Positions 1 to 64,000 of a DNA stretch of 64,000 nt are shown here, in pieces. The position numbers and the translations under genes are program-made. Below the pieces are notes generated by a model. It was not told where the DNA came from. It did no database searches and was given only the letters and a program-made list of their open reading frames with translations. Within the stretch, counting starts at the first letter, position 1, and every line of letters starts with the position of its first letter. Source of the DNA: Haladaptatus caseinilyticus (GTDB taxonomy: Archaea; Halobacteriota; Halobacteria; Halobacteriales; Haladaptataceae); the NCBI RefSeq assembly GCF_026248685.1, contig NZ_CP111037.1, positions 1 to 64,000 on the forward strand, in the 5' to 3' direction.

Positions 1-73
1 TAAATCCGCAAAAGGGAACAATTGGTCGCAGTCTTTCGAATATCCATATAGATATCTGGATAGATTTACAGAC

Positions 74-94
74 AGATGGCTATCTAGATAGCTA
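74..94. promoter_or_regulatory. Palindromic motif upstream of parA (candidate centromere/operator)
   Basis: A perfect 14-bp palindrome, GCTATCTAGATAGC, lies at 79-92 and extends to 20 bp (76-95) with one mismatched pair. It sits about 70 bp before the likely parA start at 161. A related copy follows the partner gene at 1416-1436 and agrees at 17 of 21 positions. A weaker copy rich in GATATC and GGATAGAT lies at 43-65. Flanking placement around a ParA operon fits a parS-like site or an autoregulatory operator. The function is inferred. Confidence 0.5.
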
Positions 95-160
95 TTTGAA
101 TAGTTTGAGTCGATTGTCTGACGAGAATTTATGAGGGGGAAGCGTATAACGACTGACTGT

Positions 161-994
161 ATGAAACGGGCCATCACACTGTGGAGCGAATCCGGTGGGG
201 TCGGCAAGACGACCATGGCAACCAACGTGGCCGCCGCACTAGGACGGCGAGACGAACGAGTTCTCGTGGTCGATTTGGACCCCCAACTGGGGAGTTTGAC
301 TGATCACGTCGGCTATCAGGAACTAAAAACAGGAGACCGTGATCATCTTGGCCACGTTCTACTAGACGATAGCAAAGACGTTCGCTCGCTTATCGTCGAG
401 ACTGAAGATTTCGATCTCGTTCCATCTCATGAGGGGCTTGCGAACATCGAAAGCGAAATGGCCGCTCGGAACACCTCACTCCGAGAATTTCAGCTCCGTT
501 CCGCACTGAAATCCGTGGCAGGTGAGTACGACTACTTCATTATCGACCCACCGGCGACACTGAACGTCCTTGTGGACAATGCACTAGTCGCGGCGCGCAA
601 CGTCGTGATTCCGATCGAACTTACCCGAAAAGGGAGCATCTCGATCGAAGGATTGGAAGACACGCTGGACAGCATGGAACGAGGGTTCCGAAAGTTCGAC
701 GACAGCTTCAAACTCGGAATCCTCGCCGTCGTCCCGAACGAGGTGGGCGACTCGAACATTTACCGCGACACGCGCGACGAGTTGGAAGCGGATGGAAAGC
801 CAGTAACCCCGTTTGGCGTGCGAAAACGGGACGTGCTGAAAGAGGCCTGGAAACGGCAGATGAACGTGTTCGAATTCGCGGAGAGCGACGATACCCGGGA
901 CCTCCGTGAGTACGAACAGGACCTGCTTTCGAACTTCGAGCACCTCGCCCGAATCATCGAGCAAGGAACGGTCGACGTGGAGGTCAAAGCATGA
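161..994 (+). CDS. parA: ParA/Soj-like partition ATPase
   Basis: P-loop ATPase of the ParA/MinD superfamily, expected to segregate a replicon or position cargo on the nucleoid. The P-loop reads SESGGVGKTT at residues 9-18 from ATG 161. Walker B follows as DYFIIDPPATLN, and a core segment is NVVIPIELTRKGS. The upstream ATG at 131 adds ten residues without family similarity, so 161 is preferred. Most ParA proteins have a signature lysine in KGGxGKT; here the matching residue is Ser11. The gene overlaps the next one by ATGA (991-994), so the two are co-translated. An Orc1 origin lies 7-10 kb away, consistent with a replicon-maintenance role. Confidence 0.85.
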   Translation: MKRAITLWSESGGVGKTTMATNVAAALGRRDERVLVVDLDPQLGSLTDHVGYQELKTGDRDHLGHVLLDDSKDVRSLIVETEDFDLVPSHEGLANIESEMAARNTSLREFQLRSALKSVAGEYDYFIIDPPATLNVLVDNALVAARNVVIPIELTRKGSISIEGLEDTLDSMERGFRKFDDSFKLGILAVVPNEVGDSNIYRDTRDELEADGKPVTPFGVRKRDVLKEAWKRQMNVFEFAESDDTRDLREYEQDLLSNFEHLARIIEQGTVDVEVKA

Positions 995-1392
995 CCAAAG
1001 ACGACCGATACGGCGCGACCGACGACGACTACGGCGAGAATTACGACGATTATCCCGACGAAACGGAAACAACGAACGTGAACGAAACACAAACGAGCGA
1101 CGATCCCGTATCCACGAACCGTAATAGCGGATCGGGCGGTGGAGCCGAGGTACAGACACTCCCATTTATCTTCGCCAGACGAACGGTAAAAGCTGACCGC
1201 GAGGCAGTTCCGGTTTACGTGCAAAATGAAACGTCGGAGGAGATCGGCGAGCTCGAACGGGAGCTAAGCCAGACGTTCGACGGTGACAAAGTGATGGCCT
1301 TGGACGTACGTGAGGCCCTTATTCGCGCTGGATTGGAGAACTTGGACGACGTACAGCGAGTGATGGAAGAATGGGGTTACGGTAGGCGGTAG
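991..1392 (+). CDS. Small acidic ParA partner, hypothetical
   Basis: A 133-residue protein whose ATG overlaps the parA stop. The first 50 residues are very rich in Asp, Glu, Asn and Tyr and look disordered. The C-terminal half (about 55-133) looks like a small alpha/beta domain: FIFARRTVKADREAVPVYVQ, then helices ending in DDVQRVMEEWGYGRR. No HTH or ParB nuclease motif is visible. Position alone suggests the ParB-like adaptor or centromere-binding partner of ParA. That role is inference from operon order. Confidence 0.65.
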   Translation: MTKDDRYGATDDDYGENYDDYPDETETTNVNETQTSDDPVSTNRNSGSGGGAEVQTLPFIFARRTVKADREAVPVYVQNETSEEIGELERELSQTFDGDKVMALDVREALIRAGLENLDDVQRVMEEWGYGRR

Positions 1393-1415
1393 GTAACGCT
1401 CTTCTTGTGGAAATA

Positions 1416-1436
1416 TAGATGGCTATCCAGACAGAT
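1416..1436. repeat. Second copy of the par-flanking motif
   Basis: The core AGATGGCTATC is identical to the copy at 75-85, followed by CAGACAGAT where the first copy has TAGATAGCT. It lies 24 bp after the stop of the ParA partner gene and just before a (TA)n run at about 1458-1475. Placement on both sides of the two-gene operon argues for a partition site rather than a simple promoter element. Confidence 0.45.
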
Positions 1437-1685
1437 TTCCAAGTACCTGTCTGAGAAGATATATATATATATATAATTTCATCGTCTAAATAGCTGGACG
1501 GATGTGAAAGCTAGAAGAACCATCGAGAGGTTCGAATGGGGGCTATCGAAACCGAACACAGTGACCACAACGAGCGACATCGGCCACACTAACTGCTCGC
1601 ACGACGTACCGGGATTCGATGTGTAACGCTGCTTCCGCGTACCGAAACAACACTCTTTGTCCTCGCCTTCGTTGGGCCAAGTAGG

Positions 1686-2240
1686 ATGGGTTTCCACACG
1701 TTCGACCCCGAAAAAGCGGACAAGCTCGAAGACGTGGAGCGATATCGGTACATCTCTCGCGAGGAGTTGGTCGGTCATCTCGATATAGCCACCGGGGACA
1801 CTGTCGCAGACCTTGGGAGCGGTACCGGGTTTTACTCCGACGACGTCTCACCGTTCGTCGAAAACCTGTACGCAGTAGACGTTCAGAATACGATGCATGA
1901 CCATTACCGTGAGAAAGGCGTGCCGGAGAACGTCTCGCTCGTTACGGCGGATATATCCGACGTCCCGTTTTCGGACGGTGAACTCGATGCCGTGTTTTCG
2001 ACCATGACGTTTCACGAGTTCGCAAGCGACGATGCTCTCGCCGAAATCGCCCGCATCCTCCGACCGGGCGGTCGGTTCGTCGTCGCGGACTGGACGGCAA
2101 GCGGACGAGGTGAAAGCGGTCCACCGGTCGAAGAACGCTACGATGAGGACAAAGCACACGAACTGGTCACGAGCGCAGGATTCGACGTTGAATACGAAGC
2201 CGAGCGCCCCGAAACGTTCATCCTCGTGGCAATTCGCTGA
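1686..2240 (+). CDS. Class I SAM-dependent methyltransferase
   Basis: A 184-residue Rossmann-fold methyltransferase of the UbiE/Methyltransf_11 type. Motif I is VADLGSGTGFYS near residues 39-50. The acidic residue binding the SAM ribose is in YAVDVQ, and motif post-I is LVTADISDVPFSDGELDAVFS. The typical LRPGGRFVVADW strand follows near residue 130. The substrate cannot be read from the sequence. It stands alone, with the par operon upstream and decayed DNA downstream. Confidence 0.88.
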   Translation: MGFHTFDPEKADKLEDVERYRYISREELVGHLDIATGDTVADLGSGTGFYSDDVSPFVENLYAVDVQNTMHDHYREKGVPENVSLVTADISDVPFSDGELDAVFSTMTFHEFASDDALAEIARILRPGGRFVVADWTASGRGESGPPVEERYDEDKAHELVTSAGFDVEYEAERPETFILVAIR

Positions 2241-2729
2241 TATTCTCCGTCGATCCCTGCTCCCCGGTCTCACGCGTAGAAGTCTGTTCAGCCCGTGTGG
2301 ACCACCTTTCCAGCATTTCGTGGAATCGTGATCCGAAAGCGGATGATCGGCCCGACTGTGGTGCTTCCTCTCAACAGGAATAGAATCGAGATCGGAGCCG
2401 TCCACCAACTTAATAAACTGTATATCGCGATACGATAATTCCTGAGGGTCGCGCAATGAGGGTGGCCACAGGTCAGGTCATCGGTCCTCACGATTCGTGG
2501 AATGCGCCGGGGGGGGATAGGTCGTGAGCAGTAATGGTAGCTCGTTCGATTACTCCACAAAGGATGGAAGTGGCGAAAGTATCGGACGACAGGACGGACG
2601 GCAGAACCTATCGTCGCACACGACGAAACGAAAGGACGGTAGCCAGCGCATCAATATCGTTTTTTGGATTTCCCTGAAAAGGCCGAAAACCATCGACTCG
2701 ATCACGGAATGTATCGACGAGTAGCGACG
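2241..2729. other. Gene-poor decayed stretch
   Basis: About 490 bp without a convincing gene. Frames are short and codon use lacks the GC-rich third positions of the neighbours. It probably holds unrecognisable remains of the methyltransferase gene whose tail is seen at 2730-2891. Confidence 0.4.
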
Positions 2730-2891
2730 ACAGAGTCGTTTCGAGTGACGTTCAACGATGCTGGGTTCGAAAGCGTCAAAATCGAATCGAAAGGGGAAAG
2801 CGGCCAGTTCGCACGGGAGTGGGACGACAATCGCGATGTGAGCGAGTACGTAGTGTCGGTGATTATCGACGGTCGAAAACCGACACAATGA
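2730..2891 (+). pseudogene. Arsenite methyltransferase (ArsM) C-terminal remnant
   Basis: The last 50 or so codons of this frame read FNDAGFESVKIESKGESGQF, then REW, then DVSEYVVSVIIDGRKP. This is the usual C-terminal pattern of ArsM-type methyltransferases (AGF-D-V-I-E-K-ES-FIREW ... YVVSA-I-KP). The SAM-binding domain and the cysteines needed for arsenite are absent upstream, so this is a decayed tail. Identification rests on motif memory and not on a database search. Confidence 0.5.
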
Positions 2892-2987
2892 GCGGAAGGT
2901 CGGCTAGAATCAGGGGAGAAAACCGTCTATAACGGTCGCAAGTAGAACGAACCGTCGGTCGGTTCGGGCAGGTTCGAGAAGACCATC

Positions 2988-4016
2988 TCATTGGTTCTGT
3001 TCGGAACGTTGTCGGTCCCGTTCCCGCTCGATGGACCACCGGACCGTTTCACTGATCTCCACGAGATGGCAAAGGGGATTACCGGGATAGACGACGGGGG
3101 TTTCCAGGACTCCAACGAGCAGACCGGTAAAGGGTGCGGCTACATCGACACGCTCCTGTTTGAACGGATCGCTGATGGCGCAGATGACTTCCCCTTCGTA
3201 GACGAGTTCGCCTCGCTTGCGGCGCATATCGACGATTCCACCATCGTCGGCACGAATCCACGTTCGTTCGGCATCGCTTTCGACGACGGTTCGCCACCCG
3301 GGCCAGCGAACGAGTTCCTGCTGAAAGATACCGTACTCCGCGAACACGCTCCGGACACCGTCGAGCGCGTGTTCGATGAGACCACGCTCGAATCGATAGG
3401 CTTCACCCATCTCGACGGTGATGGTCGGAACGCTCCGTTTCGTGGCTTCTCGACGGAGCATTCCAACTGCGCCTGCGCCGTCGATGATGAGATTCGTTCC
3501 GAAGGCGTTCGCGAGGCGGGAAACGTCGGGGTTAGCCATTTCGGCTCGAACGTGGAGCATATTGGTCCGCCCGCGTGTTGAGGTGTGAAAGTCGATTCCG
3601 AAATCGCATGGGGAAATGAAGTTGTCGTAGATTCGGCGGGCGATTCGTCGGTCGTTAGTTCCGGCGGCGTCGCCGGGAAACGCCCGATTCAAATCCTGTT
3701 CGTAGCCCGGGAGATAGCGTTGTTGAGCGAGGAACGCCGGAACGTTCACCACGGGAAGACAAACGATGGTTCCACAGACGTCGGAGTGTATCCATTCATG
3801 TGCGATTTCGCGAACGACTTCGATTCCGTTGAGTTCGTCGCCGTGAAGCGCTGCCGCGAGGAATGCGGTCGGGCCGGAGTCGGTTCCGTTGATGATTGTG
3901 ACTGGAATTCTGACCGGGTCGCCGAGGTACGTCTGGCTGGTCGGAAATCGGAAATTTTCGGTGTGACCGGGTTCGACACGCCCCCCATCGAACTCGAACG
4001 GTGCTGGTTCGCTCAT
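2988..4016 (-). CDS. Succinylglutamate desuccinylase/aspartoacylase-family zinc hydrolase
   Basis: AstE/AspA family (M14-like) deacylase of about 342 residues. Zinc ligands are visible in AALHGDELNG (His and Glu) and in DFHTS (second His). The conserved Asn-Arg pair that holds substrate carboxylate is in DLNRAFPGD. The C-terminal half (WIRADDGGIVDMRRKRGELV) is the beta-rich domain of the family's archaeal/bacterial branch. The ATG at 4016 (MSEPAPFEFDGG) fits better than the upstream in-frame start at 4067. The acyl substrate is unknown. It converges on the ArsM remnant and is divergent from the molybdoenzyme. Confidence 0.85.
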   Translation of the reverse strand: MSEPAPFEFDGGRVEPGHTENFRFPTSQTYLGDPVRIPVTIINGTDSGPTAFLAAALHGDELNGIEVVREIAHEWIHSDVCGTIVCLPVVNVPAFLAQQRYLPGYEQDLNRAFPGDAAGTNDRRIARRIYDNFISPCDFGIDFHTSTRGRTNMLHVRAEMANPDVSRLANAFGTNLIIDGAGAVGMLRREATKRSVPTITVEMGEAYRFERGLIEHALDGVRSVFAEYGIFQQELVRWPGWRTVVESDAERTWIRADDGGIVDMRRKRGELVYEGEVICAISDPFKQERVDVAAPFTGLLVGVLETPVVYPGNPLCHLVEISETVRWSIERERDRQRSEQNQ

Positions 4017-4268
4017 ACCGGAAGGACGACCGTGAACAGCAAGGAGTTTCGTGTCAATAATAATCATCTACGAAGTCATCAGTTTTCATTCGATCCGGTC
4101 GAAAAGTTCGTGATCGAAACCTTGTATTTCTTCGATAGCAGGTTCGAACTGTACGATCAGTCGTTCTTCCCGACTGTGTCGGCACTCGACGGTCATCCCG
4201 AGAACGAACAGTAAGCCGGATACGAAATTCTCCGCCACAGCTTAGCAATTTGCCGACGAACGAGTCGT

Positions 4269-6302
4269 ATGGGGGACAGGGAAAAAAGCATCTGCCCGTT
4301 CTGTGGTGTCGGGTGTGGCGTCGTGCTGGACGATTCAGGAAAAGGCCGAGGATGGAAAGCCGCGGTAAATCGCCGCGGTGAACTCTGCCCGAAAGGGGTC
4401 GCGGCCTACGATGTTCTCGGACACGACGACCGACTGACCGAGCCACAGGTTCGAGACGGTGACGAGTTCGTCACCGTCTCGTGGGAAACGGCTTTTTCTC
4501 GTATCGAAAGGGAGTTCGATCGCATAGTAGACGAGCATGGGCCGGACGCGTTGGGTTTTTTCGCCTCGTCGAGCTGTACGAACGAGGAGAACTACGTCTT
4601 TCAGAAATTGGCTCGCGTGCTCGGGACGAACAACGTCGATAACTGTGCCCGACTCTGCCACTCCTCGACGGTTGCCGCGATGCAATCGCGATTCGGTGCA
4701 GGTGCGATGACGAACACGCTGAATGACCTCGTCGATGCGGACTGTTTTCTCGTCTGGGGCTCGAACCCCGCAGAACAACATCCGATTATTTTTAGTTCAT
4801 ATCTCGCACCGGCGGTAAATCGGGGGGCCACGATGGTTCACATCGACCCGCGCAAGAATCGAACGACTGAACTCGCGGAGTACCATCTCCCCGTCAAGCC
4901 GGGGTACGACATCCCACTGTTGAACTCGATTTGTGCCGTGATTTTCGAGGAAGGATTGGCAGACGAGGATTTTCTGTGGAAACGCGTGTCGGAGGTTGCT
5001 CAGTTTCGGACGTTTGTTTCTCACGTTGACGTCGATACATCCGCGAAACTCGCCGGAGTCGCCCCGGATGACGTCCGGGAAGTCGCACGAATCTACGCCA
5101 GTGCAGACCGGGCAGCAGCATTCACCGGAATGGGAATGAGCCAACACCGATATGGGACTGCCAACGTTCATGCGCTAATCAATCTCGTGCTCGTGACCGG
5201 TAACATTGGAAGACGCGGCACAGGTGTCAACCCGCTCCGCGGAAAAAACAACGTGCAAGGTGCAAGCGACGTAGGATGTCTGCCGGACGTGTTACCGGGG
5301 TATCGTCCCGTAACGGATACCGATGCACGAAGAGCACTCGCGGAACTGTGGGGCGTCGAACCGCCACCTAAGCCGGGGGTCACGGAAGTCGAAATGACCC
5401 ACGATTTCGGCGGCGAAATTCGCGGTGCGTTCGTTTTCGGGGAAAACATCGGGGCGACGGAGCCAAACGTTAGTCGTATTTCGGAAGAACTCGATTCGCT
5501 CGATTGCCTCGTCGTGCAAGATATCTTTCCAAACGATACGACCGCACAAGCGGACGTAATTCTACCAGCGAGTTCGTGGGCCGAAAAGAGCGGAACCGTC
5601 ACGAACACCGATCGACAGGTCCAGCGGATGCGTCAATCAAACGAACCGCCGGGAAACGCCCGCACCGACCTTGAAATCATCTGTGAGTTGGGTAATCGGT
5701 TGACCGACGAATCGTTCGATTATGACAGCCCGGAGGTGGTTTTTTCGGAGTTGGCGGAAGCGACACGACAGTATGCGGGGATGAGCTACGCGGGAATCGG
5801 TGAAGATAGCCAGCGATGGCCGTTTTCTGCTGAGGCAGAGGCGGGCACTGGCGTTCTGCATCGAGACCGGTTTTCTAATGGTAAACGACGTGCACCGCTG
5901 GTCCCGGTCGAACACGTCGAACCCGTGGATGAACGGGGGTCAGACGGCGATGAGACACCGGTATTGACGACCGGGCGCGTTATCGAGCATTTCAACAGCG
6001 GCGTCGTAACTCGTCGATCGGGCGTGCTGACGCATCTTCGGAGTACGGACGCCCTCCAAATCCATCCCGACGATGCGGCAGAAAGAGGAATTACGGATGG
6101 GGATCAGGTCGTCATTCTAAACGATATCGGGAGAGTAAGGGCAGTAGCAGCAGTTACACCTGCAATCCGACGAGGAGTCGCGTTTATCACGTTCCACTTC
6201 GCCGAACAGTTAGTCAACAGACTGACCGGTGATGAACTCGACCCGGAATCGAAAATACCGACCTACAAACACATCGAAGTTCGAGTGGAGAGAGAAAAAT
6301 AA
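4269..6302 (+). CDS. Formate dehydrogenase alpha-like molybdopterin oxidoreductase (Cys type)
   Basis: A 677-residue bis-MGD enzyme of the FdhF/NarB group. An N-terminal [4Fe-4S] site is formed by Cys9, Cys12, Cys16 and Cys40 (CPFCGVGC ... LCPKG). The Mo ligand position is Cys130-His131 in NNVDNCARLCHSST, where many formate dehydrogenases have selenocysteine. Further formate dehydrogenase-like segments are GMGMSQHRYGTANVHALINL and PLRGKNNVQGASDVG. The C-terminal molydop-binding domain runs from about 560. There is no ferredoxin-like N-terminal extension, no Tat signal and no adjacent beta subunit, so it is probably cytoplasmic with a distant electron acceptor. Assimilatory nitrate reductase is the main alternative. 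Confidence 0.8.
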   Translation: MGDREKSICPFCGVGCGVVLDDSGKGRGWKAAVNRRGELCPKGVAAYDVLGHDDRLTEPQVRDGDEFVTVSWETAFSRIEREFDRIVDEHGPDALGFFASSSCTNEENYVFQKLARVLGTNNVDNCARLCHSSTVAAMQSRFGAGAMTNTLNDLVDADCFLVWGSNPAEQHPIIFSSYLAPAVNRGATMVHIDPRKNRTTELAEYHLPVKPGYDIPLLNSICAVIFEEGLADEDFLWKRVSEVAQFRTFVSHVDVDTSAKLAGVAPDDVREVARIYASADRAAAFTGMGMSQHRYGTANVHALINLVLVTGNIGRRGTGVNPLRGKNNVQGASDVGCLPDVLPGYRPVTDTDARRALAELWGVEPPPKPGVTEVEMTHDFGGEIRGAFVFGENIGATEPNVSRISEELDSLDCLVVQDIFPNDTTAQADVILPASSWAEKSGTVTNTDRQVQRMRQSNEPPGNARTDLEIICELGNRLTDESFDYDSPEVVFSELAEATRQYAGMSYAGIGEDSQRWPFSAEAEAGTGVLHRDRFSNGKRRAPLVPVEHVEPVDERGSDGDETPVLTTGRVIEHFNSGVVTRRSGVLTHLRSTDALQIHPDDAAERGITDGDQVVILNDIGRVRAVAAVTPAIRRGVAFITFHFAEQLVNRLTGDELDPESKIPTYKHIEVRVEREK

Positions 6303-6435
6303 ACGGAGCGTATTGAATTACTATCGAATACGGACAGATGCGTCCATTGATATCTAGTGACACACTTAAACGTGTCCAACCCTAACCATACGTGAATCCG
6401 GCAGACGAGATTTGTTTCGTCTGTCGGAATGGAGC

Positions 6436-7422
6436 ATGAACGAGCAGAAAACGTACGAGCAGCTATACGAGAAATCGATTCCGTCGGTGGTTTCAATCTA
6501 CGTTACACCTCGAAACACGGGGCAGACGAGAACCGGAACTGGGTCCGGATTCGTCTACGACGGTAACGGACATATCGTCACGAACCAGCACGTTGTGGGG
6601 ACTTCCGATGAAGTAGAGCTTCGATTCAGCGACGGCGACTGGCGGACTGGCCGCGTCGTCGGCAGGGATAGCAACACCGACCTCGCAGTTGTCCAGGTCA
6701 CGAACCTCCCGGAGTATGCAAAACCGCTTCCGGTCGCAACGGACGAACCAATACCGGGACAGCAGGTCGCCGCACTGGGTAATCCGATGGGTCTCGACGG
6801 AACGATTACGGCAGGAATCGTCAGTGGGACGAACCGCTCGCTACCCACCGGAAACGGTTTTGTTATCCCGGATACGGTACAAACCGACGCCGCCATCAAT
6901 CCCGGAAACAGCGGTGGGCCGCTGGTAACACTCGACGGCGATGTCGTCGGTGTCAACCGAGCGAGGCAGGGGGATGGGATCGGATTCGCCGTCTCGGCGG
7001 CTATCGTTGCACGGGTCGTCCCCGACCTCGTGAGCAAGGGACGTTATCGTCACCCGTTCCTCAAGATCTCTACGATAGACGTATCTCCCCTCGTTGCCGA
7101 GGCAAACGGACTCGCAGAAACAGGCGGTATCCTCGTCGTGGACGTTAGGCTTGGCCCTGCGAGTGGTGCACTCATCGGATGCGAAGCGGTTCGTACCCTC
7201 CGCGGCCGTGAAATACCGATCGGCGGGGACGTTATCGTCGGGGTAAATGGGCAGGCCGTCCGGTCTCACGAAGAGTTAATGCGATACCTCATCACCGAAA
7301 CCCAACCCGGAGAGGAAGTAGAAGTGGAATTAGTTCGAGATCGCCAGCCATTGACCGAAATAGTAACACTCGGCGAGCGGCCCGGATCGTCGAGCGGTAA
7401 CGTAAGCATTACCGTGAAATAG
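6436..7422 (+). CDS. HtrA/DegP-like trypsin-fold serine protease with PDZ domain
   Basis: Start ATG 6436 follows GGAG. The catalytic triad is visible: His52 in IVTNQHVVG, Asp82 in SNTDLAVV and Ser159 in INPGNSGGPL. A PDZ domain occupies roughly residues 215-315 (GILVVDVRLGPASGA; GGDVIVGVNGQAVRSHEEL). There is no signal peptide or membrane segment, so a cytoplasmic protein-quality-control role is likely, unlike exported bacterial DegP. The TTG at 6412 would add eight residues of little value. Confidence 0.9.
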   Translation: MNEQKTYEQLYEKSIPSVVSIYVTPRNTGQTRTGTGSGFVYDGNGHIVTNQHVVGTSDEVELRFSDGDWRTGRVVGRDSNTDLAVVQVTNLPEYAKPLPVATDEPIPGQQVAALGNPMGLDGTITAGIVSGTNRSLPTGNGFVIPDTVQTDAAINPGNSGGPLVTLDGDVVGVNRARQGDGIGFAVSAAIVARVVPDLVSKGRYRHPFLKISTIDVSPLVAEANGLAETGGILVVDVRLGPASGALIGCEAVRTLRGREIPIGGDVIVGVNGQAVRSHEELMRYLITETQPGEEVEVELVRDRQPLTEIVTLGERPGSSSGNVSITVK

Positions 7423-7538
7423 CGACATATGAAAGAACGATTCCCGAGGCTGGCTAGTAAAACGAAGGATTGTCGAGGAGAAGTGGAGAAACAGTTCCTA
7501 TAAAAGCACATATATTCAGATGGACAGATAGTGAAAAT

Positions 7539-8010
7539 CACCCGAAACGACGGTGTTGTCACGCAGCGGAAATACCGGAGTTACTTGGTTTTTATACCAG
7601 TTTCCGTTCGGTTGTTGGTGAAAAATGGCAGACGAGCCGACGAGTAGCGTCCAAACCGACGCAGTACTCCCAAAAACAACGGAAATCATGGTATTAATTC
7701 GAATCCTAAAGGGTAGTGTAAACAACGGAAATGGTGGGGTAGAGGAATCCATTTGTTAAAACAAGGGCAGTGAAATAGAGAGGGAGAACAATGGAGAACT
7801 CGACGGGAGAATACGAAAGGAAAACCCGAAGTATATCAGATCGAACCGAATCAAAAGATAACAGTTGCAGAATATCGTGGAAGTAGCGGGAAAAATTCGA
7901 AATAGTCAGTTTAAATTCCCGGTGTAGTTTTATTTTAAAAGGGTTGGAGAAGCGAACCAGAACTGGTGGAGGTATTCAAGCGAATCAAAGAGCAGCGGAA
8001 ACAGTGGTGT
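7539..8010 (+). repeat. ORB-like origin repeats, cluster downstream of orc1
   Basis: Plus-strand copies of CAGCGGAAATNNTGGGGT-like repeats lie at 7564-7580, 7677-7693, 7723-7740 and 7993-8010. Weaker matches lie at about 7541-7558 and, inverted, at 7591-7612. The copies at 7723 and 7993 are the strongest. Each has the CNGCGGAAA core followed by a G-rich end, the form of haloarchaeal origin recognition boxes bound by Orc1/Cdc6. No gene is convincing between 7423 and 8157. Confidence 0.75.
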
Positions 8011-8114
8011 TTTCGACGGTTTATGAATGGTTTCGACATAATTGTAGTATTGAAACAGGCGTCGATATCCCGGAGAGAAAGTCGCGCGTTCTGCCGGACA
8101 TACGTTTTCTCGAG

Positions 8115-8171
8115 GATGTTCAGTTTGTTCGAAGACGTTCGATTTATTCGGGGACGTTCAGTTCTCTCGGT
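8115..8171. repeat. Three 19-bp tandem units overlapping the orc1 stop
   Basis: Units start at 8115, 8134 and 8153 and share GAYGTTCRRTTY followed by TTCG or CTCGG. Adjacent units agree at about 13 of 19 positions. The third unit runs across the orc1 stop codon (8158-8160). They differ from the ORBs. They may be a regulatory or replication iteron array, or simply decayed coding repeats. Confidence 0.4.
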
Positions 8172-9399
8172 CGTCGAGAAGTGATTGATAATATGGTCGA
8201 ATGCTCTCATGGACACCAGCGAGATCAATGGTTTCCTCGAGCGCGCTGACAACTAGCTGAAGGTCTTGTTTGAGCGCGTGTTCTCGGTACTTACCACCGG
8301 ACATACCCTCGTTTTTTTCCGTCGAAGAGATGACACCGAGCATAGCGAGGTCGGCAAGATGGTCGCGCATCCGCCGGCTAGTAAGAGCCTCGGTTCCGAT
8401 GTGATTGCACAACTGTTCGTAGCGAGGACGGATATCCCGCGACCGTGCCGGGGTGTTTCCTTCGGCTTCGATCGAGGTGAGCGCGTAGAGGATGAGACGG
8501 GCGTGTTGGGTGAGATCAGCAACACCTTCCATTATTCGGTCACGCTCGAGCTTTCGTCGCGCTTCCTGAACGTGCTGGTCGACGACCTGTTCTGCGGCGT
8601 CTTTTCGAGCGAGATCACCCGCTTCGAGAAGCAAGTCGAGTGCCTGCCGAGCGTCACCAGCATCCTGTGCACCGAACGCCGCACAGAGTGGGATTACGTC
8701 ATCCGCGAGAGCACTGTCGTGGAACGCAACTTGATCGCGCTGGTGGAGCACCTTCTGCAGTTCGCTCGCGTTGTACGGTGGAAACGAGACCTCCTTTTCA
8801 CAGAGCGACGAGCGTACTTTTGCCGAGAGAGAGTCACGAAACGAGAGATCGTTGCTGATGCCGATGAGACCGATTTTTGCGTGTTCGAGATAGCCATTGC
8901 TTCGAGCGCGTGGGATTTGATAGAGGATGGAGTTGTCGTTGATATGGTCTACCTCGTCGAGTACGATAATAATGGTTCCACCGACCTCGTCGAGTTCGTC
9001 CCAGAGAAAGCTGTACACTTGTGCCTGCGGGTAACCAGTGTTGCTGATTTGATCGGCTGGGTCACGGAGAGTGTTTACGAGACGAACCGCCACCTGGTAA
9101 CTCGAATTGAGACCATCGCAGTTGATTTCGATGACGGAAAGCGAGATGTCGTCGTATCGAGCGGCATCTTCTTGCAGTTGGTTTAGTAGAAATCGCGTTG
9201 CCGCGGTCTTACCGACGCCGCTTTTTCCGTAAAGGAATATATTTGACGGGGCTTCGCCGTTGATAATCGGTTGTAAGGCAGCGTGATACTCTTCGAGTTC
9301 GTCATCCCGTCCAACGAGGTTGTTGGGAGTGTACTCTTCCAACAGTGCGTCCCGGTTTTTGTAGAGAGAGTTATCCCGGTCGAAGCTGAACGATGACAT
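8158..9399 (-). CDS. orc1: Orc1/Cdc6 replication initiator
   Basis: A 413-residue AAA+ initiator. Walker A is LYGKSGVGKTAA near residue 58 and Walker B is IIIVLDEVDHI near 145. Sensor-type segments follow in LIGISNDLSFRD and AGDARQALDLL, and the family arginine lies in that last helix. A winged-helix DNA-binding domain fills about 310-413. It binds ORB repeats and loads the MCM helicase. ORB-like repeats flank the gene on both sides, and the AT-rich element lies about 460 bp upstream of its start, the usual archaeal orc-origin linkage. Haloarchaea carry many orc paralogues; which one this is cannot be read here. Confidence 0.95.
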   Translation of the reverse strand: MSSFSFDRDNSLYKNRDALLEEYTPNNLVGRDDELEEYHAALQPIINGEAPSNIFLYGKSGVGKTAATRFLLNQLQEDAARYDDISLSVIEINCDGLNSSYQVAVRLVNTLRDPADQISNTGYPQAQVYSFLWDELDEVGGTIIIVLDEVDHINDNSILYQIPRARSNGYLEHAKIGLIGISNDLSFRDSLSAKVRSSLCEKEVSFPPYNASELQKVLHQRDQVAFHDSALADDVIPLCAAFGAQDAGDARQALDLLLEAGDLARKDAAEQVVDQHVQEARRKLERDRIMEGVADLTQHARLILYALTSIEAEGNTPARSRDIRPRYEQLCNHIGTEALTSRRMRDHLADLAMLGVISSTEKNEGMSGGKYREHALKQDLQLVVSALEETIDLAGVHESIRPYYQSLLDDREN

Positions 9400-9492
9400 T
9401 ACTAACTGCTTTCACGGATGAGTATATAAAACTGAGGCGTCCGCTGTTTCTTCTGTTTCGCAATATATAAATAGCATACTGATTCGTTGGAG

Positions 9493-9824
9493 AGCGCCGT
9501 TTCCGTAGTTTTTACTCGTGGGCACGAGAGATGGTGCCGGGGGAGAATACTACAGAACAGAATGCTATATGGCGGAACACTACTTAGAATGCTGCGAAAC
9601 GACGAGTCATTCTGGTGGGAACTCAGTGGAGGGTGTCGTTGGTGGGATATGAGAATGTGCAAGTCGGAAGAACAGCGGAAATAGTGGTGGTCCGCGGCGA
9701 AGTGGATTTGAACGATAAGGGGTAAAGGCTGTTTCTGTGGCTTTTATCAACAGTTCGGTAACGAATTTTATCGCATTATCGCGGTCCTGTTTATAAAGAC
9801 ACACCCACCCCACTATTTCCTCTG
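9493..9824. repeat. ORB-like repeats between orc1 and the AT-rich element
   Basis: Three copies lie here: a weak minus-strand match at 9493-9508, a strong plus-strand copy at 9673-9690 and a strong minus-strand copy at 9807-9824. The last reads CAGAGGAAATAGTGGGGT on the minus strand. The inverted copy at 9807 and the forward copy at 10099 frame the AT-rich stretch, as in canonical archaeal origins. Confidence 0.75.
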
Positions 9825-9864
9825 TTTGGTTTGGGAGAAGTGTGGGTGGGTGATACACGAGTTC

Positions 9865-10030
9865 TAGTTAGGCGGAACCTTTATATTAGATAAAAACGAA
9901 CCATATCCGTACTAGGTAAATAGCAATAGAGTAAAAGATTATTGGTGCTAGATAATTGTTTCTGCTTTGTCTTCCTCTTTTTCATTTCATTTGATTTCAT
10001 TAACGTCTAATATATTATTATCTATTTAGT
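9865..10030. other. AT-rich candidate duplex-unwinding element of oriC
   Basis: About 165 bp of very AT-rich DNA with runs such as TTTATATTAGATAAAAA and TAATATATTATTATC, in a genome that is otherwise GC-rich. It lies between the inverted ORB at 9807-9824 and the forward ORB at 10099-10116, with the G-rich end of each ORB pointing outward. This is where helicase loading and melting are expected. There is no coding potential. Confidence 0.65.
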
Positions 10031-10098
10031 GACTGAATTTTCCCTCCCTCGTTCGACCCGTCCCCGTCTTCAACCCTCTGCACGTTTTTTCCATAAGA

Positions 10099-10797
10099 CA
10101 GCGGAAATGATGGGGTGGGTGTCATTGTCAACCCGTCACATACACCGCACACACGTACTCACGAATTGTGCAACACTGTTTCGAGCGACATCGACATCCC
10201 TCGAAAGTCGCGCCAAGAATCAACGGATCGACAGTCCCTTTGTGTCAATTTGGCAACGGAAATTATGGGGTAGATGTCATATCTCGTTTTTCCATTCAAT
10301 ACCGACTCGACAGCGGAAACTATGGAGTTGGTACGGGACCACTTCACACCGAAACAGCGGAAATGGTGGGGTTGCTGTATTTAAATCGTGGTGTTGCTTC
10401 GATAGAAAACGGTTGTTCTTGAAAAACGGCGGTACAGGTTCTATTCGTTCTGATATGCTTGTTTGACTATTTGATCCTATTACCTGTGACCATAGTAGAC
10501 CATCGAGACGCTACGTAGAATCCGCGCACGTCGTTTATTCTCGTCCGTTCTCGTGAACTATGATGGAGTATAATAGTTCCATTTTAGGCCGTTTCCGACC
10601 TCGTAACTCATTAACCAGTGCGTCGTGACTGTGCGAAAAACAGCGGAAACTACGGTGTCCAAATTATTCCTCGTAAAAACCGTTTCACATCAATTAGCAA
10701 ACCCTCAGCCGCTTCTCGACGGGTGATTTCGTCCGGACGATACCTGGATGACGATTAATCATACTTTGTGACGCACCAACAGTGGAAAAAGCGGCGT
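10099..10797 (+). repeat. ORB-like repeats, right arm of the origin
   Basis: Six forward copies lie at 10099-10116, 10254-10271, 10311-10328, 10355-10372, 10641-10658 and 10780-10797. Those at 10099, 10254 and 10355 match CARCGGAAATNRTGGGGT at nearly every position; the last is the most diverged. Spacing is irregular. From 9400 to 10932 there is no convincing gene; the stretch is dominated by these repeats and the AT-rich element. Confidence 0.78.
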
Positions 10798-10932
10798 TAC
10801 CCACTAAATGCCGATAGAATCCTGGATATACAGGAGCTTTGACGTCTGAATAAATAGTGGCTTGAGCGTAGCACTGCCTAAGTAATATTACTTGTCAAAG
10901 TACTCTTCGAACAGTGGTAGTTTGGTCGGATA

Positions 10933-11742
10933 TTAATTCTGTTCGACTTCCAGAATACGTGCGTCACAGCCCTCACAGGTTGCCGCGACGACTTCCATCG
11001 AGCGACAGCACGACTCGACGGTTTCCTGCTCTGCAGTAATAGTGCCATCACATTCAGGACAGGTTTCGAGGAAGATTCGAAGACCGCTCAGGATTCGGCT
11101 TTGATTGTCCACGGAGAGTTCGTTCCAGTCATCGTAGCGGTCGCTAAGCTCACGTGCTGCGGCAAGGTCGGCAACGAGCGCGGCGTGGGATTCCCATTGA
11201 CCAAGTCGACGGCCATCGATTCGAGCGATGAACGCGCCTTCGTGTTCCTCGAACTCCAGCTCGTTCTCGTCAGAGTCGAGGATACGGCTCAGGTCGTTCT
11301 TTTCGGCACCGTTTTCGAGGACACGCTCCATTTTTTCGTGCCATACCGTTCTGAACTCTTCGTTGAGGCAGAGGTCGTCGATTTCTTCACAGGGTCCAAC
11401 GACGTTCGCCTCGGTGAGCACCTCTTCGGGTTCCCGGTCAGATTCTATCGGTGCTTGTGTTGGCGCTGCCATTTCGCTTTTGTCGAACTTCCGGAGCAAC
11501 CAATCAGGGAAGTATTTCTTCGTCAGTGTCGGCGTTCCCGGCACGAGATACCCGCGAAGGTAGATTGCCACCATACTGAAGGCAAAGAAAACGATTCCGA
11601 GTGGCATCGCCGCAAATGTTAGGCCTGCGCTTACGACAACGGCAATTGTGATGTTCACAATTGTACAGGGTGTACAACGATTTTCCCCAATATATTCTGG
11701 CTGTTTAAACCGGTCGATGAATCCCGTCCGTTCCGTGCTCAT
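10933..11742 (-). CDS. Conserved haloarchaeal membrane protein with C-terminal zinc-ribbon cysteines
   Basis: A 269-residue protein of unrecognised family. Two membrane segments lie near residues 28-62 (IVNITIAVVVSAGLTFAAMP and GIVFFAFSMVAIYLRGYLVPG). A long soluble part follows. The C-terminus carries CPECDGT, a CC pair and CEGCDARILEVE, which could form a zinc site. It is the first gene right of the origin. A role in replication or segregation would be only positional inference. Confidence 0.75.
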   Translation of the reverse strand: MSTERTGFIDRFKQPEYIGENRCTPCTIVNITIAVVVSAGLTFAAMPLGIVFFAFSMVAIYLRGYLVPGTPTLTKKYFPDWLLRKFDKSEMAAPTQAPIESDREPEEVLTEANVVGPCEEIDDLCLNEEFRTVWHEKMERVLENGAEKNDLSRILDSDENELEFEEHEGAFIARIDGRRLGQWESHAALVADLAAARELSDRYDDWNELSVDNQSRILSGLRIFLETCPECDGTITAEQETVESCCRSMEVVAATCEGCDARILEVEQN

Positions 11743-12215
11743 TTCGTTCCAACTATTTTGCTTCAGCGTTATATACTTATTGTTGAATATTCATAATGAC
11801 AGTTAAAAATCTCTTCGTGTTCACAATCAAAAACGCTCCAGGCTGATATAGGGTCTCATCAGAGTCACAACTTCGTCAGCGGTATGGTGTTTCATTTAAG
11901 AAACAAATTTATAGCGTCCTATATCTGGGCTGATCACGTATTTTCGTATTAGTAATTTCACGTGGAAATACGAATCAGTAACGTCACGCCTGCTGTCGCC
12001 AACCTCGATGGTTCGAGTCGGTTCTATCGTACCGACTCGTCGCTTCCGAAGGAAGAACGCGAAGCGGACGAATCCATCGTGTTCTTCGTACTATCCGGTA
12101 CGAACCGCGTGGTTTATTCTCATGAATTGCTTGTCGAGGATGCCACGTTTTCCTCCGACGCCTGGGGTTCGATGGAAAAATCGACGCTCCGAAAAGCTGC
12201 CTATTTTTGGTTTTT
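11743..12215. other. Intergenic; one doubtful small frame
   Basis: About 470 bp. The only candidate is a plus-strand frame from GTG 11962 to 12258 (98 codons) with fair third-position GC until about 12180. It then runs into a T-rich end that overlaps the reductase gene's 3' end. There is no recognisable domain, so it is not called as a gene. Confidence 0.3.
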
Positions 12216-12914
12216 TTACTCCTCGGAGACTTCGTCGTCCTCCCATCCTTCACTGTAAACTCGCTCGTCGGAAACCCCGATATCCGCGAGCTTTTCTTTC
12301 GTCTCCACCACCATTCCCGGGACACCGCAGACGTAGAAATCGGTCGATTTCGGGGAGGATATCACGTCGTCGATATGCTCTTGGATGTGCCCCGTCTTTC
12401 CTTTCCACGCCTCATCGGAGAGAGAATAGACCACGTTCAAATTCTCGTGCTCCGCTTCGAACTGGTCGAGCGTTTCGCGGTACATTATGTTCTCCTGATT
12501 CTTTTCACCGTAGAGAAAGGTTACCTCCCCGTTCCCGTCCCGGAGGTACTGTTTTACCATTGCCATCATCGGCGTGATTCCGGTTCCGGTCGAGACGAAC
12601 GCCACGTCCGAATCGAGGTTCCGAAGATAGAGATTTCCATCCAAATCCTCGATTCGAATCGTGTCTCCCGGCTTCCGGTCGTGCATGTACACCGACGCAG
12701 TACCGTCGTCGTACCGTTTTATCGCCAGCGTAATGCTGTCCGTTCCCGGAAGGACAGTTGCGGTGTAGGGCCGAACGACTTCCTCGCCGTTCCGTTCGAA
12801 ATGGAGTTGCGTGTGTTGCCCGGGCTGAAAATCAAACTCGTCATCGGCGACCAGTTCGAACTGCTTTACCCGTGGCGTCATCTGATGAATCGATGTGATT
12901 TCGACTTCCCGCAT
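12216..12914 (-). CDS. FAD-binding ferredoxin-NADP(+) reductase-type oxidoreductase
   Basis: A 232-residue FNR-fold protein with no iron-sulfur domain. The FAD-binding barrel carries RPYTAT, the R-x-Y-[TS] flavin motif, near residue 48. The nicotinamide domain has VAFVSTGTGITPMMAM near 108 and FYVCGVPGMV near 193. It probably passes electrons between NAD(P)H and a ferredoxin or other partner. It is divergent from the DUF4112 gene with about 115 bp between the starts. The partner is unknown. Confidence 0.88.
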   Translation of the reverse strand: MREVEITSIHQMTPRVKQFELVADDEFDFQPGQHTQLHFERNGEEVVRPYTATVLPGTDSITLAIKRYDDGTASVYMHDRKPGDTIRIEDLDGNLYLRNLDSDVAFVSTGTGITPMMAMVKQYLRDGNGEVTFLYGEKNQENIMYRETLDQFEAEHENLNVVYSLSDEAWKGKTGHIQEHIDDVISSPKSTDFYVCGVPGMVVETKEKLADIGVSDERVYSEGWEDDEVSEE

Positions 12915-13029
12915 ATTCTTTCAGACAATCGTCTCTTCCCTAAACGAATCGGCCAACGAGTCGCGATACGTACAGAAGGCCGAATACGCAAGCACAGCCC
13001 ATAACCGCCCCGAACACCTGTGTTGTTTT

Positions 13030-13395
13030 ATGATGGAGCATTTGGACATCCCCGACGACGTCTCAAACGACAGACGCCGGTCCATCCAGCGGGTGCGAAC
13101 GGTGAGCCACCTCCTAGACGAGGCTGTTCGTATCCCCGGTACGAACTTCCGATTCGGTCTCGACCCAGTGCTGGGTCTTCTCCCGGTCGGTGGCGACCTG
13201 GCATCCGCGATGATTTCACTCTATATCGTCTTCGAGGGCTACTTGATGGACGTCCCTCGGCGGACACTCGCCAGAATGCTGACGAACGTGCTCATCGACA
13301 CGTTCGGTGGCGCGGTTCCCGTTCTCGGGTCGTTGTTCGATGCCGGATGGAAGGCAAACAAACGAAACAGAAAGCTGCTCGAAAAGCATCTCTAA
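13030..13395 (+). CDS. DUF4112 small membrane-associated protein
   Basis: About 121 residues from ATG 13030. The family pattern RTVSHLLDEAVRIPGT is followed by FGLDPVLGLLPVGGDLAS, the typical DUF4112 core with a hydrophobic hairpin. GGAVPVLGSLFDAGWKANKRN completes the conserved end. Function is unknown. The stop abuts the stop of the convergent trmB-like gene without any spacer. Confidence 0.85.
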   Translation: MMEHLDIPDDVSNDRRRSIQRVRTVSHLLDEAVRIPGTNFRFGLDPVLGLLPVGGDLASAMISLYIVFEGYLMDVPRRTLARMLTNVLIDTFGGAVPVLGSLFDAGWKANKRNRKLLEKHL

Positions 13396-14454
13396 CTACC
13401 GAACGAGTTCGAGCGACACGGTTTCTGCCTCGAAGTCTTCGATGAATGACCCGGAACCACCAATACTTTTTTCGCCGTTTTCGGTATTGAGAACGAGTGC
13501 CGTTTCGACCGGAAATGCGTTCGATGCCGGTTCGATGAGGCCTTGTCGAATATCGACTATTTTGCCATCTACGGTTACTTGACCGTTTTCGCTGCCGACC
13601 GGGTGAGCACGTACACGTGCATGAACTGGGTGATTTGCCCGGAGGTGAAGCGTCGCCTGCAAGACCGCATGGCGGAAATCTTGGAAGGTTTGGGGTAGCT
13701 CCGTGGGAGCAGTCGTGTACACTTCGTTTGCCATCGGCCAATAGTTGCCGAGAAACGATCCCACGAGAACTGGCACGAGTTGCTCCTGTGCGAACGTTAT
13801 CGCCTGTTTGTCGCTATTCGAACGAAGGATCATCTCGGTCGGCGCGACGAGACCAAATCGCTGGTCAACGGTGAGCGTCGTCGGCATCGGCTCGCGCCAC
13901 GCACGTGCAGCGCTTGCAATGCCTTCGAATTCCGATTCGTCGATAGTGTCCTGGTGGACACCGCTGACGACTAGCAGGACGAGAACGCCGCGTTCCACCG
14001 CCGCTCCGAGTTCGTTTGCCACCTCGGGCAGATGCTCGTACGGGATCGAGAGTGTGATTTCCTCGCTCGCGTCCGCGAGGCGATTCTCGATTCGTTTGAT
14101 GACGGTAACGCGTGATTTGATCACTTCGAACTGATCGGGGTCGCTGGCAGTCGCCGAGTAGCGCTCGTCCAGCGCCGGTCGCATGGTTTCGACCCGATCC
14201 GCGAGCGTCCCGATGACCTGTTCGGGCGGATTCGCGCGAATCATCGTCGGAACGACGTGATCGTTGACCTCTACAAACCCGCGTTCGGCCAGTTTTTCGC
14301 TAGTGCTGTAGACGTAGCGTTTCGAGACACCGGCGTCGTCAGCGACGGTACTTGCTTTCGCTTCGCCCTGGTCTAAAATCGCGAGGTACGTATCGACTTC
14401 CTTCTCCGAAAGACCGAACTGCCGGAGCAGGTCGGAAAGCGTACGGTCGTCCAT
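13396..14454 (-). CDS. TrmB-family sugar-sensing transcriptional regulator
   Basis: A 352-residue TrmB protein. The N-terminal winged helix (about 1-75) contains LSEKEVDTYLAILDQGEAKAST and a recognition helix near SKRYVYSTSEKLAERG. A central PLD-like/TrmB middle region and a C-terminal beta-rich sugar-binding domain follow (about 270-350). TrmB regulators repress or activate maltose/glucose uptake and central carbon genes. It sits directly beside amylase, glucoamylase and sugar ABC genes, so maltodextrin is the likely effector. A TACT-N-GAGTA half-site, known from Halobacterium TrmB, was not found in the divergent 16584-16678 interval. Confidence 0.88.
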   Translation of the reverse strand: MDDRTLSDLLRQFGLSEKEVDTYLAILDQGEAKASTVADDAGVSKRYVYSTSEKLAERGFVEVNDHVVPTMIRANPPEQVIGTLADRVETMRPALDERYSATASDPDQFEVIKSRVTVIKRIENRLADASEEITLSIPYEHLPEVANELGAAVERGVLVLLVVSGVHQDTIDESEFEGIASAARAWREPMPTTLTVDQRFGLVAPTEMILRSNSDKQAITFAQEQLVPVLVGSFLGNYWPMANEVYTTAPTELPQTFQDFRHAVLQATLHLRANHPVHARVRAHPVGSENGQVTVDGKIVDIRQGLIEPASNAFPVETALVLNTENGEKSIGGSGSFIEDFEAETVSLELVR

Positions 14455-14489
14455 TCGTTGTCCAGTCGTTCATTGCGAAAGTATATACG

Positions 14490-16574
14490 TCACTCGGTGA
14501 CGCGGGCGACGACGACGTTTTCGACGATAACTTCCGATCCGTTGTCGGACATAGTCGGAATCGTCTCGCCCGTCACGAGGTCGATGTCACCGATTTCCAC
14601 ACCGAGCGTCACTTCCCGTGCCGATTCGCCGAAATTGAGGACGACGGCTACGCAATCGTCTCCCGACTTGCGCGAGAAGGCGACGATCCCTGAGCCGTCG
14701 CGTTCGTTCTCGCTATCTTCGGTATCGATACGTTCCCCGGTTGCATCATTACTCTCCCACTCTATTCTTTCGACTGACCCGTCACGGAGGACAGAAAAAT
14801 CATTACGTGCCCTGCTCAGTGCGCGGTGGAACTCGGTCAACTCGTCGTCGCCGTGCTCCCAGCGCATCGTCCCACGATACTTGGTCATACCGCGCTCTTG
14901 TCCGTAGTAAATCATCGGCGCACCGGGGAGCGTGAACGTCGCGGCAGTTGCGGCTTTCAACGCTTCATTGCCGCATTCGTCCAGATAGCGCGATTCGTCG
15001 TGATTTTCGACGTACCGAAGGTGAACTGCACTATCGGGGAATCCGGCGCGCTCCCCGTCCGACAGCGCGTCGAAGATGGCCGTTGCGGGGGTTTCGCGGT
15101 GTCCGATATCACGGAGGGTTCCGTAGAGCGTCGTGTCGTAGTGCATCGTGAACTCCCCTTCGTGGTACGCCGGGTCGCGCGGAATCGTTTCGTCGAGCAA
15201 GAGGAAATCGTCCGGAACTCGCTCCGCGACTTCCTTCCAGAACTCGTGGGGGACACCCCACGCCACGTCGCATCGGAACCCATCGACCATTCCGGCCCAT
15301 TCATCGACCACGTCGAGAAGAAACGTCCGTACTGCGAGGGAATCGAAGTTGAAGTTCGGAATCCGCTCCCAATTGAAATAGCGTTGCGCTGACTGGGTCC
15401 CGGTTTCTTCGTCCGTTTCCCAGACGTACCAGTCCCGATACTCGATGACGCCGGTTGCACTCATCTGAAACGCGGGATGGTCGCGCGAGGAATGATTAAT
15501 GACGAGGTCGAAGATAACCCGAATATCTGCCTCGTGGCAGGCCGAGACGAATGATTCGAACTCCTCGCGCGTCCCAAGATCGCTTGCGGTTTCGAAGTAG
15601 TTCGTGGTGTGATAGCCGTGGTCGGTCGGACTCGCTAATATCGGCGTTAGCCAGACGCAGTCCACGTTCAACGATTCGAGGTATGGTATCCGACGCTCCA
15701 GTTCGGCAAAGGTGGTATCGACCGTCTCGCCCGCGAACAACCGGACGAAAATCTCGTAGATGGTAGGTGATTCGGCCCACTTCGGTGGGTCATTCAGCCT
15801 CTGCACCTCGCGCTTGCCCTGCCTCCCGATTTCCACGCAGTCGGCGAACGCCACAGCGTCGCCGACTGCGACTGCATGGATTCGAACCCACTCGCCGATC
15901 TCCTTGCGGGGAATTCGGAGTCTCCGCTGGTCGCTGACGACGTCGACTTCGCCTCCGTCGCCGGTCTCCACGTAAATTTCCACGTCGAGTGAATCGTCCG
16001 AAAAATCGCTGTTCGGCGCCGACTTCGGTTCGGCCGAAACCACGATTTCGTCTCCCTGAATCCTCCCGTCGAGATGAATTCTGGGACGACCCGGTCCCGG
16101 AATCGAAAGCGTCCCCTGTACTTGCTCCGTGAGGTCGTCGTTCATCAGGAATCCGTATGGATGCTCTCCCGGTGGAAGTTCGGTCTTAAAAACGTAGGCT
16201 CCATTCTCCCGTTTTGGACGATTTCTACCCACGAGATGTTCGTTGAATGGCCCGGTAATGCAGATGGAATCCAGTTCCTCCTCCGGAATAGGGAGGTCGT
16301 CGACTGGCAGTTCGAAACGCGCGGTCCAACGCTCGTCGGGAAAGGCACGCACGAGGCGACGCTGTTTCTCGTCGGCTCCCGATACCAGAAGACGGTAGAG
16401 TCCGGGATGGTCGGGTTCGAAGTGGATAACTGCGGAATCACTGATCGTCGCCGAACTCCACTTTGGACGGGATTCCAGTGTCCACTCGTACTCTTCGGTT
16501 GGGTCCGGTTCACGCGGTGCAAGTTCGACAGCTTCGCCGACGGTCGTGAACCGTGGTGGCCCGGATTTGTACAT
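14490..16574 (-). CDS. GH13 alpha-amylase-family enzyme (cyclomaltodextrinase-like)
   Basis: About 694 residues; the ATG at 16574 has GAGGTG eight bases upstream, and a GTG at 16583 is possible. Counting from 16583, two N-terminal beta-sandwich regions (about 30-90 and 100-170) precede the barrel. The four GH13 regions are present: DLVINHSS (359-366), GFRCDVAW with nucleophile Asp439, LLLDETI with acid/base Glu465, and VENHDE with Asp529. There is no export signal, so it probably acts in the cytoplasm on imported maltodextrins. It is divergent from glucoamylase over about 95 bp, suggesting shared control. Confidence 0.9.
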   Translation of the reverse strand: MYKSGPPRFTTVGEAVELAPREPDPTEEYEWTLESRPKWSSATISDSAVIHFEPDHPGLYRLLVSGADEKQRRLVRAFPDERWTARFELPVDDLPIPEEELDSICITGPFNEHLVGRNRPKRENGAYVFKTELPPGEHPYGFLMNDDLTEQVQGTLSIPGPGRPRIHLDGRIQGDEIVVSAEPKSAPNSDFSDDSLDVEIYVETGDGGEVDVVSDQRRLRIPRKEIGEWVRIHAVAVGDAVAFADCVEIGRQGKREVQRLNDPPKWAESPTIYEIFVRLFAGETVDTTFAELERRIPYLESLNVDCVWLTPILASPTDHGYHTTNYFETASDLGTREEFESFVSACHEADIRVIFDLVINHSSRDHPAFQMSATGVIEYRDWYVWETDEETGTQSAQRYFNWERIPNFNFDSLAVRTFLLDVVDEWAGMVDGFRCDVAWGVPHEFWKEVAERVPDDFLLLDETIPRDPAYHEGEFTMHYDTTLYGTLRDIGHRETPATAIFDALSDGERAGFPDSAVHLRYVENHDESRYLDECGNEALKAATAATFTLPGAPMIYYGQERGMTKYRGTMRWEHGDDELTEFHRALSRARNDFSVLRDGSVERIEWESNDATGERIDTEDSENERDGSGIVAFSRKSGDDCVAVVLNFGESAREVTLGVEIGDIDLVTGETIPTMSDNGSEVIVENVVVARVTE

Positions 16575-16583
16575 ATTCGACAC

Positions 16584-16678
16584 ACCTCACGGGGAAGGTA
16601 ACAACGTTTGGATTATTGTAAACCTGTGAACGATTATTTCACCAAGTCTTTTAGGGTCGCTCCTCGTGGTCCAATCTG
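16584..16678. promoter_or_regulatory. Divergent promoter region, GH13 and GH15 genes
   Basis: A 95-bp interval between the two starts. For the plus-strand glucoamylase, CTTTTAGG at about 16647-16654 lies roughly 28 bp before ATG 16679, which would give a leaderless transcript. For the minus-strand amylase, a weak TTTACAATAA element lies about 45 bp before ATG 16574. A clear TrmB operator was not recognised. Confidence 0.4.
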
Positions 16679-18697
16679 ATGACACTCCGCGACACACTTT
16701 CCGACTTCAAGCGCCATCGCGGGAGCGAGGTACGCTTCCCCGGTGAGCGCCGAACACCCGCGGGCCGCTTTTCCGGCCTCGACGCCCGACTCGTTCACGT
16801 GGCTCCGGACGGGTCGCTCAGCGATTACTCCTATCCACTCTCCGGTCAGTACGGAATCGACCGCTCCCGATTCGGAATTCGACGCGCTGACAGGACGACG
16901 TGGTTCGACGATGGATCCATCGACTCGACACAGAGATACGACGGTGACGGTGCCCTCGTCCTCACCGATCACGAGGCCGAAGAGTGGTCGGTAACCCAGT
17001 ACGACTTGACCCTGGAGGACGCCCATATCACGCATTTCGCCGCCTCCGACGGTATCCCCGGCGAACTCGTCGCCTACCTCGGATTCGCACCCGACGGACG
17101 GGACGACCGTATCGGACAACTACGACATGGCGACGCGATCGAGGTGTTCCACGCCGACGAACACGATTACTTCTCTGTCCGCCCCGAACCAAAAGAGGTT
17201 CACGGGCAGGTTCCGGCCGACTTCGCTACCCTCGTCTCCGACCGAGCACGACAGGTCCCACAGACCGACGACGCCGGCCGATACGAGGAGAGCAGACTCA
17301 GCGGTGAAATCGTCGCTTCCGTCGAGAGCGACGGAAACATCACTCTCGTCACCCTTCTCGCGGACCACGACGAAACACAGCGTGAGGACGCCCTCGACCG
17401 AGTTCGAGCGCTCGTCGAAACGTACGACTCGCCGGAGAAAATACGAACTACTGCCTCGAAACAGACCGCGATACGTCCCGACACGCCCGTGCCCGAGGCC
17501 GTCAGCGCCGACCTGCGGGTCCTGTCGCTTCTCTCCGCGAACACGGGTGCGCGAATCGCCGGTCCGGATTTCGACCCGTTTTACGCATACTCAGGGGGAT
17601 ACGGCTACACGTGGTTCCGTGACGACGCGGAAATTTCGCGCTTTCTGCTCGCTTCCGACGATCACTTCGACCTCTCGCTCGCGGACTGGCACGCCCGAAG
17701 CGCCCGATTTTACTGCGACACCCAACATGCAGATGGAACGTGGCCTCACCGCGTTTGGCCGCGTGATGGCACCATCGCACCGGGCTGGGCCAACGCCCGA
17801 GTTGAAGCGGGCGAGGGCGCGGACTACCAAGCCGATCAGACGGGAAGCGTCATCGCGTTTCTCGCGAGCTATCTCCGCGATGGGGGCCTCGATTCCGAAC
17901 TCGAATCCACGGTTCGGGAGACGCTTCGATCCGCACTCGATGGGTTGGACGACACCCTCGAATCGGACGGCCTGCCGGTTCATTGCCAGAACGCTTGGGA
18001 GAACATGACCGGCCGGTTTGCCCACACCGCCGCAACGTATCTCGAAGCCTACGCAACGCTCGCCAGCGCGCCGATCGAGACGGAACTTCAAAATCGCGCG
18101 GAATCGCAGGCAGCAGCAGTCCTCTCCGGACTCGACACCCTCTGGACGGGCGAGTTTTATGCCCTTCGCTTGGACGAGGATGGTGAACTCGACGCCCGCC
18201 TCGATTCGAGTGCCCTCGCGCTTGCCGGTGCACATCGCGTCTACGCACAGGTGGAGGATCTTGACTCGAAGCAAATTGACCGCCTCGTCTCGCACACCGA
18301 GTCGATTCTCGACGGTCTCTGGCGGAACCCGAGCGAAAGCGACGTTCGTGGTCTCGCCCGGTTCGACGAGGACGACTGGCGCAAACGCGAGCAGAGCGAA
18401 CCGAAAATCTGGACGGTTTCGACCGCGTGGGGCGCACACGCTGCCGGGGAACTCTCGCACTTACTGTCCGACCGCAATGATGCTCGTGCCGAGGAGTTCG
18501 CACGACGTGCGCGCGAACTCCTCTCGCTCTTCCTCCCTGATGGGCCGCTTTGTGCCGATACAGGGTATTTGCCGGAACAGTTCTTCGACGTGGGTGCTGC
18601 GGATAGCGCGACACCGCTCGGATGGCCACACGCCATTCGTCTGGCGACGGTGGCGTCGCTGGACGAACAGGATGTGATGACGACCGAAGAAATGTAA
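16679..18697 (+). CDS. GH15 glucan 1,4-alpha-glucosidase (glucoamylase)
   Basis: A 672-residue GH15 enzyme releasing glucose from alpha-glucan ends. The N-terminal beta-sandwich (about 1-250) starts DSLSDYSYPLS-like, as in archaeal glucoamylases. The (alpha/alpha)6 barrel follows, with GGYGYTWFRDDAEISR near residue 308, HRVWPRDGT, and YQADQTGSVIAFL near 382 carrying candidate catalytic acids. There is no signal peptide, so it should act inside the cell. It pairs with the GH13 enzyme to break imported or stored glucans down to glucose. It ends about 20 bp from the convergent malK stop. Confidence 0.9.
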   Translation: MTLRDTLSDFKRHRGSEVRFPGERRTPAGRFSGLDARLVHVAPDGSLSDYSYPLSGQYGIDRSRFGIRRADRTTWFDDGSIDSTQRYDGDGALVLTDHEAEEWSVTQYDLTLEDAHITHFAASDGIPGELVAYLGFAPDGRDDRIGQLRHGDAIEVFHADEHDYFSVRPEPKEVHGQVPADFATLVSDRARQVPQTDDAGRYEESRLSGEIVASVESDGNITLVTLLADHDETQREDALDRVRALVETYDSPEKIRTTASKQTAIRPDTPVPEAVSADLRVLSLLSANTGARIAGPDFDPFYAYSGGYGYTWFRDDAEISRFLLASDDHFDLSLADWHARSARFYCDTQHADGTWPHRVWPRDGTIAPGWANARVEAGEGADYQADQTGSVIAFLASYLRDGGLDSELESTVRETLRSALDGLDDTLESDGLPVHCQNAWENMTGRFAHTAATYLEAYATLASAPIETELQNRAESQAAAVLSGLDTLWTGEFYALRLDEDGELDARLDSSALALAGAHRVYAQVEDLDSKQIDRLVSHTESILDGLWRNPSESDVRGLARFDEDDWRKREQSEPKIWTVSTAWGAHAAGELSHLLSDRNDARAEEFARRARELLSLFLPDGPLCADTGYLPEQFFDVGAADSATPLGWPHAIRLATVASLDEQDVMTTEEM

Positions 18698-18717
18698 CGA
18701 CCTTCGACTGATCTACC

Positions 18718-19770
18718 TCACACCGGCGCTGTCGCGGTCTCCTTCTCGCTGATCGCGTTTCCAGTCTCGCCGTCGAAGACGTGAACGTCGTCTTCTGCGA
18801 ACGTCACCCGAATCCTCTCCCCGGGTGCAGGTTCGACGTCGGAATCGACGCGAGCGATGAAATCGTCCGCGACGTCGAGATAGAGGTAGTTATCGCTTCC
18901 GATGGGTTCGACGACTTCGACGGTCGTTTCGAGGATGGGTTGCTTGTCGCCCGTCGCCGGGAACACGTTTTCCGGGCGAATGCCGACCGTAAAATCGTCG
19001 TTCGTACCATCGATTCGCTCCGCAAAGGACGAGGAGAGGCGACACGAGAAGTCGCCGTTCGGGTCGGCGAGAACGACGTCGCCAGCGTCGCTCGTTGCCC
19101 GAACGTCGATGAAGTTCATACTCGGTGACCCGACGAACCCGCCGACGAAGCTGTTCGCGGGGATATCGTAAACCGCGGTCGGTGCGCCCATCTGCTGGAG
19201 TTCGCCGTCGCGGAGGATGACGATTCGGTCACCCATCGTCATCGCTTCCTCTTGGTCGTGCGTTACGTACACCGCCGTGATACCGAGTTCCTGTTGAATG
19301 CGCTGGATTTCGGTGCGCATCGTCGTTCGGAGTTTTGCGTCGAGATTGGATAGCGGTTCGTCGAACAGGAAGATATCCGGTTCGCGGACGACCGCACGCC
19401 CGAGGGCGACGCGCTGTTTCTGACCACCGGAGAGTTCGTCGGGTTTGTCCGAAAGCAGGTCCTCGATACCCATCATCTCGGCGGCGTCGTAGACTCGCTC
19501 GTAGCGTTCGTCCTTCGAAAGGTCGGTACTCATCCGCAGTCCGAACGACATGTTCTCCTCGACGGTCTTGTGTGGATACAGTGCGTAGTTCTGGAACACC
19601 ATCGCCACGTCGCGGTTTTTCGCGTGAACGTCGGTTACTTCGTCGTGGCCGATGTGGATTCCGCCGGACGTAGCGCGTTCCAGTCCGGCGATCATCCTGA
19701 GAGTCGTCGTCTTCCCGCAGCCCGACGGACCGACGAGCGTGACGCTAAAAATTGGATTGAGCATCGCCAT
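18718..19770 (-). CDS. MalK/UgpC-type sugar ABC transporter ATPase, 5'-truncated
   Basis: The ATPase has Walker A GPSGCGKTT at about residue 14, Q-loop VFQNYALYPH, signature DELSGGQKQRV, Walker B FLFDEPLSNLDA, H-loop YVTHDQEEAMT and the C-terminal TOBE/regulatory region (FTVGIRPENVFPA). Normal members have about 35-40 residues before Walker A, including the A-loop aromatic residue; here only about 13 remain. The first six codons (MAMLNP) are antisense of permease sequence. Homology stops at about 19750, exactly where the plus-strand permease begins, so the gene has lost its true start. Function is doubtful unless the assembly is wrong. Confidence 0.85.
   Translation of the reverse strand: MAMLNPIFSVTLVGPSGCGKTTTLRMIAGLERATSGGIHIGHDEVTDVHAKNRDVAMVFQNYALYPHKTVEENMSFGLRMSTDLSKDERYERVYDAAEMMGIEDLLSDKPDELSGGQKQRVALGRAVVREPDIFLFDEPLSNLDAKLRTTMRTEIQRIQQELGITAVYVTHDQEEAMTMGDRIVILRDGELQQMGAPTAVYDIPANSFVGGFVGSPSMNFIDVRATSDAGDVVLADPNGDFSCRLSSSFAERIDGTNDDFTVGIRPENVFPATGDKQPILETTVEVVEPIGSDNYLYLDVADDFIARVDSDVEPAPGERIRVTFAEDDVHVFDGETGNAISEKETATAPV
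19745..19756. other. Head-to-head breakpoint between malK and malF
   Basis: Left of about 19750 the minus strand reads as the ATPase (FSVTLVGPSG). Right of it the plus strand reads at once as permease (IGLSIAIALVLTSE). No promoter or intergenic DNA separates the two coding regions. This is the signature of a deletion joining the middles of two divergent genes, or of an assembly collapse. Confidence 0.8.
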
Positions 19771-20389
19771 CGCGCTCGTCCTGACCAGCGAACACGTGGT
19801 CGGTCGGCGCTACATGCGCTCGTTCATCATCATCCCGATGGGGCTGCCGTCCATCTTCACGATTTCGGTCTGGCGCGGCATCTTCAGCAACGCCCAGTAT
19901 GGACTAGCGAACAAGCTACTCAAAAGCATCAGCCTCCAGCCGGTGTTTTGGTTGGACGAGCGATGGACCGCCTTCTTCGCCTACAACGTCACGGAGGCGT
20001 GGCTGGCGTACCCGTTCATGGTTATCATCATCGTGAGCGCGCTGCAGGACGTTCCGAAGGAGCTTCACGACGCGGCGATGGTCGACGGCGCGGGATTCTT
20101 CAGTCGGTTCCTCCACGTCACCCTCCCGTCCATCAAGCGTCCCGTCCTCTTCGCGTCCATCCTGACCTCTGCGGCGTCGTTTCAACAGTTCCTCATCCCG
20201 TATGTGATGAACAAAGGTGGGCCCCTCCGACAGAACGAACTGCTCATCGTGTACGGCTATCGTGAGGCGTTCCGCTTCGACGAGTACGGAATGGGTGCGG
20301 CCATCATGACGGTGACGCTCGTCGTCATCAGCGGCTTCATGCTCCTGAACGTGAAGCGCGGCCGCCTCGCCGAAGGGGTGGACGAATGA
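19751..20389 (+). pseudogene. MalF-type sugar ABC permease, N-terminus missing
   Basis: The recognisable permease begins at about IGLSIAIALVLTSE and continues to the stop for about 212 codons. MalF-like subunits are usually near 300 residues, so one or two N-terminal membrane segments and the true start are lost. The ABC-binding EAA loop is intact as VPKELHDAAMVDGAGFFSRF. The frame stays open upstream only because it reads antisense through the ATPase gene. It overlaps malG by ATGA (20386-20389), showing the ancestral operon order malF-malG. Confidence 0.82.
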
Positions 20390-21456
20390 GCGCCGACGGA
20401 ATTTCGGGAAGACTTATCGCGGACGCTCGATACGTCCTCGGGGCTCCTGCTCGCGCGTTCGAGCAGGTACGGTACACTATCGTTGGCCTGAAAACCGGCG
20501 ACGTTCCGCCGCGTCGAGTCGCCGCAAAAGTCCTCGCCACGTCCTTTGCGTTGTTGATGATCGGGGCACTCTTGTTCCCGATTTACTGGATTTTCCTCGC
20601 GTCACTGTCCGGAAGTGGCGGGTCGCTGTATTCGTCGAACGACTTTCGACTCTGGCCGCAACATCCGTCCGTCGACGCCTATAGGTGGGTACTCGGTGGG
20701 ATGGAAATTTCAAGCCTCGAAATCGGAATCAGCCTTCTCGGCTACGAAATCGCGTTGAACACGCCGGGTGTCTCGACGACCGTCGATTGCGCGAAATATG
20801 GCGGCTGTTCGGACTTCCCGCTGTTCCTCTGGAACAGTCTCACCGTCGCGATTCCGACGGTCATCCTGACGATGTGTGTCGTCGTCCCGGCGGCCTACGC
20901 TCTTTCGCGTCGGAAATTCCTCTTCCGGTCGAAAATCCTGTACGGCTACGTCCTGTTCACGCAGGTCGGTGGCGGCCTCGGCGTCGCCGCGCTTATCGCG
21001 CTGTACGCCACGTTCGTCCAAGTTGGACTAGATAACAACAAACTCGCACTCTCGGCGTACTACGCGGCGACTGCCGTGCCGTTCAATACGTGGTTGCTGA
21101 AGACGTACATGGACAACATCCCGACCTCCTACGAGGAGGCAGCGATGATCGATGGCGCGTCCTCGTGGCGCATCGTCTGGGAAGTCATCCTCCCTCTATC
21201 AAAGGCTGGACTGGCGACGGTGCTGGTGTTTAGCTTCCTCGCCGGTTGGACGGAGTTCATCGTCGCGCAACTGCTACTCAATGCGGACAAATACACCCTT
21301 CCGGTGGGACTGTATAGCCTCGTCGGTAAATATTCGACCCCATGGGCGCGCTTCTCGGAGTTCGCGCTGACCTTCGCGACGCCCCTCATGTTGGTGTATC
21401 TGTTCGTTCAACGGTACATCGAGAGCGGTCTCTCGTTCGGCGGAATGGAAGGGTAA
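20386..21456 (+). CDS. MalG-type sugar ABC transporter permease
   Basis: A 356-residue inner permease subunit that looks intact. Membrane segments lie near 50-75, 150-175 (LTVAIPTVILTMCVVVPAAYALS), 185-215 and in the C-terminal third. The EAA motif is YEEAAMIDGASSWRIVWEVILP near residue 245. An insertion of about 60 residues with two Cys (VDCAKYGGCSDF) lies between TM1 and TM2, as in MalG-like proteins. It is translationally coupled to the truncated malF. Without a complete MalF, MalK and binding protein the transporter should not work. Confidence 0.9.
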   Translation: MSADGISGRLIADARYVLGAPARAFEQVRYTIVGLKTGDVPPRRVAAKVLATSFALLMIGALLFPIYWIFLASLSGSGGSLYSSNDFRLWPQHPSVDAYRWVLGGMEISSLEIGISLLGYEIALNTPGVSTTVDCAKYGGCSDFPLFLWNSLTVAIPTVILTMCVVVPAAYALSRRKFLFRSKILYGYVLFTQVGGGLGVAALIALYATFVQVGLDNNKLALSAYYAATAVPFNTWLLKTYMDNIPTSYEEAAMIDGASSWRIVWEVILPLSKAGLATVLVFSFLAGWTEFIVAQLLLNADKYTLPVGLYSLVGKYSTPWARFSEFALTFATPLMLVYLFVQRYIESGLSFGGMEG

Positions 21457-21585
21457 CGAACCTCGTTCAACTCGGTACCCGCATCCGCTTTCGCGAGCCT
21501 ATCGTGTTGGGTATCGGATTCGACCGACGGTAGAACTAGTACAGTATTTTGGCAAGTTTAGAAGTGGATGGTTGCCGACGTGACG

Positions 21586-22185
21586 CTAGGTGTCGGTCAA
21601 AAAAATCTGTGCCAGCGAGAGCGCCGCGAATGCCGAAACGAGGATGACCCCCCAGACGAAATCCGGAACAAGTGAGAGGGGGGGAACTCCGACCCAAGCG
21701 GCCGAGACCAATGCACCGCCGATGACCGTGAGGCGGCGATAGTAACTGAGCCAAGGGACGTCGCCATCCGTCGAATCGTCGGCCGTGCTCTCGTTCTCGG
21801 TATGGCTTTCACCTGGGACGTCGAGGTACGGGTCGAACTGGTCGGCGAGAGGGCCTCGCTCGACGATTCCACGACTCTTGTTGTACTCGATGATTCCCTC
21901 GTTGTCGAGCTTCGGGAGGTGTGACTGGTAGAGTGCGATGTACACACGTTGGCGTTCGTTGGACGAAAGCGCCTGTATCGTCGTGTCGTTCTCCCACGCG
22001 GCGACCTTTTCGGCGAGGTCTCGCATCTCGATCGGTCCGTCGGTGTTTTTTAGATAGCGGAGGGCGTCCCGACGACGTTGCGTCTGGAGGATGTGGAAAA
22101 TTTTGTCGCGTGCCAGCGGTTCCGGGTTCTCTTCGGCGGACGTTTCGAACTCGTTCACTGGCGTTGAGTTACTACTCACGCTCAT
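21586..22185 (-). CDS. Haloarchaeal HTH-membrane protein (DUF7344 type)
   Basis: A 199-residue protein. The N-terminal domain (about 27-110) is the haloarchaeal winged-helix pattern HILQTQRRRDALRYLKNTDG, then MRDLAEKVAAWE, then YIALYQSHLPKLDNEGIIEY. Two C-terminal membrane segments follow near 150-195 (VIGGALVSAAWVGVPPLSLV and VILVSAFAALSLAQIF). It is likely a membrane-tethered regulator. The target is unknown. Confidence 0.85.
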   Translation of the reverse strand: MSVSSNSTPVNEFETSAEENPEPLARDKIFHILQTQRRRDALRYLKNTDGPIEMRDLAEKVAAWENDTTIQALSSNERQRVYIALYQSHLPKLDNEGIIEYNKSRGIVERGPLADQFDPYLDVPGESHTENESTADDSTDGDVPWLSYYRRLTVIGGALVSAAWVGVPPLSLVPDFVWGVILVSAFAALSLAQIFLTDT

Positions 22186-22878
22186 CGTTTGTCCCGGTAT
22201 GCCGTGCTTTCCCCGCGGTTCGCCTCGTTCAATCCGGGATTGTTCACCTTGGTTCGTCCCGGGTTTCTCATTAGCCCCGGTAATCGGTCGTTTCGTTGCT
22301 CGCGTGCCATGTGGTTCAATATCTCTGCGTTATTTTAAAAAGGTGTTGGGATCCAGTCGATGATAAAGGTCCAATTATATCTACGATCACACTGACATCA
22401 CGATAGTGACAGCCGCTTACTCATCGTTGAGTGTGTTCTCGGCTCTTTACTATTTGGAAATCTCAGCTTTCTCCGACTCAGCCGATCATAAACAGGGACG
22501 TAAACCAGCACGCTGTCCGCCAACTTCCGTGTGACGTGGACGAACGAGTCCCGGAATGAGCACGCGTTCTGCCCTGTCTGTTCGCTCGGCGACTGGTTTT
22601 CGTCAACAGAAACTGAGGTGTCACTTCGTATCTTCGAACCCCCCGAGCAGCAATCGGAAATCACGGTCGTTACCGACGTCGTCGCGGAGGACGTGACACG
22701 CATGTCGATTATGGGGTGTATATTCGCGTGTTGGCGCTTTCGGTGCTCGCACAGCATGTTCGTATGGTGGTTTAGAACACCGTCAACGCCGATACCGACT
22801 TCGGAGAACTGCGGACGAACCGGCAGAAACTCCCGAAGTAGGCAGTACTTTTACTGACGACGGCCTTGTGTCTTCGCT
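22186..22878. other. Long intergenic stretch, no clear gene
   Basis: About 690 bp. A plus-strand frame at 22531-22857 has a CPVC pair and fair codon use only in its first half (to about 22690), then rare codons such as AGA and ATA. It may be the remnant of a small zinc protein. No RNA gene or repeat was recognised. Confidence 0.35.
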
Positions 22879-23070
22879 ATGCCAAACACCGGCCACTCGG
22901 ACGACGAGTTTCCGCCGTGCGCGAACTGCGGCAAACTCGTCGATATCGCGGATCATCATCCGTCCGTCGTCGTCAGATATGGTGGGACCGCAAACGATAT
23001 CGAACGTACGACGCTCCATTTCTGTAGCGACGACTGTTTGGACGAATGGTCCGGTCCGATTCCGGACTAA
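22879..23070 (+). CDS. Small zinc-finger protein, 63 residues
   Basis: CANCGK near residue 14 and FCSDDCLDEW near 48 give a four-cysteine treble-clef/TRASH-like zinc site, typical of haloarchaeal miniproteins. ATG 22879 is the only sensible start. These small proteins are common in haloarchaea and mostly uncharacterised; a role in regulation or protein binding is general inference. Confidence 0.8.
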   Translation: MPNTGHSDDEFPPCANCGKLVDIADHHPSVVVRYGGTANDIERTTLHFCSDDCLDEWSGPIPD

Positions 23071-23135
23071 GTAACGTCCAAAACCGACGAGAACGCTCTT
23101 CGGGCTTTACTCACCTCGAGCGTGTTGGTTTTCGT

Positions 23136-23321
23136 ATGGACATTCAGCTCCCCGAATCGGGCGTCAAACGTGCCGGAATTGCCGTCGGTGTCTGTGTCGG
23201 TCTCCTCGTCGGCCTCATTCTTTTCCCAGTCGTGCTACTCGCGGTCGAATTGGTTGGCGCAATCGTGACGGCTGTCGTTTCGGTTCTCACCGAACCTCGT
23301 AGGGGTCGTCGTCTGGCATGA
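23136..23321 (+). CDS. Small membrane protein, 61 residues
   Basis: ATG 23136 opens MDIQLPESGVKRAG, followed by a hydrophobic stretch of about 37 residues with a Gly-Val-Leu core, enough for one long or two short membrane helices. It ends TEPRRGRRLA, a positive tail. It overlaps the 3' end of the convergent UDG gene by 35 bp. The call is by composition and start placement; the family is not recognised. Confidence 0.6.
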   Translation: MDIQLPESGVKRAGIAVGVCVGLLVGLILFPVVLLAVELVGAIVTAVVSVLTEPRRGRRLA

Positions 23322-23964
23322 ACCGACCCAAATCGACGGTCTGTTGGTAGTCCGAGGTGAGGATCGAGTTCAGGCGTGCTGTGAGTTGCTCGCCGTCGCC
23401 TGGTTCCCACTCCCGCGGGTCACGAACCGGTATCACGAGGAAACCTCTCCCCTTGATCTCTTCGGCATGGAGCGCACCCATATCGGGTGTTCCTCCGTCG
23501 AAACCGTGTTTTCCGGCTTGTGCGGTGAACTCCCAGAAGACGTGCTCGGTTGCCTTTTCGCCGACCGGAAGCAGGATGTGCGCCGCGATCGCTCGGATTT
23601 CGGCGTCGAAAAATCGCTCCATATCGGCGTACTCCGCCGGTGTTGGTGCTTGACCTTCCGGCAAACAACACATGTGGAGGTAGCTCATGAACAGGTTTCT
23701 GATGGCCGGTTCATCGCTGTAAGCCTCTTCGAGCAAGCCGACATTGTTCAGCACCGGTTGAAGTCTTTCGCCGACCTCGGTTCCCGTGAATGGTATGCTC
23801 GTTTCGCGCCCTCCATGTGCTCCCGGATGATCCCCGATGACGTGAAAATCCGCGTTGGCGTCACCGTATCCGAACACGGCACAGGAACCACCGGGGACAC
23901 ATTCGTACTGGCAGGGCGGGCGCATTCCGAACGGGTTGCTGATTCTGTCCGTGACGTTCTGCAC
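23287..23964 (-). CDS. Uracil-DNA glycosylase family protein
   Basis: About 225 residues from GTG 23964, where the conserved haloarchaeal start QNVTDRISNPFGMRPPC begins. Cysteines in PPCQYECVPG lie near the start, and iron-sulfur UDGs carry N-terminal cysteines. FHVIGDHPGAHGG near residue 36 is the catalytic-loop equivalent (usually GE-PG). VIPVRDPREWEPGD near 180 is at the position of the family's HPS loop but lacks its His-Pro. The altered loops suggest a divergent family member rather than a classic family 4 enzyme. It would remove uracil or related damage from DNA. Confidence 0.7.
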   Translation of the reverse strand: MQNVTDRISNPFGMRPPCQYECVPGGSCAVFGYGDANADFHVIGDHPGAHGGRETSIPFTGTEVGERLQPVLNNVGLLEEAYSDEPAIRNLFMSYLHMCCLPEGQAPTPAEYADMERFFDAEIRAIAAHILLPVGEKATEHVFWEFTAQAGKHGFDGGTPDMGALHAEEIKGRGFLVIPVRDPREWEPGDGEQLTARLNSILTSDYQQTVDLGRFMPDDDPYEVR

Positions 23965-24100
23965 GGCGGTGCGTAGGACGCTAGCGGTTAAAGACGGTGC
24001 GGTTTTTGACCGCCAAAGCACTTCCCCCCGTGCTATTTTAGTTCCGAACTGTCGGGTTACGTCTCGGTAACACCGCTCCCTCGTGATTACCTTCCACTTC

Positions 24101-24325
24101 ATGTAGGAAACGACCGTATTCGAATGGGGGAGTCCATGGAAACTACGTCCTGATCGAAGCGTACGGCCTCGTCGGTAAGCAACTTTTCGAAGGCGTTCAG
24201 CCACTTCGGATTCATCAACTCCGCGTTGTACATCGGCCGAATGACCGGTCGTGGCAGTCGCAGTTTCGCGCCGATTGGGCTGGGTTTGGGGCGTGGTATC
24301 GGTGCGATGGAGGAGTAGCCTCTCT
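24101..24325 (-). pseudogene. Protein-coding remnant of unknown family
   Basis: On the minus strand an open stretch reads PRPVIRPMYNAELMNPKW, then LNAFEKLLTDEAVRFDQDVV, and ends at a stop near 24101. A stop lies just upstream and there is no start. Composition is protein-like, unlike its other frames. It may be the C-terminal end of a lost oxygenase or other enzyme. Confidence 0.35.
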
Positions 24326-24374
24326 ATAATTCTGTTGTCTATTTGGAAAAAACCGAAGCGCCGTGTTCGCGCCG

Positions 24375-25640
24375 TTATTTCTCGTTCACTTCCAGTACTC
24401 GTCCTGCCGCGATGGTCTGTCCCATGTCCCGTACCGCGAAGCTTCCAAGTTCGGGAATCTCCGAGGATGGCTCGATCGAGAGCGGTTTTTGTGGCCTGAC
24501 GGTCACGACGGCGGCGTCACCGCTCTGGATGAAGTCCGGATTCTCCTCTTCCACCTCGCCGCTGGCGGGATTGATTTTCTGGTCGATAGCTTCGATGGTA
24601 CAGGCGACCTGCGCCGTGTGAGCATGGAAGACCGGCGTGTACCCCGAGGTGATAACCGAGGGGTGTTGCATCACGACAATTTGGGCCGTGAACGTCTCGG
24701 CGACCTTCGGCGGGTCGTCCGCCGGACCCGCGACGTCGCCCCTTCGGATGTCGTTTTTCCCGACGCCGCGGACGTTGAAGCCGACGTTGTCACCGGGTCT
24801 CGCCTCCGGTACTTCTTCGTGGTGCATCTCGATGGTTTTCACTTCCCCGCTCACGTCGCTCGGTTGGAACGACACGGATTCCCCGATGTTCAGAATCCCC
24901 GTCTCGACGCGCCCGACTGGCACCGTTCCGATTCCTGAAATCGTGTACACGTCCTGAATCGGCAGTCGGAGCGGCGCGTCGGTCGGCGGTTCCGGTTCCG
25001 GCAGGTTGTTCAGCGCTTCGAGGACGTCTCGGCCCTCGTACCACGGCGTGTTGTCGCTATGTTCGACGATGTTGTCGCCTTCGAGCGCCGAAATCGGAAT
25101 GAACTCGGCGTTCTCGGTGTCGAACCGAACCTGATTCAGCAGGTCTTTTACTTCGGCGACGACTTCACGGTAGCGGTCCTCGTCGTAATCGACCGCGTCC
25201 ATTTTGTTGACGGCGACGATGAGTTCGCCGATACCGAGCGTTCGCGCGAGGAAGACGTGCTCCTGCGTTTGCGGTTGGACACCGTCGTCCGCGCCGACGA
25301 CGAGCACAGCGTTGTCGGCTTGACTCGCGCCGGTAATCATGTTCTTCACGAAGTCGCGGTGTCCGGGTGTGTCCACGATGGTGAAGTAGTATTCGTCGGT
25401 GTCGAACTCCTGATGGGCGATGTCGATGGTTACACCGCGTTCTCGCTCTTCGGCGAGGTTGTCCATTACATACGCAAATTCGAACCCGCCTTTGCCTTTC
25501 TCCTCTGCTTCTTTTTTGTGCTGTTCGATGACGTGCTCAGGGACACTTCCGGTCTCGAAGAGCAGTCGTCCGACTAATGTCGATTTCCCGTGGTCAACGT
25601 GGCCGATGATCGCTAGGTTTTGGTGTGGCTTGTCTGGCAT
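24375..25640 (-). CDS. tuf: Translation elongation factor 1-alpha (aEF-1A)
   Basis: A 421-residue GTPase that carries aminoacyl-tRNA to the ribosome. G-motifs: GHVDHGKST (14-22), DTPGHRDF near 91 and NKMDAVD near 150. Domains 2 and 3 follow with RVETGILN and the Thr/His-rich [14 protein letters not shown] segment. Start is ATG 25640 ([13 protein letters not shown]), the family N-terminus. The archaeal gene usually lies beside rps10 or fusA; neither is present here, so this is either a relocated single copy or a second copy. Confidence 0.95.
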
Positions 25641-26083
25641 TTCCCCAATCCCCCGTACTAGATGTCTTTCACTCTCAGCGACAAAAACAGTTGTGCCGGT
25701 GTATCGATGAACACCCCCGAATTCCTCGACAATTTCCCCGGTTCCGGTTAGATCAAACTGCCGACTTCCTGCGAGACTAGCTGATGGGTAACGATGGTTT
25801 TCCGGACGGCTTCCACCAGAGATATCCACTGGGTGCTGTCAGTACGACCGCGACGCCGTTGATTATCCAGTCGGTTTCGAGGATAATGAAACGAACGGAG
25901 CGAGATAGCCGTCCACCCGGACGAAAGAGAGTACTTCCTGCGTCAACCACTTGAACAGCTACGAGGCGATTGGAGTTCGACCATTGTATTCCTTCTACCC
26001 AAATTCGCGGATAGTAGTTCGACACCTCACGATTTGCCGCTCCCCGCCGATTTAATCCCATGCCACGCGAACCCATGATCGGT
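25641..26083. other. Intergenic, tuf to alcohol dehydrogenase
   Basis: About 440 bp between divergent starts. It must hold the tuf promoter and the dehydrogenase promoter. No coding frame has suitable codon use, and no repeat or RNA was recognised. Confidence 0.35.
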
Positions 26084-27139
26084 ATGCGTGCCGCAATTCT
26101 GAAAGCGTACGGCGAACCGCTCGCTATCGAGGAGGTACCGAAACCTGACCCAGACCCTCACGGCGTGGTCATCCGAACTGAAGCCTGTGGAATCTGTCGA
26201 AGCGACTGGCACGCGTGGCAGGGCCACGGCGAATGGGCCGACGACCAAGTCCCGATCGGGCAGATACTCGGCCACGAACCGGCCGGAACCGTCGTTTCGG
26301 TTGGGAAGCAGGTGCGAGGAATCGAGGACGGTGATCGAATCGCGGTTCCGTTCAATCTCGGGCGAGGGTACTGCGAACACTGCCGAAACGGACACGGCAA
26401 CGTCTGCGAAAACGGACTTTCGCTCGGATTCGAGGCAGCCGTTCCCGGCGCGTTCGCGGAACAGGTGCACGTTCCCTATGCTGATTATAACGCGGTCCAT
26501 CTCCCTGACGACGTTTCCTCGATCGCGATGGCTGGACTCGGCTGTCGGTTTGTGACCGCCTACCACGCGCTCGCTCATCGCGCCGACCTGACGCCCGGCG
26601 ATTGGGTCGCGGTACATGGGTGTGGCGGCGTCGGACTCTCGGCAATTCACGTCGCGGACGCCCTCGGTGCGAACGTCATCGCGGTCGATCTGGACGACGA
26701 CAAACTGGAAGTCGCCCGCGAGCTCGGCGCGGACGAGACGATACGTGCCGAGTCGGAGGATATCTCGACTTCGATTCACACTCGTGTCGGTGGGGCACAC
26801 ATCTCAGTCGACGCGTTGGGAATCGCGGAAACCTGCCGAAACTCCATCGACTGCCTCCGCCAGCGCGGCCAGCACGTTCAACTCGGCCTGACGACCGACG
26901 AGGAGCGGGGTGAAGTTTCGCTTCCGACCGACGCGATGACGATGCGCGAAATTACGTTCCTCGGATCCCGTGGGATGCCGCCGTCGCGATACGGCGAACT
27001 GCTACGAATGCTCGAGCGGGACGTGCTTTCGCCCGGAAAACTGGTGACGAAGACGGTTTCCCTCGACGGGGTCCCCGCCCGACTCGCCGCGATGAGCGAC
27101 TACGGCACGTCTGGAATCGAAGTCGTGGATTTTTCGTGA
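26084..27139 (+). CDS. Zinc-dependent alcohol dehydrogenase (MDR family)
   Basis: About 351 residues from ATG 26084 (MRAAILKAYGEPLAIEE); ATGs at 26060 and 26075 are also in frame. The catalytic zinc ligands are Cys and His in EACGICRSDWHAW and LGHEPAGTV. The structural zinc loop is YCEHCRNGHGNVCENG. The Rossmann fold has VHGCGGVGLSAI near 187 and a D in AVDLDDDK that favours NAD. The alcohol substrate is unknown. It stands alone with a divergent tuf. Confidence 0.92.
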   Translation: MRAAILKAYGEPLAIEEVPKPDPDPHGVVIRTEACGICRSDWHAWQGHGEWADDQVPIGQILGHEPAGTVVSVGKQVRGIEDGDRIAVPFNLGRGYCEHCRNGHGNVCENGLSLGFEAAVPGAFAEQVHVPYADYNAVHLPDDVSSIAMAGLGCRFVTAYHALAHRADLTPGDWVAVHGCGGVGLSAIHVADALGANVIAVDLDDDKLEVARELGADETIRAESEDISTSIHTRVGGAHISVDALGIAETCRNSIDCLRQRGQHVQLGLTTDEERGEVSLPTDAMTMREITFLGSRGMPPSRYGELLRMLERDVLSPGKLVTKTVSLDGVPARLAAMSDYGTSGIEVVDFS

Positions 27140-27329
27140 TGACCCGCGACCTCTTCGTCTAACCGATCATCCGTACAAAACGAGGTGGCTGCGATACCCT
27201 AATTTGTGCTGACGATTGGCTCACGCTCACCGGAACCGGTCCGTACGTGCTGACCGCGGAGCGACCTGGCACTACACGGTCGGAGAACGAGCGTAGAGCG
27301 ATTCGTCGATCGAACTCTCGATCACGGAA

Positions 27330-27605
27330 TCAGACCGGTGCTTCTTCTAGACAGTTCACCTGCTCCCAGTCGCGGGTGTCGTCCAATCGGTAGAGACGCT
27401 GGCGGGCATCCGGGATGTACACCTCTTCCCTGACGGCACCGACTTCGGTCAGGTTTTCCAGCGCGCTCCTGACCGTCCGTGCCGACAATCGTGACCGTTG
27501 GACGATTTCCTTCTGCGTGTGAGCACCACTGTACTCCAACACTTTGAACACGAGCTTCGCACTCGGTGGTAACTCACATAGGCTCGTCAAGGTCTGTTTT
27601 CCCAT
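27330..27605 (-). CDS. Winged-helix HTH protein, 91 residues
   Basis: From ATG 27605: MGKQTLTSLCELPPSAKLVF starts a MarR/TrmB-like winged helix, with recognition helix in RSRLSARTVRSALENLTEVG and a wing in YIPDARQRLYRL. It is a DNA-binding domain only, typical of haloarchaeal mini-regulators. It is divergent from a zinc-ribbon gene, and GGGTGTCACCC at 27668-27678 lies between them as a possible operator. Confidence 0.82.
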   Translation of the reverse strand: MGKQTLTSLCELPPSAKLVFKVLEYSGAHTQKEIVQRSRLSARTVRSALENLTEVGAVREEVYIPDARQRLYRLDDTRDWEQVNCLEEAPV

Positions 27606-27667
27606 GGATCGGAAAATGTGGGCCAACCACTAAACCGCTCGCTAACTCCGAGGTAACCCGGTGTCAT

Positions 27668-27678
27668 GGGTGTCACCC
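27668..27678. promoter_or_regulatory. Short inverted repeat between divergent small genes
   Basis: GGGTG-T-CACCC, a 5-bp inverted repeat, lies 63 bp upstream of the HTH gene and 53 bp upstream of the zinc-ribbon gene. GGTGTCA occurs just to its left as well (27660-27666). It is a candidate binding site for the HTH protein by position only. Confidence 0.3.
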
Positions 27679-27730
27679 GAGTTGGCCAAAAAACGTAGGT
27701 TCTTTGATTACGGACTATGAAGGTAGGAGT

Positions 27731-27928
27731 ATGCAGCCTGAACTTGCAAGTCGGGAGCGCGCAACTGACATCGACCGACTGTTCTGCCGCGAATGTGGGG
27801 AGCGATTCGATGCGGACACGGCGACCGACGATGGCTGGCGGTATCGATGCCCGAACGAAGACTGTGATGGGTCAGGGATTCGTGAAGACCTCTATCCGGT
27901 AGAGGACGTACTACCGTCCCATCGATAG
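27731..27928 (+). CDS. Small zinc-ribbon protein, 65 residues
   Basis: ATG 27731 is preceded by GGTAGGAGT. Two cysteine pairs, FCRECGERFDAD and YRCPNEDCDG, form a rubredoxin-like zinc ribbon. It ends DLYPVEDVLPSHR. It is a typical haloarchaeal miniprotein of unknown role, divergent from the HTH gene. Confidence 0.75.
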   Translation: MQPELASRERATDIDRLFCRECGERFDADTATDDGWRYRCPNEDCDGSGIREDLYPVEDVLPSHR

Positions 27929-28045
27929 GACCAGCGGTCCGATCCCATTTTGGCTCCCGTGTTATCTTTCGACTGAATCCGGTTTTTCTCCACCGAACAG
28001 ATGGAAACCCTTTAAGTCGCCACACTGCACGAAGACGAACATTAG

Positions 28046-28486
28046 ATGCGGTCCGACGGACTCATCATTCAACTCCTCGCGACGCTCCTGCTCGTTTCTG
28101 GTCTCGTTCTGACTGGCCACGCGCTCCTCCAGCCGCAGCAAAGCTCCACGACGTACACGCTCACCACGGAACAGGTGAACGAAAACGAACCGGGTGTACG
28201 CTCCTCGTCGGTGGCGTACGGCGATCTCTCCGGCGAGGCACGACTCGCCTTCGGGCGCGCGAAACTACAGGGGTCGTACGAGATGGACGACGAGCCACCT
28301 GACAAAATCCGGAACTCGTTCGTCGTCGCCAACGAAAAGGTCTTCAGAATCGACGTCACGGAGACCGAACATATAACCGAGCGAATGGCGACCCTGTTCG
28401 GCGGAACGACGACCGCGCTCATCGGGGCGTTCGTCTTCGTTTCGTGGCTGGACGTGGTCAGTGGCTTTCGTTCTGGGTCGAATTGA
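28046..28486 (+). CDS. Conserved two-TM membrane protein, hypothetical
   Basis: 146 residues. TM1 near 6-28 (IIQLLATLLLVSGLVLTGHA), an external domain of about 75 residues with EARLAFGRAKLQGSYEMDDE, and TM2 near 115-135 (GGTTTALIGAFVFVSWLDVV). The family is not recognised. It converges with the GCS2 gene with a 5-bp gap. Confidence 0.78.
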   Translation: MRSDGLIIQLLATLLLVSGLVLTGHALLQPQQSSTTYTLTTEQVNENEPGVRSSSVAYGDLSGEARLAFGRAKLQGSYEMDDEPPDKIRNSFVVANEKVFRIDVTETEHITERMATLFGGTTTALIGAFVFVSWLDVVSGFRSGSN

Positions 28487-28491
28487 GGTCT

Positions 28492-29640
28492 CTACACGCT
28501 CGTCAAATCATCTATATCTTCCTTCAGCAGGTCGGCGTATTCGAGCCTGATTCGACGTGCTTCCCCGTCCGGCAGCGTCCATCCGTGTTCGATGCGCTCC
28601 GATATCGGGTGGTAACGCGTCACGTCGAAACCCATCGTCGTCAGATAGTCCTGCACGCGCAGCGATCCGACTCCTTCGTTGATCGCCTCCTCGCTGAGTT
28701 CGTGCAGCTCGGAAAACGGTGGAATGCCGATTTCGTTCGTTCGGACGCCGGCCTCCCCGACGACGACTTCTTTGTACTCCGTCTGTTCCATCAGGTTCGC
28801 CACTTCACCGACGAGGCGGAGAATCTGACTCGGAAGTGCGGTGTCCGGAGCGCGCCACTCCACTGTCGGCGACTGCTGGCGCAGTCGAACAGGTGTTAAC
28901 ACGGCATTTTCACGGTCGAAGTACTGACTGAACGTCTCCGTGTCGATACCTCGTTCCCGTGCGAGCAGTTGCAGGACGTGATATCCCTCATCGATGCGCT
29001 CTTCCCACTGGGCTTCGCTTTCGACGTATTCCCAGAGGTCACGGTAGCGAGCGAACGTCTCGTGCGATTCGTAGCGATATACCGCCGCACGTGATGAGCA
29101 CGCCATCCGATTGCCGTCGTAGTACGGCGAGGAGCAGACGAGTGCGAGTGCGGGGTCGAGTGCGGTAAGCAGGTTCACCTGTCGAACCACGTTTCCCTTG
29201 TCGAAGTGGACGTGTGTCCCCGCACAGTTCTTCGCGTATTCCATGTCTTCGCCGTACATCTCCTCCAACAGTCGCCCGCGCTCGGTCGTAATATCGAGCG
29301 ACTCCGAGGCGAGTGGCGTCCCGAGCGGAACGAGAGACAGTCCGCGTTCTTCGCCCGTGTCACGGACGCGTCGGAGAATCAACCCGAGCTCCCGTCGCAG
29401 CTCCTCCGTGCTCGAAACGGGCGGCGTTTGTACCTCTAACAGCGGTATGACGAACTCCGGGACGACGTACTCGCTTACATCGAACAGATCGTTCAAGGCG
29501 TCGTCCGTTTCGGTCACTAACTCGCCCGATTCATCGATTACCCAGTATTCTGCTTCGATTCCGATTTTCATTTCCATCCCCCAGCCGGTGACCGATGCGG
29601 TTCGTCGCCGTGTCGATTCGGTGCTCCATTGCTCCGCCAT
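28492..29640 (-). CDS. Glutamate-cysteine ligase-like (GCS2 family) enzyme
   Basis: About 382 residues from ATG 29640; the conserved core begins MEMKIGIEAEYWVID, so a start at about 29577 is possible. The GCS2 signature includes IGIEAEYWVID, the ATP/metal-binding NCAGTHVHFDKGN near residue 150 and EWRAPDTALPS near 280. This family makes gamma-glutamylcysteine (the haloarchaeal thiol) or acts as a weak carboxylate-amine ligase. EAEYWVID differs from the usual haloarchaeal GshA start (VEEEF-VVD), so it may be a paralogue. It lies downstream of the SLC13 permease on the same strand. Confidence 0.78.
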   Translation of the reverse strand: MAEQWSTESTRRRTASVTGWGMEMKIGIEAEYWVIDESGELVTETDDALNDLFDVSEYVVPEFVIPLLEVQTPPVSSTEELRRELGLILRRVRDTGEERGLSLVPLGTPLASESLDITTERGRLLEEMYGEDMEYAKNCAGTHVHFDKGNVVRQVNLLTALDPALALVCSSPYYDGNRMACSSRAAVYRYESHETFARYRDLWEYVESEAQWEERIDEGYHVLQLLARERGIDTETFSQYFDRENAVLTPVRLRQQSPTVEWRAPDTALPSQILRLVGEVANLMEQTEYKEVVVGEAGVRTNEIGIPPFSELHELSEEAINEGVGSLRVQDYLTTMGFDVTRYHPISERIEHGWTLPDGEARRIRLEYADLLKEDIDDLTSV

Positions 29641-29795
29641 CGCGACAATTCGACTCTGCAACAGAAATCGTACGCCACTGAACGATGCGTCACCGAGCGA
29701 TACAGGAACTACGCGACCGGAGGGCTAATAACTTACGCGAATTATTTCATCCAAAATTTGGTTGCATAGTCGGCGTCGAAATCGGGTATTCACGG

Positions 29796-31628
29796 CTATA
29801 GCGGCCAAAACATGGCGATCCCGACAACCGTCACGGCCGACAAGAGTAGTTGGAGCGGTGCCCCGATGCGGAAGTAGTCGGTGAACTTGTACCCCCCCGG
29901 CCCATAGACGAAGAGGTTCGTCTGGTAACCGACCGGTCCGAGAAACGACGTCGAGGCGGCGAAGGTCACCGCGAGGACGAACGCGAAGGGGTTCGCGTCG
30001 ATACGGAGCGCCGCCTCGATTGCGACGGGAATCATGAGGACGACGCTGGCGTTGTTGCTGATAACTTCGGTGATGAGACCGGTGGCGATGTAGAACACCC
30101 AGAGGACGGCGATAACTGGGAGAAAGTCCGCGCTGGCGGCAACGAGACCACCGAGTAGTTCGGCTCCACCTGACGCTTCGAGCGCGATACCGAGTGGAAT
30201 GACGCCTGCCAGGAGGAAGATCACGTTCCATTCGACCGAGTCGTACAGCTCGTGGGCTTTGAGTACGCCGGTTGCGACCATCGCCACGACGCCCGCGAGA
30301 GCGGTAACGAGAATCGGAAAAATGCCGAGAGCGGCGAGTAGAACGACCCCAGCGATGATAGCGAGTGCGGCTGGAATCTTGTCGGTTCGGTAGTCCGGGT
30401 CAGCGACTTCGTGTGCGACGATGAAGTCCCGATTCGCGGCAAGGCGGTCGATACTGCCCGCGGACGCCTGCATGAGGAGGGTGTCGCCGACTCGAATCGT
30501 CACGTGGTCGAGTCGCTCGCGAATGAGTTCTCCCCGGCTTCGAAACGCGAGGACGGTCGCGTTGAATCGTTCGCGGAACGTCGAACTCGAAAGTGTCTCG
30601 CCGACGAGTTCGGAATTGGAAGGGATGACGACTTCGACCAGCGTCTGGTTTTCGCCGGGGTCGATGGATTCGTCCGTCGGCGTTCCGACCAGGGTTAGGT
30701 CGTCCAACGTCACGAGCGAACGGAGCGTCGAACGATCGGTTCGGACTTTGAGTACGTCGCCCGACCGAACCGTTTTCTGGCCGATGGGTTCGATGAACGT
30801 CTCGTCATCGCGGACGATTTGGATGATATCGACGTCGAAGATTGCCGTGTCGATGGCCTCCTTGACGGTCTTCCCGACGAGCGGCGACCCCTCGTTTACT
30901 TCCACTTCTGTCAGGTAATTTTCTATCTCGTACTCCTCGATGTAGTCCTCTTCGGGGGGGACACGCGACGGGAGGAGGTGATGACCGACGAACAGCAGGT
31001 AGAGACTTCCAGTGACGAGGACGATGACTCCGAGTTTTGTGAACTCGAACATCGAGAAGGCGTGGAGTCTCGGGTCGGCAGTCGTTTCCGCCAGTCGACC
31101 CGCTACGTTGCTCGCGAGGATGTTGGTCGAAGTGCCGATGAGCGTCAGCATTCCGCCCAGCATCGAGGCATACGAGAGTGGAATCAGCAGTTTCGAAGGC
31201 GAGGTGTCCCCCTCGTGGGCGAGATCCGTGATGACCGGAACCAAAATCGCAACGACCGGCGTATTGTTGACGAACCCGGAGGCCGGTCCCGAGACGCCAA
31301 TCGTTGCGATTAGTTGCTTTCTGAGGTCGTTGCCGGCGAAACTCGCCAATCGGTTTCCGAGCAGTTGGACGACCCCGGTTTGACTCACACCCGAACTGAG
31401 GATGAGCATCGCCAGAACGGTGATGGTTGCCTCGTTGGAAAACCCCGAAATCCCTGTCGTCGGGTCGATGCCGGTCCATGGTTCGAGGACAATTAGTGTC
31501 ACCATCACCAAAATTGCGGTGACATCGACAGGAAGGAGTTCGGTTGCGAAGAGAACAAGCGCGAGGAAGACGATAGCAAACACTACCAGCATGTCAGCCG
31601 TCACACCAGCACCCCCAACCTGCAACAT
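29796..31628 (-). CDS. SLC13-family anion permease with two TrkA-C domains
   Basis: A 610-residue permease. About five N-terminal membrane helices (from MLVVFAIVFLALVLFATELL) precede two RCK-C/TrkA-C regulatory domains near 220-300 and 310-390 (VEVNEGSPLVGKTVKEAIDT; VVIPSNSELVGETLSSSTFRE). Helices resume to the end. SLC13 signatures are GFVNNTPVVAILVP and ITEVISNNASVVLMIP. It is likely a sodium-coupled sulfate or dicarboxylate importer; the substrate cannot be read. The true start may be GTG 31604 or ATG 31592. The downstream GCS2 gene hints at sulfur/thiol metabolism. Confidence 0.88.
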   Translation of the reverse strand: MLQVGGAGVTADMLVVFAIVFLALVLFATELLPVDVTAILVMVTLIVLEPWTGIDPTTGISGFSNEATITVLAMLILSSGVSQTGVVQLLGNRLASFAGNDLRKQLIATIGVSGPASGFVNNTPVVAILVPVITDLAHEGDTSPSKLLIPLSYASMLGGMLTLIGTSTNILASNVAGRLAETTADPRLHAFSMFEFTKLGVIVLVTGSLYLLFVGHHLLPSRVPPEEDYIEEYEIENYLTEVEVNEGSPLVGKTVKEAIDTAIFDVDIIQIVRDDETFIEPIGQKTVRSGDVLKVRTDRSTLRSLVTLDDLTLVGTPTDESIDPGENQTLVEVVIPSNSELVGETLSSSTFRERFNATVLAFRSRGELIRERLDHVTIRVGDTLLMQASAGSIDRLAANRDFIVAHEVADPDYRTDKIPAALAIIAGVVLLAALGIFPILVTALAGVVAMVATGVLKAHELYDSVEWNVIFLLAGVIPLGIALEASGGAELLGGLVAASADFLPVIAVLWVFYIATGLITEVISNNASVVLMIPVAIEAALRIDANPFAFVLAVTFAASTSFLGPVGYQTNLFVYGPGGYKFTDYFRIGAPLQLLLSAVTVVGIAMFWPL

Positions 31629-31746
31629 GCATTGCTCTACGAAGGTTCCACAGATAAAGGTTCCTCATAACTTATAAAAATTCTCGAGGGATGTTTTTTG
31701 GATGTTTTTTAGGGTGTTATATGAATTGTGTACGTCGAACTCGACA

Positions 31747-34083
31747 TCATTTCGACAGCCGCTCTAGCGTCTCGATTTCGTCCATCGAGAGACCGTAGGC
31801 GCGATACACCAATCTGTCGATGGCGGATTCCGTCCGAGCGATCCGCTCTTCTAACTCCTCCGCCCGTCGGTTCGTCTCGATAAATTCGCAAGCGTCGTCG
31901 GGTTCGGGAAGGCAAATCGATTCGAGTCGGTCGGCAGGAGAGATCGTTTTCGTCGCCCGTCCGGTAAACGTCTCGTGGTTTACTGCACGTGGGATGAACC
32001 ATCGGAGTAAATCCCGCCACTCCCCGTCACCATCGAACGAACGTACTGGAATCGGTTCCGTTTCGGTGAACCCCCAGGAATCGGTTTCCGACCCGTCCCC
32101 AGGCCGATACCGTGCCGTCGCGCGAACCACGAGTTCCCCTTCGTCGCCGTTTTCGACCATCGACACGGTTCCGAGACGAAGTCCGTCCCGCGTTTCGGTC
32201 GTTTCGGTCAGTACCGACTCCGGATGGGTGATCCGAGTCACGTCCTCGAGTTGTGGGCCGTTACCGGCCGGCAGTTGAATCTCGATACCCTCCCGTTTCC
32301 GCCGCAGTTCTTGCATGCGGTCCGCGAGCACAGCCAGCGCATCGGATTCGTTGCGTCCATCCGGAATCGGCAGTCGGGTCGCAAACATCGGTTTGAATCG
32401 AAGGTAGCCGCCACTGACGTGGGTTCCACCGTACACCTGTTGAAACCAGCAGGTCGCGGCGGTCGAGTTGATAACCGTGAGGAGGTACCGAAGCGGGAGG
32501 TCGGAACTCGAACGAACGCTGTAGAGCGTGTTCAGGGCGTAATATCCCTCGTCATCGTAGACTGCGACGGGGCGTTCGCTGATGTCCCGCAGGAGTAGCT
32601 TTTCGTCCTCGAACACGCTCCGGTCGCGCAGACTTCCGTACTCGCCGTCGCCGATGAGCGACGGATCGAACCGAATCCACGTTCCGTCCCAATCGAGCCT
32701 GTACCGTTCGACGTTACCACCACTGACGAGTCGTTCGCAGTTCGGACCCCGGTCGTCAACGATGAGTTTGTCCCGTACGTTTCCGGTATGGATCCCCTCG
32801 GTCTGAGTGACGTGCGAACGCAATTCGTCGTTTTCACGCCGGAGTCGCTCCGCAATCGGCACGAACGCCGGGTCGATCCCGACCGGAATCACGCGGTCGC
32901 CGAGTTCGTCCACGAACGACCGCGAGAGACGGGTTTCATCCGCTTTGTCGCTCCCCTCACCGAGTTCTGCGAGGGTCTCTGCTTGTCGAACCCGTATGGT
33001 TTCGGTCGGTCCAGTTTGCGACTCGATGGTGACGACGAGTGGGTAGACGCTGGCGTCCGCGAACACCGACACTGCCGATACGTCGAGCAGTTCCTCCAAT
33101 CGATGGTGGTCGAGGAGATGGTCACGGAGCGTCCGCCCGTATCGCGCCGTCGTCCACTTGTTCGGAACGATGCAGGAAATCCGACCGCCGAGTTCGGTCA
33201 TGCGCTCTACGAACGGGACGTAGAGATCGAACGCACCGGTTACGGTTTCGTATTGGGATTTGAGGCTCTCTTTCGTCCCTGCTGGAATGTGCCGGTTCCT
33301 GATATACGGGGGATTGCCAACCACCGCGTCGAACCGTCCGGTACCGGGCCAGTTCGTGTCGTTGACGAGTGAATCACCGACTCGAAGGTTGTCGTCGGGC
33401 CACACGCCCGTTTCGAGCCACACTGCCGACCGGGCGAGTTCGACCGCAAGGGGGTCGATATCGACGCCGAACACGCAGTTTTCAGCGACGTTTTGCCGTG
33501 CCGTCTCGGTATCTTCGTTGCGCAGTTTTGCCAGTCGGTCGATGGCACAGGTTAGAAAATGGCCGCTTCCCATCGCTGGGTCGAGCACCGTCGCGTTCGG
33601 ATTCCTCGCGAGTGCTCGTGAGACGGCGTACTCCACCACGCGTTCTGGCGTGTAGTATGCGCCAACCGACGCTCGTTGTGTCGCGTCTTCCGAAAGTCGA
33701 ACTTCACCGTCGGTGACGGTCGGTTCGCAGTCGAGCAATCGTTCGTAGATATCTCCGAGATGACGTGTCGATAGCCGGTCGTACTCGAATTCATCGAGCG
33801 CGGTTTCGAGTCGCATCGCCGTTTGCGGCGACAGCGACTCGAACAGTTTCCTCCGTTCTCGCAGCGCCCCTCCGTTGGCGAACGGTGGTTCGTCACGTCC
33901 TCGACTCGCCGAAAAACGGGCGACGAGTCCGTGAAACACGCCAACGAGAGCGGCGTCGAACGCTCGTTGTGCGTTGATCTCTCTCCCGTCGAACAAGCCG
34001 TCGGTGACCAGTTGGAGACCGTTCCGAACTGTTTTGTCGAGTCGCTCCGCAGGTGGTTCGTCCGCTCCGCGGAGTTCATCCAT
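31747..34083 (-). CDS. Eco57I-type N6-adenine DNA methyltransferase, no nuclease domain
   Basis: A 778-residue protein. Residues 1-135 are helical. YYTPERVVEYAV (143-154) leads into SAM motif I DPAMGSG (168-174), and the catalytic motif IV is NPPY (257-260). A TaqI-like specificity region follows (about 380-600), then a variable C-terminus with a coiled-coil end (RAEELEERIARTESAIDRL). Full type IIG enzymes are near 1000 residues with an N-terminal PD-ExK nuclease; none is visible here. No restriction partner lies next to it, so it is an orphan methyltransferase or the modifying part of a defence system. It follows an HTH/membrane pair by 33 bp. Confidence 0.85.
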   Translation of the reverse strand: MDELRGADEPPAERLDKTVRNGLQLVTDGLFDGREINAQRAFDAALVGVFHGLVARFSASRGRDEPPFANGGALRERRKLFESLSPQTAMRLETALDEFEYDRLSTRHLGDIYERLLDCEPTVTDGEVRLSEDATQRASVGAYYTPERVVEYAVSRALARNPNATVLDPAMGSGHFLTCAIDRLAKLRNEDTETARQNVAENCVFGVDIDPLAVELARSAVWLETGVWPDDNLRVGDSLVNDTNWPGTGRFDAVVGNPPYIRNRHIPAGTKESLKSQYETVTGAFDLYVPFVERMTELGGRISCIVPNKWTTARYGRTLRDHLLDHHRLEELLDVSAVSVFADASVYPLVVTIESQTGPTETIRVRQAETLAELGEGSDKADETRLSRSFVDELGDRVIPVGIDPAFVPIAERLRRENDELRSHVTQTEGIHTGNVRDKLIVDDRGPNCERLVSGGNVERYRLDWDGTWIRFDPSLIGDGEYGSLRDRSVFEDEKLLLRDISERPVAVYDDEGYYALNTLYSVRSSSDLPLRYLLTVINSTAATCWFQQVYGGTHVSGGYLRFKPMFATRLPIPDGRNESDALAVLADRMQELRRKREGIEIQLPAGNGPQLEDVTRITHPESVLTETTETRDGLRLGTVSMVENGDEGELVVRATARYRPGDGSETDSWGFTETEPIPVRSFDGDGEWRDLLRWFIPRAVNHETFTGRATKTISPADRLESICLPEPDDACEFIETNRRAEELEERIARTESAIDRLVYRAYGLSMDEIETLERLSK

Positions 34084-34116
34084 CGATTACAACTCACTCT
34101 GAAGCGGGATAAGCCT

Positions 34117-34389
34117 TCACTCGGCGTAGAGTGAGTACGCGATTGCCGCGAAGCCGATAGCAGTCAACGCGCTTTCGATGACGAGCACGAGTTCGCGGTC
34201 GGTTTGGAACGCTTGGTCCGCGATACCCGCGAGGAACGCACCGAGGGTGACGATACCGAACCCGATCGCTAACGAACGAAGTGCTTTCGAGCCGGTACGT
34301 CGATACGCTTTGAGCGCGAAATACGTTATTATTCCACCGAGAGCGAGCGTGAGCGTTTTGAGGGCGATGACGATGGGTGCAACGTTCAT
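34117..34389 (-). CDS. Small three-TM membrane protein (haloarchaeal DUF7521-like)
   Basis: 90 residues from ATG 34389 (MNVAPIVIALKTLTLALGG). Three hydrophobic segments lie near 5-25, 38-58 and 68-88. It overlaps the upstream HTH gene by ATGA, so the two are coupled. Such pairs of a small membrane protein with an ArsR-like HTH recur in haloarchaea. The role is unknown, possibly sensing for the regulator. Confidence 0.78.
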   Translation of the reverse strand: MNVAPIVIALKTLTLALGGIITYFALKAYRRTGSKALRSLAIGFGIVTLGAFLAGIADQAFQTDRELVLVIESALTAIGFAAIAYSLYAE

Positions 34390-34757
34390 GTTTCTTTTCG
34401 TACCTCCGACCACAGTCGTTCGAGGCGTTCGTCGGTCGTTTCCGGCGGACGCTCTATCGACACGTCGAAGTCCCGGTCGTCCGTAAGCGAGATGTTTACC
34501 GATTCGACCGCGAGTTGGTATCTGGACGTATGATGCCCGTCTTCGCGAATTTCAGTCAACTCCGTGACGAGTGATGCGTCACTCAGCATATCGAGCTTTC
34601 GGTAGAGCGTCGAGAGCGGGATATCCGTTTCGTCGGCGAGTTCGCGCGCCGTCTGCGGGTCGTTTAGCTCCATGATTATTCGTCGGCAGGCGGGGTCGTC
34701 TAGAGCGTCGAGTATTTCCTGTAACTCGGGCGCGTCATCTGCCAAGTCCCGCACCAT
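34386..34757 (-). CDS. ArsR-like winged-helix regulator
   Basis: 123 residues. ILDALDDPACRRIIMELNDP begins the ArsR-like winged helix, the recognition helix is in TDIPLSTLYRKLDMLSDASL, and the wing is in REDGHHTSRYQL. There are no metal-binding cysteine pairs, so it is not a classic metal sensor. It is translationally coupled to the small membrane protein. It lies 121 bp downstream of copA, and its own promoter could fit there. Confidence 0.85.
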   Translation of the reverse strand: MVRDLADDAPELQEILDALDDPACRRIIMELNDPQTARELADETDIPLSTLYRKLDMLSDASLVTELTEIREDGHHTSRYQLAVESVNISLTDDRDFDVSIERPPETTDERLERLWSEVRKET

Positions 34758-34878
34758 TCGGTTTGGATTTCTGTGGCTCGATACATAATTGGTTCGACTA
34801 CTGCGACCGTTTTCATCGGCCGAGAATCATCGAAAATCGGGTGACGATGTGGCGAGATACCTCCGTCGTTCTCGCTGT

Positions 34879-37491
34879 TCAGCGGCGGTATCCGAGGAGT
34901 TCGTAATCGTGGTCCGGAACGTATCTCTTGAACAACAAACTGTTCGTCAGCACGCTCACGCTGGAGAAGGCCATCGCAGCGGCTGCGAGCGCCGGTTGGA
35001 GAAGTCCGAGCGAAGCCAGCGGAATCATCGCCGTGTTGTAGCCGAGCGCCCAGAAGAGGTTCTGTTTGATTTTCGAGAGCGTCCCCTCCGAGATACGGAT
35101 GGCTTTCACCACGTCGCGCGGGTCGTCGCGCATGAGCGTCACGTCCGCGGCCTCGATCGCCACGTCGGTTCCGCTCCCGATGGCAGTTCCGACGGATGCC
35201 GCGGCGAGCGCTGGCGCGTCGTTCACGCCGTCGCCGACCATCATCGCCCGCCTGCCGTCCGACTGCACGTCCTCGACGACGCCCGCCTTTTCGTCCGGAA
35301 GGACTTCGGCCCGCACGCGCTCCGGGTCGATACCGACCCGGTCGGCGACTGCGCGGGCGGTTCGTTCGTTGTCTCCCGTCAGCATGAGCACGTCCAGTCC
35401 ACGCGCTCGGAGGTCGTTCACGGCCTCCTTGGCGCTCGCTTTCACCTCGTCGGCGTCCGCGACGACGCCGACGAGGCGGCCATCGACGCAAACGAGCATG
35501 GCCGTTTTTCCCTCGCGTTCGAGTCGTTCCAGTACGTTCGTCGCTGGACGTGGATCGATTCCCTCCTCACGCAGGAGCTTCCGGTTGCCGACGACGATTT
35601 CGCCGTGACTCGTCTCCGCTCGAATCCCGTGGCCGGGAACGTTTTCGAACGAACTGGGCTCCTCGACGTCGATACTGCGCTCCTTCGCCCCCGCAACGAT
35701 GGCTCTGGCGAGCGGATGCTCGCTTCCGTGCTCCGCGCTCGCCGCCACGGCGAGGACGAACTCCTCCGTGATTTCCGGTTCAAATTCGCCTGCTACCGTT
35801 TCGGTCCCGCCGTCGGTCTCGGGCTCGAGCGCAACCATGTCAGTGAGGCGCATCTCGCCCTCGGTGAGGGTTCCGGTCTTGTCGAAAACGACCGTGTCGG
35901 TGTCCTTGACACGTTCCAGCACGTCGCCACCTTTGAACAGGACGCCGGTTCGTGCACCGATCGCGGTTCCGACCATCGTCGCCGTCGGTGTCGCAAGCCC
36001 GAGCGCGCAGGGACAGGCGATGAGCACCGCGCTGGCGAAAACGACGATGGCGAACTCGAACCCCGAGACGCTTCCCCCGGCGACTTGCGGCCCTCCAGCG
36101 ACCGGACTCCAGAGCGGAAGCGCGTTCACGAATCCGGCGAGGGATTCGGGGAAGAGAGACCAGACGACGGCCCAGAACAACGCGTTGGCGATGACCGCCG
36201 GGACGAAATAGGCGCTGATTCTGTCGGCGAGGTTCTGGATTTCCGGTTGGCGGGCCTGTGCTTCCTTCACCATCCGGACGATCTGCTGGAGCGCTGTTTC
36301 GCCGCCGACTTTCGTCGCACGAACCATGAGAAGGCCGTTTTCGTTGATGGTCGCGCCGATGACTTCGTCGCCGTCTCGCTTTTCGACCGGCACCGATTCG
36401 CCAGTTACCATCGACTCGTCAACCGCGCTTTCGCCGTCCACGACGACGCCGTCGGTCGGAACCTTCTCGCCGGGACGGACTCGCAGTCGGTCTCCGACTT
36501 CGACTTCCTCCAGCGGAACTTCGCGCTCCTCGCCGTCTTCGACGACGGTTGCAGTATCCGCTTCCAGTTCGAGCAGTTCGCGGAGGGCATCGCTGGCCCT
36601 GCCTTTCGACCGGGCTTCCAGCCAGTTGCCCATCGTGATGAACACGAGGATGAGCACCGCGCTGTCGAAGTAGGTCCCGCCGGGGATGAACGAGAGCATG
36701 ACGGCGACGCTGTAGACGTAGGCCGTAGTCGAACCCAGGGCGATGAGCACGTCCATGTTCGCCGTGCCGTTCTTTACGAGGGCTGTATAGGAGTTCTCGT
36801 AGAACTCCTTGCCGAGCAGAATCTGGACGGGAGTCGCCAGCAGGAACTGAACGAGTCGAATATCGACGCCGAACATCTCTTCGCCGAGTAGTTCCGGGAA
36901 GAAGAGGTGTTCGAACATGACGGCGAGAAGGGGCATCGCGAGTACTGCCCCGAACAAGGTCAGTCTGAACTGCTTGCGAATCTCGGCGTCGCGGGCGTCC
37001 TGTCGGGCGTCGGCCGCTCGTTCGTCGCCTCCGTCCTCCCGAACCGGGGTGTATCCCGCGCTTTCGATGGCGGCATAGAAGTCCCCGATGCTCGCCTCGG
37101 TCGGATTGTACTCGACAGTGACCTCGTCGGTGGCGAAATTAGCGTCGGCGCTGATAACGCCGGGAACCGATTCGAGTGCGTTCTCGACTGCCTCCGAGCA
37201 GTTCGCACATGACATGTCCGAGATCCCTACTGTCGTCGTCGCGCGAACTGGGTCGTATCCCGCGTCCTCGATGGCCGCGTAGATTGCTGTCACTGAGACC
37301 TCTTCGGGATCGTACTCGACGGTGCCTTCGTCGGTAGCGAAATTGACGTTCGCTTTCCGAACACCGTCAAGCGATTGGAGTGCCTCGGTGACCGCCCCTG
37401 AACAGTTCGCACAACTCATGCTGCGGATTTCGAGTTGCGTTTTTTCCGTCACGGATAGCTCCTTGCCTTTCCATAAGGGTTGCTTCTTCAT
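34879..37491 (-). CDS. copA: Copper-exporting P1B-type ATPase CopA
   Basis: An 870-residue P-type ATPase. Two N-terminal heavy-metal domains have CANC at 27-30 and 95-98. The transmembrane metal site is CPCALG, the phosphorylation motif [10 protein letters not shown] and the hinge [11 protein letters not shown]. The CPC motif and paired CxxC domains indicate Cu(I) export. A CopZ-like chaperone and a TRASH-domain regulator occur about 8-10 kb away (44.4-45.4 kb), making a copper-handling set. The start at 37491 gives a 20-residue lead before HMA1. Confidence 0.94.
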
Positions 37492-37753
37492 TCGCGTTGT
37501 CCTTTAGAAACGAGATATATCGTCCTTCGAAACCTTGGATGATTCGGTGAGTTACGCAATTCGGCGATTCTATTAAATACAAAATCCATGATTCTTTTTC
37601 TGCTGTGGTTCGCTCCTCTCATCCGTCCGTTTTCGAGTCAGGTGAAAAACAGCTTCCGACGATGCGGTGCGCCCGGATTGTCGGCGGCGGGCGTCACCAC
37701 TGCATCGGCGGACACGTCCGAATCCGAACCCGTCTCACGGCGAGCTATCGATA

Positions 37754-38176
37754 CTATCGGCGACTCGTTCGCGCTTGTTCCATCTTCGGTGTCGTTCGCG
37801 TCTCACGCATAACTCGCCCGCCGAGCGCCGCCAACAGAACGCCGACGACTGCGTCGCCCCAGAGAGGAAGCGCCCCGGCAGTCGGGACGATGAAGGGACG
37901 TGTTACCTGCCACAGGCCTAACAAGCCAAGGAGTCCGCCCGCCGCGATGCTCACACGCCGTTTGCGCCACGAACAGACGATGCCGTAGGCTGTGAGGAGT
38001 AGAACGACGGTTCCGACGACCATGTCGTTCCAGAAGTTCGGCGCGAGCATCGCCTCATAGACGGCGAACGGCGCGAGTAACAACCAGATTCCGAGCGGTG
38101 CCCCCGCGAGAATCGTTCCGTTCCCTCCCATCCTGTTCCCCCATATCGTGTTCCCCCTCATCGTTCTGTCTTCCAA
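37754..38176 (-). CDS. SPW-repeat membrane protein
   Basis: 140 residues with four hydrophobic segments and two related halves, each with a W-x-x-x-P/F-like core (GIWLLLAPFAVYEAMLAPNF and GLWQVTRPFIVPTAGALPLW). This is the layout of the SPW family of small membrane proteins. Starts at codons 6 and 16 are also possible. Function is unknown. Confidence 0.75.
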   Translation of the reverse strand: MEDRTMRGNTIWGNRMGGNGTILAGAPLGIWLLLAPFAVYEAMLAPNFWNDMVVGTVVLLLTAYGIVCSWRKRRVSIAAGGLLGLLGLWQVTRPFIVPTAGALPLWGDAVVGVLLAALGGRVMRETRTTPKMEQARTSRR

Positions 38177-38277
38177 TCGACCGTTCCGAGGATAAGTCGA
38201 ACGGCTACTTTAGAAAGTCAGCTTTCCTTATTGCAAATTCAGTTGTTTTATTTGTGGCCGTCGTGTAGCTGTCGTCA

Positions 38278-38763
38278 ATGCGTGAAACTGCGCCACTTTC
38301 GGACTCACATACGGTGATGAGTGAAATCCTGATGCCGAACGACGCGAACAACCTCGGACGGGCGCTCGGTGGGTCCGTCCTCCACTGGATGGATATCTGT
38401 GCCGCCATCGCGTCTCGCCGGTTTTCCCGGCGGCAGGTCGTCACGGCGTCGATGGACCACGTCGATTTCCTCGGTCCGATCGACCTCGGAGATATCGTGA
38501 CCGTCGAGGGATATGTCTTCGAAACCGGACGCACGAGTATGGACGTGCTGGTCAACGTCAGCGCGGAACGGCCGAGCGAGAACGAAAAACAGGATACGGC
38601 GACGTCGTTCTTTACCATGGTCGCGCTGGACGAGGACGAACAACCCGCATCGGTTCCGGACGTCCGCTGTCCGACCGACGAGCAGGAGACGCGCCGGAAC
38701 GACGCACTCCGCCGTCGCCGCGACCGAAGGGAATCACTGGGTTCACTCGAATCGTCCGTTTAA
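38278..38763 (+). CDS. Acyl-CoA thioesterase (hotdog fold)
   Basis: 161 residues of the YciA/BACH-type hotdog family. PNDANNLGRALGGSVLHWMD contains the conserved Asn-x-x-G-x-x-x-GG and Asp of the active site. RQVVTASMDHVDFLGPIDLGD follows as the second half of the fold. It hydrolyses acyl-CoA to free acid and CoA; chain preference cannot be read. The C-terminus is a charged Arg-rich tail. Confidence 0.9.
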   Translation: MRETAPLSDSHTVMSEILMPNDANNLGRALGGSVLHWMDICAAIASRRFSRRQVVTASMDHVDFLGPIDLGDIVTVEGYVFETGRTSMDVLVNVSAERPSENEKQDTATSFFTMVALDEDEQPASVPDVRCPTDEQETRRNDALRRRRDRRESLGSLESSV

Positions 38764-38831
38764 ACCGCCTCTTCGATTCGAAGCGATCGATCCGTTGAAA
38801 CCGACCGGTCAGCCCAGTTCGACTGGTCGGA

Positions 38832-39827
38832 TTATGACCAGTCGAGCGACCCGCCGCTCTGATACTCCGTGACCTGCGTTTCGAAGAAGTTTTTCTCCTT
38901 GTTCAGGTCGGTTTGTTCGGACATCCACGGGAACGGATTGTCCGTTCCGTACTGCTTGGATAGGGCTAGCTGTTCGAGTCGGCGATCCGCGATGTGTTCG
39001 ACGTACTCGGCGAACTGCTCGGCGCTCATGCCGAGTATCTCGTCCGGACACGCTTCGTACGCGTAGAGTTTCTCCAGTTCGACGGCCTCGGTAATCAGTT
39101 CGGTGACCTCCTCGCCGAACTCGCCGGTCCAGACGCCGGGATTCTCGGCTCGGATCTCGTTGATGAGGTCGATACCGAACCCGAGGTGGAGCGACTCGTC
39201 GCGCATGATGTACTCGAACTGCTGGCCGATACCGACCATCTTGTTCTGGCGCTTCAGGCCGAGCATCATGGCGAACCCGGCGTAGAAGAAAATGCCCTCC
39301 ATGATGACGTAGAAACCGACGAGGTCGCGGACGAACTCACGGATATCCCCCTCCGTCTCGATGGTGAAACCGGGCCGGTCGATCACACGCGTCAGATCGA
39401 CCACGAACTTGTCTTTTTCCTGGATGGCGGGGACCCGTTCGTACATCCCGTAGAGGTAGTCCGGTTCGAACCCGAGCGAGTCACAGCAGTAGATGAACGT
39501 GTCCGTGTGAATCGCCTCCTCGTATGCCTGTCGCAAGAGATACTGCCTGCATTCGGGGGCGGTCACGTATTCGTACAGAGCGAGCACGATGTTGTTCGCG
39601 GTGAGCGACTCGGCAGTCGAGAAGAAGCCGAGATTCCACTCGATAAGCTGGCGTTCGGCCTCGGAGAGAGCGCTTCCGTTCCACTGGGAAATATCGTCCT
39701 GCATCGGGATTTCCTGTGGAACCCAGTTGTTGTTGACGCCGGCTTCGTAGTATTCGCGCGCCCAGTCGTAGTCGATCGGCAGTATCTTGTTCGGGTCGTG
39801 TTCCGTGTCGTTGTTGATGAGTGGCAT
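38832..39827 (-). CDS. nrdB: Ribonucleotide reductase class I beta subunit (class Ic-like)
   Basis: A 331-residue ferritin-like R2 protein from ATG 39827. Metal ligands are Glu73 (STAES), Glu104 and His107 (YEEAIHTDTF), with the second-half ligands in later helices (VIMEGIFFYAG; DESLHLGFG). The residue four after His107, where class Ia enzymes have the radical Tyr, is Phe111. The first ligand is Glu rather than Asp. Both are the class Ic pattern of Chlamydia R2, which uses a Mn/Fe cofactor instead of a tyrosyl radical. It forms an operon with nrdA, 28 bp upstream. Confidence 0.93.
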   Translation of the reverse strand: MPLINNDTEHDPNKILPIDYDWAREYYEAGVNNNWVPQEIPMQDDISQWNGSALSEAERQLIEWNLGFFSTAESLTANNIVLALYEYVTAPECRQYLLRQAYEEAIHTDTFIYCCDSLGFEPDYLYGMYERVPAIQEKDKFVVDLTRVIDRPGFTIETEGDIREFVRDLVGFYVIMEGIFFYAGFAMMLGLKRQNKMVGIGQQFEYIMRDESLHLGFGIDLINEIRAENPGVWTGEFGEEVTELITEAVELEKLYAYEACPDEILGMSAEQFAEYVEHIADRRLEQLALSKQYGTDNPFPWMSEQTDLNKEKNFFETQVTEYQSGGSLDWS

Positions 39828-39855
39828 AGATCGTATAGGGGTTCGTTTCGTTCTG

Positions 39856-42345
39856 TCACTGACAGGCGTCGCAGGTCGGGTCGGAGACGGTACAGAGTTC
39901 GCCCTCGTCGGCTCGACGTCCACCATCAGTTTCGGTCGTCCCGGATCGAACGTCGGTGCGGTGCTGGCTCTTTCCGTATTCGGCCATGTCCAGCGTCGAT
40001 TTCTCGATCTGTGAGGCACCGAGCGTTCGGAGGTAGTAGGTCGTCTTCAGCCCCAATCGCCACGCCGTTTTGTACACGTCGTCGAGGAGCGATCCGTCGG
40101 TCGATGGGAAAAAGACGTTGTGGGAGACGGACTGGTCTATCCACGTTTGACGATGTGCGGTCAATCGGAGTTGATGGCGCGGGTCGATTTCGAACGCGCC
40201 GCGGTACAATTCCTGAAGGTCGTCCGGTACCGCATCGATTTCCTGGACCGAGCCGTCGTGATACTTGATTCGGTCCACCATCTCCTCATCCCACAACCCC
40301 TCCGCTTCGAGGTCTTCGACCAGATCGTCGTTGATGACGGTAAAGTCTCCCGACATGTTCGACTTCACGTACAGGTTCGAGTACAGCGGTTCGATGGAGG
40401 GCGTCGTCCCGTTGATCGTCGAAACGGTGGCTGTCGGCGCGATGGCCATCATGTTCGAATTTCGAATCCCGTGTTCTTCGACGTGTTCGCGGACGACGTA
40501 CCAATCGAGCGTCTCCTCGCAGTCGGTCGGGATTTCCCGCCCCCGCTCCGCTTCGAGCAGGTCTACGGTGTCCTGTGGCAGCAGTCCTCGGTCCCACTTC
40601 GACCCCTCGTACGACGGGTAGGACCCGCGCTCTTTGGCGAGTTTCGAGGAGTTGAGAATCGTGTGATAGGAGACGAACTCCTGCCAGCGGTTCGCCTTCT
40701 CGACCGCCGTCTCGGCGTTCATCGGTACGCCTAACTCCATCAGGGCGTCGTGGAATCCCATCGTACCGAGTCCGACCGGCCGGTGTTGCATGTTCGACTG
40801 TTCGGCTTGGTCGGTGGGATAGAAGCAGAGGTCGACGACGTTGTCCAGCATCCGCATCGCGGTCTCGATCGTTTCGGCGAGGTGTTCGCGATCGAGCCTC
40901 GCGGTCGAGTTCGACCGCTCGTTCCCCGCGGAATCGGGTTCAGTGCCCTCCCTTTCCGAGACGTGCGTTGCGAAGTTCACGCTTCCCAGATTGCAGACGG
41001 CGTGTTCGTCCTCGCTCGTGTTCAGCGTAATCTCCGTACAGAGGTTCGAGGAGTGAACCGTTCCGACGTGGTCCTGCGGCGAGCGAACGTTACACGGGTC
41101 CTTGAACGTCAGCCACGGATGGCCCGTCTCGAACAGGCGGGTGAGCATCTTTCGCCACATGTCTTGGGCGTCTATTCGCTCGTACTGGCGGAATTCACCG
41201 TTCTCGGCTCGCTGTTCGTATTCGCGGTATCGCTCCTCGAACGCCTCACCGGAAAGGTCGTGAAGGTCAGGCACCTCGTCCGGGCTGAACAGCGTCCATT
41301 CCTCGCCGTTCTCGACCCGTTTCATGAACAAATCCGGAATCCACGCCGCCGTATTCATGTCCGGTGTGCGACGACGCTCGTCGCCGGTATTCCGCTTCAG
41401 GTCGATGAAAGCGGGGAAATCGAGGTGCCAGCAAGCCAGATAGGCACAGGACGCACCGCGGCGTTTTCCGGAGCGATTGATCGCCGCCGTCACGTCGTTA
41501 CTGATCCTGAGGAACGGGACGACGCCGGTCGATTCGACGCCGGTCGATTCGATGAGCGCGCCGCCTGCTCGAAGGTTTGTCCAGTCGTTTCCAAGGCCCC
41601 CACTCCACTTCGACAGCATCGCGTGATGTTTGAACGAGTCGAAGATATGTTCGAGGTCGTCCTGCACTGTCGTCAGATAGCAGGAGGAAAGTTGTGGGTG
41701 AGTCGAACCGCTGTGGAATAACGTCGGCGTCGAAGGGGTAAACTCCAGTTTCGAGAGGACGTCGTAGAACTCCTTCGCCCGTCGCTGTGGGTCGTCTTCT
41801 TCGATTGCCAAGCCCATGGCGATGCGCATCCAGAACGCTTGAGGAAGTTCGAGATGTTCCCCATTCTCCTCGGTTTTGAGGAAGTATCGCTGATAGAGCG
41901 TCTCCATCGCCATGTATTCGAACTTCTCGTCGCGGTCCGGTTCGAGGTACGAAGCCAGTCCTTCGAGGTCGAATCGCTCGATCAGTCGATCGTCGAGGAG
42001 GCTGAGTTCGACCGCGCGTTCGAGATTGGCGACGAAGGTTGCGCGGTACTCACGGTCCAGTTCGTACCCCGTCAGGTCCTCCCCCGTGACTTCGCGGTAG
42101 TATCGCTGTCGGAAGACTCCCGCAGCGATGCGCTTGAACGCCGGTTCTCGCTCGATTCGTGCGGTGAGCGTTTGCAAGATCGCTCGGTAGACCTCGTCGG
42201 TCGATGCACCTTCGTAGAGAGACCGCTCGATTTCGGCAAGGAGGTCGTCGCGATCGTCGTCGGAGAGGATTGTCTCGTGGCCTGTGCGTGCTCGGTCGAG
42301 AATCGACCGTACGGTCTCGGTGGTTGTGGTAGATCGTTGGCTCAT
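39856..42345 (-). CDS. nrdA: Ribonucleotide reductase class I alpha subunit
   Basis: An 829-residue catalytic R1 subunit that reduces ribonucleotides to deoxyribonucleotides. PSTPTLFHSGSTHPQLSSCY supplies the first redox cysteine, and SSNLCTEI near residue 432 supplies the catalytic Cys and Glu. GLGTMGFHDALM and TATVSTINGTTPSIEP follow. The C-terminal CTVSDPTCDACQ is the swinging redox cysteine tail. The N-terminal region (about 1-60) could be a short or degenerate ATP-cone. It is followed by nrdB. A TATA-like element lies about 160 bp upstream, so the leader is long. Confidence 0.94.
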   Translation of the reverse strand: MSQRSTTTTETVRSILDRARTGHETILSDDDRDDLLAEIERSLYEGASTDEVYRAILQTLTARIEREPAFKRIAAGVFRQRYYREVTGEDLTGYELDREYRATFVANLERAVELSLLDDRLIERFDLEGLASYLEPDRDEKFEYMAMETLYQRYFLKTEENGEHLELPQAFWMRIAMGLAIEEDDPQRRAKEFYDVLSKLEFTPSTPTLFHSGSTHPQLSSCYLTTVQDDLEHIFDSFKHHAMLSKWSGGLGNDWTNLRAGGALIESTGVESTGVVPFLRISNDVTAAINRSGKRRGASCAYLACWHLDFPAFIDLKRNTGDERRRTPDMNTAAWIPDLFMKRVENGEEWTLFSPDEVPDLHDLSGEAFEERYREYEQRAENGEFRQYERIDAQDMWRKMLTRLFETGHPWLTFKDPCNVRSPQDHVGTVHSSNLCTEITLNTSEDEHAVCNLGSVNFATHVSEREGTEPDSAGNERSNSTARLDREHLAETIETAMRMLDNVVDLCFYPTDQAEQSNMQHRPVGLGTMGFHDALMELGVPMNAETAVEKANRWQEFVSYHTILNSSKLAKERGSYPSYEGSKWDRGLLPQDTVDLLEAERGREIPTDCEETLDWYVVREHVEEHGIRNSNMMAIAPTATVSTINGTTPSIEPLYSNLYVKSNMSGDFTVINDDLVEDLEAEGLWDEEMVDRIKYHDGSVQEIDAVPDDLQELYRGAFEIDPRHQLRLTAHRQTWIDQSVSHNVFFPSTDGSLLDDVYKTAWRLGLKTTYYLRTLGASQIEKSTLDMAEYGKSQHRTDVRSGTTETDGGRRADEGELCTVSDPTCDACQ

Positions 42346-42647
42346 GGATTCGTCGCGGTTTTCAGTCGATGGGAGTTCAGCTCCGGGGGATTTCCGCAGT
42401 CCGGGTAGTTCGTAGTTGTCACTACGCGGCCTCCAGTGCTGTCACCCCAGATGAGGCGTCGTCCGGGTTCTAACCGTGATATGTGGTGTCCGACTGTGGG
42501 TGTATAAAGTTTACCCAATCAACTTGGACTAATGAAAATATGGTTGTATTAGTGGCCAAAACCGGTGGGTTCGGCGTCAGGCGACACGGCGATACGACGT
42601 GCATCGACTCGGAAAAAGCGACGAACGAACGCGATTTCCACCTCGTT
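42346..42647 (-). promoter_or_regulatory. nrdA promoter and long leader
   Basis: On the minus strand ACTTTATACACC (about 42499-42510) is a good haloarchaeal TATA element. Transcription would start near 42478, leaving a leader of about 130 nt before the nrdA ATG at 42345. The leader contains a 6-bp hairpin, CGTAGT-N4-ACTACG (42411-42426). Many haloarchaeal mRNAs are leaderless, so the length is notable. Confidence 0.4.
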
Positions 42648-44387
42648 TCAGTTCGCCTCGTAAATCTTCTCGCCCCGATTCAGTCGGTCGGCGATGACGT
42701 AGGTTTGTTCCGCCTCCCTGCGGGTCGGGAAGTGGGCCGCCATGTAGCGGGCGAGCGAGATGAGCGCCAGTCGTGCTTCGTCTTCGTCCTCGCGGAGGTC
42801 GAACTGCATGAACGACGCCTCAAGATTCTGGAGCGTGTGGAACCCGGCATCTTCCCGTAGCAGGGCGCGTCCGAGCGTTTCCTTCAAATTTTTTGGGTCG
42901 CCGCCTGCCGCGAAGTGTTCCGCGACGATGGCGCCAGCCGCGTTGACCTCGCCCTCCTCGTCGAACGTTTCGAGCAGTTCCTCACGCAGGTCTGCCGGGT
43001 CGCCGTCGGAGGATCCGACGCTTGGGAGGGGTGTTGGCGGTGTGTTCAGGAATCGGTCGAGATAGACGCTCATCGCGCCCGCGAGAACGCCGCGATAGAG
43101 CGCTGTTGAACTCGCGCGTTTCGCGGCCTGTTGGACGGCGTTGTTGTAAGTGAAGGTGTGGTGGACGGTGTTCCAGTCGCTGAATTCGTTCGCCGTTCCG
43201 AACTGTGCGACCCGCATCACGGATGCGAACGACACGCGGTCCGCCAGCTCCTCACAGGTTGCTCCGCCACGAATCGCGTCGGTCAACGTGTCGAGGATCG
43301 CATGCGGGTCGTCGGAGAGCAGGGTTTCGGTGAAGTCGTCAGGTTCGTCCCACGTTCGACCGTCTCCCGCTTCGACCAACTCGTCGAGTTGGTCGTAACT
43401 GTCGAACAACAGCTCGGCGATATCGATGGGTTGTGTCCACGAGGAGAGTTCTTCGCTCCGTTGAGCGGTGGTGAGTCGCGGGATGACGCTCGGCAGGACG
43501 GTTTCGGCGTGCTCCCAACCGATGTGGTCCAGCAGTTCGAGAGATTTGTTGATGAAATCGAAGCTGTGTCCGGCGTCGAGATAGAGGTGGTCGGTTGCCG
43601 CGGCATACAGCATCTCCGAGACCTGTTCGGGTTCGAGGGTCGATATAGCGGTTTGGAGACAGCGCTCCGCTCCATCGTCGTCACGCACTTCCGCGCAGTC
43701 GCGGAACCACTGTCGGAGGCGGTTCGCCGAGACCGCCTCCGTCTCGAACGATGGTTGGTCGAATCGCGGCGATTCGCCCTGGCAATCCGAGGCGACGTGT
43801 CGGAGACCGGTATAGAGCGCCCGCGGTCGATCGTCATCCCGAAGGTCGGGAAAAACGTTCGCCATGCAGGCGTGAATCGTCAAGCCCGAACTCCATCCCT
43901 GCTCGCGATAGCGAGTCCCGAACTCGGCTCCGATTCGGAGCGGCTCGGATGCCGAAACGCCCTCGTTCGACAGACCGATGACCGACTTGGCCACGACGAG
44001 ACGCAGGTTCTCCTCGAGCCCGGTTTCGAGTCGCTCCTTCCAATGCCGTTCGGGCGGGCTGTCCCGTTTCGGCGTGAGGTTCACGTAGATTTCACCGTTA
44101 CGTTCCTCGATCGGAAACGTCTGTACGTCGTCCGCCCATGGGTCGAACGTACTGCCACAGGAGAGTTCGAATCGGGCGTGATGCCAGTGGCAGGTCAGGA
44201 TTCCGTCCTCGACGCTCCCTTCGGTCAGCGGAAAGCCCATGTGCGGACAGCGGTTGTCCACCGCTCGAAACTCCCCTTCGTGATAGAACAATGCTAACGA
44301 CCGGCCGTTTCGGTTTACCAGCAGTCGTCCTCCGTCCCTGAGTTCGTCGGCGTCGGCGACGCGGACGAACGATTGGTCCGTTGCCAT
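42648..44387 (-). CDS. Rieske [2Fe-2S] protein with long helical C-terminal domain
   Basis: 579 residues from ATG 44387. The Rieske domain is N-terminal: Cys47 and His49 in NRCPHMGFPL, and Cys66 and His69 in LTCHWHHARF. It resembles the ferredoxin part of ring-hydroxylating oxygenases. After about residue 110 comes a 460-residue mostly helical region with no Fe(II) His-His-Asp motif recognised (SSGLTIHACMANVFPDLRDD; HLYLDAGHSFDFINKSLELL). It is therefore not a standard oxygenase alpha subunit. There is no membrane segment. It lies 64 bp downstream of the Lrp-TRASH regulator on the same strand. Confidence 0.82.
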   Translation of the reverse strand: MATDQSFVRVADADELRDGGRLLVNRNGRSLALFYHEGEFRAVDNRCPHMGFPLTEGSVEDGILTCHWHHARFELSCGSTFDPWADDVQTFPIEERNGEIYVNLTPKRDSPPERHWKERLETGLEENLRLVVAKSVIGLSNEGVSASEPLRIGAEFGTRYREQGWSSGLTIHACMANVFPDLRDDDRPRALYTGLRHVASDCQGESPRFDQPSFETEAVSANRLRQWFRDCAEVRDDDGAERCLQTAISTLEPEQVSEMLYAAATDHLYLDAGHSFDFINKSLELLDHIGWEHAETVLPSVIPRLTTAQRSEELSSWTQPIDIAELLFDSYDQLDELVEAGDGRTWDEPDDFTETLLSDDPHAILDTLTDAIRGGATCEELADRVSFASVMRVAQFGTANEFSDWNTVHHTFTYNNAVQQAAKRASSTALYRGVLAGAMSVYLDRFLNTPPTPLPSVGSSDGDPADLREELLETFDEEGEVNAAGAIVAEHFAAGGDPKNLKETLGRALLREDAGFHTLQNLEASFMQFDLREDEDEARLALISLARYMAAHFPTRREAEQTYVIADRLNRGEKIYEAN

Positions 44388-44450
44388 GTGTGATGAATCG
44401 TCACACGGCACCAAAACGGTTCGCTGAAACGAATTGTTGTAGCCGTGGTG

Positions 44451-45047
44451 TCAGTTTGTCGCGCCCTCTCGAAGTCGTTCGTATCTGTCGGCGAACTGTC
44501 CCCGACAGGACGAACAACAGAAGTGGTAGAGTTCGCCATCGATCCGAGTGGACTCTCCCTCTTCCGTGACTGTGTTTCCACACTCTACACAGTCGGGTGC
44601 GAACTCGATGGTTCCCGGTTGGGGGTTCCATTCATCGTCAACGAGCAACTGTATGTCGTATTCGCGGACCGCATCTTCACCGATCGCGTCCGAGAGAAGT
44701 GTTTCGACGGCCCGTTCGTGTAGGGTCGCCTTGCAGACGATGTGGGCGTCGGCTGTAACGAAGACGTGCTCGACGCCATCGAACGACGCGAGAGACTCCC
44801 GAATATCACTGACGTGGCCCGGTTTGGCGTTGACAGTGACGAGGAGCGAAAGACCGTCAGTGAGGATATCGTGGTTCAACTCCGCAGTAAACCGGCGGAT
44901 GACCCCTAATTCTTGGAGTCGCTCGACGCGGTCGGACACCGTCGGCGGTGACAGATCGACCGTCTCGGCGATTTCGTTGTACGGGCGGCGGGCATCCTTT
45001 ACGAGCAACCGAATTATCTCCCGATCGGTATCGTCGAGCTGTCGCAT
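44451..45047 (-). CDS. Lrp/AsnC-type regulator with TRASH metal-binding domain
   Basis: 198 residues from ATG 45047. The N-terminal HTH is LDDTDREIIRLLVKDARRPY, with recognition helix in LSPPTVSDRVERLQELG. The RAM-like ligand domain spans about 65-140. The C-terminal TRASH domain has CVECGNTV and YHFCCSSCRGQF, cysteines suited to Cu or Zn. In Halobacterium a regulator of this Lrp-TRASH type (VNG1179C) controls the copper ATPase. Here the divergent neighbour is a CopZ-like chaperone, which supports copper sensing. An inverted repeat lies between its TATA box and its start. Confidence 0.88.
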   Translation of the reverse strand: MRQLDDTDREIIRLLVKDARRPYNEIAETVDLSPPTVSDRVERLQELGVIRRFTAELNHDILTDGLSLLVTVNAKPGHVSDIRESLASFDGVEHVFVTADAHIVCKATLHERAVETLLSDAIGEDAVREYDIQLLVDDEWNPQPGTIEFAPDCVECGNTVTEEGESTRIDGELYHFCCSSCRGQFADRYERLREGATN

Positions 45048-45048
45048 T

Positions 45049-45063
45049 ACACCTAGTTGGTGT
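45049..45063. promoter_or_regulatory. Inverted repeat at the Lrp-TRASH gene start (candidate operator)
   Basis: ACACC-TAGTT-GGTGT is a perfect 5-bp inverted repeat ending two bases before the regulator's ATG. The minus-strand TATA element TTTTTATA lies just upstream (about 45070-45077), giving a leaderless transcript. A bound regulator here would block its own transcription. Confidence 0.5.
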
Positions 45064-45245
45064 GGTAGTATAAAAACAGTTTTCGATATATCGATTTGAT
45101 CCGTGATTAGCCTCTGTATCTTCAGCCGAACAACAAATTCCACTCGTTTAGTAATTGAATTATCGCCACAAAAAACGACCCTCAGTTTTTTGCCGGTATC
45201 GAACCTTTCGAAACCGAAAAAAGTACTGCCGAACAACCGCCGTGT

Positions 45246-45443
45246 ATGTCCACCACGATTCACGTAGACGGCATGAACTGCGGCCATTGTGAGCAGAGCG
45301 TCGTCGATGCGCTTACCGACCTGTCCGGCGTTTCCACGGCTATCGCCGACCACGAAGCAGGGACGGCCACCGTCGAAGGTGATGCTGACATCGACGAACT
45401 CGTCGCTACCGTGGAAAACGCGGGATATTCCGCGTCGGCCTGA
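45246..45443 (+). CDS. CopZ-like copper chaperone (HMA domain)
   Basis: 65 residues forming one heavy-metal-associated domain. The metal site is MNCGHC near residues 10-15, followed by VVDALTDLSGV and AGYSASA, the usual ferredoxin-like fold. It should bind Cu(I) and pass it to CopA (37.5 kb). It is divergent from the Lrp-TRASH regulator and lies 77 bp before hemE on the same strand. Confidence 0.92.
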   Translation: MSTTIHVDGMNCGHCEQSVVDALTDLSGVSTAIADHEAGTATVEGDADIDELVATVENAGYSASA

Positions 45444-45520
45444 CCCCCGACTCGCTTTGTCGTCTCGACGTGGTGTCCCGGAGTCGAAACGCTTAGACGC
45501 CATCCGGCTAATTTCCGGCC

Positions 45521-46537
45521 ATGAGTGACCTGTTGGTTCGTGCAGCACGCGGCGAACGCACCGAACGCCCGCCAGTCTGGTTGATGCGGCAGGCTGGCCG
45601 GTACATCCCCGAGTACCGCGAGATCCGCGAACAGTACTCCTTCAAGGAGGCTATCAAGACGCCGGACGTCGCTGAACGAATCACGCTTCTCCCGTGGAAG
45701 CTGTTCGAACCGGACGGATTGGTTATGTTCTCGGACATCCTCACCGTCCTCGAACCGCTTGGTTTCGAGTATCACATCGAGAGCGGGGTCGGCCCCGTCG
45801 TCTCGAATCCGGTAATGACCCCGAGCGATGTGCCGACGGAATCCGGCGACGTGGCGACCGAAATCGACTACGTCGGAAAACTGCTCACCCGCCTACAGGA
45901 CAGTATCGGCGACCGGACCAGCATCATCGGTTTCGCGGGTGGCCCCTATACCCTCGCTTCCTACGCCGTCGGCGATGAACCGACGTCGCGAAAACCGATC
46001 CGCCGGTTTCGGGCGAACCACCCCGACGCCTTCCGCGACCTGTTGGAAGCGTTCACCGACGTGGTTCGTGAGTACGTCGAATATCAAGTCGAACACGGCG
46101 CGGATGTGGTGCAGGTCTTCGATACGTGGGCAGGTGTCTTGACGCCCGACGACTACCGCGAGTTCGTCCTGCCACTCCACCAGCGCATCTTCGATGCCAT
46201 CGATGTGCCCTCTATCGTTTTCGCGCGCCATCCGGGCGGCAAACTGGATTTGTTGCAGGAATCGGGTGCCGACGTCGTGGGACTCGACTGGACGGTGGAC
46301 ATGGCCGACGCTCGGGAAACCCTGGGCGATATGCCCGTTCAGGGTAATCTCGACCCTTCCTATCTGCTCGGAAATCCCGAGTTCGTTCGCGAAAAAACTC
46401 ACGAGGTTATCGAGAAGGCTGGCGATTCGGGACACATCCTGAACCTTGGACACGGTATCGATCGAAACACGCCCGTCAAGAACGCGAAAGCGTTCGTCGA
46501 GGCGGCAAAAGAAGTCGAGCGATACGGTGGTAACTGA
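45521..46537 (+). CDS. hemE: Uroporphyrinogen decarboxylase HemE
   Basis: A 338-residue TIM-barrel enzyme that converts uroporphyrinogen III to coproporphyrinogen III. The N-terminal signature PPVWLMRQAGRYIPEYRE carries the substrate-binding arginines. A second conserved stretch is GFAGGPYTLASY near residue 130, and catalytic residues lie in VQVFDTWAGVLTPDDY near 200. C-terminal HILNLGHGIDRNTPVKN is typical. It converges with hemG, with a 3-bp gap. Confidence 0.95.
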   Translation: MSDLLVRAARGERTERPPVWLMRQAGRYIPEYREIREQYSFKEAIKTPDVAERITLLPWKLFEPDGLVMFSDILTVLEPLGFEYHIESGVGPVVSNPVMTPSDVPTESGDVATEIDYVGKLLTRLQDSIGDRTSIIGFAGGPYTLASYAVGDEPTSRKPIRRFRANHPDAFRDLLEAFTDVVREYVEYQVEHGADVVQVFDTWAGVLTPDDYREFVLPLHQRIFDAIDVPSIVFARHPGGKLDLLQESGADVVGLDWTVDMADARETLGDMPVQGNLDPSYLLGNPEFVREKTHEVIEKAGDSGHILNLGHGIDRNTPVKNAKAFVEAAKEVERYGGN

Positions 46538-46540
46538 TCG

Positions 46541-47845
46541 CTACTTTCTCACACCTATCGACTCAGCTAGCACCGTTGCCAATCCCTTGGCTTCCCGAAT
46601 CCGACTCGGGACGCCCATTCTGGCGGTGTAGTTCGTGGCGAGGTGGATGTCGTCCGGCGTCTCGAACTCCTCCAGCGCGTCCCACGAGGTGTCGTAGGCT
46701 GGAAATCCACGGTCGAGACGGCTAACACTCAACACATCCGCGTCCGCGTTCATCACGTCGTTGAACTCGCTTCGAGCGATTTTCCCCAGCGTCTCGTTGT
46801 TTTCCTCGACCAGTTCGGGGTTTTTCATCCCTCCGAGGAAAACCGTATACACCCCGTCTCTGTCGAACATGCTCGCGTTCCACGAAACGCCAAGGGTGTC
46901 GAGCCCTTCGTCATGACGAACCTGGTAACCGAATCCCTCACGGTCGCAGTCGGCACGGAGGTGGACCAGCGCGAGCGGATTGTAGTTGAGGCGAGTGAGT
47001 ACGTTTGCGGATTCGGTGAGGGGTTCGAGGAGATCGGCACTGACCTCCGCGGTGGTGGTGAGGACGACTTCATCGACTTCGACCGTCCAGGATTCCGATC
47101 TGGAATCGGATTCGAGCGTTGATTCGGTTTCAAGGACGTAACCGCCACTGGAATTTCGGATTTCGGTGACGGCGGTTCCGAGATGGACACGTTTCGAATG
47201 TGCGTCGCAGAGGGCTTCGGGTAGCCGCTGAACACCCTCGTCGAACGAAATCGCTGGCGCCGAAGTTCCCCCGGACATCGCCCGCTTGAGAACGGGGGTG
47301 AGCAGGTCGCCGTATTTTTGCTCCATCAGCATAACGCCGGAGAGCGCATGCTTGACGGGCATTCGTTCCGGTTCCGACCCGTAAATACCGCCGAATAACG
47401 GGCCGATGAGGTTTCGGTAGGCTTCATCGCCGAACTTTCGGGTGAACAACTCTGCGGCGGTTTCGTTCGAGTCCGCCGGTTCAGTCTGTGGTTCTTTCAG
47501 CACGTCGAGTTTGCCACGCCACGAGAGCAAGTCGGTTTGGCCGAACTCCTCGATGGAAAACGGTGCTCGCCGAAGCTTTCCGTCGGCGTAGACGAATAGT
47601 TTCGTCTCTCCGGCTTCGATAACTTCGTCGTCCATTCCGAGGTCGGTAATGAGTTCGTCAACCGGGTCGGTTCTGCGAAGTCGTTGTGGCCCCCATTCTA
47701 GCAGACAGCCATCGACTCGCCCGCTCCGAATGACGCCGCCGGGTTCCGAATCGGCTTCGATGACGACGTACTCCATATCCGCCTTTTCGAGGTGGTGGGC
47801 GAGTGCGAGTCCAGTGATACCCGCGCCGACGATTCCGATCGTCAT
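46541..47845 (-). CDS. hemG: Protoporphyrinogen/coproporphyrinogen oxidase (HemG/HemY type)
   Basis: A 434-residue FAD enzyme from ATG 47845. The N-terminal dinucleotide fold reads MTIGIVGAGITGLALAHHLE with the ribose-binding Glu in VVIEADSEPGGVIRS. The C-terminal FAD motif is IHLATNYTARMG, followed by LATVLAES. It oxidises the porphyrinogen ring before iron insertion, using O2 in the HemY class. It overlaps hemH by ATGA and is probably translated with it. Whether the substrate is coproporphyrinogen or protoporphyrinogen is not settled by sequence. Confidence 0.9.
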   Translation of the reverse strand: MTIGIVGAGITGLALAHHLEKADMEYVVIEADSEPGGVIRSGRVDGCLLEWGPQRLRRTDPVDELITDLGMDDEVIEAGETKLFVYADGKLRRAPFSIEEFGQTDLLSWRGKLDVLKEPQTEPADSNETAAELFTRKFGDEAYRNLIGPLFGGIYGSEPERMPVKHALSGVMLMEQKYGDLLTPVLKRAMSGGTSAPAISFDEGVQRLPEALCDAHSKRVHLGTAVTEIRNSSGGYVLETESTLESDSRSESWTVEVDEVVLTTTAEVSADLLEPLTESANVLTRLNYNPLALVHLRADCDREGFGYQVRHDEGLDTLGVSWNASMFDRDGVYTVFLGGMKNPELVEENNETLGKIARSEFNDVMNADADVLSVSRLDRGFPAYDTSWDALEEFETPDDIHLATNYTARMGVPSRIREAKGLATVLAESIGVRK

Positions 47846-48891
47846 CGGTTGAACGGGGCGTTTAGGCACATCGCGCCCGGGGTGTCTTTGCAGTGACACT
47901 GGCGGAACTGATAGTAGGACGGGTCGAAATCCGCGACGAACGGCTCCACGAGGTCAGCGAGCACGTCTGAAAACCGCTTGTCGTCGTGGGGTACCGGGAC
48001 CCGATAGAAGTCGAGACTGACTTCTTCGGCCTCTTCTCGGAGCTCGTCGTCCAACTCCGACAGCGTCTCGCTCTGCTCGTGCATGAAACTGATTGGTTCG
48101 ATTACGACGCGCTCGGCGTCGATTTCGGTGACCACGTCCTCGACTTCGGGTTCGGTCCACGGAATCTTTCGGTTGCCGTGGTTTTGGAAGCCGATCGAGT
48201 ACGATTCGACGCCAAGTTCGCTGGCCATCACGTCGCAAAACTCATCGACGTAGACGTCGTAGCGACTCCCTTCGTCGAGGTAGTGGGTCGGTGTTCCGTG
48301 TGCCGAGAAGACCAATTCCGTGTCTTCGTCCGCCAAATCGAGCCCCTGTTCGTCGGCATACTGCTGAATATTGCTCGCCCGAATTCGGTTGTACGTCGGA
48401 TGTTTGTGCCAGCCAGTTATCTCGTGCACCGGTACGTCCCAGTTCAATTCGGCGACTGCGTCGGTCAACTCCTCCAGTGAGGCGACCGTCGTCGACGCAC
48501 CACAGAGAGGATACACCGGCAGCCCGACGATTTGGTCAACGTCGTCCTCGTGTGCCTGCGCAACCGCATTGGCGATGAATGGTTCGGTAAACTGCATGCC
48601 GACGTAGGTTTTCGCATCGAGATTTCGCTCGTCGAATTCGGTCTGTAGTGCGTCCGCTTGTGCTTTCGCCTGTGGATCAAGCGGGGACCCACCGATTTCC
48701 TCGTACTCCTCGATGAGTCCTGGAGCACGTCGTTCGGCGAGTTGCTGGGAGCGGTCGAGTGCCTCTTCTTCGGTAGTATCGCCTTCCAAATCGGCGTTGT
48801 TCATAAAAATGCGCTCTAGATAGTCGAGAACGTTTTGTCGCGTCGGTTCCGCCGGTTCTCCGAAGTTGAGCACGACGACGCCGGTTGTCAT
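47842..48891 (-). CDS. hemH: Ferrochelatase HemH (coproporphyrin or protoporphyrin)
   Basis: A 349-residue chelatase that inserts Fe2+ into porphyrin. The metal-site His lies in LVFSAHGTPTHYLDEG near 195, and the second conserved site is VVIEPISFMHEQSETLSELD near 265. The N-terminus TTGVVVLNFGEPAEP is the family start. The C-terminal tail FRQCHCKDTPGAMCLNAP has three Cys that could take part in an iron-sulfur cluster. It is first in the hemH-hemG operon. Confidence 0.93.
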   Translation of the reverse strand: MTTGVVVLNFGEPAEPTRQNVLDYLERIFMNNADLEGDTTEEEALDRSQQLAERRAPGLIEEYEEIGGSPLDPQAKAQADALQTEFDERNLDAKTYVGMQFTEPFIANAVAQAHEDDVDQIVGLPVYPLCGASTTVASLEELTDAVAELNWDVPVHEITGWHKHPTYNRIRASNIQQYADEQGLDLADEDTELVFSAHGTPTHYLDEGSRYDVYVDEFCDVMASELGVESYSIGFQNHGNRKIPWTEPEVEDVVTEIDAERVVIEPISFMHEQSETLSELDDELREEAEEVSLDFYRVPVPHDDKRFSDVLADLVEPFVADFDPSYYQFRQCHCKDTPGAMCLNAPFNR

Positions 48892-48992
48892 AGTCGGTTC
48901 TCGGGTCGGATGAGCCGAATAGTTATCGCTTGCGGAAGCTGGGTTTCCCTTGGTTCATTAAAATCCTGCAACCCCGCACGAATCTCACGGAG

Positions 48993-49307
48993 CTAAAGCC
49001 ACTCTTCGGCCCAGTTTTCGATCTCTTCGAACACCGGACTCAGGGAGTGTCCCTTCTCGCTCAAACTGTAGTAGGTCGCAATCGGCGCGTCGGCTTCGGT
49101 TCTCCGGCTGACGAACCCCATCTCGCCGAGGTCATCCAATACGCGCGAAAGCGTTCGAGAACTCGCTCCCGTAGAGCGCTTGAGTTCGTTGAACCGTTTT
49201 TCCCCCTCTTGAAGGTCGTGGAGGACGACAAGTCGCCACTGTGACCCGATTTGTTCGAACGATTCGACGACACAGCAGACGCCTTTTTCAGCTGATTCCG
49301 TGGACAT
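48993..49307 (-). CDS. HxlR-family winged-helix regulator
   Basis: 104 residues from ATG 49307. CCVVESFEQIGSQWRLVVLH is the HxlR start with the conserved Cys and GxxWxLxVL core. The recognition helix is in STGASSRTLSRVLDDLGEMG and the wing in YYSLSEKGHSLSPV. HxlR proteins often sense reactive or redox signals. No target is evident; haem genes are just upstream on the same strand. Confidence 0.88.
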   Translation of the reverse strand: MSTESAEKGVCCVVESFEQIGSQWRLVVLHDLQEGEKRFNELKRSTGASSRTLSRVLDDLGEMGFVSRRTEADAPIATYYSLSEKGHSLSPVFEEIENWAEEWL

Positions 49308-49690
49308 TCGGATTCTCTGGTTACAGCTTTCCAGTGAATCCATATATTGGTTCGGGTTCGAATCAGGTTACGCGATGATACTACAACCCCTCGTCCTCCA
49401 CTCGTCGCTGGTTCGCTTTCCGTTGGGCGATAGGTCGTGTCTAAATGACTACCATTCGTCATTAAAATCCTCCGTCGATATCATCCAACTTTTCACAATG
49501 AAGTTCATGGCCATACTCTCGCACGCGCACGCACGCGGTAACGTCGAATTACTCATCGGAAATCGACGATTACTGCATGTCGTGTCGAGTCTTGCCAAAG
49601 AGCAACTCATTCGACGGCCTTAAATGTAACCCTGCCATTCGTACAAATGCGAACGCCGCACGGTGGTCTTCCACCGAGTGGCCGCCCGAA
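49308..49690. other. Intergenic, upstream of rRNA promoters
   Basis: About 380 bp between the HxlR gene and the first rRNA promoter. No convincing gene. A 65-codon frame starting at 49500 is probably not real. Confidence 0.35.
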
Positions 49691-49696
49691 ATCCCA

Positions 49697-50033
49697 TGCC
49701 CTTTATATGGGCTGGAAACGGGATTCGGGCGAAAGAAACCCAATCCAATGCCCTTAAGTGTATGGGGGCACTCGGATGTGATGTAGACGGCGTCCCTCGG
49801 TTTGGGACGAACGAAACACACTCGATCCGGTGCCTTTAAGTAATACGGGGCACTCGGAAAGGATGTGAACGCGCCCTCGGCGATCAGTCGCCGGGGGCGA
49901 GCGAAATCCGACGCCCTTAAGTATGAAAGGGGCTTCGGATAAGAACGCGAAGAAAGATACGACGCGATCTGCGGGGCGTTCAACTCGTCCCGCAATCTCG
50001 GACGATGGAGGTTCGAAGGGTTTAATACCCTTC
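49697..50033 (+). promoter_or_regulatory. Tandem rRNA operon promoters
   Basis: Four related elements precede 16S: GCCCTTTATATGGGC at 49699-49713, GCCCTTAAGTGTATGGGGGC at 49750-49769, GCCTTTAAGTAATACGGGGC at 49832-49851 and GCCCTTAAGTATGAAAGGGG at 49913-49932. Each has a T-T-A-A/TTATA core, and three are followed by CACTCGG- or CTTCGG-like initiator regions. Multiple spaced promoters are the rule in haloarchaeal rrn operons. A fifth TTTAATA lies inside an inverted repeat (GAAGGG-N7-CCCTTC, 50015-50033). Confidence 0.75.
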
Positions 50034-50107
50034 TTCTCCTCCCATCAAGTCCGAAGGAAATGAGGATTCCACCCCTGCGGTCAGCCGTAAACGATGGGAT
50101 CTGATGT

Positions 50108-50122
50108 CAGCCTTGGTAGTTC
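50108..50122 (+). other. 16S processing stem, 5' strand
   Basis: CAGCCTTGGTAGTTC pairs perfectly over 15 bp with GAACTACCAAGGCTG at 51809-51823, on the far side of 16S. Unpaired bases next to the helix fit a bulge-helix-bulge site cut by the archaeal splicing endonuclease. Two small hairpins (50172-50191 and 50211-50228) follow before the mature 5' end. Confidence 0.75.
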
Positions 50123-50230
50123 GGTGACACCTTGTCGGTTTACCGATGTGGTGTCTCGAACGATGTGATATGTGATACACTCTCTTTTGAGAGTGTCTCC
50201 GCCTAACATGCTGGACATTCGTCCAGCGGC

Positions 50231-51702
<1,472 letters not shown>

Positions 51703-51808
51703 AAGACCGGGATCGGGCCGACGGCCCGACCCACCTTAACCCGTCAGTTTTCACTGACGGATGGCAATTCACTTCGAGACGCGACTCGTCTACCGACGAG
51801 GCACCTAT

Positions 51809-51823
51809 GAACTACCAAGGCTG
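51809..51823 (+). other. 16S processing stem, 3' strand
   Basis: GAACTACCAAGGCTG is the exact complement of 50108-50122. It lies about 107 nt after the mature 16S end. Confidence 0.75.
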
Positions 51824-51847
51824 GTTCCACGCCCTCAGTTGAGGGTA

Positions 51848-51912
51848 GCCTTCGCTCACTGGAGAGCACTGCTGCTGTGCAGCAGATCTCGGGTTCGACT
51901 CCCGTAGAAGGC
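51848..51912 (+). pseudogene. Truncated tRNA-like element in the 16S-23S spacer
   Basis: 65 nt fold partly as a tRNA: acceptor GCCTTC/GAAGGC (6 bp), D-arm GCTC/GAGC, anticodon stem CTGCT/AGCAG with loop GCTGTGC, and T-arm CGGG-TTCGACT-CCCG. Linker positions 7-9 are absent, U33 is C, and the loop would read TGT or no sensible anticodon. Canonical haloarchaeal spacers carry tRNA-Ala(TGC) here. It is therefore a decayed tRNA, or a sequence error. Confidence 0.5.
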
Positions 51913-51936
51913 CGTTCCGTGGATTGGTTCGAATCG

Positions 51937-51960
51937 TGCCCCTTAAGTATAAGGGGGCGA
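51937..51960 (+). promoter_or_regulatory. Spacer promoter before 23S rRNA
   Basis: GTGCCCCTTAAGTATAAGGGGG at about 51937-51958 matches the upstream rRNA promoters, especially GCCCTTAAGTATGAAAGGGG. A promoter in the 16S-23S spacer is known in haloarchaea and would add 23S/5S transcripts. Confidence 0.65.
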
Positions 51961-52060
51961 AAGGAATCAATCCCTACAACCGATGCACCAACCCGTGAAA
52001 ACGTGGTTGGGAAGGGTTCGACGCACGCACTCGGCGACCACCGTGTCGTGCAATGACAAC

Positions 52061-52126
52061 CGTATGTACGTGCAATCCAGGCGTCCACTGGACTCACATT
52101 ACGTGAGTTATTACAGTGAATCCAAT
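52061..52126 (+). other. 23S processing stem, 5' strand
   Basis: ACGTGCAATCCAG (52068-52080), CTGGACTCACATT (52088-52100) and TGAATCCAAT (52117-52126) pair in register with ATTGGAATTCA, AATGTGAGTCCAG and CTGGATTGCACGT at 55061-55113. The interrupted long helix is the archaeal 23S bulge-helix-bulge processing stem. Confidence 0.75.
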
Positions 52127-52144
52127 CCAATTATTACGTGGCTA

Positions 52145-55048
<2,904 letters not shown>

Positions 55049-55060
55049 ATCATACCGCAT

Positions 55061-55122
55061 ATTGGAATTCACATTCACGAAATGTGAGTCCAGGCGCAAA
55101 CTGGATTGCACGTAATCATACG
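55061..55122 (+). other. 23S processing stem, 3' strand
   Basis: Complement of 52061-52126, with the same interruptions. A hairpin CACGG-TTCGATT-CCGTG (55160-55176) follows before 5S and looks like an isolated tRNA T-arm. No acceptor or anticodon arm accompanies it. Confidence 0.7.
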
Positions 55123-55183
55123 GTTCATCATCGAACCATCGACGATTGGTATCATTATCACGGTTCGATTCCGTGAGTCGACG

Positions 55184-55305
55184 TTAAGGCGGCCACAGCG
55201 ACAGGGTCACACCCGTACCCATCCCGAACACGGTAGTTAAGCCTGTCTGCGTTTCGGTCAGTACTGGAGTGCGCGAGCCTCTGGGAAATCCGATTCGCCG
55301 CCTCC
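55184..55305 (+). rRNA. 5S ribosomal RNA
   Basis: 122 nt from TTAAGGCGGCCACAGC to CGATTCGCCGCC. The central CCCGTACCCATCCCGAACAC and the helix closing the molecule (GGCGGC with GCCGCC) are typical of haloarchaeal 5S. No tRNA-Cys follows, although many haloarchaeal rrn operons have one there. Confidence 0.95.
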
Positions 55306-55320
55306 ATTCATACTTCATTT

Positions 55321-55352
55321 ACCCCATCGAGAGCGTCCGCTCTCAGTGGGGT
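55321..55352 (+). terminator. Hairpin terminator after the rRNA operon
   Basis: ACCCCATCGAGAGC and GCTCTCAGTGGGGT form a stem of about 14 positions with one mismatch and one wobble, closed by GTCC and followed by TTTCGC. It lies 15 bp beyond 5S. It could be a terminator or an RNA 3' processing structure. Confidence 0.55.
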
Positions 55353-56029
55353 TTCGCTATTTATCGAGAGCCGTGCGTATCGACGTTGCACGGTGACACA
55401 TCCGCTTCAAGCAGTCATTACTATGTCTCTGATGCATACGGTCGGCTTTCGGAGGGAAATTACGAAGCGAAATTCCGCTCGTGCCGTGGTGAGCGCCCGC
55501 GATTTTCAGTACAGTGAGCAGTTTGGCCTTCGTGTAGTTTTTAAATAATAAAGCAGTGCTGTTGTATGGTCGATGATGGAGCATCGGGTAGGTGGTCGCG
55601 CCGTCGAACACTCACGACGGTTGGTGGGATGTGTTCGCTGGCTAGCTCACAGAGTCGAAACCGGGTAAACCAGTACGAGAGGGGCGACCCAGCGGAAAGA
55701 CGAGGATGCGGCATCCGATTCGTGGCGTGTTTCCTCGGTTGTTCACGGTTTGCAGTCGCTTCGCGACTGCTCACCGCCGGTGATCCCATCTCGTTCTCGC
55801 CTGTCCACTCGCGTTCTCGAAGGCCCTTTTACGCTGCTTCGAACGGTTGGTTATCGGATCGGTCGGTTGTGAGATCGGCCCTATCTGTGCCCGCAACCCC
55901 GACTAACGGCCCGCTTATGACGTGCCGAGGTTGGTGGTCTTTCCCTGAATTTTGAAAGGCTGAATAGTTTTCGATAGCAGGCGATGGCAATGATATTTAA
56001 TATGCAGTCCCAAAATAGGAGACGTAGGA
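55353..56029. other. Gene-poor stretch with a possible secreted-protein remnant
   Basis: About 680 bp. A frame from ATG 55566 opens with a Tat-like start (SRRRTLTTVGG) then NRVNQYERGDPAE, but quickly becomes Arg/Ser-rich and loses haloarchaeal codon bias after about 55690. It may be the 5' remnant of an exported protein. Nothing else was recognised. Confidence 0.35.
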
Positions 56030-56653
56030 ATGGTCTCCATCGACTCGTCGTCTGCCGGGCGAAAGTTTCTCCTCGTCGCCCCATTGATACTTCTCGTCGT
56101 ATTGACTCTCGCCGTCGATTTCGTGGAACTCGGTCCGCACGATAATCAAGCCGGACCGAACTCGGGCCAGGCGAATGCACTCTCCCACTGTCGGACAATT
56201 TCGCAACCGGGGGAGTATACCCTCACCGATGACTTCGGCGGTGCAACCGGGTTGGCGAGCAGTTGCATCGTGATAAATTCGAGTGACGTTCTGATAAACG
56301 GATCCGGTCACACCATCAAAGGACGAGGCGTCACTGACACCACGGGAATTCTCGTCAACAACGAATCAGGGCTATCAAACGTGACGATTCACTCCGTTCG
56401 GGTCGAACAGTGGAATCGCGCGATCCATCTCAGAAACGCCTCGGATGTGACGATTCGGAACGCGAGCACGGCCCGGAGTTCGACCGGCATCACGGTCTGG
56501 AACGGAACCGACGTCACCGTGAAAAACACGTGGGTCGCTCGCAACCTGTTCGGCGTCGTTGTGGATAATCGAAGCCAGCAGGTGAACCTCACTAAGGCGC
56601 GGTATCACAAGAATTTCGCCGCGAACAGCACGCGCGGAACGGGCGAGGTGTAG
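56030..56653 (+). CDS. Exported right-handed beta-helix (NosD-like) protein
   Basis: 207 residues. An N-terminal membrane or signal segment lies near 11-32 (KFLLVAPLILLVVLTLAVDF). After a linker, CRTISQPGEYTLTDDFGG begins a parallel beta-helix: repeated strands CIVINSSDVLINGSGHTIKG, VTIHSVRVEQWNRAIHLRNA, VTIRNASTARSSTGITVWNG. Many N-x-S/T sites fit an external glycoprotein. It is shorter than most NosD-type proteins. It may bind or act on surface polysaccharide; this is inference. Confidence 0.75.
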   Translation: MVSIDSSSAGRKFLLVAPLILLVVLTLAVDFVELGPHDNQAGPNSGQANALSHCRTISQPGEYTLTDDFGGATGLASSCIVINSSDVLINGSGHTIKGRGVTDTTGILVNNESGLSNVTIHSVRVEQWNRAIHLRNASDVTIRNASTARSSTGITVWNGTDVTVKNTWVARNLFGVVVDNRSQQVNLTKARYHKNFAANSTRGTGEV

Positions 56654-56663
56654 GGTCGGACGG

Positions 56664-57869
56664 TTATTCTGGTTGTTCGTCACCCGGTGCGATCGTTTTC
56701 TTTTTCTTGACGACCTCGGCCCAGTCGGGGTACTCCGTCCGTTCTTCACCCTCGTAGTCCGGCTTCCCGGACATGGCTTTGATGCTTCGCGCATCGTCCA
56801 GATCCCAGACGGCCCCATCCTCGTGGAACAGCCCGTTGAGTACGCCGTGTTTGCGGAGGTAGAGCGAAAACGCCGGTTTGATCATCAGCGACCAGAAGAA
56901 GTTCCCGATGCCCGATCGTTGAATCGTCGGCGCGAGCGATGCGTAGTCAGGAACTGCGGCTTCGCCGGACACCTCGGCGAAGAACGAATCGCCGGGCCGG
57001 ATTCGCTGCCATTCCGAGAGCCATACTGGTGCACCGATCTTGTCTTGGATGTGGTTTGCCTGTCGAAGCACGCGCTCGTAGAGCTCGGGCGAACGCGCGA
57101 AGTTGTAGTGGAACTGAAGAATATCCATTCCCCAGTCGAGATAGTCGGTGTTGTTCGCCAGACTGGTTGACCCTACGGTCAGCGGCAGTTCGCCCTGATA
57201 CAGCGTGAGCGTCTTCGACATTTCACGGAAGAAGCGGACATCCTTCTGGTTCCACCCGGGTTCGTTGGTCAGCTCGATGGCCAACAGTCGCTCGTCGTTG
57301 CGATAGCGCTCCATGAACCAGACGATGAAATCGCGCGGGTTGTCCCACAGGGCTTTCTCCGCCATCGTCCTCGTCGAGGGTGAGAACGCCTGGACTGCGG
57401 TTCGCGGGTCCTCGTTGATGAGGTTTTCGTAGGTTGGTTCTCGCCCGACGCTGTCGAACAGGCCGAGGAGGACGCGCATCCCGTAACTGTCGGCGGTGTC
57501 CAGAAAGTGTTCCAGTGCTTCCCGGTGTCGTACCGGATTTTCGAGCCAGTATTCGTAACTCATCCACGTCCGGATGGCGTTCAGATTGACACTGTCGGCA
57601 TATCCCAAGTCACGTTCGATAACTGCCGGGTCGTAGTCCCGCCACATCTGGTATCGGTTGAACGCTCGTGCCGGGATGTATATCGCGCCACGAACGTCCA
57701 CCGGAGCGTCGGTATCCGGCGGGAGATTGACCGCAGTTCGGCGCTTTTTTCCGTGTCGATCCGGACTGGAGGTTCCGAACGTCGATGTGCTTCCCGCGAT
57801 AGTGGGAAATCCGCCAGCACTCGCACCGATTCCTGCGAGAAACTGACGGCGACCAACTCGTCTGCTCAT
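56664..57869 (-). CDS. Tat-exported GH5-like glycoside hydrolase (mannanase/cellulase type)
   Basis: 401 residues. The Tat signal is SRRVGRRQFLAGIGASAGG, so the protein is exported folded. The TIM barrel runs from about 60 to 330. The acid/base Glu203 is in IELTNEPGW and the nucleophile candidate Glu286 in PVWLSEWQ, the spacing of clan GH-A. Arg in NAIRTWMSYEYW is the conserved substrate-side residue. The substrate is likely a beta-mannan or beta-glucan, but this is not certain. It converges with the beta-helix gene, 10 bp apart. Confidence 0.82.
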   Translation of the reverse strand: MSRRVGRRQFLAGIGASAGGFPTIAGSTSTFGTSSPDRHGKKRRTAVNLPPDTDAPVDVRGAIYIPARAFNRYQMWRDYDPAVIERDLGYADSVNLNAIRTWMSYEYWLENPVRHREALEHFLDTADSYGMRVLLGLFDSVGREPTYENLINEDPRTAVQAFSPSTRTMAEKALWDNPRDFIVWFMERYRNDERLLAIELTNEPGWNQKDVRFFREMSKTLTLYQGELPLTVGSTSLANNTDYLDWGMDILQFHYNFARSPELYERVLRQANHIQDKIGAPVWLSEWQRIRPGDSFFAEVSGEAAVPDYASLAPTIQRSGIGNFFWSLMIKPAFSLYLRKHGVLNGLFHEDGAVWDLDDARSIKAMSGKPDYEGEERTEYPDWAEVVKKKKTIAPGDEQPE

Positions 57870-58344
57870 ACCCTTTCTTCGAACCGAGGGGTCAACAAAC
57901 TATTCCTCTCCGGAGGCTTCGTCCAACGGTTTGTGTGGGGCGAAGGGGCACGATTCGGCCATCGATTCGACCCGCTCGTTTCGGTGATGTCCACCACTGT
58001 GGATTTCCCGGCCGTTTTCACAATGCTGGTGATAGGTTAGCAAGGTCGTAACCATTCATTTCGTTCACTGTCGGTTCGGAGTTTGACCCGTCGGTTTCCT
58101 CCGTTCCGAGCGCCAACGTTGGGGACGCCGACCTACTTAGCCGATATCTAATCCGGTTTCGACCGTTCGGAAACGAGAACGGTCGGTGGTCATCATAAGC
58201 CCTGGGCGTCCATACATCAGTGCGTCACACGAACGCTACTGTGCGATCACCCCGAGTCAGAAACGCCTGTCATCTCGGCCGATATTTTCGTCGGCCGTCT
58301 CCGACCAGTTCGAGAATTTCCCACGACACACTCAGCCTTCCACC
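57870..58344. other. Intergenic, no gene recognised
   Basis: About 475 bp between the GH5-like gene start and the small hydrophobic frame. It should hold the hydrolase promoter. No repeat, RNA or coding signal was seen. Confidence 0.4.
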
Positions 58345-58509
58345 ATGACGAACACGACACATCTGCTCAAGGAACTGCTCACGGTCATCACGATGCTCAC
58401 GACGTTCGTGAGTACGATTACGGAAATGGCACACATCACGAACACGCGACTCGTCATCGTCGTTTTACTGGCCTGTCTCCTCGGATTGACCCTGTACGTG
58501 CGCGACTGA
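58345..58509 (+). CDS. Small membrane protein, 54 residues
   Basis: ATG 58345 starts MTNTTHLLKELLTVITMLTT, an amphipathic region with regularly spaced Thr. A clear membrane helix follows (RLVIVVLLACLLGLTLYV) and the protein ends RD. No family was recognised. It precedes the antiporter by 95 bp on the same strand. Confidence 0.5.
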   Translation: MTNTTHLLKELLTVITMLTTFVSTITEMAHITNTRLVIVVLLACLLGLTLYVRD

Positions 58510-58604
58510 GTCACGACGCGGTTCGATTTGCAATTCGTCGGGAAGGGATGCCGTTCCGGGCAAGGGTATTTTAACTCCGTAGTTGAACGGGGACTGGGGA
58601 GAAC

Positions 58605-60920
58605 GTGTCAGTGTATCCTACCGATACGGGTAGCGTCGTCCCGCCGCTTTCCGGTGAGCAGTTGCTCTTTCTGTTCGGACAGCTATTCGTTCTCCTGTTT
58701 ACCGCCCGCGTTCTCGGCGAGACCGTGAGATATTTCGACTATCCGTCGGTGCTGGGCGAACTCCTCGCTGGTATCGTCCTCGGGCCGTCGATACTGGGAA
58801 CGCTCGCGCCGGGGCTTTTCATCTCACTCTTTCCGCCGCATCCGTCTCAGTATCATCTGCTCGAAGCCGTTTCGTGGCTCGGTTTGCTTATGCTGCTTGT
58901 CATCACCGGCTTCGAGACCGACCTTGACCTCATCGCCAGTCGTATCGGTCGTGCGACCTCGATTGCCAGCACGAGCATCGTCGTCCCATTCGTTCTCGGG
59001 TTCGGTGTCGCGTGGGTGCTTCCATCCACGTTTCTTGCGGCGGAAGGTGACCGATTCGTGTTCAGCCTCTTCATCGCCACCGCACTCAGCATCTCGGCGA
59101 TTCCGGTCATCGCGAAAATCCTTCTCGACCTCGGCATCATCGAACGGGAAATCAGCCAACTGATCATCACGTCGGGGATGATAGACGACACTGTCGGGTG
59201 GATCCTCCTCGCCGTTGTCGCCGGGCTCGCGCGCGGCCAGGGGGAAACCGTAATAACGGCCGCGGGGACGAGTATCTTCTTCCTCGCCGTTTTCCTCCTG
59301 CTGGCGTTCACCATCGGTCTCCGATCCGTCGAACGTCTCATTCGGTGGGTCGATAGCACGTTCAATAGCGACCTCGCGCTCGTCACGACGGTCATGATTT
59401 TGGCGCTCGGCGTGGGGACGCTCACGCACGCACTCGGACTGGAAGCGGTACTCGGCGCGTTCGTCGTCGGCGTTCTCGTCGGTCGGGTCAAACGCTTCGA
59501 CCAGGAAGTGCGCCACGTATTCGAGGTCGTCACGCTCGGAATCTTCGCGCCGATATTTTTCGCCATGGCAGGGCTTCGCGTCGATCTGACGGCGCTAGCC
59601 GATCCCTCGGTGTTACTCGTCGGAAGCCTGGTGTTGGGGATCGCCACCATCGGCAAGTTCAGCGGCGCGTTCATCGGCGCGCGCCGCGTCGGACTGTCGA
59701 ACTGGGAGGGGATCGCCATCGGTGCGGGATTGAACGCCCGGGGCGCGCTGGAGATAATCGTCGCGACGGTGGGTCTCAGCCTCGGTGTACTGAACGGGAC
59801 GATGTACACGATAATCGTCGTCATCGCAATCGTCACGTCGTTGTCGGCACCGCCGATGCTCCGTTTCGCTCTCGATCACGTCGAACTCTCCGAGGAGGAA
59901 ACGAGACGATTGCGGCACCGAGAGCGGGAGGAACGGAGTTTCCTCGGGACGCTACAGCGCGTCCTCCTTCCGACGCGCTGTAGCGTCCACGCGCAACTCG
60001 CGGCGCAGCTGCTCGGTCATCTCGGTCGAAATCGGGACCTCGAAGTAACGAGCATGTACGTCGTCAGGAGCGAACCCAAACAGACGTCCTTCTACGAACG
60101 AATACGCGCGTTGTTTTCGACGTACGGCTTCGATACGCCCCGAACTCGAAGTAACGGCGGTGACACCCCATCCGCCGATGTGGGGGAGGACACCGTCGCG
60201 GAGAGCTGTCTCGACCTCACGACTCGACAGCTGTCGCTTCCGGAATCGGCGACCAGTACCCAGATCCGCCGCACGCGAGGGCCGGTAAGTGAAGCCGTCG
60301 TCGGGGAACTTCACCGCGGGTACGACCTCCTCGCGTTGGGAATGGGAACCGGAGGTGAAGCGAGGGGCGGACGTGACGGGAGCGGACGACCACTGTTCGA
60401 ACTGGGTATCGAGGACGTGCTTCGAGCCACGCCGACCCCGATCATGGCCGTGAATGCGAACATCCAGAACGAGCGCCGGCCGCTCGATCCGGTTCCGATC
60501 CGACGAATCCTCGTTCCGACGGTCGGAACCGAGTACAGTCGTCACGCGGCCGAAATCGCCTTCGAAATCGCACTCGACTGCAACGCGCTCGTAGAAATCG
60601 TTCACGTCGTCGACCTTCGGCGGCTCCGTGAACTGTTCGTCGGCGAAGCGGACGTGTCCGATGCGGTCGATATCGGCGCGGAAATCGTCGACAGGGAGGC
60701 GACACTCGGCCAACAGCTCGGCGCGGAGGTGTTGACCGACGTCCTCGTGAGCGAGCAACCGGAGCGCACAATAATCGAACGAGCGGCGGCGAACGAGGCC
60801 GACCTCATCGTGCTCGGGAGTGAACTCCGGTCCCTCTCACGGCGCGCGTTCTTCGGCTATCCGGTCGAGTACGTGCTGAAAAACGCACCGTGTTCAGTCG
60901 CGGTCGTCAGTTCTCGATAG
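58605..60920 (+). CDS. CPA2 cation/proton antiporter with two universal-stress (UspA-like) regions
   Basis: 771 residues from GTG 58605, which has GGGGAG upstream. Residues 1-420 form a 12-13 helix antiporter domain with YPSVLGELLAGIVLGPSILG and the ion-site TSGMIDDTVGWILLAVVAG. A conserved later stretch is GLNARGALEIIVATVGLS. After about 430 the soluble part contains two UspA-like regions: a diverged one at about 450-615 and a better one from RRILVPTVGTEYSRHAAEIA to ADLIVLGSELRSLSRRAFFG (about 635-770), which keeps the nucleotide-binding G-S motif. It probably exchanges Na+ or K+ for H+ under USP control. Confidence 0.9.
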   Translation: MSVYPTDTGSVVPPLSGEQLLFLFGQLFVLLFTARVLGETVRYFDYPSVLGELLAGIVLGPSILGTLAPGLFISLFPPHPSQYHLLEAVSWLGLLMLLVITGFETDLDLIASRIGRATSIASTSIVVPFVLGFGVAWVLPSTFLAAEGDRFVFSLFIATALSISAIPVIAKILLDLGIIEREISQLIITSGMIDDTVGWILLAVVAGLARGQGETVITAAGTSIFFLAVFLLLAFTIGLRSVERLIRWVDSTFNSDLALVTTVMILALGVGTLTHALGLEAVLGAFVVGVLVGRVKRFDQEVRHVFEVVTLGIFAPIFFAMAGLRVDLTALADPSVLLVGSLVLGIATIGKFSGAFIGARRVGLSNWEGIAIGAGLNARGALEIIVATVGLSLGVLNGTMYTIIVVIAIVTSLSAPPMLRFALDHVELSEEETRRLRHREREERSFLGTLQRVLLPTRCSVHAQLAAQLLGHLGRNRDLEVTSMYVVRSEPKQTSFYERIRALFSTYGFDTPRTRSNGGDTPSADVGEDTVAESCLDLTTRQLSLPESATSTQIRRTRGPVSEAVVGELHRGYDLLALGMGTGGEARGGRDGSGRPLFELGIEDVLRATPTPIMAVNANIQNERRPLDPVPIRRILVPTVGTEYSRHAAEIAFEIALDCNALVEIVHVVDLRRLRELFVGEADVSDAVDIGAEIVDREATLGQQLGAEVLTDVLVSEQPERTIIERAAANEADLIVLGSELRSLSRRAFFGYPVEYVLKNAPCSVAVVSSR

Positions 60921-61053
60921 CCAGCCCACACCCGTGCGCTTTCGGTCAGAACTGATGAGGTTGAGATAGCTATGGCGGAGGAAGTATCCCTCGAAAAGGT
61001 TCATACTCGAAGGGTGATTCCAATCTAGTACGGAATGAATGGGGGATGTTAGC

Positions 61054-61818
61054 ATGGGCTCTCAGAACGACACGGACAAGGAGCTACGGACGGACGGTTC
61101 GCTCATCGTTCCTCCGGACGATGAGACGCCGACGTGGCTCGAACGAAAACAACGGACACAGGGGCTCGCTCGACTGACGTACGAGTACTTCGAACGCGCT
61201 CGCTACGAAGACGAACAGCTTCGACAGGAATCCAGCTACATCGAGCGTGACGTACTGGCGTTCCCGATGTGGCCACACGAGATGATTCGCAATCTCTCGA
61301 TCGTGAGCTTCTTCGTCGGAATGATACTGCTCCTCTCGGCGACGCTTCCGCCCCACCTCGGCGAACCGGCGGACCCGAGTTCGACGCCGCTGATAATCCT
61401 GCCCGACTGGTATCTGTACTGGTCGTTCGGGCTGCTGAAACTCGGCCCGCTGAACCCTGAACTCGCCATCCTCGGCGACGACAAACTCATGGCCGACCGA
61501 ACGTTCGGCGTCATCGCGAACATCGTCGTGGTCGGCGTCATCGCGCTGGTTCCGTTCTTGAACAAGGGGAGCGCCCGGCGACCGGTCGAAGAGCCGTTTT
61601 GGGCCGCAGTCGGCGTGTTCGGCGTCATCTTCGCCATCATGATCAGCGCCTACTCGGTGCAGAATCTCGTCCCCATCGACTCGCACCTGCTCTTCGACCT
61701 CACGATGTTGCTTCCGTTCATCGGTGGGATCATCACCTACGCGGTGCTCAAGGCGATGCGGGAAGGATATATGTTCGAACTCAACCGGCGCTACTATAGA
61801 CTGCGCCCGCCGCGATAA
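61054..61818 (+). CDS. Cytochrome b C-terminal domain protein (PetD/subunit IV-like), orphan
   Basis: 254 residues from ATG 61054; ATG 61039 is also in frame. A soluble N-terminus of about 70 residues precedes FPMWPHEMIRNLSIVSFFVG, the start of the cytochrome b C-terminal half. PLIILPDWYLYWSFGLLKL contains the quinol-site motif PDWY (PEWY in mitochondria). Helices follow near 75-95, 150-172, 185-210 and 220-240. No N-terminal cytochrome b, Rieske or cytochrome c gene adjoins it. It is either an accessory subunit of a bc complex encoded elsewhere or a stranded paralogue. Confidence 0.78.
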   Translation: MGSQNDTDKELRTDGSLIVPPDDETPTWLERKQRTQGLARLTYEYFERARYEDEQLRQESSYIERDVLAFPMWPHEMIRNLSIVSFFVGMILLLSATLPPHLGEPADPSSTPLIILPDWYLYWSFGLLKLGPLNPELAILGDDKLMADRTFGVIANIVVVGVIALVPFLNKGSARRPVEEPFWAAVGVFGVIFAIMISAYSVQNLVPIDSHLLFDLTMLLPFIGGIITYAVLKAMREGYMFELNRRYYRLRPPR

Positions 61819-61830
61819 ACGGATTCGAAC

Positions 61831-62592
61831 TCAGGCACGGTCGTGGTCTCCCAACTGTCCCGGAATCTCATCTGCAACCTCGGCCGCTCGAAGCGCGTCC
61901 CAGAGCGTCGCCTGATTACTCGTCACGACCGGAATCCCGAGGTCGCTTTCCAGCGGTTCTATCGCCGGAAACGTCCGGTAGTTCGTACAGGAGACGAAGA
62001 CGGCGTCCACGGATTCGGCGACTGATTCGGAATCAGTCGCCGAATCCGAATCAACGTCCAGTGCCGAAACGACCGCTCGAACCTGTCGATAGGCGTCCTC
62101 CGGCCTTAGCGACCCGATTCCCGTGTTTGCTTCGATCCCTCGACCGTCCAATTCGACCACATCGAAGCCGGTCTCGTCCAGATACGACTCCTCCCGGTCG
62201 TTCAGTTCGTCGGTGTAGGGGGTGACGACCACAATTCGCTCGGCACCGAGTGCCCGCAACGCGCGCTTGACCGACAGTGCGGTAGCCACGGCGGGAACAC
62301 CCGCTGTTTCCGACAGCGACGCTTCGAGGTCGCTGTCGAAGCCCTTCCCGTGTAGGAGGCTTCCGGTCGTACAGGCGTAGGCGACGACATCGACGTTTGC
62401 GTGGGACAGTCGGTCTGCACAGGAAACGGCGTCGTCCGCCATCGAATCCAGTTCTTCGACGGTAACCGATTCGAGCGGCATCCGTGCCGCGTGCAGACTC
62501 GCCCCGTCGGATATCGTCTGCTCGAACTCGCCTTCGACCGTCGTGTTCGAGGACGGAACGATAACGCCGAGACGAGCGCGCCAACCGAACAT
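61831..62592 (-). CDS. Asp/Glu racemase superfamily (maleate isomerase/AMDase-like)
   Basis: About 253 residues from ATG 62592 (MFGWRARLGVIVPSSNTTVE). This start is the family signature with the substrate-binding Asn. The catalytic cysteine pair is in AYACTTGSLLHG near residue 71 and FVSCTNYRTFP near 205. Members include maleate cis-trans isomerase, arylmalonate decarboxylase and Asp/Glu racemase; N-terminal VPSSNTT favours the maleate-isomerase group. It lies 28 bp downstream of hydantoinase B, so the pair may be one operon acting on ring-opened amides or imides. Confidence 0.85.
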   Translation of the reverse strand: MFGWRARLGVIVPSSNTTVEGEFEQTISDGASLHAARMPLESVTVEELDSMADDAVSCADRLSHANVDVVAYACTTGSLLHGKGFDSDLEASLSETAGVPAVATALSVKRALRALGAERIVVVTPYTDELNDREESYLDETGFDVVELDGRGIEANTGIGSLRPEDAYRQVRAVVSALDVDSDSATDSESVAESVDAVFVSCTNYRTFPAIEPLESDLGIPVVTSNQATLWDALRAAEVADEIPGQLGDHDRA

Positions 62593-62620
62593 CAGCGACA
62601 CTCCGTTTTCGAATCCTTCC

Positions 62621-64000
62621 TCATTCGTCCCACTCCATCTTCCCGTCGGCGCGGTCACGTTCGATCTCCTCGGGGTCACGTTCGTCCGCGAGTCCGTGGC
62701 CGCCACCACCAGGTGTGGCGACCGTAATCGTCGTTCCGGCGGGCACGTCGCGCGTCGTCTTCGCCGGAACGACCGTCCCCGCGATTCGGTTCTCGCCCGG
62801 TTCGCCGTCGTCGCCCCCCGCGATTCCTCGCGGCGCGACACGGCGTCGCTCCGTCAGCAGCGACACCGTTGCGTCCGCTTCGACAGTAACCGAGCGAACG
62901 ACGCCGAGACCACCCCGATGCTTGCCGCGTCCGCCGCTGTCTTCGCGGAGTCCGTACTCCTCCACGAACAGCGGGTACTCGGCTTCGAGGGCCTCGACCG
63001 GCGTGTTCAACGTGTTCGTCATCCCGACTTGTACGCCGTCCATTCCGTCCTTCGTCGGTCGTCCGCCGAACCCGCCCGCGATGGTCTCGTAGTAGGTAAA
63101 GCCGTCCTCGCCACCGTCTCGGCTCCCGATGGTGAGGTTGTTCATCGTCCCCTGTCCCTGTGCCGGGACCCGGTCCGGGGCGGCCTCCGCGAACGCGGTG
63201 AACACTACGTCCGTCACCCGTTGGCTGGTTTCGACGTTCCCCCCGACGACCGCTGCAGGAGGTCGCGGGTTCAACAGCGATCCATCCGGAACCGACACGG
63301 AAATCGGGTCGTAACAGCCTTGATTCGGTGGAATTTCGGGGTCTGTCACACACCGAATGACGAAGTAGACTGCGCTTTTCGCGACCGCGAGCGGCGCGTT
63401 CACGTTTCCGGCCACTTGTTCTGCGGTCCCGGCGAAATCGACCTCGATTCGCTCGCCATCGACCGTCACCGTCACCTCGATGGGTATCTCGTCATCGACG
63501 ACCCCGTCGCCTTCCATCACGTCTCGTGCGGTGTAGGTTCCATCCGGAAGGTCGGCCAGTTCGGCGCTGATGCGGTCGTGTGAATACTCCATCACGGCGT
63601 CGAAAGCGGCGACGACGCGTTCGTGTCCGTGTTCGCTCACGAGGTCGCCGAGTCGGTTCTCCGCCCGTTCGTTGGCCGCGATTTGTGCACGGATGTCCGC
63701 CCTGCGCTCGCCGGGGTTCCGGACGTTCGCGAGCAGGAGGTTCATCACGTCGTCGTTTACCTCCCCGCCGTTCACGAGTCTGACCGGCGGCAGTCGGATT
63801 CCCTCCTGATATATCTCACGCGCCCCGGCGGGCATGCTTCCGGGGGTCATCCCGCCGACGTCGGCGTGGTGTGCCCGGGAGACGGCGTAGCCAAGGATTT
63901 CATCGTCGATGGTGATGGGGGAAACCATCGTTACGTCGGGGAGGTGCGTGCCACCCTCGAACGGGTCGTTCAGCACGAACACGTCGCCCGGTTGAGGGTC
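62621..64000 (-). CDS. Hydantoinase B/5-oxoprolinase subunit, partial (5' end off the window)
   Basis: The gene ends at 62621 and is open to the right edge, so about 460 C-terminal residues are seen. At the edge it reads DPQPGDVFVLNDPFEGGTHL, the conserved HyuB region near residue 80-100 of full proteins. Family stretches follow: SRAHHADVGGMTPGS, EGIRLPPVRL, and C-terminal GGRGKHRGGLGVVRSV. It forms the B subunit of an ATP-dependent hydantoinase or 5-oxoprolinase; the A subunit should lie to the right. The downstream racemase-family gene fits such a catabolic operon. Confidence 0.92.
   Translation of the reverse strand, partial: DPQPGDVFVLNDPFEGGTHLPDVTMVSPITIDDEILGYAVSRAHHADVGGMTPGSMPAGAREIYQEGIRLPPVRLVNGGEVNDDVMNLLLANVRNPGERRADIRAQIAANERAENRLGDLVSEHGHERVVAAFDAVMEYSHDRISAELADLPDGTYTARDVMEGDGVVDDEIPIEVTVTVDGERIEVDFAGTAEQVAGNVNAPLAVAKSAVYFVIRCVTDPEIPPNQGCYDPISVSVPDGSLLNPRPPAAVVGGNVETSQRVTDVVFTAFAEAAPDRVPAQGQGTMNNLTIGSRDGGEDGFTYYETIAGGFGGRPTKDGMDGVQVGMTNTLNTPVEALEAEYPLFVEEYGLREDSGGRGKHRGGLGVVRSVTVEADATVSLLTERRRVAPRGIAGGDDGEPGENRIAGTVVPAKTTRDVPAGTTITVATPGGGGHGLADERDPEEIERDRADGKMEWDE

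Follow-up and report, generated by a model that had tools for sequence, protein, structure and literature searches.

Evidence for a recent deletion between short direct repeats in a maltodextrin/maltose-type ABC importer locus of Haladaptatus

The window (the whole stretch of 64,000 nucleotides analysed here) corresponds to bases 1–64000 of the 394,338-bp contig C2 and contains, next to genes for glucan-degrading enzymes, two genes of a sugar ABC transporter which abut on opposite strands and both lack their beginnings. The locus raises the question of how such a half-gene pair arose, and whether the transporter it belongs to could still import sugar. A comparison with eight genomes of the genus Haladaptatus (G001–G008), five of which (G001, G003, G004, G005 and G006, loci L029–L033, e.g. 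H. litoreus) served as the intact-locus reference, points to a recent loss-of-function deletion of about 1.9 kb between short direct repeats in a maltodextrin/maltose-type ABC importer, a reading to which a probability of about 0.9 is given.

Remnant genes and the ancestral arrangement

The features of the locus are listed in Table 1. The malK-like open reading frame (18718–19770, minus strand; 350 residues) opens at a chance ATG at 19770, and its homology to MalK/UgpC-type ATPases begins only at residue 10 (VTLVGPSGCGKTT), just before Walker A. Codons 1–33 of the ancestral gene, encoding the first strand and the A-loop region, are gone, while the remainder from Walker A on is intact, including the OB/TOBE domains and the stop codon. 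Matches to ABC_tran, OB_MalK and TOBE_2 identify the product as a MalK-type ATPase with a C-terminal OB/TOBE regulatory domain, and the top NCBIfam models are UgpC and MalK, both below their curated cut-offs. The malF open frame begins at 19652 with an ATG that is there by chance and lies antisense to malK, and encodes 245 residues, against which the MalF of the relatives (330 residues) could be aligned only from residue 113; residues 1–112 are missing, and with them membrane segment 1 and a portion of segment 2, while the BPD_transp_1 core and the stop codon are preserved. The second permease gene, malG, is complete and has lost the promoter of its operon. Both a MalF-type and a MalG-type permease are therefore encoded, the former truncated; both contain BPD_transp_1, and their best NCBIfam matches are MalF and MalG, respectively, below cut-off. 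The frames and stops of all three genes are kept, with no internal stop or frameshift. These alignments bear out the first-pass annotation in placing the loss of ATPase homology just before Walker A and the beginning of the permease at a mid-protein position on the other strand, while its description of malK and malF as fused head to head holds for the abutment of the two genes and not for their products, as no fused protein is formed.

Table 1. Features of the mal locus in the window
Feature	Coordinates	Strand	Basis
TrmB-type sugar-sensing regulator, retained	13396..14454	-	profile matches
Alpha-amylase MalA-like enzyme, retained	14490..16583	-	profile matches; no evident signal peptide
Glucoamylase-type GH15 enzyme, retained	16679..18697	+	profile matches; no evident signal peptide
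malK remnant, sugar ABC transporter ATPase	18718..19744	-	profile matches, comparison with relatives
Deletion junction	19733..19744		ACGAGCGTGACG, 12-nt word common to the malK-side and malF-side ancestral sequences
malF remnant, permease	19733..20389	+	profile matches, comparison with relatives
malG, second permease, complete	20386..21456	+	start overlaps malF stop, same in relatives

The five intact congeners share the order glucoamylase, malK (opposite direction), divergent promoter region, malE, malF and malG, and malE was found in all of them. Their gene order and flanks (trmB, malA, glucoamylase, malK, malF, malG) are as in the window, which is collinear with them on both sides of the join at about 74–86% DNA identity; what it lacks by comparison is the beginning of malK and of malF, the promoter region between the divergent malK and malE, and malE itself. 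All of these parts had been reported missing in the first-pass annotation, and each is present in the five intact loci. The missing DNA amounts to 1,913 bp in comparison with G006 and G003, and to 1,927–1,946 bp in comparison with the other three. Relative to G006, 98 nt of malK (codons 1–33), the intergenic region, the entire malE (417 residues) and the malF sequence for residues 1–112 have been lost. The lost malK–malE intergenic promoter region measures about 190 bp, with a mean column identity of 86% over the five species.

No MalE solute-binding protein is encoded beside the permeases in the window or in the assembly. The genome search for an unplaced malE with 5' malK and malF ends, which had been proposed earlier, retrieved none in the assembly: the genome has 15 other SBP_bac_1 genes, the nearest of which is only 23% identical to MalE; no malF start was found elsewhere in the genome; and the missing DNA is absent from the rest of the 7-contig assembly, where off-locus DNA matches are short and confined to that end of the query which carries ATPase sequence. 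In plasmid records, which may not include those of this genome, matches were partial only, the best among the matches listed showing 72–79% identity and belonging to other haloarchaea. An inversion or transposition with breakpoints in malK and malF, by which the 5' halves and malE would have been relocated, is hardly conceivable on these data. An inversion can also yield head-to-head half genes in principle, though no result points there; against it, malK and malF are already divergent in the relatives, which makes an inversion unnecessary and by which it was ruled out, both flanks are collinear, and the missing parts occur nowhere in the assembly.

Two further observations concern the intact loci. 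A ATATTTCATA-like word occurs twice in the conserved malK–malE intergenic region of the relatives (L029 13376–13385 and 13485–13494) and is possibly a candidate regulatory element; the mal region of the window has no such word. As the loose Halobacterium TrmB motif (TACT-N-GAGTA) had no site near the mal genes of the window, nor any in the relatives' counterpart of the lost intergenic DNA, no operator is claimed. In G001, a frameshift affects the C-terminal third of malK (L033 ~5560–5700), where the sequence reads QMGARRRTCTNNP instead of QMGAPTTVYENP; it may be either real or a sequencing error.

The junction and the proposed mechanism

The malK and malF homologies meet at 19733–19744, within the interval 19700–19800 to which the first-pass annotation had assigned the join, and overlap by 12 nt with no inserted sequence or added bases. 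The 12-nt word, ACGAGCGTGACG, has a single exact copy in the window, at the junction. The malF-side border in G006 and G003 is exactly ACGAGCGTGACG, while the malK-side border is ACGAGGGTGACG in these two genomes, ACGAGCGTGACG in G001, and ACGAG[C/G]GTGACG in close relatives. One repeat of 12 nt is thus retained in the window, and the two borders agree at 11 of 12 positions in G006 and G003. Since the malK-side border differs at one of 12 positions in the closest relatives, the ancestral repeats may have been imperfect (11/12), and the borders probably matched at 11 or 12 of 12 positions when the deletion happened. Within the G006 locus, random breakpoints showed exact homology of at least 12 nt only rarely, with a frequency of 1.5e-5.

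A deletion between direct repeats, one early in malK and the other at malF codons 113–117, would have removed the intervening ~1.9 kb and left a single repeat copy. It may have arisen through repair of a double-strand break at short homologies, by annealing or microhomology-mediated end joining, or else through slippage from one repeat to the other during replication. Deletions produced by microhomology-mediated end joining are known in Haloferax volcanii, a species without Ku (PMC7776575, PMC7521656). The Haloferax deletions resemble the present one in being short-repeat deletions with one copy kept; they differ in having been induced in the laboratory, whereas the deletion in the window is known from its scar alone (PMC7776575, PMC7521656).

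The first-pass annotation had left the choice between a deletion and a collapse of the assembly, and of these the deletion is favoured by the 12-nt microhomology, by the absence of the missing DNA from the 7-contig assembly and by an independent deletion in G007 (see below). In the case of an artefact, the DNA of the cell would be intact, and the assembler would have skipped ~1.9 kb or made a false join at the 12-nt repeat. The remnant genes appear fully constrained, as expected for an intact locus, and a 1.9-kb piece left out of the assembly might have been removed as too short a contig. Assemblers need shared words longer than 12 nt, so that a collapse at such a repeat would be unusual; the repeat lies below the usual assembly words and overlaps. 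Moreover, the 4.82-Mb assembly (7 contigs, completeness 99.99) holds no fragment of the missing malE, the window sequence is free of any N, and G007 shows a comparable yet different deletion. An assembly artefact is accordingly considered improbable, and a genuine deletion is preferred.

Age of the deletion and function of the importer

The dN/dS values of malK, malF and malG of the window against the five relatives are 0.07–0.16, similar to those between the relatives. The occurrence of zero stops in 910 codons sets the neutral divergence since the loss below ~0.034–0.042 substitutions per site (5% level), a bound which presumes neutrality after the loss and which an assembly artefact would yield identically; the dS to the nearest relatives is ~0.55–0.73. 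With the remnant frames still open and dN/dS as in working copies, the deletion is judged to be recent relative to the species split. The numbers of amino-acid changes unique to the window lineage (8, 7 and 14 in malK, malF and malG, compared with 5, 1 and 5 for G006) might suggest relaxed selection, which is not claimed, as control genes lean likewise (23:17, 29:21 and 9:6).

Import through the mal system of the window should be abolished, given that there is no binding protein, that the native promoters are gone and that both joined genes are decapitated, the ATPase being predicted to be without its first 33 residues and the permease without its first third. It is very improbable that the remnants yield a working or repurposed product, with the shortened MalK acting as a shared ATPase, or MalF/MalG operating with another binding protein. 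Such a product would draw on the open frames, which begin at chance ATGs upstream and span 350 and 245 residues, on the preserved Walker A and permease core, and on the 15 SBP_bac_1 genes that the genome has at other loci. On the other side, neither native promoter is left, MalF has lost one membrane segment at its N-terminus entirely and the next in part, the A-loop region of MalK is missing, and a recent deletion predicts open frames anyway. The deletion accounts for the puzzling half-gene pair, and annotators should not assign maltodextrin import by the mal system to this genome.

The maltodextrin/maltose specificity of the system is inferred from the neighbouring genes for MalA, glucoamylase and TrmB. 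The Thermococcales possess ABC importer clusters for trehalose/maltose and maltodextrin under the control of TrmB, which likewise combine a binding protein, two permeases, a MalK-type ATPase and a TrmB-family regulator in one region (PMC4158304). Their gene order is malE-malF-malG-treT-trmB-malK (PMC4158304), while malK is divergent in Haladaptatus and the binding-protein gene is deleted in the window.

The amylase, the glucoamylase and TrmB had been noted earlier as having stayed, and all three are indeed intact. No obvious signal peptide was seen on MalA and the GH15 enzyme when inspected by eye, so that both could still act on internal glucans, or on sugars imported by other routes.

The start of contig C2 just precedes a ParA-like gene (window 1–1000), and similar AGATATC-containing words are located at both ends of the contig (window 1–1000; L036). 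C2 therefore resembles a replicon opened near its origin, and is compatible with an opened circular replicon without this being proof.

Parallel loss in the genus

The deletion in the window is in itself an ordinary gene loss, and its most interesting part is the parallel loss in congeners. In G007, trmB survives together with a C-terminal portion of MalA and the final 157 residues of MalG; the ~7.5 kb between them is lost, and the MalA portion is joined onto the malG end at ~L034 9699–9711. The 12-nt word GCCGCGCTCATC is found at both borders in the intact G006, 7,518 bp apart, and in one copy at the G007 join. As the breakpoints in G007 and in the window differ, the importer was lost independently in each. 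One archaeal genus thus contains two well-delimited natural deletions, both at 12-nt repeats and both consistent with the repair at short homologies that laboratory work has shown in Haloferax. In G002 and G008, no close relatives of malE, malG and malA were found.

It is a tentative and rather doubtful idea that importer loss is favoured in Haladaptatus through repeated short-repeat deletions (in the window, in G007 and perhaps in the G002 and G008 lineages), while the cytoplasmic enzymes acting on glucans, or the regulator, are retained to turn over internal glucans; two deletion events do not show selection.

The remnant region of G007 is present twice, in L034 (G007:C1:1828001-1847500) and L035 (G007:C1:2380001-2399500), and the two copies are 100% identical over at least 19,349 bp and lie ~552 kb apart on one contig; either a large segment was duplicated recently in the genome, or the assembly duplicated it.

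Follow-up and report, generated by a model that had tools for sequence, protein, structure and literature searches.

A predicted orphan adenine methyltransferase of type IIG descent and a neighbouring, probably copper-linked regulator pair in Haladaptatus

In the haloarchaeon Haladaptatus caseinilyticus, a gene for a large adenine DNA methyltransferase closely follows the genes for a winged-HTH regulator and a small membrane protein, which raises the question of whether the three work as one machine or are neighbours with separate tasks. We analyzed this locus in a stretch of 64,000 nucleotides (contig NZ_CP111037.1, positions 1 to 64,000; hereafter the window) and compared it with related genomes. 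On the reading that we favour, with a probability of roughly 0.6, a lineage-fixed orphan methyltransferase, predicted to form N6-methyladenine, stands beside a separate copper-linked regulator pair, the two being neighbours and not parts of one machine. A preliminary description had considered a regulated epigenetic system of all three genes, or alternatively a role in defence in which the membrane protein acts as the effector.

All three genes lie on the minus strand. The regulator gene (34386..34757) encodes a 123-aa winged-HTH protein of the HTH_20 type, the membrane-protein gene (34117..34389) a 90-aa DUF7521 protein with three hydrophobic segments, and the methyltransferase gene (31747..34083) an Eco57I/TaqI-type protein of 778 aa without a nuclease. 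The best start of the DUF7521 gene is the ATG at 34389, which overlaps the HTH stop codon as ATGA (an alternative GTG start lies at 34413), and 33 bp separate this gene from the methyltransferase gene. The three reading frames, the overlapping pair and the short gap were confirmed as first described. The next same-strand gene upstream of the HTH gene, absent from that description, encodes a copper-type P1B ATPase (CopA-like; 34879..37491) that contains HMA domains and is conserved beside the pair in Haladaptatus. Downstream, also on the minus strand, a CitMHS/DASS-type permease gene (29796..31628) is a conserved neighbour that lies outside the system. The order CopA-HTH-DUF7521-methyltransferase-permease was identical in ten of ten genomes (nine of Haladaptatus and G009, from a sister genus); some of these loci carry insertions in front of the permease gene. 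This recurrence shows that the arrangement goes beyond chance.

Domains and origin of the methyltransferase

The Pfam models Eco57I (2e-29), N6_Mtase (4e-18) and TaqI_C (1e-15) matched the methyltransferase over their cut-offs and the same search found no nuclease domain in its 778 residues, in agreement with the initial view of a large adenine methyltransferase that carries a specificity region and lacks a nuclease. Residues 1-130 form only a helical connector. The catalytic domain, residues 131-360 (33004..33693, minus strand), contains GAYYTP, DPAMGSG and NPPY, which we take to be motifs X, I and IV and which were largely invariant among 14 aligned relatives. The TaqI_C-like target-recognition domain, placed by Pfam at residues 452-552 (32428..32730, minus strand), is poorly modelled, the pLDDT of the structure model being below 50 at residues 430-539 in the recognition region. 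The protein has the N6-adenine methyltransferase and recognition domains of a type IIG enzyme, which it shares with DrdV, BpuSI and its long haloarchaeal relatives, whereas the same-chain nuclease that survives at the N-terminus of relatives is missing. The best solved relative is CamA of C. difficile (2e-16 by sequence, 6e-13 by fold), which is likewise an orphan, genus- or species-wide, Eco57I/TaqI-like enzyme. The two proteins are 16% identical over the fold alignment, and the model does not allow their recognition domains to be compared. They differ in that descent from a type IIG enzyme is a feature of the protein described here. Membership of BREX or DISARM was rejected because matches to those models were generic or below cut-off only; for BREX PglX, the protein remained below the NCBIfam cut-offs (73.7 against 500 bits for BREX-1, and the others likewise).

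The next-closest relatives of the methyltransferase occur in genus g3 and are 1285-1463 aa long. In the N-terminal part of these long relatives, a PD..(D/E)xK motif is present in G019, G021, G023 and G024 and missing in G012, G015, G016 and G027. The N-terminal domain of a long relative, when modelled (mean pLDDT 76), had the type IIG enzyme DrdV as its closest match (4e-4) and showed a weak likeness to BpuSI (0.075). The G009 copy, which is longer than the genus copies and lies at the window's own locus, retains a nuclease stub with a TDGRRWRL stretch and no catalytic motif, and the Haladaptatus proteins lack everything up to the helical connector. Comparison of these proteins shows a decay of the nuclease and, judged by them, the methyltransferase goes back to a type IIG restriction enzyme that lost this domain: a type IIG restriction-modification enzyme would have shed its N-terminal PD-(D/E)xK nuclease, leaving the methyltransferase as its remnant. 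One archaeal family presents a series that runs from complete type IIG enzyme over a same-locus nuclease stub to a fixed orphan methyltransferase. As this decay series is readable, the question of how a restriction enzyme turns into an epigenetic regulator becomes testable in named species. Among named records, Haladaptatus litoreus, H. pallidirubidus and Haladaptatus sp. DYF46 carry the gene.

On the tree, the distribution of the nuclease motif required at least four changes, with G014 counted as motif-positive (its protein start is wrong, being set too early). The clade of the genus and G009 had full support, and its link to G281 was weaker, with values of 83/71 in the first tree and 96/92 in the second. 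G022b, which is without the anchor motif, was left out of both trees, and the second was also built without G226, G017, G002L, G010, G011, G022a and G015b. Eight of nine g3 loci adjoin the same exonuclease-like gene, and a ferrochelatase gene lies within the fetched stretch in six of nine. These shared neighbours indicate that the g3 loci are one vertically inherited locus, which is not that of the window. At these loci (L111-L113 and L120-L125) the nuclease motif was lost several times, and the methyltransferase was retained.

We also considered a split type IIG enzyme, with the methyltransferase as one part and a nuclease half that another gene of the genome encodes, as the available text of PMC4389544 proposes in Haloferax volcanii for HVO_A0006 and HVO_A0237. 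However, a search with a 240-aa nuclease-domain query found no such half in eight of nine genus genomes, including the window's own, and in the remaining genome (G002) the match lay only inside a separate 1374-aa protein. A split enzyme is therefore hardly credible. Inspection by eye of ten related loci revealed no nuclease-like gene between the methyltransferase and the next conserved gene. A restriction gene hidden in the variable gap before the permease was likewise discarded, because the insertions there (loci L103-L107) were judged by eye to encode a CDF-type cation transporter in G005, G007 and G008, a phosphate-transporter-like protein in G002 and a glyoxalase-like protein in G004.

Distribution and conservation of the methyltransferase

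Some match to the methyltransferase at 1e-20 was present in 23 of the 28 family genomes, among which full-length matches were confined to the nine of nine Haladaptatus genomes and G009. At 1e-90, with three candidates scored per genome, at least 21 of the 293 genomes of the order had a match, 19 of them within the family. No relatives were found in viral contigs, and a viral origin was ruled out on this ground. The gene is intact in eight of the nine genus genomes and lies in frame-broken pieces in G007, where copA (L106) is frame-broken as well. That both genes are fragmented in this genome suggests sequencing or assembly error and not the decay of one gene. In H. pallidirubidus (NZ_CP085301.1, G004; L107, L108), two identical copies of the locus lie about 0.55 Mb apart, the result of either the duplication of a large segment or an artefact of assembly.

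Persistent orphan methyltransferases are defined, in the available text of Anton and Roberts (2023; PMC10609329), by occurrence in 75% or more of a taxon that comprises five or more genomes, and the methyltransferase described here is found in 9/9 Haladaptatus genomes, with one copy fragmented. The archaeal persistent orphans listed there as HG groups are type II enzymes, mostly m4C with sites of 4-5 bases. Unlike the window's methyltransferase, none is described in the accessible parts of that paper as a nuclease-less type IIG enzyme; HG13 is weakly Eco57I-like but belongs to Methanosarcina (PMC10609329). In the portions of the haloarchaeal literature at hand, the nearest nuclease-less type IIG orphan was HVO_A0237 of Haloferax volcanii. 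Going by its description, it too is a type IIG relative from a haloarchaeon, about 730 aa long and lacking a nuclease domain, but it is plasmid-borne beside a transposase and its locus is not conserved (PMC4389544 and PMC5867850, in their available text). The name 'Haladaptatus' does not occur in PMC6471742. Comparison across the genus shows fixation of the gene, and by these sequence comparisons the methyltransferase is a new candidate for a persistent orphan, with a type IIG ancestor. The remnant would have become, in Haladaptatus, a fixed and vertically inherited orphan.

The dN/dS of the methyltransferase was 0.19-0.33 in eight between-species pairs, higher than the 0.00-0.18 of its neighbours, for which one additional DUF7521 value was 0.26. 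In four pairs that were split by segment, the recognition segment was under about the same constraint as the catalytic segment. As judged from these ratios, comparison shows selection on the gene, which is of the purifying kind. The elevation of dN/dS above that of the neighbours and the fragmented copy in G007 would also be expected of a decaying remnant, a weakly active or inactive leftover of a restriction enzyme that is kept by chance for now. Such a remnant has a precedent in HVO_A0237, which according to the available text of PMC5867850 makes no contribution to methylation in vivo, and the window's methyltransferase may by analogy be inactive. However, the reading frame is open in eight of nine genus genomes and in G009, its dN/dS remains at the values given above with the recognition and catalytic segments about equally constrained, and the catalytic motifs are largely invariant, so that we regard a decaying remnant as unlikely.

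For the orphan methyltransferase that we favour, an epigenetic role is reasonable, because it has a specificity domain, occurs genus-wide, shows conservation of both catalytic and recognition segments and has CamA as its best solved relative. This part of the proposed regulated epigenetic system stands, whereas the three-gene module that went with it is unsupported. The enzyme most likely methylates adenine at one target common to the genus, and its mark would probably be epigenetic, altering how proteins bind to its sites, in the manner of CamA.

The HTH-DUF7521 pair and its neighbourhood

The regulator scored above the cut-off of HTH_20 (44 against 27 bits, 2e-11) and below that of the classical ArsR model HTH_5 (18.8 against 22 bits). 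Thus, the ArsR-like HTH of the preliminary description is a winged HTH, but the classical ArsR assignment does not extend to it. The membrane protein belongs to PF24365 (DUF7521; 4e-33, 114 bits against a gathering score of 27) and has hydrophobic peaks at residues 3-21, 39-57 and 67-85. In SdpR/SdpI, an ArsR-family regulator is paired with a membrane protein, and a small HTH gene is followed by a small membrane-protein gene. The layout of the HTH-DUF7521 pair resembles this arrangement, but DUF7521 is another family, and the HTH protein reached 21.8 bits in the NCBIfam SdpR model against a cut-off of 100. Within the HTH family, 46 of 47 sequences retain Cys24 and all 47 retain His76, and the DUF7521 alignment contains no Cys-, His- or Met-rich columns. 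A literature search found no mention of DUF7521. The window's own genome (G000; C1, C2, C3 and C6, L032-L036) holds five more DUF7521-like genes, four of them over the Pfam cut-off, and three of these five stretches match the HTH as well.

Relatives of the HTH were found at 1e-22, with 15 candidates scored per genome, in at least 266 of the 293 genomes of the order, and relatives of DUF7521 at 1e-12 in 267 of 293. We compared 46 pair loci from other genera, hand-picked among the best HTH matches, each from a different genome and in most cases from a different genus. In 45 of these loci both genes lay on the same strand at short spacing, and at locus L150 DUF7521 was not found. The methyltransferase was absent from every one of them (0/46). 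The co-occurrence survey that had been suggested for other haloarchaea thus gave a divided result: the association is fixed across Haladaptatus and in one genome of the sister genus, but it is not seen at the 46 pair loci outside.

In the first 20 pair loci, halocyanins and multicopper oxidases were recurring neighbours, with families confirmed for eight sequences. The idea of a copper link was formed on these loci, the remaining 26 were held out, and 33 arbitrary stretches served as controls for the whole set of 46. A halocyanin gene lay near the pair in 15 of 46 loci compared to 1 of 33 controls, a multicopper oxidase gene in 12 of 46 compared to 0 of 33, and any copper gene in 20 of 46 compared to 2 of 33, so that 26 of the 46 show none. 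The held-out loci contained a halocyanin in five cases (p 0.053), a multicopper oxidase in seven (p 0.0019) and any copper gene in nine (p 0.0065). A universal link between the pair and CopA was dropped, as CopA adjoins the pair in Haladaptatus and G009 only (0/46 elsewhere). No HTH-copper link of this kind was found in the accessible parts of the literature. Comparison of loci shows a copper neighbourhood, which offers a functional lead for a near-universal haloarchaeal pair. As far as sequence comparison goes, the HTH-DUF7521 pair is probably an older, independent unit, a regulator with a membrane partner that is copper- or redox-linked. In such a unit, the HTH would likely control its own promoter, DUF7521 would likely tether or release the HTH, and the pair would probably be linked to copper or to blue-copper electron transfer.

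These data also bear on the proposed defence module, in which the methyltransferase would mark self DNA and the three-segment membrane protein would be the effector. The gene order by itself and the PADLOC matches of the methyltransferase, which are generic methyltransferase ones, would be compatible with such a module. However, DUF7521 matches none of the PADLOC families, is near-universal in the order and has copper genes as neighbours elsewhere, and the locus itself is stable and not an island. The proposal is therefore very improbable.

Promoter-like elements and transcription

A TTATCC box, a promoter-like element at 34107..34112 on the minus strand, ends 24 nt before the ATG of the methyltransferase gene. 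In an ATG-anchored alignment, for which the start codons of G009 and G007 were set by hand to fit, this box was invariant in all ten orthologues including G009, and when the sequences were shifted clade-wise 20,000 times as a control, invariant runs reached a length of at most 2, compared to 6 observed. Its position is about that of the TATA box in a leaderless haloarchaeal transcript. Upstream of the HTH gene, a different element, AGTAGTCGAAC-N2-ATTATGT (34783..34802, minus strand), is conserved in the genus and diverged in G009, and is likely a promoter and operator. The 16-bp core of this element has one exact match in the window's own genome, at the HTH gene, and the four one-mismatch matches in the whole genome include none at the methyltransferase gene or copA; control of the methyltransferase by the HTH was rejected because the element is missing there. 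A bacterial promoter and terminator scan of the locus was uninformative, the host being an archaeon.

The gap between the DUF7521 and methyltransferase genes varies from 31 to 118 bp in the genus. It is 31-33 bp in the window and three relatives, so that read-through from the pair into the methyltransferase gene is possible, and 31-49 bp in six of ten genomes (measured in G007 from the first matched residue). These short gaps, together with a gene order that is unbroken throughout the genus and G009 (10/10) and thereby counts against our reading of two units, would suit a three-gene module in which an HTH gated by the membrane protein controls the methyltransferase and methylation answers a membrane or metal signal. 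However, the methyltransferase gene has its own promoter-like box in 10/10 genomes and a gap of up to 118 bp, the HTH-promoter element is missing from it, and the pair occurs without it in 46/46 loci elsewhere, which renders such a module improbable. Comparison shows separate promoter-like elements, and we favour, from the conserved box and the varying gap, transcription of the methyltransferase from its own promoter, separate from that of the pair; this promoter would be leaderless. Independent transcription is what the preliminary description had named as evidence against its proposal, together with the lack of a conserved association, and the first of these is favoured here.

A more far-reaching alternative is a metal-linked epigenetic switch, in which the methyltransferase, fixed in Haladaptatus beside a copper exporter and the HTH-DUF7521 pair, would methylate sites in promoters of the copper and redox regulon and the HTH would read both metal state and methylation. 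We consider this decidedly unlikely; if true, a restriction enzyme would have been turned into a regulator by the loss of its nuclease in place.

Two further features of the window were observed. A gene for a GCS2-type glutamate-cysteine ligase (28492-29661) lies close to the copper exporter locus, and a thiol link of this enzyme to metal handling is conceivable. Furthermore, the G+C content is about 0.46-0.50 at positions 8000-12000, compared to about 0.58 around the locus, and the GC skew changes there too; this segment is possibly foreign DNA.
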